A program made the position numbers and the translations under genes. A DNA stretch of 64,000 nucleotides from Hysterangium stoloniferum (taxonomy: Eukaryota > Basidiomycota > Agaricomycetes > Hysterangiales > Hysterangiaceae): assembly GCA_015178975.1 (NCBI GenBank), contig WHVD01000130.1, forward strand, positions 124,001-188,000. Direction: 5' to 3'. Of the stretch, positions 1 through 64,000 are shown one piece after another. The notes under the pieces were generated by a model, which searched no databases, had not been told where the DNA came from, and saw nothing but the letters and a program-made list of their open reading frames with translations. Numbering within the stretch: position 1 is the stretch's first letter; every line of letters begins with the position of its first letter.

Positions 1-62
1 GAGATGTTTCCATTTCAGCTGTAAAGTTTCAAAATTTCTAGAGATAGCAATGGCAATGTCAT

Positions 63-863
63 TCAGATACATTGTCCAATATCTGAATATATGTACCTTG
101 TCCATACTGTCCAACCAATTGAAGACAATGCCCGCCAGCCAAGGTGCTTATGGACATTATAACGCTCTGTAAGTAACATTGTTATTGCTGGTGGAAGTGA
201 TGTCAGCATGGAACACTGCTGCCTTGACCAGGCATATATGCATTCCAAGTACTGCAGTGACATTACTCCTGAGTGTGTCCGTATTCCATCCTCACCACCC
301 TTCTTCCGAACAGCACTAATGGTCTCCTGGAAATCATAAGGAGTTGAAGGATTTCCAAAGGCACAGTTTGCTTCTTCATCCCACCTCCAAGGACCTTGAT
401 AAAGGCCTTCCACATCTCTAATAGAAGGAAGGTAAGTGTCGGTGCGAAGGCAGCAGGTTGGATTGAGAGACTTACACTCTGTCCCAGTATTTCTGAAATC
501 CAGCATGTATGCCCTCTGCTGTTGATTGGCCACAACTATTTGTGAAGCATTTAAATGATATAAATGTTGCTAGAGCCCATGGTGAAGCCCGGTTTGGTGT
601 TTCATCAAATGCATGAATTAAATTGAAACTGGTCCATTTCACATCACCGAGTCCCTCTGGACAGCCCCTGGGATGCTCAAGCCCTTCATTACCTCTTAAT
701 TCCTTTGCTCCCTCTGCCAATGACCATCATAGTCCTGTGTAGTTTTTGCTGCCAAACCGTGTTTCTTTTTGGAGGCCTGCTTTGTTTTTGCAATTTCACC
801 AAGGGTGAGTCTTGCTTTCACAGTCTTCTTCTCAGCTTTTGTTGGTTTTCTACTACCAGGCAT
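63..863 (-). pseudogene. Possible tyrosine-recombinase-like (Crypton-type?) gene, broken
   Basis: Two exons on the minus strand. Exon 1 runs from an ATG at 863 to 476 and starts with a lysine-rich segment (MPGSRKPTKAEKK). A 58-base intron with GTAAGT...ATTAG ends lies at 418-475. Exon 2 runs 417-63 and joins in frame (WDR-VDVEG). One frameshift sits inside exon 1 near 700-715, where the reading moves from DYDGHW to AEGAKELRG. The end of exon 2 (HKHLGWRALSSIGWTVWTR) has the feel of the region around the catalytic arginine of fungal tyrosine recombinases, but the catalytic C-terminal half is missing. The clean intron and long cross-frame continuity support a once-real gene. The recombinase assignment is a guess from memory of fungal families; a host gene of unknown function is the alternative. 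Confidence 0.4.
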
Positions 864-1180
864 TTTACGAGATGGTTAAGTGATAGAAAAATATTTTTTG
901 GAACTTTTTTGTGATGTCAATTAAGATTTAGATCTGTTTTGTATTCAAGCAGCATCAAATTGAAACAGCGATAAATTGAAATTGAAACAACAATGTATTG
1001 GTATTTCATTGCCCTAGCTAGATATGGTACTAGAGATAATGAAGATATTGAAATTCCCATCGGAGTATCACCTACAGAGAACCAGTGTGATGAGGGTGAG
1101 GAAATAGGGTTGCAGGTTGCAGACTCAATCGAGCTGCAAGAAAGCTAATCAATAATATATTGATATTTGCAAAGCCTTAC
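864..1180. other. No gene recognised
   Basis: About 300 bases between the first gene relic and the aspartic protease fragment. The minus strand after the protease donor site does not continue recognisably into the second DTG motif. I see no RNA gene or repeat here. Confidence 0.5.
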
Positions 1181-1352
1181 CAAGGATGCCAGCAGTAGTT
1201 GAGAGAATGGAGGTGCTACCGTATTTGATGCTCTGGTCAAGTCCCCAGAAGTCGCTAGCAGGGTTCATGGACATAATGGACACGAAGGTGATGTCTCCTG
1301 TGAACTCGCTTGAATCGGTTCCACAGAAGGTGATCTGACCACTAGCCTCGGA
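1181..1352 (-). pseudogene. Aspartic protease (peptidase A1) fragment
   Basis: Read on the minus strand, one exon encodes SEASGQITFCGTDSSEFTGD followed by segments including SDFWGLDQSIKYG and ILSTTAGIL. This matches the central part of secreted fungal pepsin-like proteases (family A1), between the flap and the second catalytic Asp. The exon ends at 1181 with a GTAAGG donor. The expected second DTG motif is not found downstream, and the N-terminal half is absent upstream. It is therefore a partial gene or relic. It lies just downstream of the BRCA2-like piece on the same strand, an unrelated neighbour, which suggests rearrangement. Confidence 0.7.
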
Positions 1353-1559
1353 GGTGGAGGTGAGGTGGAGGTGCTGGGGCTAAGGGTGCCTACTGTGAGA
1401 CTGGCGGGTCCTGCAATAAATGGATACATCAATGACAACTATAGTAACATTGACAATATGACTAACCAATTCCCAAGATTCCTTTGATACCTGTGGTGGA
1501 GGTGCAAACATTGTTATGCCTAAGGACTGATAATGCTTTGAACCAGCCTTACCATCGAA

Positions 1560-2520
1560 GCCCTAGCTGGTGGTTGCCACACTGATGCTCTGCGATTTGA
1601 TTACCAGACAGTTTTGCTGCTTCGCATGTTTGCTTGGCCTGCAGAGGGTAAGCGGCATATGAGGTGATGTGCATTGTGAGCATACCTGCCACTGTGCCTC
1701 CTCAATTGCCTCGTCCTTTTCGATCCGGGGTCCTTCTCGTATAATCTCACCAGTTGACAAGGTAATGAATTCGATGAATGCGATTGGATAGATCTTGAAG
1801 GTAACGTAAGTGATAACAGATTAATCAGCAGGCGACGGCTCACGTTTGTGATAATTAGGTCTAGCAGAGGTACACCCCCACCATCTGGCGTTAGGCTTCG
1901 CAAAGTGGCCACAAATGGCGTGGATTGAAACCCAAGCGAGGTATGCCATGAAGCTAAATGCGTCGAGTTTCCAGAAAGTATAAGACGTACACTATTGTAA
2001 GCCTCTAAGATTTCCATGGGGTCCTTCTTCGATGAATCAAGCTGGCAGTAGAGATCTTCATACATAGTTTCATTCTCAGTAAGAACGATACATACCCTAG
2101 CCCCACTACATGCAATCTTCCTCCCAGTGCGCAAGACTTTATTTCGAGCGGCACGTGTGAGTGATTCGTTGACTTTCGCGTGAAGACGGTACCATCCATC
2201 CGTGATCTCCAGTTCAGGATGTGCAGGACCGATTGACCAGCATCGTCAATATGTTCATCTGTCCAGAATATATTAGATATACACAGAACGATTGGCCCCG
2301 ATGGCGGGGCATCCTGTGTGGTTATGAGGCGTAATGCAGGACGGGAACTACTGGCAAGCTCGCGTTGATATCTATCAACATTCTTCCATGAGCAGAGTTC
2401 ATTAGTTACAAAAACAATCATACCGCATATGTAGCTGCCACATAACCTCATCCCAACTCCACTTCTTTGCGATCTTCTCAGGCTCTAAACACGCCATTCC
2501 AATCATTTCGACCATTTCGG
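1560..2520 (-). pseudogene. BRCA2: BRCA2-like OB-fold fragment
   Basis: Minus strand. The order is: end of the BRCA2 helical domain (KWSWDEVMWQLHMRYD), OB1 start (TTQDAPPSGPIVLCISNIFW), OB1 core (PELEITDGWYRL, LSGNSTHLASWHTSLGF, DGGGVPLLDLIITN), then after a clean 50-base intron (1794-1843) IYPIAFIEFITL and the tower-like EGPRIEKDEAIEEAQWQ. A second intron of 47 bases lies at 1639-1685. In the family these folds bind single-stranded DNA and help load Rad51 in recombination repair. Breaks: a frameshift or unresolved intron after RYD near 2415, and a one-base shift near 2215 between QSVLH and PELE. The BRC repeats and the rest of OB2/OB3 are absent. Correct introns and family order make the identity firm; the breaks make it a relic. 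Confidence 0.82.
1794..1843 (-). other. 50-base intron in BRCA2-like fragment
   Basis: GTGAGC at the donor and TTCAAG at the acceptor, minus strand. Removing it joins LLDLIITN to IYPIAFIEF, the order expected in BRCA2. It sets the short intron size typical of this genome. Confidence 0.8.
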
Positions 2521-2609
2521 TACAACACGAAGATGTCTGCTAGCGAGTGTGACCTGATCGGTAACTAGTAATCCATTATATACATCAACCGAAGTCAGAG
2601 GATACAAAG

Positions 2610-2990
2610 AACAACTCACATTCGTCTCCAGACTAAATTTGAACGCATCACAGGGGGAGAAACCGGATTTGTCACATTTATGTATATTCGGAAGTCCTGT
2701 TAGTGTGGTGATTCCGAAGCAAAAACAACTGAAATGGGACTCACAGTCAAAAATAGGCTACATGGTGGGTTATGAGTTGTATCCTTCGGATTATTTGGTG
2801 TGGGTGCCCGGGCGAGGTGAATCGAGAAAGTGAGAGATGTAATATTTCACGAGGAGGTGATATCGTTATTGTCCCCAGTCCCATGCATGAATCACAACCC
2901 TGAAAAAAAGACATCAAAGTACACTCACACTCAGGAGTCTGGTTTGAGAACTGACAATGGTACACTGCCAAGAATGGAAGACACAACGTG
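2610..2990 (+). pseudogene. Ty1/copia polyprotein fragment
   Basis: Plus strand. The reading frame gives EKPDLSHLCIFGSPVSVVIP, then KWDSQSKIGYMVGYE, then in another frame RIEKVRDVIFHEEVISLLSP. This is the linker between integrase and reverse transcriptase of copia polyproteins (normally KPDVSHLRVFG, GIFVGY, RDVIFHE). A stop and frameshift fall near 2820-2832. No LTR or other domain of this element is seen alongside, so it is an isolated scrap. Confidence 0.75.
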
Positions 2991-3021
2991 GTTGCCATAT
3001 TTGTTGCTGTCACTTACATAA

Positions 3022-4197
3022 TCAAGTGCGGTTCTAAGGGTGTGCAATGAATATTTGGTGATTGGTTGTTTGTGAGCTGAAAAAATCAATCACTTTGATA
3101 TATGAACACAAAATAATTTCAGTTTGATATTTATATAATGTAGGTTATAGTCGACAGGGTAATTAGAGCATATACCACCTGCCCTCCACGAAAGTATTGG
3201 CCAAGCTGCCATCTGCTAGCCTTAATTAAGAGGAAATTTGTAGAAAAGAATAAAAATATCACACACTAAATATTATCAAGTTATTTAAGCTAGTAATAAT
3301 TTATTAAGCTAGATTTAAGGCATAAGTGATTACTAAGTTCGCAAAAAGGCCAAACTAAGCTAGCCGAGCTTAGTTTTAAGCCAAATTTTAAGCAAATTTA
3401 AGGGCTCAAACTACCCAACTAGACCATATAGTTGCGTAGGAATTTTTGTAGAATATTTCAATACATCTTAAAAGAATATACACCACGATTCACAATATTT
3501 TTAAGGCCCAGGAGAGGTTCGAAATGTGAAAGTTCTCATTGCCATTATTAGTTTACATAAGTGTGTCGCTAAAACTATAGGCTTTTTTATTTAAAAAAAA
3601 AAAAAATGAATATTCACTCTTAGCATTGCTCATGAGTTTGCATAATAAGACGGAACATTTAGCCATTCATGAATTACTGACTGACATCCTAGGAGTGGTC
3701 CAGATGCAAAGTGTTCTATTTATTTATTGTATTCTGAACTTTTCTTTTTTTAAGAAAAAAAAAAGAATTCTTCAACATTTTATTTCGTGAATTCCATCTG
3801 GAGCACTTGACTACTTGCCACCAACTGCCTTTGGGTTTAAGCTGCCAGCCTACATTACTGTAAATGAAATTCAAACGCCCTAGTGGCTACTATATTATTT
3901 TGCGCAATCCCATTCCTGGAAGGTCTCCTTGAGTTGTTACATAATAACACCCAGTCTCTCGCCCCCACGGGAGTCAAGGTCGCAATATTTAAATTTCTGG
4001 CCATTAGCCATAACCCTCTTTTCTACTCCCTTGAGGAATAAATCGACATACGTGTAACGGCTTTTCAGCCTGAGCCGGACATATATCCCCGTTCACGGCA
4101 GCTGCCGAGATGTAATCCCACACTATCCCGAATTTAAGCGAGGCGCGAAATTTAAGACCAAAACGCTTAAAATATCCCAACTAAGGGGACTTAGTAC
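3022..4197. other. AT-rich stretch, nothing recognised
   Basis: No supported gene. It contains homopolymer runs (about 3590-3606, 3746-3762) and a patch rich in TTAAGC/AAGCTTA-like words (about 3285-3410). It ends where the amplified module begins. Confidence 0.5.
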
Positions 4198-4420
4198 AAG
4201 GTGGCTTTACCACAGTTATAACTTTACTTCATAAATATATCCCCAGCAAATGCACATGGCATCAGGATATCAAATAATTGAGGTGTACAATTATACTGAT
4301 TTGCCACAGATGGAAGGCAGCCAATGGCAGATGGCAGATGGCAAGGTACTATGCAATCATGAAGTGATAGGAATTTTCTATATCAAGGAAATTATTGGCA
4401 CTCAAATAAGTACTCTCATC
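4198..4420 (+). repeat. Amplified module, left part before LTR insertion
   Basis: Near-identical to 27458-27690 (shared words include CCAGCAAATGCACATGGCAT). The module is interrupted at 4420 by the LTR element and resumes at 6981. The uninterrupted paralogue at 27690 shows the pre-insertion sequence. Confidence 0.85.
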
Positions 4421-4660
4421 TATTAGGAATTATTGGGAGTCTCAATATACAGGGCAAAGCACATTGATATATAATGTTAACTACATGACCTTTATATACT
4501 AGGACATCGTCGATAAGATTGAATCACTACATCACTTGCATCATAAGTCTCATCATATGTTGCATCACATGTGCGGCTCCACTGGTTCCGATGCTTGGAC
4601 CTATTGTATCATATGCGCGGCTCCACTCGCTCTGGTGCCTTCAACGCTCGTATCTCAATA
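4421..4660 (-). repeat. 3' LTR (element sense) of the copia-type element
   Basis: 240 bases. Element-sense termini are TATTGAG...CCTAATA rather than the usual TG...CA. It matches 6741-6980 at about 98 percent by eye. The first bases of the LTR supply the last Tyr codon and the TGA stop of the upstream frame. Confidence 0.93.
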
Positions 4661-5235
4661 CTCCTCCTCGAGTGTTGAAGTACCAATACCTAACTGGCAT
4701 GTATGATAATAATGAGTCGACGGTGGTAGTGATTTTGTCAAAATATCCGCAATCGTTTCCTTCGTGTGTCGATAGATAAGTTGGACTGTTCCATTTTCGA
4801 TTAAGTGTCGAATAAAATGGTATTTAACTTCAATATGTTTCATTCTTCGTAGAGCGCGTCGATTGCGAGCAAACACGATCGTTCCTTGATTGTCCTCGAA
4901 AATTACTGTCGGCTCTTCGTAAACTATGTCCAATTCTTCCAAGAAATGTCTCGTCCACATAACTTCGTGTGCTGCCTCGGATAAAGCATTGTATTCTGCT
5001 TCCGTCGAAGATAAGGCTACAGTCGACTGCTTCCTGGAAGACCAAGAAACGGCTCCTGATCCTAGGAATATGGCGTATCCTCCGGTCGACTTTCTATCTT
5101 CTGTATCTCCAGCAAAATCGGCGTCCGAGTATACGTGCAAGCAAAGTGTTTCTCCTCCCAAATGGAGCTCACGGTCTCAAGTGGTGAATAAGTATTGTAG
5201 AACTCATTTCGCTAAGTCCTTTCTGTACCCATTCG
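4655..5235 (-). CDS. Copia RNase H, C-terminal polyprotein fragment
   Basis: Minus strand, ending at a TGA (4655-4657) inside the LTR. Motifs in order: YSDADFAGD with the first catalytic Asp, RKSTGGYAIFLG, WSSRKQSTVALSSTEAEY with the conserved Glu, FEDNQGTIVFARN, HIEVKYHFIRHLI and ADILTKSLP, the usual end of copia pol. Upstream the homology extends with one stop to AKRTNGYRKDLAK and VLQYLFTT near 5235. The RNase H domain (about 150 residues) is uninterrupted and removes RNA from RNA/DNA hybrids during retrotransposition. The rest of pol has been deleted. Confidence 0.9.
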
Positions 5236-5239
5236 TCCT

Positions 5240-6729
5240 CTTCGCTGCCTTCATCAGAACGTGGTCTGCTGACAGACCAGGTGCAGCATCTGTGATCCAC
5301 GCCGCGCGTTCTGCCTCGAGTCATCTTCGCCTTCTTGCATCATGAGTGTCGATTGTGGTGTGACGGATGTGTTATCTTGTACGACCTGCTGGGTGTCCGT
5401 TGGCCTTCCCCCTCATCAGGTATGTGATTCATCGTCATGTGTGATAAGCCCGAAGTAAAACTCTTGATTTTCTTCTTCCAATTCGTCACCCATCACCAGC
5501 TTTCACGAGTTCGCTTGCCTGAATCTCCTAAGACAACCACAACCTCTGAATCCCTCTCAAATGCGCTCCATGAATCCCAATTACTCCCATGCAGTTTTCC
5601 ATTGCTTCGACTCCCACTCCCAATCCAATCACAAACCCTATCCCGGATCTCACAGGTGATAGTGGCAAGTGGCGATGTTCGACAGCAATCCAGGACAAAC
5701 GTACTGGCTAGTAAAATGGCGATTATTAGATTTTGTGGGTTTGCGAACAATGTAGCATGTGATTGTCGGGTAACCGGGTATAGTATTACCGGTAGTAGGT
5801 ACTTAAACTAGGTACTTGTACTCTACACTTCATACGTTTGCAACGTGTTCTATCTACCCAAACTGAGTCAAGCGTATTACGAACCCGTGAATTCTAACAG
5901 CGATTTGGCCCCTCCCATGGGCACCAATGATAAACGCAGATTTTAAGAGTCGTTGTGTGAATGTCGGCATGAACGTGTTGTAGTGTGAATGTGATGGGTG
6001 ATTAATAATAGACCATATGCGACGTCGAAAAAACAGGGACATTCGATTTCTTGATATGTTGCAGTTACATGGCAGTCTCGGACCGTGATGTGGGGTGAAT
6101 GGTCACTGACCATAGCAATGCAAGTCATAATGCTCGCAATCCCTCGAGTGACCATGAGGATAACAGGCCCTAAATATATAATTCAATCTCAGAATCAAAC
6201 ATCTGAGACAACAGAGTCTCGCAGCTTCTTTGGCTCGCAGACTCCAATACTCCCCCTCGAGCCTTAGAAGCTCGTATTACCTTCGATAATAGGTCGACCA
6301 ATCTCGTTCCAAACGAGCTACTGGGGAGTTCCAGGGCCTACTCTTCATCTCTGTTCGCCATGCACAATCGCTCCCAAAGACTCTAACAGTCATAGCATTT
6401 CCTCCAGCAGAGATTTCCTATCCCTCCGGCTCACGATACCTGTCGGGCTGCCATCCTCGGGCTCGACGGCTCCGGAACATACATATCTTTGGCACCTCAG
6501 TCAGCCAGGTCATCGCAGCGTTACTTGGAGCATATTCATTTGTGCAAGGGATTGCGTCGTTTGACGCCAGAGGTGAGGACTAAAATCAACAGCGTGCAAC
6601 TGGAAAAACTGCTGATCTTATGCAGCTTCGCGCAGTGGCATACGATTCCGGAAAAACGCTGTCTAGCCAGGGTAACCGGTGGCTCTCCGGGATGTGCTCG
6701 CATTAAGACTCCACCGCTGTCGCAAGCAA
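5240..6729. other. Internal region of LTR element without recognisable gag/pol
   Basis: No retroelement domain is seen on either strand. A short minus-strand piece near 6240-6300 ends in a GGVLE-like peptide before a purine-rich tract, reminiscent of another copia 3' end, so an older element may have been captured here. Overlapping frames at 5437-5811 look accidental. Confidence 0.4.
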
Positions 6730-6740
6730 GGCCCATAACC
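6730..6740 (-). other. Primer-binding-site candidate
   Basis: GGTTATGGGCC immediately follows the 5' LTR in element sense. It is one base from the complement of the initiator-Met tRNA anticodon arm used as a half-tRNA primer in copia elements. Confidence 0.6.
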
Positions 6741-6980
6741 TATTAGGAATTATTGGGAGTCTCAATATACGGGGCAAAGCACATTGATATATAATGTTAA
6801 CTACATGACCCTTATATACTAGGACATCGTCGATAAGATTGAATCACTACATCACTTGCATCATAAGTCTCATCATATGTTGCATCATATGTGCGGCTCC
6901 ACTGGTTCCAATGCTTGGACCTATTGTATCATATGCGCGGCTCCACTCGCTCTGGTGCCTTCAACGCTCGTATCTCAATA
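6741..6980 (-). repeat. 5' LTR (element sense) of the copia-type element
   Basis: 240 bases, partner of 4421-4660, followed by the TCATC target duplication at 6981-6985. Confidence 0.93.
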
Positions 6981-9000
6981 TCATCAAGTTCCTGGCTTAT
7001 CTGGAGCTGCCAGCCAATTCATAATTGCCTACGTTATTGTGGTCTAGAACCACAGACTCGCTAGAGTTGCTTCTCATTGAGAGCCTACGATCTTACTACA
7101 TATAATGCACCGAGAATGCTGTTAATTTAGTTTCTTGGGCACCGAGCACTGGCACTTGCCAAAATCTCACATGGCATCCGCGGCAAAAATTCAAGCAGCA
7201 ATTGTAAAGTAACTACCTCGTGCCATGATTTCGCACACAACACTGACCGTAGATTTCCAGTAATATTTGGACTTACACCGATTTGGCAACACTAGGTCTG
7301 TCTACACAAAGTCGCAGTTGTTTGCCACACTATATAGACGGGCATCTCAGTTTGGTTTAGTTGTGATACAATCTTGACTCTTCCAGCGGAAATCCAGTTC
7401 GTATGGAAGAGTAGGATCAGAGTAGCATCTGTGCTGTACATCATCGCCCGATATTCACACCTACTCAAGTATATACTTGCTGCCGCCATTAACCTATATT
7501 CAGCAGATGTACCATTAGAGGTGTGTGGTGGGATGGGCCTGAAAATGGCCCTTGACTTACAGCAGTTTATAGTGTGTGGTACCATTTGAGCCCTCAGGTT
7601 AGTTGTTTACTGATTATCCATAGGGCATGTCATGGACTATTCCACACCTCGGCTGTTCTGGGAGCTGTAGCGGCGCTTAGTGGACACGGTGATTAATCTA
7701 TTTATCATTTACTTTCTCAAATAACTCAACCAAGATGGATGTCAGGGGTGTTACTTACAAGGGTTTACGCGATAAGCAAGGATAATAAATACCTCTTAAC
7801 TCCAATCTTGTTCACATATCTTGGAGAAGTCTCCTGTCGTGTGGTGTGTTTACCTATTGGCAATATATGGACGGGTATACCCATGAGTGTGATAGCTTAT
7901 CTTAGCCTTTGAAGATTGCATTTCTTGGACCGGCATCAAACTGTTCGTTTTACTTACGTAGATCCACGCGATTGTGTATTAATTAACATCATTAAACAGG
8001 GGTACAGAAGTCGATTGCATATACCTGGAGACCTCGAATTGACACGATCGTTATAGAGTCAGCAACAACCGCTCTTTTAATTACGTTTGATGGGCTCATA
8101 TTATTCACCACATTGTTCCACACCATTGGCATGATTGGGCTACAAAGAGGTATTAAAGGATTGCGGAAACGATCTATAACCTATATATTTGTACAACAAG
8201 GTAATTTATCTCGCTTTTGAGGTTACATGTTATTATGACCCTCATGATATTAATTGCAGGTGTTCTCCGATTTGCGTTAGTGCTAAATTAACGTGACTTC
8301 CGTTGATGAAATGTTGATTTTTCTTTGTCAGCGTAATTTTCATATGGAATTCACAGCTCCTAATTACGAATAAGGTTTGGGATTATTACCGTTTTTCCCC
8401 TTTTTCACTGATACTATGACATTTTTTTTAAGTTTGTCTCAGTGAATATCTTTTATCCCCTCAGAATTCTATACCACGCATTCATCTCACATCCAAATAT
8501 AGGCCGCATTTAGAGACTTGGGCGCAAACTTCGAAAGCTGGCAAGTATTTATCGCATACACTTCGCCCAACTTCTTAATCTCAAGTGCAGCATATCCATC
8601 CTTCCCATTTGCCGCTTCTTTCTCGATCTGCGAGAATTAAACTCATCATGTAACACGATTAATATGACGAACAATGTCGTGCTCACTACCTTCCGGGCGA
8701 CCGTACGCGGTATCGAACATTCTTTGATTGAGGACGTTGGAGATAATTATATAGGAGATTTTATTTCGCGGGGACGTTGTGAAGGAGAAATCCTTGTCCA
8801 TTCCACAGAGGGGTGTGAGGAAACCTCTGGTGGGAGACTTGAAGGCCTTGCTGCACACTAATGTAAGGGGGTAATCTGCTGAATATTACCACTGACCATG
8901 CAATGAAAGACATTTATGACACTTGATGAAGTAAAATAAAGGGCTCCAAAAGTCGTTGGATACAGTTCACATGTCGTCTAATTTTTCTATAGATGTATTT
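6981..9000 (+). repeat. Amplified module, copy A (continues 4198-4420)
   Basis: Near-identical along its length to 27690-29700 (copy B), more diverged from 32200-34260 (copy C), with shorter copies at 13731-14210 and 18207-19960. Near position 9000 the homology to copy B stops at GATGTATTTA, where the DIRS-like element begins. Confidence 0.85.
7345..8862 (+). pseudogene. DUF6533-like membrane protein, copy A
   Basis: Plus strand. A first exon around 7366-7590 encodes TILTLPAEIQFVWKSRIRV and VLYIIARYSHLL, the pattern of basidiomycete DUF6533 proteins, which are predicted multi-pass membrane proteins of unknown role. Further conserved exon-like blocks follow: a hydrophobic stretch about 8035-8205 (matching ITLTIAFDGLIFFTTLF in copy C), a short exon starting VLRFA after a CAG near 8260, and about 8600-8862 with a C-terminal TTFRATVRGIEHSLIEDVGD. 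The order matches copies B and C. I could not derive one clean spliced frame: stops fall between blocks and inside the first exon after VCGTI. Decay is likely, though missed introns are possible. Confidence 0.55.
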
Positions 9001-9017
9001 AACCCGAAGCAGGACTG

Positions 9018-10800
9018 GAACCTCCTCTTTCGGCGACAGCTGATATCCCACATTCCCCAGTCATCCCACATCTGGAGGCCACCAGCACCAATCAGGGAGA
9101 TCGCCAGTCCTCCCCCCCTCACGAGATTGTTCAACTAGAGGCCCAGATTGCGCTATTGGCTGCACATCGAGACCTCCTGTTGGCTCAAGGCAGACCAGAT
9201 ATCCATGGCAGCAGGGTCGTTTCAGACGTCTCACCAGGTGTGATGAGATTATTCACAGACCCGGATACGATCCAGCTGGCCAACATGCGGGCCTCCATGG
9301 CTGGTGACACTAGGACCACCAAGAAGGCAGCGGTCCCTGATATAATTCCAGGATTCAAGGCCAACGCCTTAGAGATCCCCATTCCTCGGAAGGTAGAGGA
9401 AGCCTTCAGGAACCTACACTACGTCCCTTATACAGCCCTCACTACGGAGGCGCGGCAGAAGGCAGAGAGAGGCTTGGAAGAATTCACCTTCTCGCCTTCA
9501 GGCAACATTGTGGCCAAAGGGCTGGACCGCGATAATGAGAGGAGCATCTCCATCATTGACTGGCTCTCAGCAGCAGCAGCAGTGGTCGACCGTACTAGGA
9601 TTCACGGGGGCGACACCAGAGCTGATGCGCTTTCAGCCCACCACGCAGTTGTGACAACCATTGCGAAATCCCATAGCTGGGAAGTGGCCATGGAATATGA
9701 TGTGCAACAGCGTGAAGCAGCGGCCCGCAACCCGACCCATGACTTGAGCTGCCTGGACACCAATGCCCTGACAATCATCTCGACACGGGCAGCGCTGCAG
9801 GCATCAAGATCTGGCACCACCTCCGTCTCCCCAGTGAAACACCTCAGGCCAGCTGGACCACCGCCCCTCTCCACTTCTCCTTGAAAGAGGCCTCGCACAG
9901 ATGGGGATCGTTCACATTGCTTTCGGTGTGGGACACAGGGGCACTTTCCGGCTGACTGCACAGCAAAACTCACATCATGTTACGACCCGTTCCCAGATGT
10001 TTCAATATCCGACTTCCGATCTCCGACTTCCGACTTCCGACTTCCGATATCCGATTACAGAACATCATAGTTACCGTATCATCTGCATTCTTCCCTTGTT
10101 CTGCATTTGGTAATTTGTCCGTTGACAAGTATTCACTCATTTGTTTGTTGTATTCCCGTCTTGGAATATTGTCTCCCTAATATGTCTTATTGTATTTCCG
10201 TTTTAAGAACATTTCCATTTCCGTCTTATTATGGTCTTAGTTTGTAGTACAATAACAAGTGGACTTATATTAGTTTCCGCGAATTTGTACTTTACTTTAG
10301 ATCTGATATCAACTTAGTTTCTTATTCCTCCTCCTGTCTTTCTGTACGCTCGATATTCGGAACTCTTCGGAACTCTGAATATCCGTATCTTCCATTGTAA
10401 ATCTCACCTTTGAAATTAAGGACTTCGAGTGTTTGCGTAGAGGCGCAGCACATAAGCTGAAGCCAACATCCTGACCCTACCAGACAGTTCCCGAGTTCCC
10501 GGTGACTTCCCGATAGTTCCAGAATAAGTTCCCGACACGGCACTTAACACATCAGCAGGGAAGAACACTGCCCCAATCGCCCGGGATGCCAGAAACAAGC
10601 ATGCCTTGGCATCCCCCGATGGAAAGCAGTTTTGTTTCAAGTGGGCAACAGGAACACAGTGCCGGTGGGGTGACACCTGCACCAATGCACACATGTGCAG
10701 CATCTGCTTCGAGCAAGACCACGGAGCAGCAGCCTGCAAGCATCTCTGATCCAAGAAGGGTCACGACGCCGCTTGATCCAATAGAAGCGGCACGTACATT
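9018..10800 (+). pseudogene. DIRS-like gag with CCHC and CCCH zinc fingers
   Basis: Plus strand, split by a solo LTR. The first part is open from about 9018 (ADIPHSPVIPHLEATST) through 9884, an acidic/helical capsid-like region ending LSTSP. It meets a TGA (9882-9884, possibly from CGA), then continues in the same frame as KRPRTDGDRSHCFRCGTQGH, a CCHC knuckle (C-x2-C-x4-H-x4-C). Excising 9978-10549 plus one TSD copy restores the frame to CKHL near 10740 with a CCCH finger (C-x8-C-x5-C-x3-H, CFKWATGTQC...) and another C-x2-C-x4-H-x4-C knuckle (CSICFEQDHGAAAC). Nucleic-acid binding in a gag particle is the inferred role. Confidence 0.72.
9978..10549. mobile_element. Solo LTR inside DIRS gag
   Basis: 572 bases with TGTTACG...CTTAACA ends and a perfect 5-base target duplication CATCA (9973-9977 and 10550-10554). 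It holds a heptamer microsatellite based on CCGACTT (about 10008-10055). The TGTTA/TAACA termini resemble the gypsy LTRs at 20682, 23957 and 55796, but the body is different. Its removal restores the zinc-finger reading frame of the host element. Confidence 0.9.
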
Positions 10801-12387
10801 AAGTAAATATGGTATACTCGACAGGTGGGAATACATTATCTCAGGTTTAATCAACGGCTTCGATATTGGGGTAAAGGACTGCATATCACGCACTGTCATT
10901 TTTTGAAAATCACAAATCCTCTTCATTAGACACGGACTTTATATACAAGTACATAGCGAGCGAACAAGGGGCTGGACACTACTCTCGGGGCTTCACCCCA
11001 GCGGAGCTAGAGCAGATCATCGGCCCATTTCAGACCTCCCGACTGGGCCTGATCCCAAAACCAAACTCCAACACTTACCGCCTAATCCAAGACCATTCCT
11101 TTCCCCGGGGAGACCCAGAATACCCTTCCATAAACAGTGGAATAAATTCAGACAACTTCCCCACAGAGTGGGGCACCTTTGCGGACACCGCAGCACTAAT
11201 CTTATCCTTACCGGATGGCTGTGTAGCGGCCACATTCGACATCTCTGCCACATACAGAGTGACCCCCATAAGACCAGATCAACAGAACGCTTGCTGCATT
11301 TCGTGGGACGGCTTGGTATACGTCGACCGAGCAGTAGCATTTGGTCTGGCCTCCAGCGCTGGAGTTTTTGGCAGCATTGCAGATATGCTGATAGTGCTGT
11401 ATCGGAAGGCAGGCTTCGGATGGCTACTCAAATGGGTGGACGACTTCCTAGCCATTCGCCTTCCAGGTCAGATTTGGACAGAAGAGGACTTCATCACCTT
11501 GTCCGCCCAATTCAGGGTCCCATGGAGCAGAAGCAAAACACGACCATTTGCAACAGTGCAGAAGTACATCAGCTTCCTAGGGGACTTGAACTCCAAGACA
11601 GTTGCTGTGCCACCAGAAAAACTATGTGCAACCCTCACCTTGATCGCGCAGTGGATGGCAGACGGCACACAGTTCTCAGCAAACAAGGCGGAGAAGCTAC
11701 ATGGGAAGTTGGTGCACTTGTCGGCCATCTTCCCATGGATCAGGCCCTTTCTCCGGTCCATCGCGGCATTCACAAGTGGTTTTCATTCTCGCAGAGCACA
11801 CCTATTGCCAACCCCATCAGTGCGAGCGGATCTCTCCTGGATCCAGTACATACTCCGGCATCTTCCAAACAAACTCCCAATTCCATCACCCGATGTAGTA
11901 GACATCGGCTGGTGGGGAGATGCCAGCTCATCCTATGGGATAGGCATCATCGTCGACTGCCATTGGGCCACCTGGAAATGGGCTCCCAGTTTCAAAGTCG
12001 GCCCTCGCTGCGAATGCGATATTGGGTGGGCAGAAGCAGTAGCAGTAGAGCTGGGCCTGAGATTGGCACTGCAGAATGGCTTGCTGCACCATCAACTCCC
12101 TTCTCATTCAATGTTCTTGGTGCACTCTGACAACAGTGGGGTAGTTGCCATTATAAACAAGGGTTGTTCCCGCAGCAAGGAGACAAACAAGGTCCTGAAA
12201 GAGATTTACCACCTACTAGCCACCCACTGAATACATTTGAAAGCCATTTACATACTCTCAAGGGACAACGTGTCGGACGCCCACTCACGAGGACACATCA
12301 CCGAATTTCTCAGGGGTTTCCCGAGGGCAAACACCCACACCGAGATGGATATTCCCATCCATTTGCATCATTGGATCCAATCATTGT
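10750..12387 (+). pseudogene. DIRS-like reverse transcriptase/RNase H
   Basis: Plus strand. The N-terminal part (ILDRWEYIISGLINGFDIGV) is in one frame to a TGA at 10904. After a shift across a run of T and A bases, the frame is open from 10908 to 12230: LGLIPKPNSNTYRLIQDHSF, FDISATYRVTPIRPDQ, YVDRAVAFGLASSAGVF and the catalytic KWVDDFLAI. RNase H signals follow (WWGDASSSYGIGI, then VHSDNSGVVAIINKG). The TGA at 12228-12230 interrupts an otherwise continuous frame that ends HLKAIYILSRDNVSDAHSRG up to a stop at 12387. The family makes cDNA from the element RNA. The copy is inactive because of the shift and the internal stop. Confidence 0.85.
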
Positions 12388-13580
12388 AGCACCGGCGTTG
12401 CTACCAGCACCATTTACCCGAGCATCGAATATATCATCATCTAATCACGGGCACCTAGCCCCATTCCCACTGAGACCTCCATGCAAAGCAGCAGAGAGGC
12501 TGTTCAAGTGGAGAGGTGTCAACACACCCCCGCCAGCTACTATACAGCACCCGGTCCTCCAATTAATCGCAATGATCGCGGCAGAGGCCTCTTTAAAGGA
12601 ACCCAAAGCCTACGGTGCTGGCCTACGAAAATTTCACATCTTCTGCGACATCTTCTCGATTGCAGAAGTGGACAGACTACTGGTGTCCTTCCCAGTGATC
12701 CATTCCTTTGCTCTCTGGGCAGCCGCAGACCCATCATTTCTCAGAGAGGGCCTGGCTGCTGGAACCAGATTCGAGACAATCTCCGTCAGCGTGACAAGGA
12801 AATACCTTTCATCAATCAGGGCATGGCATATTGCACAAGGCTGGCCACCACCGCTGTCTGACAATGAATGCACAAAAATTGAATGGTCACTACGAGGATT
12901 GGAGAACTTACAAGGCACGGCATGAAAATGACCCCTACAACCCCCAGTACAATTGAGGATGTTATTCGCACTGAAGTCAATCCTGGACCTCACCAATGCA
13001 TTCGATGCATGCATTTGGGCAGTGGCTTCATGCGCCTTCTGGGGACTAATGCGTTTTGGCAAGGTTACCGTGACATCCAGACCACACTTTGACACCACCA
13101 AACACCTAAAACGAAAGGATGTTCTAATTAGTCGTGACAACAATGGAAAACGCTACGCACGTTTAGACCTGCCATCTGCAAAGACAGCCAAAGTTGGAGA
13201 GATTCAGGCAGTATTTATAACGGACCAACAGGGAGTCTGCCCGATTGATGCCTTGATCAATTTAGCCAAGGTTGTCCCAGCAGGGCCGGACGATCCTTTA
13301 TTTTTCTGGAGAGATGACAAGGGAGAAGTCAGACCAATAGTTAAAAGGCAGCACTCCACCGGATTAATTCAGTCCTCCAGGCTTGTGGATGGGGAACAAC
13401 CTTTGGCCACTCTTTCTGCATTGGCGGCGGCTCCTTCTTCTTAGCGCAAGGAGTTGATCCCAAGATAGTACGACTAGCGGGCAGATGGAAATCCTTAGCA
13501 TATGAAACATACATAAGGGCCTTCGAGCAAATTGCATCACGGCACATATCGAACCTGTCCGCCAGAAATGCGGCTGCCTA
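12386..13580 (+). pseudogene. DIRS-like tyrosine recombinase
   Basis: Plus strand, three frame segments: 12386-12925 (core-binding region, VTRKYLSSIRAWHIAQGWPP), 12953-13355 (WGLMRFGKVTV with the first catalytic Arg, RLDLPSAKTAKVG) and about 13358-13581 (INSVLQACGWGTTFGHSF, then CIGG, then VRLAGRWKSLAYETYIRAF with the Trp and the Tyr nucleophile). The frames are linked by two frameshifts. In the H-x-x-R box the sequence reads HSFC where the family has HSFR, so the second catalytic Arg is lost (TGC for CGC). The enzyme would integrate circular cDNA without making target duplications; this copy cannot. Confidence 0.85.
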
Positions 13581-13584
13581 GGTT

Positions 13585-13730
13585 GGGTGAGCGGCGTAGT
13601 CTCGCCGCAGTAGTAGGCAGGCCTTTTGCAGGTGAGCAGCGAGTCTTCCCACGCACACGCAGAGAGCTAACGCTCTTCCTCTACCCAACCACTCAGCTCT
13701 TCACTGTCTAGTCCGTAATAGTCGACGCTG
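13585..13730 (+). other. DIRS 3' end with GC-rich hairpin
   Basis: After the recombinase stop there is a GC-rich tail with a hairpin GCGGCG...CGCCGC (about 13591-13608). GTTGGGT (about 13582) pairs with ACCCAAC (about 13684). Such inverted or structured ends fit a DIRS terminus, but without a 5' partner this is inference. Confidence 0.4.
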
Positions 13731-14210
13731 GATGGACTATTCCACACCTCGGCTGTTCTGGGAGCTGTAGCGGCGCTTAGTGGACACGGTGATTAATCCA
13801 TTTAGCATTTACTTTCTCAAATAACTCAACCAAGATGGATGTCAGGGGTGTTACTTACAAGGGTTTACGCGATAAGCAAGGATTCTTGGACCAGCATCAA
13901 ACTGTTCGTTTTACTAATGTAGATCCACATGATTGACGAACAATGTTGTGCTCACTACCTTCCGGCGACCGTACGCGGTATCGGACATTCTCTGATTGAG
14001 GATGTTGGAGATAATTATATAGGAGATTTTGTTTCGCGGGAACGTGTGAAGGAGAAATCCCCGTCCCTTCCACAGAGGGGTGAGAGGAAACTTCTGGAGG
14101 GAGACTTGAAGGCTTTGCTGCATAGCCAACACAAATATCGACGTCTGGTGTCTCCCCAGAATGCATATACCCACCTCATATGGGCCTACATTCCCCATTT
14201 ATAATCCAAC
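13731..14210 (+). repeat. Amplified module, deletion derivative
   Basis: Matches copy A in blocks: 7632-7790, then a jump to about 7916-7965, then a jump to about 8668-8855. The remainder matches the module 3' region at 35195-35270 (CCCCAGAATGCATATAC). Two internal deletions removed most DUF6533-like exons. Confidence 0.75.
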
Positions 14211-14400
14211 AACTGTGACGATGTGGAACCCCTCATGATCTTCATTGACCCCAACAACATCCTACCACACCTCCTGAAACCGCAACCGCAGACGCTTCGG
14301 CAATGCCACTGCCGATATGCAGTCACATGCTAGATGCCAGATGGAATACCATAGAGGCCGAAATGTCAGAATTTGTAATAGAATACATGTACTGACGACT
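14211..14400 (+). repeat. Module 3' flank
   Basis: Similar to 30985-31170 and 35275-35445 (shared words such as CATTGACCCCAACAACATCC and TGCAGTCACATG). No gene seen. Confidence 0.6.
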
Positions 14401-14945
14401 TACTGGTAACGAGCTTGCCGAAACAATAAAGGAACGTTCAGAGAGGATCTATGAGCTTGTCAAGAATGTAAAGGAGCATTCAGAGAGGAGCGGCGGGTGT
14501 GCATTTTCCAAAGATTTAAAGAAGTATTTAGAAAAGAGCGGTGGAGCTGCCAAGAGTGTAGAGGAGGATTCGGACAGGAAGGACGGCCTTGCCAAGCATT
14601 TAAAGAACTATTCAAAGAGAAATGTCGAGCCTGCCAAGGTATTAAAGAGGCAATCAGAAAGAAGTATCAAGCTTGCCCAATATTTGAGGAAACATTCAGA
14701 GGAGCACACCGACTTTGCAAAGAATTTAGAGGAGCACTCCGGGAGGAACGAGCTTACGAAGCATTTAAGGAGGAACCACAAGTTTACCAAGAAGTTCGAT
14801 GGGAGTTCGGGGTGGTTGCAGTGGCTATTTCCGCAAGAGTTTTCTATCCTTGACCAGCAAAAGATCAGCGTAGAGTATTTTTACGAAGCCACCGCCGAAG
14901 GAAAATCGAGCTTGGTATGTGACACCTTGACATGCATCAGTCTAC
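14401..14945 (+). repeat. 42-base tandem repeat array, copy 1
   Basis: About nine units of 42 bases (14 residues) run from about 14407 to 14790. In one plus frame each unit reads like L-A-K-x-L-K-x-H-S-E-R-x-x-x, for example GLAKHLKNYSKRNV and KLAQYLRKHSEEHT. That frame stays open through the array and on to EYFYEATAEGKSSL, where a GTATGT donor-like site follows at about 14916. A second plus frame is also open over the array (CQAFKELFKEKCRA type), so the coding frame is not settled. If translated, the first frame gives amphipathic, highly charged helices. Related arrays are at 25574 and 36390. Confidence 0.6.
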
Positions 14946-15031
14946 CACTACCTTCAATTTATAGTCAGTGTCTCTAGCTAGGAAAACGTTCCAGTGTCGT
15001 CAACACTAAGGAGAGTGTTGAAGAGGAATCA

Positions 15032-15890
15032 CTAAATACTGGCGAAAATAGAGTCGTCATTAGACAAGCCATAGAGGGAACGTTGCCGAAAATGGAATGT
15101 CCAAGATCCAGTCTCGGAGAAGGGGATTCGGAGGATAGTTGAAACAGGACTCCGAGGCAGAGAAAGCTGTCAAAGATGTCAGCCTTCGCATGATATGAAA
15201 TAGGTAAGTTGTATACCTGACATGCAGAGCCATTCAACAGCCGATTTGATGATGAGATACTCAAGACAACTCCAGAGTCAATGAATGTAGATGCTTTCTG
15301 ATAAAATACATCGGGCTTTATAAAAATATTATAACATCAACCACGGATCTACATACCTTTCTCGTCTAAGAACCTATTCAACAGCATAAAAAATGGATTG
15401 TCTTCCCCGATCGATTTCATTGGGAGGAATGTAATCAGATGGTTATCAACCTGTTACCAAAACAATCATCCCAATATCAAGACAACAAAAAGAATACAAC
15501 ATACAATCTCGCTCTCAATCCCACTCCAAAACGTAAAGCCAATCTCCATCACCACCTCAAGGACTTCCTCCTTCCTCCTATCCTCTTCCAAGATCACCCC
15601 AACAGCCCCAGCATCCTCCTTGCCCAACAGCGCCTTCCTAGCTTCGTCACTCATTAACGGCTCCTCACTCTTCTCTCCAGGCGTGTTCGAGAAGCTTCTC
15701 CGAGGACGCATTCTATCATATCCACGCCCCCTCTCCGCAGAATCGAAATATCCGCCTCACACCTCAGCCGCCCACACCTTTGTATCGCATTTTCCTTCGA
15801 CGTGGGTCTTGGGGGCTTCTTCGCGGCGATTACCTCTGAGGAGCGTGTCTAGCGGGCATGCGACGTTTCTTTTGGGTTTGGGTTTGAATG
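15032..15890 (-). CDS. Unrecognised multi-exon gene, copy 1
   Basis: Minus strand, four exons with canonical short introns: exon 1 up to 15505 (RRSFSNTPGEKSEEPLMSD, DEARKALLGKEDAGAVGV, EVVMEIGFTFWSGIESEI); intron 15451-15504; exon 2 15357-15450 (VDNHLITFLPMKSIGED, FFMLLNRFLDEK); intron about 15294-15356; exon 3 15217-15293 (STFIDSGVVLSISSSNRLL); intron 15168-15216; exon 4 to a stop at 15032. The same exon order and reading is kept in copy 2 (26040-26900), which supports a real gene. I do not recognise the family. The 5' side beyond about 15730 contains a stop in this copy, so it may be truncated. Role unknown. Confidence 0.6.
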
Positions 15891-16275
15891 CTTTAAAGAG
15901 CAGCTATTGAAGAAGCAACTGCAGAGAAACTAAGCATCTCACATTGTTTGTTGCATACATAACACTGACCGACGGTTTTCAGTCATCTTGAGATTTAAGT
16001 TCCGAACATAAAGGATTTGATTTCATCCACGTGAGACGTGTTGCAAGAGGTGTCCCCTAGAGAAGATTATAAGAGTGGCAAAAAATGGTGGCACAGTCAA
16101 AATATTAATTGTTCTTCCCAGGTTCCGTAACGACTGCTGATGGTGAGGGAGTAGAAGAGAACAGTCACGAGGAACACCAAGAAGACGAAAAAGAGATGGC
16201 TGGAAAGCCGGGTGTAATGCCTCCCCAGATTGCATCTTCTAATAACGTGTTTAAACGACAAACATTTGGCGGTTC
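15891..16275 (+). repeat. Module region between gene copy and LTR-like insertion
   Basis: Homologous to 26915-27420 (shared GCATCTCACATTGTTTGTTGCAT-type words; CGACTGCTGATGGTGAGGGA at about 16131) and in part to 31680-31890. No gene seen. The paralogue carries a MITE where this copy reads straight through GAGTAGAAG. Confidence 0.7.
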
Positions 16276-16519
16276 TGTCAGATTATATAATACCAACCAT
16301 TGTTCCAACTGGGTCCATATGATGTACAGCTCTGAGTTCAGTGTGTATATGATCTAATAGGAATGGCACTTAGGGTTATATCCTTAAGTACAGTGTAAGA
16401 CCAAACCTACCCAAGGTCAGATGGTATAGTGGTTAACACCTTTGTTATGTAATTGAGAGATCCTGGGTTCAATCCCCAGTCTGGCTATTCATTTTCTACA
16501 TTACTTATGTTCTCTAACA
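16276..16519 (+). mobile_element. LTR-like insertion carrying a tRNA-like sequence
   Basis: 244 bases beginning TGTCAGATT and ending CTCTAACA, flanked by a perfect 5-base duplication GGTTC (16271-16275 and 16520-16524). The paralogous module at 27413-27425 lacks it and reads GGCGGTTCTCTCCGTGGG. The second copy (25328-25573, opposite strand) has the tidier ends TGTTAG...CTAACA. TG...CA ends plus a 5-base TSD suggest a solo LTR or a TRIM-type LTR. A tRNA-like sequence with pol III boxes sits inside at 16415-16486. No coding frame. Confidence 0.8.
16415..16486 (+). tRNA. tRNA-like sequence (Thr TGT-like, degenerate anticodon arm)
   Basis: 72 bases. The acceptor arm GGTCAGA/TCTGGCT pairs throughout with G-U allowed. 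A box TGGTATAGTGG (16422-16432), B box GGTTCAATCC (16466-16475), T stem CTGGG/CCCAG intact. A TTTT run follows at 16492-16495. By position the anticodon would be TGT (Thr), but base 33 is A instead of U and the anticodon stem is weak, so decoding function is doubtful. Most likely a tRNA-derived pol III unit within a mobile element. Confidence 0.55.
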
Positions 16520-16601
16520 GGTTCTCTGTGTGGGAGTAGACCTGATGCACAGTGGGGTACAGGGGTAGATACTTAATACAAGGGGGGCTACTGCAGTTAT
16601 A

Positions 16602-18204
16602 CAGTGAGGGACAAAACCCTTCCAATGATTTTTAGTTGTGCAAAGATTCTTGAATAACTCAAGAACCACTGTAGATACAGACCTGAAATTTGGTGGTTGG
16701 TTAGGTCTATATGTTATCTATATGCCATTAAAATATTATGACATAAGCACTGGTATTTTCCATGCTATAAATAAAATAATAATAAAATCACATTGGAAGG
16801 GTTTTGTCCCTGGTATAAAAAGAACACAAATCAAACAATCTAGTACTTGGTATAGTCTCCCTTGGCCTTCAAAACAGCCTCAACTCTTCTAGGCATACTC
16901 TCTATCAAATTCTGACAAGTAGAGGCAGGGATCTTCTCTCACTTTGTCTAAACCTCTCCCACAACTTATGAATACTCTTGGGTGCCACTTCATACTCTCC
17001 CAGCCTCTTTTTGAGGTAATACCAGAGGTGTTCAATTGGATAAGGTCAGCAGACTGAGGTGGTCATACCATGACCACAAATCCATTATCTTTAAACCAAT
17101 TGGTGGCCTTCTTGCTCTTGTGTTTGGGATCATTATCTTGCTGAAAGACCACATCTTCTGTGTTCTTGCCATAATACTTCATGATTGCTTGAAGTTCATC
17201 TTCCAGAATGCTAACATAAAGGTCAGCATCCATCCTTCCATCAATTTTGGTGGAATATTCTGGTCCTTCCCACAACATACAGCTTCACAACATCAGATTT
17301 CCTCCTCCAAACTTGACTGTACCCTCAACCACCCTATCACTGAGCCCCTCTCCTGCCCTTTTCCATACCTACTTCCTCCCATCTGGCCCCAAACAATTGA
17401 TTTTTGTCTCATCTAACCAAACAAACCTCTTCCAATCATCCACAGTCCAGTCCTTGTGTCCCAGAGCAAAGCCCATTCTTGCCTTACTATACCTCTTAGT
17501 GAGTAAAGGCCTTTTTCTCTTCACCACAGCTCTCATTCCAGCTTTCTTGAGTGCTCTATGAAAAGTCTTCACTGAAATGGACTTTCCAGTCATATTTTGA
17601 AGGATTTTGGTGACCTCAGTGGCATGTTCTGCCTTCTGAGAAGTGATTTGTTAGAGGGAATAATGAATATCTGAGGGAGAAAGCTTGCATGGATGGCCAC
17701 CAGGTGCTTTGGCAAGTGATGGGCAATGGGTAAAGTGAATTCTGGATATAGTAAATTGACCTCTGCCAGTGATTGCAGAGATCTGAGAAGCAGACTTGCC
17801 CTTATTGAGCAAAATGAAAATGTAGCTAACCTGAGGAGGAGTAAGAGCTTTCATGGTGTAGAATGTTGAGTTGTGGGGATTTTGTTGAACTAGAAAGTGA
17901 ACAGCTATATATATATCTAATTTTGACAGGTCACATGATTTTTATTTGCACTTCTTTGCATATAATCAATAATGTTTTGTGCTGAGCATGTGACTGGGAC
18001 AAAACCCTTCCAATGTGATTTTATTATTATTTTATTTATAGCATGGGAAATACTAATACTTATGTCATAATATTTTAAGAGCATGTAGATAACATGTAGA
18101 CCTAACTAACCACCAAATTTCAGGCCTGTATCTACAGTGGTTCTTGAGTTATTCAAGAATCTTTGCACAACTAAAAATCATTGGAAGGGTTTTGTCCCTC
18201 ACTG
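16602..18204 (-). mobile_element. Tc1/mariner transposon
   Basis: 1603 bases flanked by TA (16600-16601 and 18205-18206). Long inverted repeats of about 215 bases start CAGTGAGGGACAAAACCC and end in its complement. The uninterrupted module at 27483-27500 (CAGTTATAACTCTAC) shows the empty TA site exactly. The inner end of each inverted repeat carries the same GGGACAAAACCCTTCCAATG motif in the opposite orientation. The transposase is on the minus strand and broken. Confidence 0.95.
16880..17854 (-). pseudogene. Tc1-type transposase (DD34E), broken
   Basis: Minus strand. The start (MKALTPPQVSYIFILLNKGK, SASQISAITGRGQFTISRI) is a paired-like helix-turn-helix for inverted-repeat binding. Then KSISVKTFHRALKKAGM, the first catalytic Asp in FVWLDETKI, the second in FQQDNDPKHKSKKA, and the Glu in YPIEHLWYYLKKRLGEYEV. 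Breaks: a stop and frame change near 17650, another near 17370-17280, a TGA in place of the Trp of the usual VMVWPPQS motif (near 17068), and a frameshift just before PIEHLW. The enzyme cuts and pastes at TA sites; this copy is not functional. Confidence 0.9.
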
Positions 18205-19100
18205 TAACTCTACTCTATAAATATATCCCCAGCAAATGCACGTGGCATCAGGATATCAAATAATTGAGGTGTATGATTGTACTCATTTGCCACAGATGGG
18301 TTATTGTGTTCTAGAGCCACAGACTCGTTAGAGTTGCTTCTCATGAGCACATCAGTAAAATGGTATTTGTTCTGGATGGCTCCCAGAGGAGGTCCCCCAT
18401 TCTAGGAAGCTCCTGGACATTGTGGAGTGTGTGGAGCATCCCAGAATAGGTGTACCTCCTCCCAGCATTTAATACCATTTTATTGATGTGCCTGCGATCA
18501 TACTATCCATAATGCACGAGTATGCTGTGAATTTAATTTCTTGAGCAGCCAAGAGTGATGCAACACTGGCACTTGCCAAAATCACACATGACATCTGTGG
18601 CAGATAATCAAGCAGCGACTGTAAAGTAACTATTGTTTAGTTATAATACAATCTTGACTCTTTCAACAGAAATCCAGTTCGTATGGAAGGGTAGGATCAG
18701 ATTAGCATCTGTACTGTATGTCATCACCTGATATTCACTACTACTTGAGTGTATATTTGATGTCGCCATGGATTTAGCACATACACCATTAGAGGTGCAT
18801 GGTGGAATAGGTCTGAAAGTGTCCCTTGACTTACAGCAGTTGATAGTGTGTGGTACCATTTGAGTCCCCAGGCTAGTTGTTTACTGATTAGCCATAGGGC
18901 ATGTAATGGACTTTTCCACACCTCGGCAGTTCTGGTAACTCTAGTGGCACTTAGTGGACACGGTGATTAATCTATTTACTTTCTCAAATAACTCAACCAA
19001 GATGCATGTCAGGGGTATTACTTACAAGGGTTTACGCTATTAGCATGGATAACAAATATCTCTTGATTCTTATCTTGTTCATATATCTTGGAGAATTTTG
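18205..19100 (+). repeat. Amplified module, copy D (partial)
   Basis: Continues the module interrupted by the Tc1 element. Homologous to 27486-28520 with deletions, and holding a MITE at 18350-18488. It includes a degenerate DUF6533-like exon (18655-18860) with TTTCAACAGAAATCCAGTTC in place of CTTCCAGCGG. Further homology resumes at about 19785-19960 after an AT-rich block. Confidence 0.75.
18350..18488. mobile_element. MITE, copy 1
   Basis: 139 bases with terminal inverted repeat CATCAGTAAAATGGTATT / AATACCATTTTATTGATG. It is inserted in the module relative to 27768-27800. The flanking dinucleotides are CA and TG, consistent with a decayed TA duplication (compare copy 2). No coding capacity. 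Confidence 0.8.
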
Positions 19101-19784
19101 CTGCTATGGAGGGTGTTTATAATTACTATAATATCAAATATTTATTAATAAAAGCTTTATTTTTACAAAAATCCATCTTTAAATAGTGACATATCCTCTG
19201 AGAGTATTATATTGTTAACCACCAACCCACCAACCATAAGAAACAATTCTTCACATTACATCCTAAATAATTCAGAGTCAATTAATAGAACCTATTGTAT
19301 ATGGTTTTCCAAGTTATGTAAATACTTGCTAATACTTTTGTTGTTAATTTGTTTTTTAAAAACTAAACTGTAGTTATTTCCTAGTAAAATATGTGAGATG
19401 TCATTGGAAATTTTTCATCCTATAGCCTTCTTTATTAAATGAAACCACCTATATATTCTGGGTATGTTGAATCAAGTAGAAATCTGTTCAGATTGACAGA
19501 TCTATTCCGAAGTAATACATATGTATTTAGAGGTGCCAATGATATACATATGCATAGAATGGACTATTTAAAGGTATCTATTTTTCAAAAGTATTAGTGT
19601 TTCAAACTACTAATTTCTTTTATTGTCTACCCATGTCCGGAAAGATTCTTTAGTTTGTAATGTATGAGAGAGTTTAAAACTTTTTGAAAGTTTTAAAAAC
19701 CAAATTGTGTTTGAATCACATCCCAGATGTTTAAATGACTTTTAGAGTATATTAGAATTTGGTATACTTAATAGTTTTCAGATA
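19101..19784. other. AT-rich block inside module copy D
   Basis: About 680 bases absent from the paralogous position in copies A and B. No coding frame, terminal repeat or clear duplication found. Probably an old insertion of unknown type. Confidence 0.4.
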
Positions 19785-19960
19785 TCCTCCTATGTGGTGT
19801 ATTTACTCCGAGTCATTGGCAATGTGTGGATTAGTATATCTATCCATCAGTGCAATAACTTATCATATGTAGTCCATGACAATTGTATCTCTGGGCCTAG
19901 TCTCAAACCGTTCTTTTCACTTAGCTATAACCATGTGACTGTGTAACATCATTACAGCTG

Positions 19961-20681
19961 TTCTGGATATCTATGGCGGGGTTTCAAAATTCAAAAAAGT
20001 CCCACTTTGGAATTCGGGGACAAATTTTGTGATATCTCCCGAATGGAGTGGAGTTAAGACACAGAATTTTAGGGTATATATTTGATAGTAGTAGAGGTAT
20101 CTATATATGTATATATTTCATCTTATGACACTTTATTTAATATTCAGCTCAATATCACTTCAATGGCTCTCCACCATTTAATTATTATCAGATTTGCCTC
20201 TAGCCTTGGGGAATTGATGTTATGTATTGTATATAAATATTTTATGAGCTGAGGTTTAATGTGCCTTGTTGAACACAGCATACTACTCACTATATGCTAG
20301 CTTGAAATGTGCCTAGTCACCAGGTTCAGAAGGGAGTATTTCTTAGAGTATGGTATTACAGCTCTCACATAGTCTATTATGTTCCCTATATTTTTCTGAT
20401 ATTTTCAGTATTTTTCCCAGCACTGTAAGTGCAGTATTGAGTAAGTTACCTAGTAAGGTAACTGATGTGTAGGTGCTTAGGTAAGCACCCTGTAGCATAC
20501 TCCACTGTGGGTGTGGGAAAGTCTTCTTAGTGTTTACTTTCCTCACACTCACAGGGTGTTTGTCAAGATTTATTCAACTGTTTCAACAGTATTAAGCCTC
20601 AAAACTCAATGAATATTTAGGATAAATATATATTATTATTTCTCAGAACCTAGACATGCATGTGACAAGAATTGAATGATG
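19961..20681. other. Unique AT-rich stretch with a hairpin cluster
   Basis: No gene seen. Between about 20420 and 20560 four potential hairpins follow each other: GCACTGTAAGTGC, GTTACCTAGTAAGGTAAC (20445-20462), GGTGCTTAGGTAAGCACC (20472-20489) and a longer imperfect one GTGTGGGAAAG...CTTTCCTCACAC. Confidence 0.45.
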
Positions 20682-21424
20682 TGTTATGACCGGAAATCCC
20701 GCCAGACTCCGGGCACAAACTTATACGCACCCATGCCCTATACGCACCCATTATCAATTTACTGGAATTCCCACCAGACTCTGTACATCAGACTCGTCTA
20801 TGCTCGTCTTCATTATGTTGTGTTTCAGTCACCGGAAAACCCACCAGACTCTGTCTATGTCTATGTCCAACCTCATCCCCCGCGTCAGTTGCTGGACCCC
20901 ACTCAGAATACCCGTCTTCCCTCTAACAGAGCCCCATTCCCATTTTAGTCAAATGACCTGTCACAATTCGGACTCCGCTTCCACTCCATTTCCCATTATG
21001 GTTTATGATTTGTCACTATTTGGACTCCGCTCCGTTCCATCCCATTCCTAACACCAAACTTGGTGTTTACTATTCCCGTTTTATGTTTTGCTCATTTCAT
21101 TTCATTATTACTGGATTTCGTATGACATTCACCCCACAGTCTATTTAAACTGGCAGATGTTGTACATACAATCCAGTCAGAAAATCGGCTTAGATTCCCC
21201 CCAGTAATCTAATACATTTTCTGCTCTAAACTCCTACTTGAATTACACCGCTCACACTAGTTGGAGCCCACAGGCTCTGGCGCATCTATCTCTCTCACCA
21301 CTCATGACCTCTCAACCCACGACCTCCGACCTACGACCTCTCGACCACGACCCCCACCCAGACTCCCTGGGATTCCTGTCCACCTGTCTGAAATTGGACA
21401 ACACGATCTAGCAAGGGTGCAGCC
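20682..21424 (+). repeat. Truncated 5' gypsy LTR
   Basis: Aligns to 23957-24700, same strand, and to 55796-56613 in reverse. Near its 3' part is a purine/pyrimidine-biased repeat of CGACCTC-like heptamers (about 21308-21350). It ends inside the LTR at GGGTGCAGCCT. Confidence 0.85.
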
Positions 21425-21425
21425 T

Positions 21426-22568
21426 AAATCTCAACGACACAAGCCATACAGCCTTTTGAAACAACTCCCGGTACTGGAACACCTGTGGAATTCTATCTCT
21501 ATGTATTTCATTGAACACCTACCAGATTCCGAAGGCTTTTCCGCTATTCTAGTCGTTGTTGACAGATTCTCACAACAAGGTATATTCATCCCTACATATG
21601 ACACAATTACGTCCGTGCAGTTAGCAGAACTTTTCATTATCCACGTATTTTCCAAGCACAGAGTTCTGTCCCACGTGACTTCTGATCGAGGATCAGAGTT
21701 CATATCTCATTTATTTAGATCCCTCGGGGAATCCTTGGATATTACATTTCATGTCCGGACATCACCCAGAAGGCGATGGACAAACGGAACATGTCAACCA
21801 GACATTGGAACAATATCTCCACGTATATTGCAACTACCAACAGGACAATTGGAAATCCTTGTTACCACTTGCAGAATTTGCTTATAACAATGCACCTTCA
21901 GCGTTTCCCCATTCTTTGGAAATAAAGGATATAATCCAAATATTACAGTACATCCAGAATGAAATCTCGCCTCTGCTCATGCTCAAGAGTTCACCATGGA
22001 CCTCCACAAGCTCCACAAGGAACTCTGGACTGCAATTAAGTCTACCCAAGAGCAATACCAACTTTCAGTGGACAGACACCGGATCCCGCCACCAAACTTC
22101 AAGATTGGCGATTGCATTTTTGTCAAAGCTCAATTCTTCCAGACTACCCATCCATCAAAAAAGCTTGCTGAAAAATATTTAGGTCCATTTAAAATTATCA
22201 CACAAGTAGGTTCAGTCTCTTGGACCCTACAGCTTCCAGATAGCATGTGCGTGGTACACCCGGTATTTCATGTTTCTATGCTAGAACCTTGTACTGCTAA
22301 CACTATCCCGGATCGTGTGCAATCTCTGCCTCCTCCAGTCATTATTGACGGAGAACCCGAGTTTGAAATCTCGCAAATTTTAGATTCAAAAATTGACAAG
22401 TGTCGACGCACTTGTAAACTGCTTTACTTGGTCAAGTGGGCGGGTTACGAGGGCACCGATGAAGAAACTTCATGGATTTTGGCCATGGAACTCAGTAATG
22501 CCACAGAAATCGTTACTGACTTTCATACAGCTTACCCACTCAAACCTGGACCACTATTGTCTCTCTGA
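21426..22568 (+). pseudogene. Gypsy integrase with chromodomain
   Basis: Plus strand, three frames linked by shifts near 21760 and 21990. Motifs: LWNSISMYFIEHLPDSEGF, where the family has MDFIEHLP, so the first catalytic Asp is replaced by Tyr; [28 protein letters not shown] with the second Asp; [20 protein letters not shown] with the Glu; [14 protein letters not shown]. The C-terminal part has [24 protein letters not shown] and the chromodomain LLYLVKWAGYEGTDEETSW. The enzyme inserts cDNA, and the chromodomain is thought to steer insertion to heterochromatin. Inactive here. Confidence 0.92.
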
Positions 22569-22753
22569 CCGCACTCCGTGGACCCCGTATTATGTTTGGA
22601 CTCATTTTCATTTTTCCCTGTCACCCTATGTCTCTCTTTGCTTTTACAGGTTCTGACATGTTCTTCAAGTCCTTAAGCGGTTTTCCCACGGACTTTGACT
22701 TTTATGTTTTTCATGCTTTACTTTTATGTTAAAAAAATTATTAAACTTTTATT

Positions 22754-23640
22754 CTATACTACTTTTCTCAGTCTACATTTATGGGACTGTGTTTTTCCCT
22801 GCCTCCTCAGCCACCTCCTCAGGGAGCTCCTCAACCTCCGTGGTGACCCCGTCCTCATCTGACCCAGCCTCCTCAGAACTTCCAGCTTGTGGCTCCTCAT
22901 ATATGTATGTATATATCGGCCAAACTCCGCTAGGAACTTCCAAAATTCTGAGTGGAGCCCATGGAGCTTATTCACCACCACCACTTGCACCTTGTTGCTC
23001 TTTTTGAGCAACACGTTCTGGGCCTCTATGCCCTCAGTGATCTGTCCCAGAACTTCATCCAAACTGGAAAATCTGTCTGACCTGCTGATGTCCCACACCC
23101 CGGACCCCGTGGCCTGCTTGTGAACAAGTGAACACCTCGCCTTGAGGTGTGCACATTGGTAGCAGCCCGGACCCCAGCCAGACTTTCAATTGCATTCAGT
23201 GTTCTGGTCATTACAACCGGAACACCACGGGTCATTCCGTGTGGGTAGGTGGACTGGTGCTGCCTTCTTTGCCTTCTGTTGATATGGTTAGTTCCTACAG
23301 CTATCCCACGGACCCGAGGGTTACCTTCTGGGGGCTCTCCAGCTCCCCCTCGGACTCAGACTCGACCTCTGTCACCTTGTGCTGAAAATAACAAGTCAGT
23401 GAAATGAAAAAAAAAAACAACAAGTCAAGTTGGGACTTACTTTTCCCATGACCACTGTGGCCCTGTCTGCAGCCACCCACACTTTCTCCATGGCCACCCA
23501 CACAGCCTCCTCCTCTTCTTGTTCCTTCTGCCTCGTGGCCTCTTCCTCCGTGGCCAATGCTGCCTGGTACTCCTTGTCCAAAGCCTCCTCGGCCTCCCTG
23601 GCCTCCCTCTCTGCTTCTTCACGAAGTCGGTGGTGCTCTT
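22754..23640 (-). CDS. Antisense accessory ORF of the gypsy element, unknown
   Basis: Minus strand, opposite to integrase and lying between integrase and the 3' LTR. An exon ending at 23441 encodes a charged coiled-coil (EEAEREAREAEEALDKEYQ). A GT-AG intron of 59 bases (23382-23440) joins MGK to HKVTEVESESEGELESPQ. Another minus frame at 22754-23098 (FSSLDEVLGQITEGIEAQN, VVVVNKLHGLHSEFW) may be a further exon. No retroelement domain recognised. The clean intron and acidic composition suggest a real accessory protein, but expression is unproven. Confidence 0.45.
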
Positions 23641-23956
23641 CTCACCACGCCAAAAGTTGGGTGGTGCTCCAAGGTGCCCACTACAGAGTGCCCATGGAAG
23701 GCCCGGCGGTTGGCATTGCCCATCTTGGCATTGGTTTTGGTCCCATTATATCGAAGATGGGGGTATTAAAGAAGAAGAAATTTCTATTTTTTCAAATTTT
23801 TAGATAGGCTCATCCCATCTGAACCTTACCTTCCAGATCACCTGACTCCTTGACACATACGTGTAACTGACATGACTTTTGACACATGGATGTAGCCGAC
23901 AAGAACCTTATTGAGGTCTAGAGCCTCTTTGGTACTTTGGCATAAAGGGAGGGTAC

Positions 23957-24766
23957 TGTTACAACTGGAAATCCCGCTGGACTCTGGGCACAAACTTATA
24001 CGCACCCACACCCTATACACCCATTATCAGTTTACCGGAATTCCCACCGGACGCCGTACATCAGACTCATCTATGTTCGTCTTCGTTACATTGTGTTTCA
24101 GTCACTGGAAAACCCACCAGACTCCATCTATGTCTATGTCCAACCTTGTCCCACATGTCAGTCACTGGACCCCACTCAGAATACCCATCTTCACTCTAAC
24201 AGAGCCCCATTCCCATTTTAGTCAAATGACCTGTCACAATTCAGACTCCACTTCCGCTCCGTTTCCCATTATGGTTTATGATTTGTCACTATTCAGACTC
24301 CACTCCGTTCCGTCCCGTGTCTAACACCAAACTTGGTGTTTCCTATTCCTGTTTTATGTTTTGCTCATTTTGTTTCATTATTACTGGATTTCGTATAACA
24401 TTCACCCCACAGTCTATTTAAACTGGCAGATGTTGTACATACAATCCAGTCAGAAAATCGGCTTAGATTCCCCCCAGTAATCTAATACATTTTCTGCTCT
24501 AAACTCCTACTTGAATTACACCACTCACACTAGTTGGAGCCCACAGGCTCCGGCACATCTATCTCTCTCACCACTCATGACCTCTCAACCCACGACCTCT
24601 GACCTACAACCTCTCAACCACGACCCCCGCCCAGACTCCCCAGGATTCCCATCTGCCTGTCTGAAATTGGACAACATGATCTAGCAAGGGTGCAGCCTAT
24701 AAGCTGAAGCCAAGTCCTGATATCCCGTGGGTTTCTCCGGAGACCCGCCCTGTACGTATCCTAACA
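23957..24766 (+). repeat. 3' gypsy LTR
   Basis: 810 bases, TGTTACAACTGG...GTATCCTAACA. Differs from the 5' LTR at many positions, mostly transitions, so the element is old. Confidence 0.9.
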
Positions 24767-25327
24767 AACACACTGCAAAGCAGGCCACTGGGCACTTCTA
24801 CCATGCTCTTATTCCACCACCAACTGCCACCATCCTCCATCACCACCTGGATATTTTATTTGGGGGCCACATTGTGAAGGAGAACTCTCCATCCATTCCG
24901 CAGAAGGGTGTGAGGAAATCTCTAGAGGGAGAGTTGAAGGCCTTGGTGTACAGTAATGCAAGAGGGTTATGTGTCGAATATTATGGGTGTAGTTAAAAAC
25001 ATTTATGACAGTCGAATAAGAAAGATAAAAGCCACAAAAGGTCCTTTGGTACAGTTCATATGTCGACCTATTATCCTATCTATTCAGGATATTGGTAGAG
25101 CTGCAAGAATATTTGTATTGATTTATTTATCAAACACCTGTATGAAAGACTTCAGCATTCTAGCAATAATAGATCCTAAACTATCAAATACGCAAGTGTA
25201 TAGTAATACCTCTGTTCACTATTTGAAGTGTTTATAACTTCTAACAGTACATCAGGAAAGTGGGAAGTTCAATAAGTATACCGTCTATATTGTCCAGAGC
25301 CATTCAGGAGAGTTAGCTAGCTCAGCT
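24767..25327 (+). repeat. Module fragments right of gypsy element
   Basis: CACTGCAAAGCAGGCC (24770) matches 34850 and 30578. From 24865 it matches the end of the DUF6533-like region and 3' flank (33995-34260), then 25150-25260 matches 35805-35890. No separate gene supported. Confidence 0.65.
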
Positions 25328-25573
25328 TGTTAGGAAACATAAGTAATGTAGAAAATGAATAGCCAGACTGGGGATTGAACCCAGGATCTCTCAATTACAT
25401 AACAAAGGTGTTAACCACTACACCATTTGACCTTGGGTAGGTTTGGTCTTACACTGTGCTTAAGGATATAACCCTAAGTGCCATTCCTATTAGATCATAC
25501 ATATACACTGAACTCAGAGCTGTACACCATATGGACCCAGTTGGAACAATGGTTGGTATTATATAATCTAACA
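25328..25573 (-). mobile_element. LTR-like element with tRNA-like sequence, copy 2
   Basis: 246 bases, TGTTAGGAAAC...ATAATCTAACA, the reverse complement of 16276-16519. Perfect TGTTAG/CTAACA ends. The flanks (CAGCT left, GAGCA right) do not match, and the right flank joins directly to the 42-base repeat array, so a rearrangement at the left is likely. Confidence 0.75.
25361..25432 (-). tRNA. tRNA-like sequence, copy 2
   Basis: The 72-base counterpart of 16415-16486. A and B boxes are kept (one change in the A box). One acceptor-stem pair is lost (GGTCAAA against TCTGGCT). The same weak anticodon arm is present, so the defect predates the copies. Confidence 0.5.
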
Positions 25574-25990
25574 GAGCAGCAGGTGTGGGCTTGCCAAGGA
25601 TTTAAAGAAGTATTCAGAAAAGAGCCGTGGAGCTGCCAAGAATCTAGAGGAGCATTCAGATAGGATGGACGGCCATGCCAAGAATTTAAAGAACCATTCA
25701 AAGAGAAATGTCGAGCTTGCCAAGATATTAAAGAGGCATTCAGAAAGAAGTATCAAGCTTGCCCAATATTTGAGGGAGCATTCAGAGAAACACACCGACT
25801 TTGCAAAGAATTTAGAGGGGCATTCCGGGATGAACGAGCTTACGAAGTATTTAAGGAGGAACCACAAGTTTACCAAGAATTTCGATGGGAGTTCGGGGCA
25901 GTTGCAGCAGCCATCAACCTTGGTATGTGACCCCTTGACGTGCATCAGTCTACCAGTATCTTCAATTTATAATTGGTGTCTCTAGCCAGG
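25574..25990 (+). repeat. 42-base tandem repeat array, copy 2
   Basis: About seven units. The plus frame giving GHAKNLKNHSKRNV, ELAKILKRHSERSI and KLAQYLREHSEKHT is open across the array, then runs into STL and a GTATGT site at about 25922. The alternative plus frame that is open in copies 1 and 3 has a TAG here (25662). About 60 bases present in copy 1 after the array are deleted. Confidence 0.6.
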
Positions 25991-26039
25991 AAGAATTGAG
26001 AGTGTTGTCGACACTAAGGAGTGTTGAAGAGGAATCAAG

Positions 26040-26930
26040 AAATGCTGACGAAATTCGAGTCGCCATTAGGCAAGCCATAGAGGGAACGTTACAGAGAATG
26101 GAACGTCCAAGATCCAGCCTCGTAGAAGGGGATTTGGAGGATAGTTGATATTGGACTCCGAGGCAGATAAAGCTGTCAAAGACATCAGCCTTCGCATGTT
26201 AGGAAATAGGTACGTTGTATACCTGATATGCAGAGCCATTCAATAGCCGAGTTGATGATGAGATACTCAAGACAACTCCAGAGGCCATTAAAGTAGATGC
26301 TTTCTGATAAAATACATTGAGCTTTATAAAGATATTTTAACATCAACCACGAATCCATAACACCCTTATCGTCTAAGAACCTATTCAGCAGCATAAAAAA
26401 CAGATTGTCTTCCCCGATGAATTTCATTTGCAGGAATGGAATCAGATCGTTATTAACCTGTTATCAAAACAATCACATCCCAACATCAAGGCAACAAAAA
26501 GAATACAACATACCATCTAGCGCTCAATCGCATTCCAAAACATAAAGCCATTCTCCATCACCACCTCAACAACATCTTCATTCCTCCTATCTTCCTCCAA
26601 GAGCATCCCAACAGTCTCAGCATCCTCCATGCCTAACAGCGCCTTCCTAGCTTCGTCACCCATTAACGGCTCCTCGCTCCCATCTCCAGGCGTGTTCGAG
26701 AAGCTTCTCCGAGCATGCATTCTATCATCTCCACACACCCTCTCCGCAGAATCGAAATATCCGACTCATCCGAGCCTCACGCCTCAGCCGCCCACGGCTT
26801 TGTACTGTGTTTTTCTTTGACACGGGCCTTACGGGCTTCCTCGCGACGATCGCCTTTGAGGAGCGTGTCTAGCGGGCATGCGACGCGGCTTTTGGGGTTG
26901 GGTTTGAATGCTTTAAAGAGCAGTTATTTA
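26040..26930 (-). pseudogene. Unrecognised multi-exon gene, copy 2
   Basis: Minus strand. Exon 1 (about 26760-26519: DSAERVCGDDRMHARRSF, DEARKALLGMEDAETVGM, NGFMFWNAIER), then an intron with a GTATGT donor, then VNNDLIPFLQMKFIGED, FFMLLNRFLDDK, STLMASGVVLSISSSTRLL, and a last exon LYLPRSPISTIL. Same order and introns as 15032-15890. Here a TAG follows NAIER and the second donor reads GTGTTA, so this copy is probably decayed. Function unknown. Confidence 0.6.
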
Positions 26931-27510
26931 AGAAGCAACTGCAATGAAACTAAGCATCTCACATCGTTTGTTGCATATATAACACTGACCGAGGGTTTTC
27001 AGTCATCTTGAGATGTAAGTTCCGAACATAAAGAATTTGATTTCGTCCACGTGAGACGCGTTGCAAGAGGTGTCCCCTAGAGAAGATTATATGAGTGGCG
27101 AAAAAAAGGTGGCATGGTCAAAATGTTAATTGTTCTTCCCAGGTTCTGTAACGACTGCTGATGGTGAGGGAGTACATCAGTAAAATGGTATTAAACGCTG
27201 GGAGGAGGTACCCCTATTCTGGGATGCTCCACACGCTCCACAACGCCCAGGAGCTTCCTAGAATGGGGGTAGCCATACCATTTTACTGATGTAGAAGAAA
27301 ACAGTCACAAGGATCACCAAGAAGACGAAAAAGAGATGGCCGGAAAGCCGGGTGCAACGCCTCTCCAGATTTCCTCTTCTAATGACATGTATGAACGATA
27401 AACATCTGGCGGTTCTCTCCGTGGGAGTAGACCTAATCCAGAGTGGTGTACAGGTACATACTTAATACAAGGTGGCTTTACCACAGTTATAACTCTACTC
27501 CATAAATATA
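26931..27510 (+). repeat. Module region with MITE insertion
   Basis: Homologous to 15910-16600 and 31680-32050. It contains the MITE at 27175-27291 and the empty sites for the tRNA-bearing insertion (27413-27425) and for the Tc1 element (27483-27500). Confidence 0.75.
27175..27291. mobile_element. MITE, copy 2
   Basis: 117 bases with CATCAGTAAAATGGTAT / ATACCATTTTACTGATG termini and TA on both sides (27173-27174, 27292-27293). The paralogue at 16147-16160 (GAGGGAGTAGAAG) is the empty site. TA duplication indicates mobilisation by a Tc1/mariner transposase. Confidence 0.88.
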
Positions 27511-29700
27511 TCCCCAGCAAATGCACATGGCATCAGGATATCAAATAATTGAGGTGTACAATTATACTGATTTGCCACAGATGGAAGGCAGCCAATGGCA
27601 GATGGCAGATGGAAAGGTACTATGCAATCATGAAGCGATGGGAATTTTCTATATGAAGGAAATTATTGGGAATCAAATAAGTACTCTCATCAAGTTTCTG
27701 GTTTATCTGGAGCTGCCAGCCAATTCATAATTGCCTAAGTTATTGTGTTCTAGAACCACAGACTCGCTAGAGTTGCTTCTCATTGAGAGCCTACAATCTT
27801 ACTACATATAATGCACCGAGAATGCTGTTAATTTAGTTTCTTGGGCACCTAGCACTGGTACTTGCCAAAATCTCACATGGCATCCGCGGCAAAAATTCAA
27901 GCAGCAATTCTAAAGTAACTACCTCTGGCCATTATTTCGCACGCACCACTGACCGTATGTTTCCAGTAAGATTTGGACTTACACCGATTTGGCAACACTA
28001 GGTGTGTCTACACGAAGTCGCAGTTGTTTGCCACACTATATAGACGGGCATCTCAGTTTGGTTTAGTTATGATACAATCTTGACTCTTCCAGCGGAAATC
28101 CAGTTCGTATGGAAGAGTAGGATCAGACTAGCATCTGTGCTGTACATCATCGCCCGATATTCACACCTACTCAAGTATATACTTGCTGCCGCCATTAACC
28201 TAAATTCAGCAGATGTACCATTAGAGGTGTGTGGTGGGATAGGCCTGAAAATGACCCTTGACTTACAGCAGTTTATAGCGTGTGGTGCCACTTGAGCCCG
28301 AAGGTTAGTTGTTTACTGATTATCCATAGGGCATGTCATGGACTATTCCACACCTCGTCTGTTCTGGGAGCTGTAGCGGCGCTTAGTGGACACGGTGATT
28401 AATCCATTTAGCATTTACTTTCTCAAATAATCAACCAAGATGGATGTCAGGGGTGTTACTTACAAGGGTTTACGCGATAAGCAAGGATAACAAATACCTC
28501 TTAACTCCAATCTTATTCACATATCTTGGAGAAGTCTCCTGCCGTGTGGTGTGTTTACCTATTGGCAATAGTTGGACGGTATACCCATGAGTGTGATAGC
28601 TTATCTTAGCCTTTGAAGATTGCATCTCTTGGACCAGCATCAACCTGTTCGTTTTACTTACGTAGATCCACGCGATTGTGTATTAATTGACATCATTAAA
28701 CAGGGGTACAGAAGTCGATTGCATATACCTGGAGACCTCGAATTGACGCGATCGTTATAGAGTCAGCAACAACCGCTCTTTTAATTACGTTTGATGGGCT
28801 CATACTATTCACCACATTGTTCCACACCATTGGCGTGATTGGGCTACAAAAAGGTATTAAAGCATTGCGGAAACGATCTATAACCTATATATTTGTACAA
28901 CAAGGTAATTTACCTCGGTGTTTGAGGTTCCATGTTCTTATGACCTGATGATATTAATTGCAGGTGTTCTCCGATTTGCGTTAGTGTTAAATTAACGTGA
29001 CTTCCGTTGATGAAATGGTGATTTTTATTTGTCAGCGTAATTTTCATATGGAATTCACAGCTCCTAATTACGAATAAGGTTTGGGATTATTACCATTTTT
29101 TCCCTTTTTCACTGATACTATCACATTGTTTTTAAGTTTGTCTCAGTGAATATCTTTTATCCCCCCAGAATTGTATACCACGCACTCATCTCACCTCCAA
29201 ATATAGGCCACATTTAGAGACTTGAGCGCAAACTTCGAAAGCCGGCGAGTGTTTATTGCATACACTTCGCCCAACTTCTTAATCTCATGTGTAGGATATC
29301 CATCCTTCTCATTTGCCGCTTCTTTCTCGATCTGCGAGAATTAAACTCATCATGCAACACGATTAATAGGACGATCAATGTTGTGCTCACTACCTTCCGG
29401 GCGACCGTACGCGGGATCGGACATTCTTTGATTGAAGACGTTGGAGATAATTATATAGGAGATTTTATTTCGCGGGGATGAAGGAGAAATCTCCCTCCAT
29501 TCCGCAGAGGGGTGAGAGGAAACCTCTGGTTGGAGACTTGAAGGCCTTGCTGCACAGTAATGTAAGGGGGTTATCTGCTGAATATTATCACTGACCATGT
29601 AATGAAAGACATTTATGACACTTGATGAAGTAAAATAAACTCCAAAAGTCGTTGGATACAGTTCACATGTCGACTAATCTTTCTATTGATGTATTTATTC
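27511..29700 (+). repeat. Amplified module, copy B
   Basis: Uninterrupted counterpart of 4230-4420 plus 6981-9000. It serves as the empty-site reference for the LTR element. Confidence 0.85.
28050..29500 (+). pseudogene. DUF6533-like membrane protein, copy B
   Basis: Plus strand. Exon block 28070-28295 (TLPAEIQFVWKSRIRLASV, IIARYSHLLKYILAAAINL), hydrophobic block about 28740-28905, then 29287-29481 (LICRFFLDLRELNSSCNTIN, TTFRATVRGIGHSLIEDVGD). About 95 percent like copy A by eye. No complete spliced frame could be assembled. A hydrophobic integral membrane protein is inferred from the family. Confidence 0.5.
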
Positions 29701-31170
29701 AGGATATTAGTAGAGCCCCAAGAATATTTGTATTTATTTTTTTATAAAGCACCCGTTCACTCAAAATAGTGTGGAATCATACACATAAATGAATTTGAAC
29801 CTAGTCACCCCAGAAGAACACAGTAGGCAGTCCAGAGGGTGTAAATCAGTCATTACATATAGCATGCCATTCGCATCACAGTAAATATAGAGGAAATATA
29901 ATAGTTGTGTCAAACTGGCAGTCTTAAGCACTTGATTGAATGGAAACTTCAGCCTCGAAAGCTATGCACTGCATATCATCCTTTCACTCAGAATGGATAA
30001 ATAGACTGGACTCCTTGGCTAGTGGGAGCGGGAGCGTCTCCGTGACGATAGGACGACCAAATTGAATATTCGATGGTCTTGAGGCTGAGCTCTGGCGGGA
30101 TATATGTTCACAGAAAATCACCACAGGAAATGACTGAAGCTGTGGTGACTTCAATTGTAATTATTTAACCGTTGATGCCCAATCGAACTGATCACTGTAG
30201 TAGTACTACGCTAAATTGATACTATGTATTCTTGCAATCGGGTAGTATATTTGGTGCCGGCGCCGCTACTGCTAGGGTCCGTCAATGGACAGCAGTTTCA
30301 ACTTGTTTCATGAAGTCCGAAAATGTTCCACACTGTAAGACGTGTGCACTTCAATGAATCACTTTAGGCACTTCATCTAAGGGCAAGAGAAACACATTGT
30401 AGCAGTGTTCAAACCCTGATTTAAAGACGTTAAGCGGTTGTTGGATGATGCATTTAAGGTACTGAATCTAAGTCTAAGTAGGACATTTTGCGTGTTTTTA
30501 CACTTGATTTCAGTTCATATTATTCTTCAGAGCCGTTCCTTAAAATACGAAACACGTTGAGTATCATCCACCAATAACCTACAAAGCAGGCCACTGGGCA
30601 CTTCTACCACGCTCTTATTCCACCACCAACCACCACCATAATCCCTGCCATCATTGCCACCATTCCTATTGCGATCTTTACTCGCATTCACCGCTGCCAC
30701 CATCCACCACGATCACCCTCCACACAATATGTCAGTAAACAGGTTCTGACGAGTCAGAGGTTGTTGGGAGGATGGGATTATGCAGTTAGGGTTAGGGGAC
30801 TGGAATGTAAAGGTCCTGAACATACTTAGTGATGATGCCATGCTAGGCCATGCCATTAATTAGAAGACGAAAATGAACACGAGAATGGAAATTCACTCTG
30901 TAATAGCAGTTCCCACCATTCGATACCACCAACACAATATCAAAGTTTGATGTCTCCCCAGAACGCGTTTACCCACTTCATATGGGCCTACATTCCTACC
31001 TTATTATCTTCATTGACTCCAACAACATCCCCACCTCACCTACACCTGCAACCACAACTGCTTCGGCACTGCCACTGCTGGCACGCAGTCACATGCTAGA
31101 TGCCCCATAAAATCCTATAGAGTCCGAAATGTCAGAATTTGTAACAGCATTAATGTACTGACGACTTACT
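29701..31170 (+). repeat. Module 3' flanks (non-coding)
   Basis: Homologous to 34230-35430 and in part to 39280-39900 (for example GTTGTTGGATGATGCAT at 30437, 34713, 39736). No supported gene. Confidence 0.65.
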
Positions 31171-31680
31171 GGTTACCAATATCCATCATGAAGCACTTTT
31201 ATCAGTGCTGAAAAATAGCCCGGGCTATACTCAAATTTGTAATATATATCAACCATGTAACACATCATTCAGGTCAGCCAATATCTGACGATTTTGAGTA
31301 GCAAAAAGTCCGTAGTCGTTCGGCGTGGTCAAGGTAGAGGGAACAGCATGTTCCATGTTGAGCTTCATATGACTTGTTCCAAATAGAAAACTGCACTAGT
31401 GCACATGAAAATCAGACGAAACGGACACTGAAATGAAGTGATGAAATGCACTTTGTTATTTTTCGTAAATTCGTGTGACAACTGCCCACTTGACTTCAGC
31501 GAGTGCCGGGGCTGCGATTCAGTGTAAGTGTATTGGACACTGAGATAAAGTGCATTTAGTTCCAACAGTGTCCACATCCAGAAGCATTGTTGTTGTTGTA
31601 GGAGATTCATAAGGGGGAGCGTAGGGGATGACCAGGCGATGTCTGAGAGGGTCTGCACACTTGAGAGCTGTTACAAGAGG
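31171..31680. other. No gene recognised
   Basis: A 97-codon minus frame (31365-31658) has no recognisable family or introns and may be chance. Confidence 0.35.
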
Positions 31681-34260
31681 TGTGCCGGAGAGGAGAATAC
31701 AAGAGTGGCAAACTAAGCCACGTTCGAACTATTAAGAAAGATTTGTTCTTCCCAGGTTCCGGAATGACTGTTGATGGTGAGTGGGGAGGACCAGGAAGGT
31801 GTGGGTGGAAGGCTGGGTGTAACGCTTCTGCAGACTGCCTCTTCTAATAACGCGTATGAGCGACAAACATCTGAGGGCTCTCTCCGTGGGAGTTGACCTG
31901 ATGCAGAGTGGTATATGGGTACATACTTAGTACAAGATGGCTTTACCACAGTTACAACTCTATTCCACAATGATGTGCCCTATACGGGTACATACTTAGT
32001 ACAAGATGGGTTTACCACAGTTACAGCTCTACTCCATAACTATCTAGTTGAGGTGCATGATTATACTGATTTGCCACCCATAGAAGACGGTAGATGGAAG
32101 ATGGAAGATGGCAGCTTACTATGTAATGATGAAGTGATGGTAATTTGCTATGACGGAACTTCTTGGCGCTCAAATGAGTCTCATCAAGATTCTGATGGAG
32201 CTGGTAGCTGTGAACCTGTTCCTCCAATTCATAATTGCGTAAGTTATTATGTGCCAAAGCGACAGACCGCTTAGAGTTGCTTCTCACCGAGCGCCTGCAA
32301 TGAGAGTATTTGCAACTAATATATATTAGCAAACTGAATGGTGTTCCTGATATGTTGCGTTTGCTACTGTTTCATTAGTTTCAAATACTGTCGTAGTGCA
32401 CCGAGAATGCTAGTAATTTAATTTCTTGAGCAGCTAAGAGTGACCCAGCACTGGTACTTGCTAAAATCTCACATAGCATCCGTGGGAGATATTCAAGGAG
32501 CAACTGTAAAGTAACTATCTTAGGCCATTTCATCGCACACAACACTGACCGTAGGTTTCCAGTAAAATTTGGATTTACGCCGATTTTGCAATGCTAGGTC
32601 TGTCTACACGAAGTGGCAGTTGTTTACCACACTATACGGCATCTCAGTTTTGTTTACTTATGATACAATCTTGACTCTTCCGGCGGAAATCCAGTTTGTA
32701 TGGAAGAATAGGATGAGACTAGCATCTGTGCTGTACATCATCGCCCGATATTCATCGCTACTTCAGTTAATATTTGCTGTTGCCATTGATTTAGCAGATA
32801 CACCGTTAGAGGTGCGTGGTGGGATGGGCCTGAAAATGTCCCTTGACTTACAGCAGTTGGTAGTGTGTGGTACCATTTCAGCCCTCAGGTTAGTTGTTTA
32901 CTGATTAGCCATAGGGCATGTAATGCACTATCCCACACCTTCGCTGTTCTGAAAACTTTAGCGGCGCTTAGTGCACACGGTCATTAATCTATTTAGCATT
33001 TACTTTCTCAAATAACTCAACCAAGATGAATGTCAGGGATATTGCTTGCAAGGGTTTACGCTATAAGCAGGAGCCACAAATACCTCGTAATTCCGATCTC
33101 GTTCATATATCAATGTGTGGACCGGCATACCCATGAGCGTGATAGGTTCTCATTGTCCGCCTAGAATGTGTTTCTGAAGCCATTATCAAAATGTGCGTTT
33201 CACTTACCCAGAACCACGTGACTGTGTATTAACATCACTAAACAGGGGTGCAGAAATCTGGAGACCTCAATTTGACACGATAGTCGCAGCAATAATCGCT
33301 CTGACAATTGCGTTCGATGGGCTCATATTTTTCACCACATTATTCCACACCATCGGCATGATTAGGCTACGAAGAGGTCTTAAAGAATTGCGGAAACGAT
33401 CTATAGGCTATCTACTTATGCAGCAAGGCAAGTTATCTCGATGTTTATGTTTAAATGTTGTTATGACTTGAACGTATTAATAATTGCAGGTGTTCTCCGA
33501 TTTGCGTCAGTGCAATATTAACGTGACCTCAGTTGATGAAATTTTAATTTTGATTGTTTAGCATAATTTTCATATGGGTTTTACAAATCCTAATCACAGA
33601 GAAGGTTTGGGATTACCGCTCCTTTCCCTCTTTTAACTGATACTACTACATTTCTCCTAAGTTTCTCTCAGTGAAGATCTTTTGTCCTTTGAGAATTCTA
33701 TACCACGTACTCATCTCACATCCAATATAGGCCGGATTTACATACTTCGCGGGAAACTTCGCAACTTGGCAAGTATTTATCACACGCATTTCGCCTAATT
33801 TATTAATATCAACTGTAGCATATCCACCCTTCTCGTTTGCCGTTTCTTTCTCGAACTGCAAGAATTGAACTCATCGTGTAACGCGATCACTACGACGAAC
33901 AATCTCGTGGTCTCTACTTTCCGAGGGGCGGTACACAGTATTGGAGATTATTTGACTGAGGACGTCGGAGATGCAAACTGTACAGGAGATTTTATTTCAA
34001 GGACACATTGTGAAGGAGAACTCCCCGTCCATTCCGCAGAGGTCTCACTAAACCTCTTATGGGAGAGTTGAAGGCCGTGATGCACAGTAATGCAAGGGGG
34101 TTCTGTGTCGAATACTATGAGTGCAGTTAAAAGCATTGAAGACAGTAGAATAAGTATGATAAAGGCCACAAAAAGCTATTGGCATGGTTCATATGTCGAG
34201 TAATTATTCTATTTATTCAGGGCGCAAGAGTATGAATATTTCCATTTAATTATTTATCAA
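31681..34260 (+). repeat. Amplified module, copy C (most diverged)
   Basis: Homologous to copies A and B with many substitutions. A short direct duplication of about 66 bases (ACATACTTAGTACAAGATGG at 31921 and 31990) is specific to this copy. Confidence 0.75.
32569..34071 (+). CDS. DUF6533-like membrane protein, copy C (best preserved)
   Basis: Plus strand. Exon 32569-32900 is open through the DUF6533-like signature (LFTYDTILTLPAEIQFVWKN, VLYIIARYSSLLQLIFAVAI) and on to VVCGTISALR with a GTTAGT after CAG. A second open block, 33193-33470, holds VAAIIALTIAFDGLIFFTTL and RLRRGLKELRKRSIGYLLMQ. A CAG|GTGTTC junction near 33490 gives GVLRFASV. A last block at 33800-34071 gives LLVCRFFLELQELNSSCNAI and VVSTFRGAVHSIGDYLTEDV. 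This follows the usual layout of these 7-TM-like fungal proteins of unknown function. Exact splicing is unresolved, so this may be a gene or a recent pseudogene. Confidence 0.55.
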
Positions 34261-35430
34261 ACATCTGGTCACCTAAACACGTGTAAAATCATAAAAATAA
34301 ATGGATCTGAACCGAGTCAAACCTCAGAAGAATGCAGTGACGGTCCAGAGGGTGTAAACCCATTTGCGTCACAGTAATGATAGAGGGCAAACATAAATGT
34401 TGTATCACACTGGCAGTCATTGAAAGGCAATGTCGGCGTCGAAAGCGATGCACTAGATATGATCTGTTCACTCAGAATGGATAAGTTAAATTGATGCTAT
34501 ACATTCTTGCATTCTGCTAATATATTTCGTGACGGCGCCACTACTACTAGGGTCTGTCAAGGGATAGCAGTTTCGGCGTGTCCAACGATGTTCCACTGTA
34601 CGACGTTAGTGAACTTAAATGAAGCACTCTAGGCACTCTAGGAACTTTATCTAAGGTATGAAACACTTCGTAACAGTATTCAACCGCTGATTTTAAAGCC
34701 GTTAAGCGGTTGTTGGATGATGCATGTAAGACACTGAATCTAAGTAGGACCAGTGTCACTTTTTGTGTATTTTGCACATAATTCCAGCTCACATCACTCT
34801 TCAAACCAATTCATCAAAATACTAAATACATTGAATTCCATCCACTGCTACACTGCAAAGCAGGCCGCTGGGCACTTCTACGCGCTCTTATTCCACCACC
34901 AACCACCGCCATCATCCATCACCACCCATCACAATTATCCCTGGCCATCATTGCCACCACTCCCACTTCCACCACCCACCACTGTCACCGTCCATCACAA
35001 CATGTCACTAAACAACTTCCGAAGAGTCCGAGGTTGATGGGAGTGGGATTTTGCAGTTAGGGGATGGGAATGTACAAATTCTGAGCACACTGAGTGATGA
35101 GGCCATGCTAGGCTGGCCATGCCATTTATTAGAACACCAAAATGAAATCTCACTCTGTAACAGCATTGACCCCACCATTGAATACCACCAACGCAAATAT
35201 TCAAGTCTGGTGTCTCTCCAGAATGCATATACTTATCTCAGATGGGCTACACTCCTCCATTTATTCCATTTATACTGCAACAACCGTGGCTATGTAGAAA
35301 ACCTCATGATTTCATTGACACCAACATCCCCACTACACCTACACCTGCAACCGTAACCGCAACTGTTTCGGCATTGCCACTCCCGACATGCAGTCACATG
35401 TGCCACATGTAATCCCATAGAGTCCGAAAT
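34261..35430 (+). repeat. Module 3' flanks, further copy
   Basis: Matches 29740-31170 in order, with indels (CTGCAAAGCAGGCCGCTGGG at 34853; CCACCACCAACCACCGCCAT). No gene seen. Confidence 0.6.
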
Positions 35431-36389
35431 GTCAGAATTGTAATACGCGGGCACAGGACACAATGGTTTTGCAATTTTCAGGATCCTCTTTGCAGCGTAA
35501 GCATACAAAACTTACCTCTTCATTATTGTGAATCCCATTATCTGATATAATGCCCACGTCATGGTGCACAAAGGCTGTACTGGACGAGTCACAGTAAGAT
35601 GAATCTAAAATCCGGACTCGAGGGAGTTCTCGTCTCTTGGAGCTGATACTCTACATAAGCGCATATATCTGGAAAGTCAATCTCCCCCTCCCGCCACCAC
35701 CCACCACCCTCGATATGGTATTTGCCTTGGGATGTCTTAAATTTTCTTTAGAACCGCCATTAGCTCGACTCCCGCTATGACTACAAATACATCTCATCCG
35801 TCTAACGATAACAGATCCTAAACAATCAAATATCGAGTGTGTATAGGAATATCTCGGTTCACCATTTGAAGTGGTTATAACTTCTGACGGTAGCATCATT
35901 TTCATCCACGGCTTAGATGGACATCCAGTAAAATCTCGTACGACCCAAGGGCAGAATGTGGCTGTGCAATTTTTTGCCTGATGATAGGGCAGGGGAGGAT
36001 CTTGAGTTTTGGCTACAACAGTTATACTGAACACAGGAATCAATTTTGTGAGACCCTAGTGGTCACAGCAAAGGCTTATTATCAAAACTCGCACTTGCAA
36101 GAATCGGTAAGGAAATGAGCGATCATGATCTTGCATGTTTTTTATTGGTACTGAGTTACCCCATAAATGGAACTGACCTATCATTTTCACGGCACATACT
36201 GTTGGGGGGATCATACTGAAATTCCTAAAAGCTATCTCGACCCCATCGCACATCATAGCGCTAATATTTTTGACAGGCCCATCTCAACCATTTCCAGCAA
36301 ATTTATGATGTCACTAAAGGTATCATTCATCTCGGGACTCCTCATCAGGATACACCACACAATTACCTAGATGTTGTGAACTCAGGAAG
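35431..36389 (-). other. Mostly unique stretch; possible minus-strand exons
   Basis: Two minus frames, 36256-36056 (FHLWGNSVPIKNMQDHDRSF) and 36043-35651 (VVRDFTGCPSKPWMKMMLPS), could be joined by an intron with a GTGCGA donor and an AG before GGTCTC. I recognise no family. The 3' part (35805-35890) has a relative at 25160-25255. Confidence 0.3.
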
Positions 36390-36615
36390 GAATGAGCTTG
36401 CCGAGAAAATAAAGGAACGTTTAGAAAGGAGCTATGAGCTTGCCAAGATTTTAAGGGGCATTTAGAGAGGAGTGGCAGGTGTGGGCTTTCCAAGGGTTTA
36501 AAGAAGCATTCAGAAAAGAGCGGTGGACTTGCCAAGAATCCAGAGGAGCATTAAGACAGGAAGGACAGCCTTTCCAAGAATTTAAAGGGCGATTCAAAGA
36601 GCAACATCGAGCTTG
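36390..36615 (+). repeat. 42-base tandem repeat array, copy 3 (short)
   Basis: About five units. Here the frame reading FKEAFRKERWTCQESRGALR is open, while the SKGLKKHSEKSGGLAKN frame has a TAA (36551-36553). The array ends by running into the minus-strand gene copy 3 at about 36616, a join not seen in the other copies. Confidence 0.55.
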
Positions 36616-38088
36616 GATGCATTCTATCATCTCCACACTTTATCTCTACAGAAGCGAAATATCCGACCCATCCGAGACTGATGCCTCAGCCGTCCACGCC
36701 ACTGTATCGCATTTTCCTTCGACACCGGCCTTGCGGGCTTCTCCGCGACGATTGTCTGCGAGGAACATGTCTAGCGGGCATGTGACGTTGCTTTGGGGTT
36801 TGGGTTTGAATGTGATTCTAGGTGTGGATGGGCCGGGGGAGTCGTCACGGAACAATTCTACTTTCACACCTCGGTTGGGGGGATGGCGCATGGACCGTCG
36901 TGTATTTACTTCATTGGATGTGCTGGTATGGGGGGATGTGGGAGACGACAGTCTGTGTAGTATATGCTCGTTAGATCGGCACGCTTTTTGTTTATTAAAG
37001 ATGAATAGAAAACCTCACCTAGCGTTTAACCCTTTGACAATGGTATCCGACTCAGGACTTTCCATCTTTGGCACACCAGAAAAGTCACTACCATCATCCG
37101 TTAAACCCAACAGTGACACTTTCATTCCTGCTGCGCCTGCGTTGCACCCTGAATCTCGGCGTTAGCCTTGATACCAGCAATGATAATAATTGCACACGCT
37201 TTAAATGGGGACGGCTGTGCAGAGGCTGCTGGCGGGGGATTTGTCTCGTCGGATGCAGCACCTGAATCATTATCGAGGTTAATAATCAATTCCACTTCAG
37301 CCTCTTGGCTAGAGAGGATTTCCAGGGGTTTTGATGAGACGTTGTCGTTTGAATATGATGGACCTGTTCTTCCCTGCCGCTGGATCGCGGAACGAGGTGT
37401 AAATTCTGTGTCTAGGTCCATGCCATTATCCAAGAACACATTGGCATCTGGGTCGGGGTCTGCATGGCCTGGCGAGGCTCTATTCGCGCCGATAGGATCT
37501 TTTCATCGTCGGCATCATAATCGGGAGCATACACCGCAAGTTTCGCCTCTGCAGGACCAAGATTAGGTGGTGAAGGGCCGTGACGCTTAGTACTTGCAGC
37601 CTTCTTCGGTAATTGTGGAGATGGTTCTGACGGTGTTGGAACGACCGCACCAATTTTTGATTAGGTTGACTTTAAAGGACCTTGCAAATTCTGGAGTTGG
37701 GCAAGAGGGGTGGGTGCGTGGGACGTGGATGCCCGAAAGCCTGCGGCGATCTGTGAGAATGAGCGTGATACGGACGATTCGAACTGTTCGCTTCTTCTAA
37801 AAGGTGAGACGCGAATGTTTCAAAAGGTACAACGTCGCCGTGGGATTCTCCAGAGTATATGATGGTGGCGAGCTGCTGTTGCGTTTTTTATTGATCATTG
37901 TGAAGAGGGTGGATGTCATCGTGGTCGGTTTGGATGTGTTGTTGGAGGAATTGGGGATGGCTGGAAAGGCGCGGCGGACGGTGGTGTGGCCTCTAATATC
38001 AGCCTTTTTGAAGACAACGAAGATGACGACGGGTAGAGAAGACTGCTGTTGAAGACTTACGATCCGCGAACAGTCTACTACTCTCCAT
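36616..38088 (-). pseudogene. Unrecognised gene, copy 3 (5' part only)
   Basis: Minus strand. A possible start ATG at 38088 (MESSRLFAD) is followed by a GTAAGT intron (38004-38060). Downstream frames include IIYSGESHGDVVPFETFASH (about 37850), AKLAVYAPDYDADDEKILSA (about 37510), VFLDNGMDLDTEFTPRSAIQ and AEVELIINLDNDSGAASDE (37440-37270), and FKPKPQSNVTCPLDMFLAD (36810-36755), whose region overlaps the upstream part of copies 1 and 2. The 3' exons seen in copies 1 and 2 are missing. Reading changes frame several times. Low complexity, Pro/Ser-rich and acidic; family unknown. Confidence 0.45.
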
Positions 38089-38258
38089 CTCACGTGTCGC
38101 TCCCTTTGATTGAGAAGACTTTGATTTTGAAGAAAGATTGTCATTAACTTGGGGATATTAGTAAGGTTGAATATATGCCTTGTGGAAAAAGATTTTAGTT
38201 TATGGTACTTGGGCCGGTCAGTGTCAAGTGCATCTGACTACAGGACCTACTGTGTCAC

Positions 38259-38753
38259 AAACCCCCTGCCCTGGCCAAGTTCCACAAAGAATACGGAGGC
38301 CCTCGCCAAGTCCACACACGCATCATCCAAACCATCACTGGCCACGGATTCCTCGCCGCCTACTACCACCGCTTCCTCCCCGACCTCCCCACCACCTACC
38401 TGCCCCTGTGGCGAAGCCGACATGCAATCTCGCCTCCACATCCTTTCCGAGTGCCCCCTTTACGAGGAGCACCGCCATCTCCTCCAGGCCGCCTCTCAAG
38501 ACTTGTCACTCCCCATCATCCTCGGCACACACAAGGGCCTTGAAGCCCCAGCCGAGTTCATTGCCGCCTCAGACGCTTTCCGGAAGACCTAATCACCCCT
38601 GCATTAGACCCTCCCACGTATCCCAACCCGCTGCATTCACATCCCACCTTTTCTCCACCGACCGTTAGGGTAGTTCTCTCCCCAACCGCTATGTATCTTC
38701 GTTATGCGATGCGGTATATAAATGTATTAAAAAAATAAAATAAAATAAAAAAA
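38259..38753 (+). mobile_element. 5'-truncated LINE insertion
   Basis: 495 bases ending in an A-rich tail with AAATA/AAAATA units (38728-38753), flanked by a 10-base duplication ACTGTGTCAC (38249-38258 and 38753-38762; the last A of the tail is shared). The coding part is the C-terminus of a fungal non-LTR polyprotein. A short reverse-oriented piece of the same 3' end lies at 38785-38815. Confidence 0.88.
38270..38592 (+). pseudogene. LINE RNase H C-terminus / CCHC fragment
   Basis: Plus strand, two frames: LAKFHKEYGGPRQVHTRIIQ and TGHGFLAAYYHRFLPDLPTT, then after a shift near 38395 TCPCGEADMQSRLHILSECP, LYEEHRHLL and a stop at 38590-38592. The Cys-x-Cys...His...Cys cluster (CPCG...HILSECP) is the zinc knuckle that follows RNase H in fungal LINE polyproteins. 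The rest was lost by 5' truncation on insertion. Confidence 0.82.
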
Positions 38754-38762
38754 CTGTGTCAC

Positions 38763-40200
38763 GTGATACGGGGGGCTATTTTTCTTAAAATTACATTTAT
38801 ATACCGCATCGCAACGCGTTCTCCAGCTGAATCCAAATCTGAAATTAGTTTCTTGCCAAAAGTTCTCGATCGGGAGATATCAAACTTGCCGACTTTGATT
38901 GTCCGTAACTGTAGTACAGGCGCTTTACCACGGTTACAACTCTACTCCACAAATATGTGCCAAGTCGGTCCACATGTGGCATCAGCATGTGTAATTATTC
39001 CTGTATGGATACACTGATTTGCCACAGATGGAAGATAGTAGTTGGAACTTGATGATAGAACATAGAACATGGCAGCGTAAGCATGAAGTGATGGCAATTC
39101 GTTATCAGATGGAAGTTGTTTGGCAGTCAAGTAAGTCCTCTCCTCTCATCAGGTTTCTGGCTTCACTGATTGCTCTGTGTAGCACATTTTCGTTAGATCG
39201 GCACGCTTTTTGTTTGTTAAAGATGAACAGGAAAACCCACCTAGCGTCTAACACTTGAACAATGGTATCCAACTCACCTGGGTATGGTCTGTTCACTCAG
39301 AATGGGTGACTAGACTCCTTGGTCAGCGGGAGCGTTCGCGTTTCCATGAGGAGGGGACCCCTCGAAGTGGGTATTCGGGGTTCTTGGGGCTCTGGCAGGG
39401 TGTATGTTCGCGGCAGGCTGCCCGAGGGGATGACTGAACGTTTTGTGGACTTCAATAGTAATTCTTTAACCGATGATGCCAATCGACTGATCACTGTAGT
39501 AGTACGAGGGCAAATTGGTGCTATGCATTCTTGCAATCTGCCAATATATTTGGTGCCGGCGCCGCTAATACCAGGGTCCGTCAAGGGACAGCAGTTTCAA
39601 CATGTATCATGAAGTCCAACGATGCTCCACACTGAATGAAGTTGGTTGACTTAAATGAAGGACTCCAGGCACTTCGTCTAAGGGTGTAGAATACTTTGTA
39701 GCATATTCAAACGCCGATTTGAAGCCGTAAGAGGTTGTTGGATGATGCATTTAAGACTCTGAACCTAAGTAGGACCAGTGTCACCTTTTGTGTATTTTTT
39801 CACTTAATTCCAGTTCATATTACTCTTCAACCCAGCTAATTAAAATATTAAACACATTGAATACCATCCACTGATACACAGCAAAGCAGGCCAAGAACTG
39901 GCATAAAGTGAATGATAGGGAAGTGACGTATTCGAAAAAACATTATAGGTTTACGATGAGTAGAAGGAGCCAAAAGACCAAGAGGCAATGTGGGGACTGA
40001 TCTACTACTTCAATTCATGGCACGTGCTTGGAATGAGAAAATGAACAATGAATATCAAAGCCGAAGGCGACAGATATAAGAATAACTCACTCCTGGAGTG
40101 GATCGTAGAAGAACTCATCACTTGTGTTCACATCCGGACGTCAAGCTAAGGGCATCCTCCGGCCAAACAAATGAAGCGTCAACTCAACCCAAGAACCGTT
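38763..40200. repeat. Scattered module pieces, no gene
   Basis: Inverted LINE 3'-end piece (38785-38815). A module 5' piece at 38925-39160 (ACCACGGTTACAACTCTACTCC). A piece at 39190-39275 shared with 36970-37050 (CGGCACGCTTTTTGTTT). Module 3' flank at 39285-39895. The rest is unassigned. Confidence 0.5.
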
Positions 40201-40204
40201 TTTC

Positions 40205-41058
40205 ATCACCGTTGTCAACACTGCAGTCGTCACAAGATCGTTGGCGATCTGGGGTTCCAAACAACATCCCTTGGTAACTCTCCACGGTGGTCCAGATGAC
40301 AACCACGAATACCCACTCATGCTCACCGCCCTCGTCTCAACCTACGGAATACCTGTCATATTTTATGACCAGATCGGAAGTGGGCCCTCGACGCATCTCC
40401 CAGTAAAGAAGGATGATGGCTCCACTGGACCGAGCAGCTGTTCTGTGATGATTTAAATTACCTGGATCGTCATCTAGGTATCCAAGATGACTTTGATATA
40501 CTGGGACATTCATAGGGTGGAATGCTGGGAGCCAGATACGGGACCAGTTAACCGAAGGGGCTTAACAAGCTCATCATATCCGACTCTCCGGTGTTGATGG
40601 AATTATTTGTTCAAGCAGAAAATACATTAAGAAATGGGCTACCGAAAAATGTCTAGGATACGTTGATGAGGCATGACGATTGTGGGACTACTAGTATGCG
40701 GCGGCAACCATAGTATTTTATACACTACATGTGTGCAGGGTTGATACATGGCCACATGGGCTTAACGCAACTTTCCACTCGCTGGAGAAAGATACAACTG
40801 TTTATAAAACCATGCACGTTCTTCATATACACACATAGGGATTTAAATCGACCATTTATTATAGGAATGATCCAAATGAATTCCATGTCATCGCAACGTA
40901 GTCCATAATTGATCAACTACATAGTATCCAATGTTAGCACCATCTGACTCAATGGATATTATGATGAAGCACAGGATGAGACTGCATAACCATTTTTAAA
41001 AACATTCCCAAGTACAAGTGGGTTCGATTTGCTGATTTAAGCTATACACCCCAGGGGG
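40205..41058 (+). pseudogene. Proline iminopeptidase-like alpha/beta hydrolase, truncated
   Basis: Plus strand. Recognisable blocks: HPLVTLHGGPDDNHEYPLML with the oxyanion HGGP, YGIPVIFYDQIGSGPSTHLP, LGIQDDFDILGHS then a stop where GHSWGG is usual (catalytic Ser elbow, W to stop), GMLGARYG, KGLNKLIISDSPVLMELFVQ, a probable intron at about 40816-40864 before GMIQMNSMSS-type sequence, NGYYDEAQDETA with the catalytic-Asp region, and WVRFADLSYTPQGE holding the position of the His loop. Several stops and shifts. The family removes N-terminal proline or amides. Homology stops at about 41058, exactly where Helitron sequence starts. Confidence 0.82.
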
Positions 41059-41069
41059 AGTGGCCCAGG

Positions 41070-41735
41070 GGGTCCAGGAGGTGGTGGAACAGGTTCAGCA
41101 GGCTCAGGAATATGTGGTAATGGTAATGCATCCTCATCCATTGGTACAGGAACAATAGGAGGAATAGGAATATGATCTAAAGGTAAGATAGGAAGAGCAG
41201 GAATAATCTGAGGATTCAGGAAGGGTGCCTGTTGTAATGGAAGGGCAGCTGCCTGAACTTGTAAAGCAGTGACTGCTCTTCTGCCAATATGAAGTGGCAA
41301 TTCAGAGAGAGGTGGAGTTACATTTCTTCCCTGTAACCATCTATTATTAAGAGGGGGAGGTGCAGGGACCCTAGCAGCCTGATCAAATAAGTCTCTCACT
41401 GCTCTCCTGCCCACTGCAACAGGATGCTGTAATGCAGTAGATGATGATGCAAGCTGTGGTCCATCTGCCAATTGTGCACATATATTAGCTACAACAGTGC
41501 CAGGAGTAAGAGCAGGACCATCTATATTACATGATGATCCAGCAATAGCAAATGGATCCTGCTGATTGTTAGGCAGAGGATTGGCAGGAGGGACAATATT
41601 ACATGATGATCCAGCAATAGCAAATGGATTGGCAGGAGGGGCCAAGAGAAATGGTACAGGAGCAGGAATAGCATGCTGCTGGGAAACACCATCATGTCTC
41701 AGGTGGCAACACTCAGTGTGTGGGGTCATTACCAA
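41070..41735 (-). CDS. Pro/Ala-rich N-terminal protein of Helitron unit A
   Basis: Minus strand. Long open frame of low complexity with internal repeats: PPANPFAIAGSSCNI occurs twice, and RRAVRDLFDQAA is echoed by RRAVTALQVQAA. It ends PVPPPPGPPGPL and then reads into host sequence to a stop at 41037. It is similar in style to the Pro/Gln-rich region before the Rep domain in unit B (48085-49074). No catalytic domain. Fusion with host DNA at the end is an effect of truncation. Confidence 0.5.
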
Positions 41736-42251
41736 ATGCTGTCGATGGTCCTGAGCACATACATTCTGCTGATTGCATTCAGGTGTAGAAGGTTCAGAAG
41801 GTAAATCCCTAAAATGGTGGATAGATTAGGCATTGAATGAAAAATAGGATAGACTTACATTACTATGCAAGCTACTAATAAGCAAAAAGTGAAACCTGAC
41901 AATATTCAGTCAATACCAAGTAACCATAGAAAATATTGTAAACATACCCTTATAAAATCCCTTCTGAATTGCATTTGAGGAACTCCAGCTATCATGGAGT
42001 TAATTGATGTGAACAAAGTCAAAAGAATCCAAAATACTCAAAAAAAATCAAAAAAATGTTAAAATATGAAGATATCATTTAAACACTGACTTGCAATATG
42101 TCTGATGTTCCTAGTCTAGTCCAAAAGCATCAGAAAGATTAAATGGTACTTGTATCATGTCTTACATACCTGCAGTGAGTAAAAAATCCTAAAGAAAAGT
42201 GAAAAGAAGATGTATTTAGAATACCATCATATAAGGGAATTCACAACTCAC

Positions 42252-42751
42252 TTGATAATTGAAAGTGTCTTGGATATTGGAAAGATGTTGTAAGACGAAA
42301 AGACTATCAAAGAAATAAGAAATCCCTCTAAAATATTCAACAAACATTTAAAAAAAACAAAAACATGATCAAAATAACATACAACTCACTTGAAAATGCC
42401 CTGAATATTGTGAAGATGCTTTGAGATGAAATAACAACCAAAGAATCAAAAGGTCTCCTAAAAAAACATTAAGAAAACATTAATAAAGCAAAATTTAAAT
42501 AAATATGACCAGAATCATCCAAAACTCACCTGAAATTGTCCTGGATGTTTTGAAGAAGCTTTGAGATGAAATACTAACCAAAAGATCAGATGGTTTCCTA
42601 CAAGAATATTAAAAAAAACATTAAAAATGCGAAATTTAAATACAAAAAAATGAAACACATGAACAGAATCATCCAAAACTCACCTGAAATTGTCCTGGAT
42701 GTTTTGAAGAAGCTTTGAGATGAAATACTAATCAAAATATTAGATGGTTTC
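42252..42751 (-). repeat. Tandem mini-exon array
   Basis: Minus strand. Successive units each have an acceptor (TTTTAG or TTGTAG), a mini-exon and a GTGAGT donor: exons 42684-42751, 42530-42597 and 42390-42457 are 68 bases each, and 42252-42327 is 76 bases. Introns are 86, 72 and 62 bases. The two highest-coordinate exons are almost identical (CATCCAGGACAATTTCAG|GTGAGT). A related fifth exon with a GTAGGT donor ends at 42848. 68 is not a multiple of three, so skipping or including units shifts any frame. This is probably an untranslated leader. Confidence 0.6.
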
Positions 42752-43363
42752 CTAAAAGAATATTAAAAAAACATTAAAAATGTGAAATTTAAATACAAAA
42801 CAATATAAAGAAAATCAAAAACATGATCAAAATAACACAAAACCTACCTGAAAAAGCCTTGGATGTTATGAGGATATATTCAAGCCCTGAACTGGGCCAA
42901 AAAGGGTACAAATGTATTAAAAAAACATTAAAAAAGTGAAAATTAACAAATAACTCACCGGAATGCCCAGGAAAGTCAATCAAATCTTCAAAACTTCACC
43001 TCCCTAATCTACTTTAACAAAACTACCAAAAAAGGACAAAGGTTTATAAGAAATAAATCAGTTAAGATTGAAAAAGAGACAATTTGCTGACACATACCTC
43101 AAAGCCAATGGGCCAATTAAAAGGCTCAGAGAAGTGTTAATATGATAGCTCCTGATTGTCCTATAGAAGCACTGGTGAGAGGGTATTTTTAGAGAGCTTG
43201 GAACAGAAGATGTAGGTGTGGTGATTGGATGGCCTAACAGTGTGGCAGCAGTGGGTGGAGTTTTAAAATTTTGTGGGAAACCTAAGGCACTGTGGGAAAG
43301 CTAGGACACGAGTGAGGTGGTGTGTGAGTCCGCATTTGTGATGTAATGCGCCCAGTTGTGCAA

Positions 43364-43566
43364 TGTGAGTGAGGGAGTGAGTGAGGGAGTGCGACGTGAG
43401 TGAGATGGTGTGACGTGGGTGAGGTGGCACGATGTGGGCAAAGTGGTGCAATGTGAGTGAGATGGCATAATGTGGGTGAGGCAGCATGATGTGGGCAAAG
43501 TGGTGCGATGTGGGTAAGGTGACCTGACCTGAGTGAGGTGGTGTGACATGAGTGAAGCGGTGTGTC
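43364..43566. repeat. 19-base minisatellite
   Basis: About nine to ten units of 19 bases resembling GTGAGTGAGATGGTGTGAC, the cleanest run being 43396-43566. Because 19 is not divisible by three, all three minus frames are open and give shifted versions of the same peptide (HRTTLPTSC / PHHAASPTL types). These are not genes. Confidence 0.85.
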
Positions 43567-44062
43567 ACACAAATTTCATCACAAAGCGCATGAACGGCAC
43601 ATCACACAACCAAGTGTATTACATCACGAATGCGGATGGAGCATCACGCCTGGGGGTGCATGTGACAGTAACCAGGGTGCTATTGTGGGTGTGGGAGAGC
43701 TAAGGCTCGCTTCACTCGCAGATACAGACCATGGGAACCTATGCTGACCTAATGCTGACCAATTAGTGACTAAGCAGCACCCACGGAGCCACTGACACAA
43801 ATTAACTTATATGACAAGCTTAGGAACCCTTGCTATGCTGTGGGGTGGTCACTTTGCAACCGGCCCCACAACTTTGCTGCAGGCTCCAGCTTGTTGGGGG
43901 GTGAAGCCCCCCAAACCCCCCCACATCGACAACTCTTAAGTATTTATCACAATCAAAATGACCTACCCCACCACTTTGCTATGCAAACCCCCCACATCCA
44001 CAACTCTTAACTATCTAATACAATCATTGTCAGGAAAAAAACAATCAAAATATATCAAATTC

Positions 44063-45400
44063 TCAATCTAATAATACATCTTTGTACACTATATTTGCAG
44101 TTCTCTTTGACTCCTTCTCTAATAATATTTTAACCCTATTCCAACTTCTTCCCCTTGAAAGTCCTACATACAATTGCCCATGTCCCAACACAGCCGTTCT
44201 CAAATCTAATCCTACTAATTTCAAAGATTGTCCCTGTGACTTGTTAATTGTCATTGCAAATGCCAGTTGTACTGGAAACTGAACCCAATGAAGTTTAAAA
44301 GAGAGTTCATCATCATTTGTAATGATTTTAATCCTTGAAATAAATGCCTCTTCCCCAGCACATGGTCCAGTTAAGATCTGCACCAAAAGCAAATTATTTT
44401 GCATTTTGAGTGGTCGTAATTTTGTACCATTGAAAATTCCCATCTGTGTTCCGTAGTAGCATTAAAGGTACTCCTGGCTTCATCTCAAGTCGACTTGGTG
44501 AAATTCCACCAAAGTTGAGACTATTTAAATATTCCACAGGATAGACTTCTGCCTCCATGTCACCCTCTGCAGTGTCAGCACTATGGTAGACATGACTCAC
44601 TCCAGGGAATCTATTCAGAAGTTCTGAATTAATTTCTTCCACATCTGAATTTCTAGGACACAGAATAGCATGGTCTAAGAAGTCTCCATCTTGCCAATCT
44701 CTTTGGTCTCCATCCACACGGATGTCTGGATATATCTCAGCAATTAGATCAGACATTTCTGAACCACAGATCATATGAGGAGGGATATCCATAATATGAT
44801 CCAAAGACAAATCCTTTCCGTGGCCTACATCTAAGAGCCACTGAGCAAACTGATCACTGTGTGGATCATGCTGATCAACCCGCATATTCTTTTTCAAGAA
44901 AGGTACCTTGACATGGTTCCAGAGTTGAGATTTTTGAATACATTCACCAATAATCTGTTCTTTAGAGGCACGTTATACAACAGGCAAAGTCTGCTGTAAG
45001 TCACCTCCCCAGGCAGCAAGAATGCCTCCAAAGGGGAGAGAGCATCTTTGTCTAATACATTCCTTAGAGTTCTGTCAACTGCCTCACACATGAAACGTGA
45101 CTGCATTGGAACTTCATCCCAGATAATGAGGCATACTTGCTTCATGAGCTCTGCCTTTTCTGAGCCCTTTTTGATGTGACATGAGGAGTCCTTCTCGCAG
45201 GGAACAGGAATTGAAAACATACTATGAGAGGTGTGACTGCCTTTCAGAATCATTGATGCAATTCCAGATGAGGTGACACAAAGGACAATGTAGCATTTGG
45301 CACGACATGCATGTGCAAGAGTATTCCATACAAAGGACTTGCCAGTGCCACCTGGACCATTGACAAGAACATTTTGCCCTCCTGCTGCTCATCAACTGCC
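44063..45400 (-). pseudogene. Helitron Pif1-type helicase
   Basis: Minus strand, several frames. NVLVNGPGGTGKSFVWNTLA (Walker A, about 45375), CRAKCYIVLCVTSSGIASMI, CLIIWDEVPMQ (Walker B, about 45110), WGGDLQQTLPVV then a TAA where the family has Gln, RASKEQIIGECIQKSQLWNH, FLDHAILCPRNSDVEEINSE, GVPLMLLRNTD, NGTKLRP and the final FPVQLAFAMTINKSQGQSL with LYVGLSRGR (motifs V and VI). Shifts at about 45370, 45040 and 44440. ATP-driven 5'-3' unwinding during rolling-circle transposition is the family role. Inactive copy. Confidence 0.9.
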
Positions 45401-46977
45401 TTGATGATAGTGTCAAAAGCAACTTGTTGTTCAGGATTGAACTTTTCAAGATTGGCCTGGGCACTGGCATGCTCATGATCAAGATTATAATTCTTCTGCT
45501 CCCTAATGAGATGATTGCCAATGAACCGATCCCAATTGTCAGTGATTTGTGGCCTGGTTGGATAGAGTGAAAGAGACTTTCCAGAATAGGGGAGGATTTT
45601 ATCAATCTGATAGAGACCAAAGTCATAAATTGTGTGGGATGCTGCATTGTCAATATTATATGTAACCCTCAGGATCCAGTCCAAATCATCACAGATAAAT
45701 TCTTTGAACTCATTCCAGAGTTCTTGAGGTTGTGCAGGGGAGGGCATGGTCAAAATGATGACAAACAACCTGCGAAGTTGAAGGCCAGGCTGTATGTGAC
45801 TGGCTTCTCTGAGGCACATGTTCAACTGGAGATCATCTTCAAGCAAATCATATGCAACACAGGCTTGTTGAAATGTGGGATGGGTCTCACCCTGAAAAGT
45901 CCTGAGATTTTCAAATGAGGTGGCACCTTGGACGACAGTGAGCAATGTACGGACGTGGAATCTTCCACCACTGGCAGCATTGACAAAATGGATGCATCCT
46001 ATGGAAAAACCACTTTGATGTGGCTTCCATGATTTAGTCCTAGCTACAAATGTAAAATACTCTGGAAAATCCATATACAATGTGTCCCTGGCATGGTGAC
46101 CATTGTAGCCAATGAGATCCTTGGCATTAGCTTCAAAATAAGCCATTAGAGTTGTGCCAGCACACTCTGCCCTTTGTAAAGCCTCAGCAGGACCCTTATC
46201 AGCATCAAAAATGACAGTGTTTTCCCCAGGGAGGTGGACACAAAGTGTTATTACTGCAGGAACCTGGGTGTGGAGTTCATTGCGCATTAATCACCAGACA
46301 GACTCATGTGCACTAACATATCGTGTATCAAGATACTGTTTAATCTCATCTGGTGTCTTTCCAACCTCCATAGTTGTGTGATCGGGGCCTTTGTAACAGT
46401 ATTTATGCATATACTTCATTGATCTATTGGTAAAGACCAACTCAACATTGATATGGCACTCAAAGGTGAGAAGCAGAATAGGAGAGTAAGGAACAACATA
46501 TCTGTTGTCATATGTAAACTTGGGAGTTTCATGAACCCTCCCATTATTGGGATGAAGGTAGAATGGATAGCCTTCCTGATTAACAATGGTGGCTTTACAC
46601 CAATCCTTTGGGAAGAATTTACCACATGTCCCATTGGCCATACAGGCAGCATTTGGATGATGAAGACAACAGGGGCCATGGGTCATGAGTTGACCTACTA
46701 AATTAAATAATCTCGGATGTGTTTCAGGATCTGGAAAACAGGCAGAAATGTTTGAATCAACATCTGCAGGTGTCCTTGGCTTATCCTGCTCCTCAAACCA
46801 TATAAGACAGTGCATGTGTGGAAGACCCCGTTTTTGGAATTCAATGACATGAATATGTGCTACCATTTTACCAAAGATATGGGCCTCTGTAATCATTTTC
46901 AGCATCTTAGCCTTTTTAATAGCAAAGACACGTGAGACCAAATCAGGGCGATCAGCAGGGGTCTGGCCAGGAAGCAA
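45400..46977 (-). pseudogene. Helitron Rep (HUH) domain and linker
   Basis: Minus strand. The HUH motif appears as FQKRGLPHMHCLIW (His-Met-His). GTCGKFFPKDW and LTFECHINVELVFTN follow. The tyrosine region is EIKQYLDTRYVSAHESVW with two Tyr five residues apart. A TGA (46291-46293) follows, where the family has Arg (WRL). After it the frame resumes: HTQVPAVITLCVHLPGE, FPEYFTFVARTKSW and, near the helicase, EKFNPEQQVAFDTIIKAVD. The domain nicks and joins DNA at the element ends through the tyrosines. Confidence 0.9.
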
Positions 46978-48215
46978 TTCACGGGTGACCTCCTCTCAAT
47001 TGGGATTAGCAGTCATGGTGATGAAGCAGCTGGCATTGCCATATTTGCATGCAATTGCAAAAGAATTTTGCAGACTTTGTCTCATATCCCTTGAACCGCC
47101 AGTAAATGAAGAAGGGAGTATGACCCTCTGACTGATACTATTGGGATTGATATCATCATTTGAAAAAGCATCAACAGCCTGGTTGTAGAGTTTTGCACGT
47201 TGATTTTCACTCAGAAACTTCAATCTGCTCTGTTCTGTGACTGCCCAGGCATCAACAATGTACTGCTGGAACAGCTTTTGTGTATAAAAAATGGTTTTGG
47301 CCTCATTTGCTCTAAGAAATAGGCAATAGGCATCATATTCACTCTGGATCACCTTACGACTTTTGTCTTCTTCTTCAGCTTGTTCATGCTGCTGTGCAGC
47401 CTGGGACTGCCAATTGTTATTTGCATAGGGAATGTCCCATGACCAACCATGCTCACCCCTGGCAAAGAGCATGACATAATGAAGGGGTGTATAAATGGCC
47501 TGTCCTTCATGCAATCGATGGAAGGGCCCCCCCCCCTTCTCTGAATGATAATATCCCTTGGGTCACCCTGACCTGTATCACCATCTCCAGGCACAATGAC
47601 TGCAAGTTCATTACCAGTTGGAAGGTTGTACCGTTGGGGATCAGTAAAAGCCTTGTAGCTCAGTCTAACATGTAACCTTGGAGTCTCTGTCTGTGTCCTC
47701 AATCACTCATGTGCCTGGCGATAGAGTGCTATAAAAGGATTATATTGCTCCATCATGTCCTGCAAGTCAGAAAAGGTTTGATTATTTAGATTTAGATTTG
47801 CCCTGTGATTCTGCCTTATCTGCAATGCATTCCCCAGTGCATCCTCACATGCCAGTGCAGGATCATGGATGTAAAGCTGAGCATAACTGGGTGATACATC
47901 TTCCCTGTATGGGATTAAGGAACCATGCTCATGATACAATCCACCATGTATTTTAAAGACATATAGGCCCTGACCACCTTGCAAGACAGACTCATCCAAT
48001 TTGACACCAAGTGATATAAATGCAAATGCATTATTATATGCACGAATATTTTTGTGAAATTCCTTGGCATTGTCTGTATTATCCTCAATAAGAGACTTTA
48101 AGGTATGAGGGAAGTATTGGAAGGATGATCTTTCCTTGCCTGCAACACTTGCCAAACTTTGGTGTTGTCCAAGAGCTAGCTGACAGATGCTCATCCATCC
48201 AGTGTAAAGCTCCAC
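46978..48215 (-). pseudogene. Helitron-like N-terminal domain (upstream of Rep)
   Basis: Minus strand. Segments: SLIEDNTDNAKEFHKNIRAY, YVFKIHGGLYHEHGSLIP, AQLYIHDPALACEDALGN; a TGA (47703-47705) before LRTQTETPRLHV; LPTGNELAVIVPGDGD; then after a frame change at about 47500 AIYTPLHYVMLFARGEHGW, VDAWAVTEQSRLKFL, LPSSFTGGSRDMRQSLQNSF and FITMTANPN followed by a TGA (46996-46998), where NW is usual. This is the conserved part between the Pro-rich start and Rep in fungal Helitrons. Two of the stops look like single transitions. Confidence 0.85.
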
Positions 48216-49074
48216 AGTGTGAACACTGTATGTTCATATGTCCCACATCATGTCTTGGAAACCTGGCTCCACAACTGGCTGCCATAATGGGTAATTGTAC
48301 AACAGGAAGTGGAAGTGGAGGGATGGCTGCAGGATCTGGAATGGCTGGGGGTGGCACATTGATTGCAGGTGTGGCAAGTGGCAGAATGACTGCAGGTGGA
48401 GGAATAGCTGGGGGTGGGGCCAACTGTGGCTGTTGCTGTACATTTTCTGCTGGATGAACAGGTGGATGGTGATGCTGTGGTAGTGCCAACTGAAAAATGG
48501 GTACCTGTCCCTGAAGTGGTGGAACTGCATTAATAGGTGGATGACCATGGTGCAGTGGTACAGATGGATGACCAAGCTGTGAATGTGGTGCTGACTGTAA
48601 AATTGGTGGCTGCAGTTGAGCAGGTTGCTATAATGGTGGATGATTCTGAATCTGAGCAGCTGCATTTGCCTGTGCATGATGCCATTCAGCAGGTTGTCGT
48701 AATGGTGGGAAAGCAGCTACTGTAGCAGAACCAACTGTAGGCTGGATAGATTGATCTGCAGGTGCTAATTGGGCATTTGGGGCCTGTGGTTGAACAGGTA
48801 CATTTGCTGCTTGACAACCCTGCTGAAGAGGTGGTAATGGTGGCAAATTTGCATACTGATCCCATAATGCTGCCATAGCACTACTCCCCACTTGGGGTGC
48901 AGGAGGAATCACACCTTGTGGGGGCAACTGTAGTGGTTGTGGAGCAGCCACAAATGGATCATCAGATGGACCTGCAACAACAGAGGCATGTGGGAATGGT
49001 TGAGGAGGGAGTGGTACATCATAATGAGCCACAGCTGAATGTCGATGGTGGTCAGATGGTGATGTCATCTGCAA
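48085..49074 (-). pseudogene. Helitron Pro/Gln-rich N-terminus with Cys motif
   Basis: Minus strand, frames 49074-48628 and 48489-48085. Low-complexity Pro/Ala/Gln/His sequence is followed by NIQCSHCGALHWMDEHL and FGKCCRQGKI, a Cys/His cluster commonly found just before the Helitron N-terminal domain (CxxCGAxHW). A stop and frame break separate the two parts near 48500-48630. Confidence 0.7.
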
Positions 49075-49079
49075 TTGTG

Positions 49080-50366
49080 CCCTATATCAGTTCTGCTCCT
49101 CCTCCCAATCACACTCAGGGGTTTGATCCATAATAGTAGAAGAATACACTCAAGGAAAAAAATGCAAGTGTGATATATCACAAAGAGCACTATATGGCTT
49201 ATCTGGAACCTAGCTGAGTTCCCACCAATTGGAATACCAAACTGGGAGTCAATGAAAATACAAACCAAAAATCAAGCCAAGGTTGGAACATGAAGCAGCA
49301 GCAACAGCAGACACAGAAAACCTGTAAAAGAGAGGGACAAAGTTGGAATGAATTCAGTTAAAATAAGTCAAAAAAGCAAAACATAAACCATAAATAATTT
49401 TCACAGTGTCAGAGAAGATATAAATACTAACCTAGAAGTGTTTTATACCTTGCAGAGGGAAAGGAAATGGCAATAAATTTAAAAAGCCACACAATGGAGG
49501 CCAATGACAACTGGATATATTTCTAAGGAATAAATGGTGAAATTAATTACAGGGACAGGACTTACCTTCAATACTCTACTTATGCTCACAGGGATACTCA
49601 CCAAGCAGTGGAGAGTGCCAGGAAAAAAGAAATCAGACAAATGGATCTAAAATAGCCCAAAAATGCAAAGAATAAAGCATAAATAATGTAAAACAGTATG
49701 AGGAAACACAAAACATGCCTGGAATTTATAGAGTAGCCTTCAGACTATGTATATGAAGATTATGAATGAGAATAACTGCTGGGAAAGGTGACTTTGACTG
49801 CAAATAAATTATTTAATCATTAAAAACAGCAAAGAATAAGTAATAATAAGTACAGGCTCACCACACCTTTGATATTGACTGCAGAGTCTAAGAAAGCTTC
49901 AGAGAAGATGAACCTCCAATATAAAGGGTACAGGGCCAGTGGATGGCCAGTGGATGGTCAGATTGTAACATTAGAATAATATATATAATTATTAGAGTAG
50001 CTACCTACAATGTAAAGAGCACAGAGTGGGGAGCGAGAGAGGGGAAGGGAGAAAGCGTTGCAGCCTCAAGGCCCTACAGCAGGCTTCCAGTCTTCCCACA
50101 GCTATGGCCGAAAATGCTCGTGCCGTTTTCTAAAATAATTCTGTGCATCACAGAGTGTCACAAAATACTCCTGCAGTTGCAGAAATGCTCCCATGGCGTC
50201 AAAAAAGCTCCCACAAGTGCCCTAGATTGATTCCGCGCTGACTAAGGACCTGACTAAGCTGATGGTACCTTTTACCTGCCTTTTATGGGAGGGGGTTCGG
50301 GTGCTCTGCACCCTCACAGCACCTAAAAACACCCACGGACCCACCATGCTACTTTAACTTATTGGA
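49080..50366 (-). other. Helitron unit B 5' leader with candidate introns
   Basis: Several donor-like sites on the minus strand (for example CTAG|GTTAGT near 49430, GAAG|GTAAGT near 49565) suggest a spliced leader, as in unit A but without the exact exon repeats. Near the 5' end is a palindrome GGGTGCTCTGCACCC (about 50299-50313). Confidence 0.4.
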
Positions 50367-50649
50367 AAAAAATTTTTTAAGGGAGCAAGGCTAGGAAATA
50401 TGACAAACATTTTCTAAAATTAAAAAGAAAAACCACGATTGGCCTTCCTCAAACATTCTGAGGATATTATCCAGCAAAACTTGATGTCCATGGTATTTTC
50501 TGTTTGCCCACACAGCTTGTGCACCATTGAGTCCTTTACTATAAGCATCTATGAATCTGGCTGATCATTTTGCAAAGCTGAAAAGAAATACAAATGTAGT
50601 GAGTGGGTCAATGTTGCTGTGAACTCTCCCTGTGGTATAGAATCTCTAG

Positions 50650-52560
50650 GCCAAGGTATGCAGTATACATATATAACCCCTATGCAGTTAGTCAACAATT
50701 AGTATTCTCATATGACCTAGCCCATTTCAAGGCTGCATGATCCATAATGAGTAGCATGTGTTCACCCTCTAGGAAAAGTTGGAAGTGGACTAGTACTTCT
50801 TTTGCTGCTAATGCCTCTCATTCTGTAGTGGAATAGTTACATTCAGCTTTCTTTAAGAGTGTAGCTCCAGTACACAATGATGTGTTCTACTATAATTTTG
50901 GTGTCTTCAAATTTAGAGGCCCATCAGTCCAGTCAACTTTGGGTTGTTTGGTCTTATACCAGTGGATGAACTTCAGCACATCTTGTGATTGATCAAATGC
51001 TGACTTTGCTTGAGTGTAAATATTGGTATCTTTCAAGTCTCACAAGGTCATTTTCTAGACTTGTTGAAGGCAACAACTGAGGGTTAAATCTGAAGCATCC
51101 ATGTATAGCTGATACACCAGGCCATTAATTGGGTGGCCTAAGACAGGACCTGAACAGAGTGCTGCTTTGACATCCTCAAAAGCCCTCATATGCTCAGCAT
51201 CACAGGTCCAACAGGGTCCCTTCTTCAGCAGAGCAAATAGAGGGGAGACTATCCACAAGGAGAATGGTACATATATATGCTGAAAATATAGGACCATTCC
51301 CAGAACCATTGTACCTCTGAGACCATCATGGGTGAAGCAAGTTCTAGTATAGTACATACTTTGTCCTGATGGGTCAAGAAGCCCAGTCTGGATACTTTAT
51401 GGTCTAATAAGAGAATAGAATTATAGCCAATATGGCACTTCCGAGGAGAGAGGGTGATTCTGGTGGAGGCTATAACACACAGCACTTGGTCCAGGTGAAT
51501 TAGATGCTCATCCCAATTCTTGGAGAAGATCATGATATCATCAATGTAGACCAGGCAAAATATCCATAAATAAGCCCATAAAACAGTCTGCATGACAAGA
51601 TGGAGGGTCCATTTCTAAGTCTGAAGGACATCTGTTTAAATTGCCACAGTCCTCTATGGATCTGAAAGCAGTCTCAGGTTTATCCTTGTCTAACATTTCC
51701 AATTGAGTAAACCCTGCTGGAGCATGAACAACAATAAGATGTTAGATCCAGACAGTGCTTGCATTATTTCCAATTGACATGGTAGAGGAAATTCATTGGA
51801 GGATGGTCACACTTTATTGAATATACAAAATTTTACTGAATAATCCTCATATTTTTTAAGTAAGACTATTCCTTCTGGCCATGACAACTTATTCTATGAG
51901 TTTATATTTAATTACCTGAAATTTCATCTTTAAAATATGCATGCCTTTTTAAAATACACACAAATGACATAGTTACACAAGATTACTTGGGTTAACCTAG
52001 ATTATTTGGGTTAACCTAGATCATTTGGGTTAAACAAGATTATTTGGGTTATGATTTAATCTTTGGGTTATAATGTATTCTCTTGTATACAAGCAAACTT
52101 TCAAATATATTTTATATAATTTAAATTTAGTTGGTTTAGAGAGTTAACCAGAACTATCTGGGGTACCAATCCCCATTGTGCAATTTATTCCAAAAGAATA
52201 ATCTACAGATGATTATTTGACTAAATTTTGTCAGATATAGGATAAATATTGATATTTTTGCATTCTTCAGAGTGATACCTAATCAACTGAATTTGATTAA
52301 ATATTAATTTTACAACAAACAATATAAATATATATACTTTAGTGGATAAATAACTTTTAAAGTTTTGGGTTATCCTCCATCAAGGATAGTAAGACTGTTA
52401 GGCTTTCGATAGTCAATGACTACTTGTGGTTTTCCATTGTGGTATATGTACACTGAAGGCTGGCACTCCCCAGGGGCTTTTAGATGGTTCAATAATGCCT
52501 TGTTCCACCCAAGTATTCATTTGTTCCTCTATCATCTACCTGCTAGCTGGTGAGGATTGA
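50650..52560 (-). pseudogene. Gypsy reverse transcriptase/RNase H
   Basis: Minus strand. QVVIDYRKPNSLTILDG (about 52420) is cut by an AT-rich block, resumes with EFPLPCQLEI and ALSGSN, then HRGLWQFKQMSF, FCLVYIDDIMIFSKNWDEHL with the catalytic YIDD (about 51545), LSPRKCHIGY, SPLFALLKKGPCWTCDAEHM, AFEDVKAALCSGPVL, YQLYMDASDL (RNase H Asp), YSTTE*EALAAKEVL and EHMLLIMDHAAL. Many frame changes and stops. The catalytic signature is still readable but the gene is dead. Confidence 0.85.
51800..52375. other. AT-rich insertion in reverse transcriptase
   Basis: It separates two parts of the RT domain and has GGAGGAT near one end and ATCCTCC near the other. Inside are about five copies of a 19-base unit TATTTGGGTTAACCTAGAT (about 51983-52075), decaying at the right end. 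Type unknown. Confidence 0.45.
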
Positions 52561-52629
52561 AACATGGGTACTGATATAGGTTGGGCATTCTCCTTTCAAG
52601 GGATACTAGTTTTACTGTTTACTTGTCAC

Positions 52630-53345
52630 AGTCATCCATTGACTCCAAAAGCTTTAATATTCCTAGTCAATATGGAGCTAAGATGAGGCAATATTTCCAT
52701 GAGTATGTCAGGTCCTAAATTCACTATTTTATGAAGGTCTTCTGAGCTAAGCCTTTCATTAATAGCAACCTCAGCAGTTTTAGGGCCTGAAGGGTTGAAT
52801 CCTTCTGCCTGTTCCAGCTCAGGAGGGGGTGTGTACATGTATAGCTTGGGGGTAAGGTTGTGGTCCTCCTCTACTCTAGAGAGACTTTCAATCAGATGTG
52901 CTACCTTCATCACAACTGATCTCATCGAGTCCCTTTCAGCAAGTGACCTGGGCTTCTGAGCCCAGTGACAGGTGTCATGAATCAAACCTATAGCTTCACC
53001 CCTTCTGATAGTCATGGGTTTTAAAGATGGGTCAGCAAGCAGTAGCACACCTTTTATCTCTTGATATGGCCATGGTGGGGGCCACAAGTATAGAACAATT
53101 GTTATTCTGTAGGATGATCCCCTCAACTATCCACTTGTCACCTGTAAGCTCCTTAATGTGAATGGGTATTAGTCTGGCTGACTCTGGTTTGATTGTGCAG
53201 TCTTCCAATGCTCATGCAACTCTTTTAGTATGCACTCCTTTGTCAGGTTTTGAAGTCAGCTTGGGTTAGTCCTCAGACTGTTCCTCCCAGGGGGCTTTGC
53301 TATTTGAGAATGTTAAAGGTTGCAACACCTTCAAAGAACTAGCTG
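52630..53345 (-). pseudogene. Gypsy linker between protease and reverse transcriptase
   Basis: Minus strand. Readable segments: PKLTSKPDKGVHTKRVA, CTIKPESARLIPIHIKELTG, KWIVEGIILQNNNCSILVAP, then in the frame 53126-52632 DPSLKPMTIRRGEAIGLIHD and ERLSSEDLHKIVNLGPDIL. This resembles the PR-RT connection in basidiomycete gypsy polyproteins. Stops and shifts throughout. Confidence 0.65.
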
Positions 53346-53355
53346 GGACAGAACC

Positions 53356-54637
53356 TGTAATGTATTCAGGGGATTCTCTTAGATAGCTCAATATATGCTA
53401 TAGTGTCACAGAGCTTCAACAATAAAACAAGCAAAGGTCCAGTAATTTAAATACTGATAGATTAATTAGCTGCACTGTGAAGCTTAAACAACTCAAATCA
53501 ATGCTTATTTTTATTATTGAAAGGTTCAATAGAACTGTGTATAACTCTTTTAGCAAATAAAAGAACTATTCCTTAAGAATAGGGGCTAGAAGCTGAATAT
53601 ATGTGCAGTAACTTAGCAGAGACTTGATATAAAGCTTCGGATTCTTGTATGCTTATTTGTAACTATTAATAGTTATTTAACAAGGTGTTAAATAATTTAT
53701 TAATAGAGAAAATAATTTGTATTGGATTATCTGAGTGCTTGTACTTGATTAATTCAATAAACTTAGGGCTGGGCCTTGAGTAATCTAGTATTGGCAGGGA
53801 TTTCAGTAAGGATACTTATTAGGTTTATTATGTAATTAATAAGCCTAAAGGGTAGCTATGAGGCTGGGGGAACTTAGATGATTAGCTAAGTTCAAGAGTT
53901 GCTGACAAAGATTCAAGATGCTGCAAGTGTAGGTGCTTGCAGTGAGTGTATCAGACTAAGGCTATTATTGTCCTTAGGATGATTAGATAAGCTTCTGAGC
54001 TGTGCAGTAAAATGTGTGTGAGATAGATGATTTTATTGGAAACTTGGCCCTCCTTATATACATTTTGATAACTAAATGATTAGCTAATTATTTAGTTTAT
54101 GAGGTCACTAGTTAGATCATAATGACCTCATATTCTACTCATTATTTACCCTTTATTTATCACATGATTCCCCTCTCTGAGACAAGGGTTCTAACCTCTT
54201 GCTTGAACATGAAGGTTCAAGGCCATGGTCATCTGTGACTTGTGTGACATCCTGACACCGGAGGCTTATCTAATAAGTCATGTGACTAGTGTTACAATCA
54301 CTCGTGTGACTAAATGCTAGTCACTAGTGTGACTGTATGAGCCGGATTAGGTAATGTGTCATGTGACGCCCAAATGCACACATACAAGCAAGGCAATGTG
54401 CTGGGCAGTAATAACTAAGTAAATAAAATATAAATAATTAGTTAAAAATTATAATAATTTAATTAAGTAATAATAACATAATATGAGTCCATATATGCTA
54501 TTATTTATGTGAAGTTAAAAGGAATAAGGCCTATTTTTCACAATAAACATAGTAAAAATACAATAGAAATTCGAGAAAATATTAAGTAATTCAAAGAAAA
54601 TTAAGAGAACATTATGAGATAATGCTGATACCTCACA
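53356..54637 (-). mobile_element. 1.28 kb solo LTR inside gypsy element
   Basis: Flanked by GAACC on both sides (53351-53355 and 54638-54642). Ends are TGTAAT...CTCACA on the plus strand, that is TG...CA. On the minus strand it has TATATAAGGAGGG (about 54050) followed by AATAAAATC (about 54030), a promoter and polyadenylation order that fits an LTR read on the minus strand. The body also carries a cluster of TCACTAGTGTGACT-like words (about 54280-54345). Removing it rejoins the gypsy linker. Confidence 0.85.
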
Positions 54638-54739
54638 GAACCCACTTTCCCTGGGAGAATCACCTGGACCCTAATGGTTTATTTTTCAGAGTGCTGATCT
54701 TGTAGTTAATGTGGAAATCTTCTCCTAAAAGGATTGGTC

Positions 54740-55010
54740 CCATCATCCATTAGATGACATAGGTTTCAGCTGTGAATCTAAGATAGGGATATTGATGTAT
54801 CCTAGAACTTTGGTGCTTCTGGTGGGCTGGACAAGGCACAACTTGAGGCCCTGGTTCACCTCAGGCCAATTTTCTAGTTCATTGTAGAAGTCCTCTGAAA
54901 TCAAGGAGAGCCCAGCTCCTGCATCCATCCTGATCTCAATGAGTTCAGAAGAGTCCAAATTTCCTACCCATACATATACACTGTATGTGCAGTGCAGAAA
55001 TTCCTATGTC
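54740..55010 (-). pseudogene. Retropepsin-like protease of gypsy element
   Basis: Minus strand, with YVWVGNLDSSELIEIRMDAG then AGLSLISEDFYNEL. The catalytic motif is DAGA, where DTGA or DSGA is usual. The remaining sequence (KVLGYINIPIL) fits the flap region loosely. The upstream acidic stretch to 55515 is probably the gag/pol linker. Confidence 0.7.
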
Positions 55011-55795
55011 GGAGTAGCCACTGGGAGGGTCTCTTCTCTGATAGACAATGGTCATGTCTTCCTTCATCAACCAACTAGACCAAGGATATTGTATTTTAGG
55101 CCTCTTGCTTTCCTTCTCCAGTATCAACTTGATGTCTCATCTGATGCATCTGCTACTGAGGTCAGTAGGAATGTTTCCTTGGGTAAGGTCATCATCTTCT
55201 TCTTCCACATCTGAATCCCCACAGGGTATCAATGTAGGCAATGGGCCTAAGTCAAAGGGAAAAACTTCATCTTCTGACTCATTTGATCAAGAGGGATCTT
55301 CTATGAGATGTTCCTTACTAACACATTCTGACCAATTAACCAATGCTTCTTCATCTATGCTTTCTTCCGTGGATAGCAGTTTGAGCTGTTGGGAATTCTC
55401 CCCTTCTGTCAGGCTCTTAAGGTTCTGGCAATGGTTGCTCAGCCAATCCCCCTTCTTGAGGAGGTCATACAAAGGCAATACTTGCATGAATCAGAACATG
55501 TGGAACATGCAGTGAAGGAGGCAGGTGAGGTGAGGGCTGATAAACACCAAATCACCTGCCAATATCAATAGTATCAAGATCTTTGCTACCACCACCACAG
55601 ACAAACTTCCAGACCCATGCAATTATTGCCTTCCTAACCCCTATACCAAGGCAATGACCCATCCAGATATCTGGACTGACAACTAACTAAAGAATTAGTG
55701 GTGATGGAGAAATAAGATGTGTGGGAAGTCATTGAACCTCCAGGTGATGTTAGATTTAGGAAAACTTAAATGGATATTTGCCAATAGGTACATAT

Positions 55796-56613
55796 TGTTA
55801 GGATACACACACAGGCCAGGTCTCTGGAGAAACCCATGGGATATCCGGTAGGACTTGGCTTCAGCTTATAGGCTGCGCCCTCACTAGATTGTATTGTCCA
55901 ATTTCAAACGGACGGACGGGGATCCCGGGGAGTCCGGGCGGGGTTCATGGGTCGTAGGTCGTAAGTCAGAGGTCATGGGTCGTGAGTCGAGATAGTTGAG
56001 AGAGATAGATGCGCTGGAGCCTGTGGGCTCCGACTAGTGTGAGCGGTCTGATAAGAGTAGGGTTTTAGAGCGGAAAATATATTAGATTACTGGGGGGAAT
56101 CTAAGCTAATTTTCTGACTGGATTGTATGTACAACATCTGCCAGTTTATATAGACCATGGAGTGAATAACATAACAAATCCAGTAATGGCAAAACGAAAC
56201 TAACAAAACATGAAACGGGAATAGTAAACACCAAATTGGTGTTAGGAACGGAACGGAACAGAGCAGAGTCCAAATCGTGACAAAGCATAACCCATAACGG
56301 GAAATGGAGGGGGAGCAGAGTCCTAAATCGTGACAGGTCATTTGACTAAAATGGGAACGGGGCTCGATTAGAGCGGTGATGGGATTCTAAGCGGGGACCG
56401 GTGACTGATGTGTGGGACAAAGATGGACATAGACAGAGATGGAGTCCGGGGGAAATCCGGTAACTGATTTGTGTCGTAATGAGGTCAAATGTAACAAGTC
56501 TTGATGTAATGGAGTCCGGGCGGGAAATCCTATAAACAGACGATTGGTGCTTGTAGTGCGTGGGGGCATACGGGTTAGTGCCCGGAGTTCGGCGGGATTG
56601 TCCGGTCGTAACA
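55796..56613 (-). mobile_element. Solo gypsy LTR, TSD CATAT
   Basis: 818 bases, TGTTAGGATAC...CGGTCGTAACA, with a perfect duplication CATAT (55791-55795 and 56614-56618). Same family as 23957-24766 but reversed. It sits inside the copia relic between NRY and NADG. Confidence 0.93.
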
Positions 56614-56797
56614 CATATAATGCAGATGGCAATCTTGTAGCATGCAAGACATGCTTATTAAGAAGAGCCTTAGCATTAATTCTTTTGAGACATATGCTTC
56701 AGTCATGCAATATGGATCCCTTCACAAGAACCTTGAATTGCTGCTCCAAACATGGAAGCATGGCAGGTAGATTATGTTTCTGTATATCTCAACTCAC

Positions 56798-57424
56798 TGT
56801 TAAGCTCAGGGCTTATGGGTGAGTTTCTGGAGAACCCACAGTGACAGGTAGGACTTGGTTTCAGCTTATGTGCTGTTGTAAGACTACTATCTGCTGTTGT
56901 AAGACTACTATCTGCTGCAGGTTCAGATATACACTATAATGAAATTAAATTACTACTGTATTGAAATCCACATGGGGGGTTCCAATAATATGCTATGTCA
57001 AGTCAGAACACCTGTGGGCTCCAGGAGTATGCTGGTACTGAGTTCTTAGAGTGAGAGGTATCAAGGCAGGTAGAATACTAAGTAGGTGTTAAGTTGATTT
57101 TCTGATCAGATTGTAAGTACATGCATAGCTAGACTATATAGAACTAGGGATTATTGTACTACAAATCTGGTGACACAAAAAGACAAACTGGGCAAACAAG
57201 AAAGAAGGCAGGGGTGACCATACTTAGGACAATCGCCAGGATGAAAACAGGAACATGCATGGGGACATAAACCAGATGTCAACCAGGTTTGGGACAGATC
57301 AGGACAAAGATCTTCAAGCATCTAAGTCCCCAGGACATCCAGGCAGAGGTGAGTCATACTGTAAAAGAGAGTGAAGTGCTTATCAAGTGAGATCTGGGAC
57401 CCAGCAGGTTTTCTGGTCCTAACA
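56798..57424 (-). mobile_element. Solo LTR, diverged relative, TSD CTCAC
   Basis: 627 bases, TGTTAAGCTC...GGTCCTAACA, with a perfect duplication CTCAC (56793-56797 and 57425-57429). It shares GGTAGGACTTGG-TTCAGCTTAT and GGAGAACCC-type words with the LTR at 55796 but is shorter and diverged. A 19-base piece, CTGTTGTAAGACTACTAT, is repeated at about 56871 and 56891. Confidence 0.9.
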
Positions 57425-57920
57425 CTCACACCACACCCACATGCAACCATGTACATACATACATAGAACTCCCTGGTAGTGCAAAAGTGTAGGGCAAGGT
57501 GGGACAACTTAACAACATGGATGGCATGTACAATTGGGGAGAAGCATTACATAAGGAGATGAGTGAGTTGGGATACTACATGTCAAAGACAGACCCAGCA
57601 GTCTGGTCCTGACATACTAATGGTAATATTGACAGAGACATAATGGTGAGAACAATTAGTTTTTCCCAATGAGGATGCCTCAAGCACATACTTTGGAATG
57701 ACCAATGGTAACCCATAAGGAATGCCATTGCCACTGGGGATTGTACTTACACACAGGAAATGGCACCAAAGGCACACTGGAGATCTATCATATACCCTCA
57801 GATAGCAACTCAGCCAGACCTATTGGATAATATATCTGCACTTAGCCAGTTTGCAGGCAACCTGGGCTGGAGTTCTCTTACACATGGATTATGATACATC
57901 AAGAGCATCTGTGATTATCA

Positions 57921-58832
57921 TAAAGATCAGTTCCAACAATATTTTGACTCAACTTTCCTTTGGCATTCCTTTGGCATTCCTTTGGCATTCCTTCAACTTT
58001 CACTCAGCTTTCACTTGACTTTTTCTTCACCTTTCTCTCTGACTCAATTTCCAACTGAACTTCTGACTTGTTTTAGTCTAACATCATTTATTATATCATT
58101 CTTATATAATATTATTGTCATTAGTTAACATTAAAGGGCATAAAGGGGCAATGAAAGAAGTGAGGGGAAGTCAGTCAGAAAATCTGTAACCTAGTTGTTC
58201 CATTCACTATATCATAATTGTTGAATACTTTTGAGATAATTCTGACTCAATAATATGTGAGCCTTTGTCCTGATATACATAGCCTCACACTTTATCATCA
58301 GGACAAATTAATACTTTATTGGATGAGGTATTCCTAATTGCAACAGTTCCACAGTCACCAACAGCTCCATCATCCCAAAATCTGAAGCAAGCCCCTCTTC
58401 CTGTTCAACCGCACATGCCAGCAAGTGGCATATGTGTCAAAGTCTAACCAACTGGTTCAGGTTCTATTTGTTCCATCCTTCCCGATCAAAATGCTGCCGG
58501 ACCAGGTCGCAGTGTCTGTTTCTTCTCTTGAGGCGCATATCGTGTCATCGGTCCTAATGGCTCAATGGATGCCAAGAGGAAGGTGCTGATCCTTATCTCA
58601 ACTCTGAACACTTTTCGCTAAGTTAAAATCGGCTAGTACAGAGTCTATAAACAAGCAATCGAGCCATTATTCATACAAATATCATTCAACAGCTACAACT
58701 CCCTTGAACAATGTCGTCGATGTGTTTTCTGTCACCATTCATGAAGTTGGGAATGGGAATGCATCAAATGACATTAGAATGAACACTATACGAAGAAGCG
58801 ATGGTAATGTTTCTGTACCCACTTCCACTCCG
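57921..58832. other. No gene recognised
   Basis: It includes a triple CCTTTGGCATT repeat (about 57956-57990) and an otherwise unassigned stretch. From about 58690 a plus frame (VVDVFSVTIHEVGNGNASN) leads towards the duplicated segment and may be upstream exon sequence of the coiled-coil gene family. Confidence 0.4.
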
Positions 58833-59046
58833 TGATGATCCGAGCCCTGTAGATAGACAAACTCTACCCCCTGGTGCCAACAAATGAAGCTGGATCATGA
58901 ACAATGTTTTCCCCACCTGATGCTTGGTGAATGAACCCAAGGTTTTTCTCCCCCAAATTCTCCACCCCTCCAGATGCTCCAGCAGACATGTCACGTGTTC
59001 CTGCATCAATAAATGACGTTCCTTTGTTCCAACCAAACCTGGAACT
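58833..59046 (+). repeat. Duplicated 5' segment of coiled-coil gene
   Basis: About 210 bases, roughly 90 percent identical to 60785-60997. It encodes FSTPPDAPADMSRVPASIND then VPLFQPNLEL. It ends where the epimerase homology starts (VRVVDIHPKPS). Confidence 0.85.
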
Positions 59047-60515
59047 TGTGCGAGTTGTTGATATACATCCAAAACCATCCATTAAAACCAACACCAATGA
59101 ATATATTTGTGGTGACTTGAGGAATTCTCATTTTTGCGACAGGATTGTCAAAAACGTTCATACGGTCATTCATATGGCCGCTAACATGGGCGGTATGGGC
59201 TACAATACACGGGGATAACGATTTTATCGTTTTTCAGGACAATAGCACGATGACAACGAACATTCTAAAGGCGTCAGTGAAGGCTGGTGTCAAATGCGTC
59301 TTATTTGCATCATCTGCGTGCGTATATCCGGCCTGCCTTCAGTCGAACCAGGCGAAAATTATCGGACTCAAGGAGAGCCATGCATGGTCAACTTTTCCAC
59401 CTTCGCCTCAGGGTTTATATGGCCTGGAGAAACTTATGGGTGAAATGCTTATCTTGCAATACAGAGACACGGTGGACATAAAGATCGCACGATTTCACAA
59501 TGTGTATGGTCCGGGCGGTACTTGGACTGGCGGCCGAGAAAAGGCTCCTGCAGCATTTTCTCGGAAAGCCGTTGTCAGCAAGATGGCCCAGTGTCCCAAC
59601 AGCATGCAGGATAATTTCGAGATTTGGGGTGACGGCACGCAAAGGCGAAGTTTCTTATACATTTCGGATGCTGTCGATGCGATTTTACGCCTACTTCGTG
59701 CAGAGGGATCAGCAACCATCAACGTAGGCTCAGAAGAGCATGTCAGTATGAAGGAACTAGCCGACATTGCATGCGCTGCTGCCGAATTGCATCAAGAAGA
59801 CGTACGGTTCTCTTACAACGATTCAAGGCCGATCGGAGTGGAGTGTAGGACATCAGACAATACCCTGGCAAAGAGAGTATTGAATGGCTGGGAGCCCACC
59901 GTTTCATTAAAAGAAGGCATGGCTTTGACAGTCGAATGGGTAAAGTCTCAGGTAACGTGCCTTCAAATTCTCCCAATACTTTCATAGAATAATTATACGG
60001 CCAGATCGAGGAAGAAATCGCTCATAACAATCTAGATGGCGCATGTCGTTCGAAATTTTTGGACGGGTTGCGCCTTAGTTCGGTACTGAACCTCGAACCA
60101 GAGACCGTCATTTTCGCCATCCTCCTTCCCGTCACGTCCCGAGGGACTTCCTCTCCTGAGGAATGTCTCGATTATTTGACCCGATTCGGACTATCTCTTT
60201 GGCGGACAACGAAGCACGAGACACATCCGCACTATAGTGCTTCATTCCGCATAAAAATATATCTGGCACTAGACAGCGACGATGGTTTCCTCGTTGACGG
60301 CACAAAAGCCGAAGATGCCCTCCAAAGTTTTTATAATTTCGAAATACATCGGATTGTGTGCGATTTTCCAAAAGGCCATGTCTGTAGCCTTTGGCGGGAA
60401 TGCGCCAAGCGCGCCTGGAAAGAAGGAGCCGATTATATGTGTCTCATGGGAGATGATGTCGAGCTCCTGGATGCCGGTTGGCTGACAGACGTATCACGGA
60501 ATTTTTCAAATTTGT
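59047..60515 (+). pseudogene. GDP-mannose 3,5-epimerase-like / glycosyltransferase fusion
   Basis: Plus strand. Epimerase part: VRVVDIHPKPS, HMAANMGGMG, ASSACVYPACLQ, SPQGLYGLEKLMGEM with the YxxxK catalytic pair, IARFHNVYGPGGTWTGGREK, WGDGTQRRSFLYISDAV, RPIGVECRTSDNTLAKRVL. A 53-base intron (59952-60004) joins SQ to IEEEIAHNNLDGACRSKF and a second domain: VIFAILLPVTSRGTSSPEE, KIYLALDSDDGF (DxD-like), KEGADYMCLMGDDVELLDAG. This looks like a family A glycosyltransferase. The Rossmann glycine loop is missing, replaced by the duplicated segment. One extra T near 59200 shifts the frame. The transferase is cut at about 60515 by DIRS sequence. Confidence 0.82.
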
Positions 60516-60784
60516 CCAATAACGATAGGAGTTTGGCAACCAGCTTGGCCTCTCATTTCAACATGAAAAGACTATTCAGCCCTGCACAATGTTGGAGTAT
60601 CTTGGCTTGGAAATTGACACCATTGCCATGTACTCTAATCCAGGGTCTTCCCTGGATGCTGCCAACCTCTATGCGAGCGTAAAGCTTGCTTTTGCTTCAT
60701 TCCTTAGATGCGGAGAAGTCACTGTTAAGGGGAACAAATTCGTGACTTTCAATCCCTCTGCCCACCTGACATGTAACACATGAT
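60516..60784 (+). pseudogene. DIRS-like scrap: RT end joined to recombinase
   Basis: Plus strand. KRLFSPAQC then LEYLGLEIDTIAM (the RT region after the catalytic box, FLGLxIDT) runs directly into DAANLYASVKLAFASFLRCG and EVTVKGNKFVTFNPSAHLT, the recombinase region around the first catalytic Arg.  The RNase H is deleted. A one-base shift separates the transferase frame from the DIRS frame. Confidence 0.65.
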
Positions 60785-63300
60785 GATCTCAAGCCCTGCA
60801 GATGGACAAAATCTACTCCCTGGCGCCGACAAATAAAGTTGGATCAGGAACAATGTTTTCCCCACCTGATGCTTGATGAATGAACACAAGGTTTTCTCCC
60901 CCGAATTCTCCACCCCTCCAGATGCTCCAGCAGACGAGTCGCATGTTCCTGCATCAATAAACGAGGTTCCTTTGTTCCAATCAAACCTGGAACTTACAGC
61001 TGAAGAGCTCGTGGCCGAACTACGAGAACAAATCTCCCTCCAGCAACAACTTGTCTGTCAGTTCAAAATAGAGCTCGACGCATGTGAAGAACAGGTCTCC
61101 TTACTTAGTGCACAACTTAAGAATGCCGAGGCTGGTGCTGAAAAGTACCTCAAGGAAGTTAGAAGGCAACAAGCTGCAATGTGTTCACTCAGGCGTAAGG
61201 TTAGTGAGCTAGAAAAACTCTGTCGTATACTGGAAGAGATCGAAAGAAGCAAGGAGGGAATTTTTGACAGGAGTATAGTGGACGAGGCGAGTAAGGGAGT
61301 GTTGGTTGTCCTGAACGCCAGTATCGGGCAGCTCAAGGTGGAACTTGATGATGCAAGAGTATATGAAAAGCAGGCACGCGAAGAGACTCACAAGCTTAAA
61401 GGTGCTGCAGCTCTCAGCACAAAATGGCAGCGCTCATAAGGCGTTGAGAAGGAGTTGCGAGCACCCACGGGAAAGAAAATGATGAAGTCAGAACCTTGCA
61501 GGAGCGGCTCACAATAACATGTTGCATTGACAAGATGGATCGCACATTACGAGAGGAACTTACAGCACAGCAAGGCCTTTTCACTCGAGAACAAGGACGT
61601 CATGCAATGATTGAAGCACAATGGATCAAGGAGAAGGTGGGCTTTGTAGCTCGCCTAGATGCACACACCGTCGATCAAAACTCACGCTCGAACATATTAA
61701 TGACTTGCAGTGTATGTTGGAGGCGAAAGAGACTGAATTACATGGTTTTAAAACAGAGGTGGGTGCACAGTGGGGCTATGCAGAGAAAGCGGATGAGAAA
61801 ATAAAATCTTTAGAAGGTGAAAAAAGGGGCCTTACTAAAATCGTACAGGCAATGGATGCTACGCTTGAGGAGCTGCACAGTCATTGGAAGGCGGCTGAAG
61901 CAAAGAGAGTGGAATTGAAAGATGAGCGTAATGAGGTGTGACTGACGCGAGAAGAATTGGAACAAGACTGAGATGTAAGATCGTTGATTGACCTCACTGA
62001 GTCGATGCAGACAGAACTAAGTTTTCTCTGTTTAATTGTAGGTGGTTCTTTGATACAGAATTTTAGGATCTTACTTGTAACTATGTCCTTCAAGAGTTGA
62101 TATACCCTTGACGGACATCTGATGCCGACGCAAGGAAACAAGGGTAATTGAGGCTGTGCCATGAGGTAGGGGAACAGAGGGGCAGCTCAGCCGACATCAG
62201 AGACGATCAGATGGAGCAAACAGGAGGGTTGTCTGAGACCATGTGGAGTCGATCTGTAATGTGTGCCTGTGGTAAGACGGCCAGGATTACAGAGATCAGG
62301 TTTGTCATATTCTCCTAATTAGGCACGTAAGGTGACCCACGAAGCTTTTCAGCTGGCCAAAGATGTCAACTTGGAACATTAACACGCAGAGAGACTAACT
62401 CAAAGTCTCCAAGAACGTGGAATGAAGCCAAACCAAGAACGACAATACACTTGAGGTGTTGTGGCATGCCTAAAGGAAATACTTCACACGTGAGATGGTG
62501 ACGATACTCAGATGCACCAACGAATCCTAGAACGTGAACATGAAGCAGATGACCTAAGGGCTCAAATGAACAAGATGACATGCGAACATTGGTTGGTGGA
62601 TGACCAAACCCTGGACCTTCAGGAATACGCACGATGCGAGGACACTGCGAAGACAGAATTAGAGGATGCGGTACGGCAAAAGGCCGAAACCAATTTAATG
62701 CTAGGATTGATGAAGAAGTAATTCGGAGTCTTGACTGCTGAGGTGACTTGCAACAAGAAAGTGCGGATAAAGAAGTCAAATTGCTCCATTTACACAGCAT
62801 GTGTCCCAGATATAGAGGACAAGGATGGCCTCAACATTGCACTAGACTCCAAACAACAAGAATTGGAACTAGTACATGTTTATTTTGCACTTTGGTCAGT
62901 AGTTATTCATGTTCTTATTGCAGTTGAAGCGCAAAATTGGCGTAAAAGAACCAGGAGGCTCGATGCCTGCGCCTAACCGCATTTGGCTCCCCGACTTGTC
63001 TCGTCGACCATTTGCTTTTGCGACGCATGCCATACACTGTTCCCAACCTAGCTCTGTCAGAGTCATCGCTAAACCAATACATTTCAAGATACCTTTGAAA
63101 AAAGAGACCCCCGCAGTACACCACCATCAAGGTCAACGTCAAGTTTTGTGCAGTCAACATGGACAGGGAGATTGCAAACCTCGCTTCCCGTCAGCTCAGT
63201 TCCACACCGTAGATCGTCGTCGGTGATGTCCTCCTCAGCTGCCAGCATGTTACAGAAGATAGCTAAAAGGAGAACACCCAATCTATCGAAACACCTTGTT
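60785..63300 (+). pseudogene. Long coiled-coil protein gene
   Basis: Plus strand. First frame from an ATG at 60876 to 61439: FSPEFSTPPDAPADESHVPA, VPLFQSNLELTAEELVAELR, then heptad-rich DACEEQVSLLSAQLKNAEAG and RRKVSELEKLCRILEEIERS. The coil continues through frame changes: TLREELTAQQGLFTREQGRH (61530), LQCMLEAKETELHGFKTEVG (61710), EREHEADDLRAQMNKMTCEH (62530) and SKQQELELV (62850). After a probable intron it continues as LKRKIGVKEPGGSMPAPNR, the start of a basic Ser/Pro-rich tail to about 63300. The shape suggests a cytoskeletal or spindle-type scaffold; I do not recognise the exact family. Stops at 61440, 61938 and elsewhere suggest decay, though some breaks may be introns. Confidence 0.6.
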
Positions 63301-63309
63301 GTGAGGAGC

Positions 63310-64000
63310 AAGACCCTAGTTCCCGTTTGATAATTCCTCTTGGACGCTTACTATTATATCTGGTTAGGCTTTGGTTGCTTATTGACTCTTTTCGTCTCAT
63401 TTTGTGTTTTTGGGTTCCTATACTTTACTGTGCTAGTATATGTCGTTAGAAGGATAGAATAAAAGGGGGATCAGGGCACAGAATAGTGATCCTAGTGGAC
63501 GAATAGACCACCACTCGGACACGGACACATACTGGTAACCGAACTCAGACGACCACACGCTTGTCACAGATATGGATAGGGACTATTATGGATACATGTG
63601 GGTACTTAGGGTTCTGAACCACAAATTCCAACATATGTATCGATGACACAATTTTTCGATGGATTGATATTGTTAATGCACCTCATTATTTGAAGCTGGT
63701 ATCTACATAAGTGGTTCAGTCAAACCTATGCCATGCTAGTTGAAACAGCCAATCGGAGTGACACAGGCTAAGGAGCAAAAATTCAAGGAAATCCGAAGAA
63801 TGAGTAGTGTACCTGTATCGGTATATATACATAAGTGCCATGTAAGGAACAAAGGTGTGTTACTTACCATATTTCAGTCATGTCAGAGTAGCGCATACCC
63901 ACTTCCCACTGGCCGTGAAGCTTTGATGAAGACGCCGTTAGCAAACACAAGTTGGAAATGCGAGGACCGACCTTTGAGTAGTAGTTACAACACAAAATCC
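63310..64000. other. No gene recognised at right edge
   Basis: I see no supported coding frame, RNA gene or repeat of other window sequences in the last 690 bases. Confidence 0.45.

Follow-up and report, generated by a model that had tools for sequence, protein, structure and literature searches.

The window analysed here, a 64,000-nucleotide stretch of Hysterangium stoloniferum DNA, carries two solo LTRs that almost certainly belong to a Helenus-type TRIM, referred to as F1 in this text. Our full account, which we consider quite likely, describes F1 as a non-coding element of about 654 bp whose LTRs contain a degenerate tRNA gene serving as a promoter for RNA polymerase III (pol III). The pol III step itself is inferred and moderately probable. 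Complete copies of F1, together with two related families that we call F2 and F3, were found in the host genome (111 Mb in 554 contigs, in which the window corresponds to C36:124001-188000). The following features could be located in the window:

16276..16519, plus strand: F1 solo LTR, copy 1, TGTCAG...CTAACA, 244 bp, flanked by GGTTC on both sides
16271..16275, no strand: left TSD GGTTC of copy 1 (direct reading)
16520..16524, no strand: right TSD GGTTC of copy 1 (direct reading)
16415..16487, plus strand: tRNA-like sequence of copy 1, presumed pol III promoter, anticodon arm degenerate (ARAGORN; Rfam RF00005, 35.9 bits)
16466..16476, plus strand: 11-nt stretch GGTTCAATCCC of copy 1, which we take to be the B box (exact in 59/60 full-length LTRs, the other having a one-base deletion)
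16492..16495, plus strand: TTTT after the tRNA-like part of copy 1, presumed weak pol III terminator (direct reading)
25328..25573, minus strand: F1 solo LTR, copy 2, TGTTAG...CTAACA, 246 bp, without TSD
25360..25432, minus strand: tRNA-like sequence of copy 2 (ARAGORN; Rfam, 36.3 bits)
27411..27415, no strand: single GGTTC in the related empty module (sequence comparison)

The original prediction had described copy 1 as an LTR-type insertion with TG...CA ends and a perfect 5-bp TSD, and we could confirm both directly. It had also given copy 2 the ends TGTTAG/CTAACA, which is correct; copy 1 starts with TGTCAG, one base away from the TGTTAG of the family. The tRNA-like unit that it placed inside both copies was recognized by ARAGORN and, above the gathering score, by Rfam. 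In copy 1 this unit is 73 nt long, its 35.9 bits compare with a gathering score of 29, and the predicted TTTT run follows. Beyond these two units, an Rfam scan of the 64-kb window gave no match reaching E 0.5. ARAGORN reports an anticodon of four bases (given as atgt) for both, so the unit in the window is not a normal tRNA. The pattern TGTTAGATTATATAATA, allowing up to 3 mismatches, occurs twice in the window, with 0.33 matches expected and 3 of 100 shuffles reaching 2.

When the flanks of copy 1 are joined, they align to a module at 27316-27491 that lacks the insertion and contains GGTTC only once, in agreement with the earlier proposal that this paralogous module represents the empty site. 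They also align, more weakly, to a third module at 31802-31936, which is likewise without an insertion. The flanks of copy 2 read TGCTC and AGCTG on the strand of the element and thus form no TSD, and the window holds no empty module related to the left flank of this copy.

Large repeated modules (7141-8744, 27687-29448, 32443-33972 and their neighbours, about 80-99% identical in the best stretches) lie near the empty sites of copy 1. Adjoining the first LTR, at 16600-18206, are two inverted arms of 234 bp (91%) spaced 1139 nt apart, mariner-like by their look. A repeat with 42-bp spacing occupies 25584-25818, and Helitron pieces are found on the minus strand at 44897-46995, where Pfam identifies PIF1 helicase and Helitron_like_N domains. 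An epimerase gene in the window has its nearest proteins at 73-85% identity; among the matches viewed, the named entries are Agaricomycetes at 46-53%, for example Cerrena zonata and Boletus edulis, plus one plant entry at 42%, which points to the class only.

Further copies and full elements with two LTRs, a PBS and a PPT, for which the original prediction had suggested a search, are both present in the host genome. A search with the LTR yielded 418 candidates, and the 40 that were scored, copy 1 among them, were all full length and at least 97% identical. For the initial 19 LTR bases (up to 2 mismatches), the genome holds 159 matches vs 5 for the reversed control; for the tRNA unit's 3' half (up to 3 mismatches), the numbers are 309 vs 0. 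The excess of 309 over 159 may stem from the looser pattern, from truncated copies or from further families. Among the matches listed, which reach into C534, 82 of 100 exact LTR starts are accompanied by an exact tRNA 3' half 165-195 bp downstream, 3 by one further off (within 3 kb) and 15 by none; this pairing covers exact matches, with mismatched copies falling outside the list.

A complete F1 element consists of two 244-bp LTRs enclosing an internal region of 166-169 bp, with the PPT AAGGGGGTG ahead of the 3' LTR (for example C520:313317-313970 and C9:59870-60526). The element in locus L031 measures 654 bp in total, and we judge it to be non-coding from this size and the length of its internal region; both of its LTRs score 49.0 bits as tRNA. 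A search with the internal region returned 17 full-length matches and one starting from base 21, among the 40 of 122 candidates that were scored.

For a closer comparison we assembled 60 different full-length LTRs from the fetched loci and the window. They were chosen by similarity, so that the sample leans towards young copies. Sixteen are followed by a PBS, 17 are preceded by a PPT and 27 have neither (one LTR in L073 that has both is counted among the 16). The original prediction had made its reading depend on the tRNA part staying with the same ends throughout the family, and indeed all 60 LTRs keep the tRNA part together with these ends, two of them lacking a single base of this part. The 27 solo LTRs are flanked by a perfect 5-bp TSD in 22 cases and by one with a single difference in 3; in 2, including copy 2 of the window, the flanks differ by more. 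When other lengths were tested, 3 bp gave 1 perfect TSD, whereas 4, 6 and 7 bp gave 0. Perfect 5-bp TSDs also surround 13 of 14 two-LTR loci (the exception is L083). Seven of the 14 LTR pairs are identical, four more with matching lengths show 1, 4, 4 and 6 differences, and three are of unequal length. These perfect TSDs and identical LTR pairs indicate that F1 has moved recently.

The short, dispersed and tRNA-bearing copies might at first glance be taken for a tRNA-derived SINE with TG...CA ends by coincidence. SINEs of this kind lack LTRs and have TSDs of varying length, whereas F1 has direct LTR pairs around a PBS and a PPT and TSDs fixed at 5 bp, and we consider the probability of this explanation to be practically negligible.

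The likely primer is the initiator tRNA-Met. A pattern for this tRNA matched 9 places in the host genome (control 3), three of which read TTGGCGCAGTGGAAGCGC. The one place that was read, C112:350965-351100, is called tRNA-Met(cat) by ARAGORN. Once CCA is added, the 3' end of this tRNA is a perfect complement to the start of the F1 internal region over 14 nt; for F2 (locus L089) the complementarity covers 13 nt. Other tRNA matches form dense groups at C112:913507-1219099 and C68:744746-852232; the one read from each group (L104 and L105) is called tRNA-Lys(CTT), with an intron.

F2 was reached by searching for the LTR end joined to the PBS. Its LTR is about 206 bp and its internal region about 109 bp long, and its tRNA-like unit spans 77-80 nt. 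Seven F2 loci were obtained, three of them without an outer end; all four with both outer ends recognized have perfect 5-bp TSDs. F3 surfaced when the genome was queried with the internal region of F1. It is represented only by LTR-like units, about 245 bp long, in which the tRNA-like part lies close to the 3' end. None of the nine F3 loci (L057 to L065) came up to the Rfam gathering score for tRNA; a unit at C2:482011-482084, assigned to F3 by eye, scores 42.7 bits. Both ends were recognized in three F3 copies, two of which have perfect 5-bp TSDs and the third one that is off by one base. The F1 internal region (L031:862-1027) shares its bases 29-115 with a stretch of the F3 LTR at 85-90% identity, so that one of the two families probably acquired this stretch from the other.

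How might the tRNA unit be used? In the mechanism we propose, pol III would begin transcription in the 5' LTR, at its tRNA unit, read past the short T4 run of this LTR and through the internal region, and terminate in the 3' LTR, either within its tRNA unit or beyond it. With such a start and stop, the tRNA part would serve as the repeated (R) region. The weak terminator would let the polymerase pass the first LTR and halt it in the second, in parallel to Cassandra, where pol III is described as passing the first LTR and stopping in the second (PMC10886601). The RNA would then be copied and inserted by proteins that an autonomous LTR element supplies, probably one of the Copia type, and the tRNA unit would act as a promoter, not as the source of a working tRNA.

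The alternative that the element spreads working tRNA genes is very unlikely. The acceptor, D and T arms can pair in F1, and F2 units reach up to 50.4 bits, which would favour it, but the anticodon arm folds poorly and has four anticodon bases in both window copies. The anticodon arm is also the most variable portion of the unit (columns 168, 169 and 179), and the pair 169/179 is broken in 9 of 60 copies (8 A-C, 1 T-T). A functional tRNA is likewise held unlikely for most Helenus families (PMC10886601).

The same decay of the anticodon arm would fit a passenger role, in which the unit is left over from a SINE or tRNA gene once inserted into the LTR, and transcription of the element depends on an ordinary pol II promoter in the upstream part. 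Conservation of the promoter boxes does not speak against this. The 60 LTRs show 0 substitutions in the B box, where one copy has a one-base deletion, and 1 in the A box, but among windows taken along the LTR, 32 of 234 equal the B box in freedom from substitutions and 70 of 233 equal the A box; given such equally constant stretches elsewhere in the LTR, the constancy of the boxes is not significant. Variation amounts to 1.19% across the tRNA unit, against 0.88% upstream of it and 1.93% in the tail. The fold of the unit does not stand out from shuffled sequences (z -1.52, with 17 of 200 shuffles as good). However, the LTRs of F1, F2 and F3 are largely different, and yet each carries a tRNA-like unit near its 3' end (identities of the units are 52/85 for F1-F2, 57/79 for F1-F3 and 60/83 for F2-F3). 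This recurrence in three families is easier to understand if the unit is used. Boxes A and B are, moreover, described as conserved in Helenus (PMC10886601). We regard a passenger as rather unlikely and prefer the promoter.

A T4 run follows the tRNA unit in 58 of the 60 F1 copies; of the other two, one has both T4 and T6, and in the second the run was not located. Among the 13 host tRNA genes read, the first T run is T4 in 3 and T5 to T8 in 10. One of these three T4 genes (L106) resembles the F3 unit and, judging by this likeness, may itself be a transposon piece. A depletion of T4 between the two tRNA units was considered, but the counts are within chance (0 vs 1.3 expected in F1, 0 vs 1.6 in F2). 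A source gene for the F1 unit was also sought among the 13 host tRNA genes; none is close (best local score 23).

A Copia partner would be recognized by its first internal bases, TGGTAGCAACTCC. Searches of the host genome gave no autonomous partner. The LTR end joined to the PBS matched 101 times (control 0). Many of these matches read CAAACATGGTAGC(C/T)ACTCC; two of these (L094 and L095) lie inside long frames that look Gypsy-like by eye and do not represent an LTR end. The 27 exact sites for ACA followed by the PBS (control 0) comprise 20 in F1, 6 in F2 and 1 other (L092), which has no reading frame of 110 codons; these sites provided no partner. Neither did the 26 matches to an internal motif shared by F1 and F2 (control 0), and an extended perfect PBS had no matches in the host genome. 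In L072 (C146), within bases 1200-2517, a primer site of the F1 type directly borders a frame that looks Copia-like by eye and has no matching 5' LTR. The internal region at this locus is split by 836 bases with ACTTGGT on both sides.

The shared internal motif, TGCCCAAGATCGAACCTGGAGTGTAG, is 26 nt long and with up to 3 mismatches has 26 matches in the genome vs 0 in the control. By position the matches fall in F1 or F2 elements; one (C179, L110) is assigned by sequence only. Within the motif, CCCAAGATCG-AACCTGGAGT can be aligned, with one mismatch and one gap, to the initiator tRNA in sense orientation, over its T arm and acceptor stem (CCCAGGATCGAAACCTGGAGT). This alignment scores 30, a value that 0 of 1000 shuffles reach in either family (largest 25 and 22), and the other 12 host tRNA genes score at most 18 against the motif. 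In F1, the internal region folds better than shuffled sequences (z -3.46, 2 of 200 as good), and pairing between motif and PBS closes a long hairpin. In F2, however, there is no such closure and 136 of 200 shuffles fold as well (z +0.50). A PBS-motif pairing common to both families is thus not supported.

Common ancestry of the F1 and F2 internal regions suffices to explain why both have the motif, although it may possibly have a function. For example, a sense copy of the T arm of the primer tRNA could pair with the PBS or mimic the primer and so time the start of reverse transcription. We consider this quite unlikely. If true, a single element RNA would hold both a lock (the PBS) and a decoy key (the T-arm copy), and a primer-like motif used in this way would be a new mode of priming regulation. 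A full-text literature search for primer mimics in retrotransposons returned nothing on TRIMs, judging by titles.

Elements of this type have been described before. The original prediction knew only Cassandra as a parallel and regarded a tRNA-bearing LTR as a new solution in fungi. Neither claim can be upheld, because Helenus was named in 2024 for TRIMs with tRNA-like LTRs from rusts, Agaricomycetes and animals (Kojima, PMC10886601). Judged by titles and the opening lines of abstracts, the literature searches turned up no further description of this kind of element. F1 has the features of a TRIM (two direct terminal repeats with TG...CA ends, a length below 1000 bp, a PBS after the 5' LTR and a PPT before the 3' LTR) and those of Helenus (tRNA-derived sequence in the LTR and a 5-bp TSD). 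Since it shows the defining features that can be tested, the relation to autonomous Copia elements proposed for fungal Helenus (PMC10886601) aside, we place F1 among the Helenus-type elements. This placement is by description, not by comparison with published consensus sequences, and the family may already be listed.

Like F1, fungal Helenus are mostly unable to encode a working tRNA, and like the families of this genome they include the initiator tRNA-Met among their primers, leave many solo LTRs and occur as several families per genome. Some fungal Helenus are primed by the 3' end of this tRNA, as are F1 and F2, whereas most use an anticodon loop, most commonly that of initiator tRNA-Met (PMC10886601). 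The internal sense copy of the initiator T arm in F1 and F2 is a further difference; none is mentioned in the main text of PMC10886601. Cassandra shares with F1 the TRIM organization and LTRs that carry a pol III gene unit, but this unit is a 5S rRNA gene, and the element belongs to land plants; in the window and 16 loci, only RF00005 (tRNA) was matched. Ajax, from two nemerteans, is also a TRIM with part of a pol III promoter in the LTR and a 5-bp TSD, yet it is 5S-derived and uses tRNA-Leu as primer (PMC10886601). Pol III transcription has been reported for Cassandra, while for Helenus/TRIMp3 it is expected, without validation, in the same source (PMC10886601). With this analysis, the Helenus-type elements gain a family with recent activity, along with two relatives, from a mushroom-type fungus in whose genome tRNA predictions can be transposon pieces. 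The pol III step, still unproven for Helenus, could be tested directly on the F1 copies with identical LTRs, which are well suited to this purpose.
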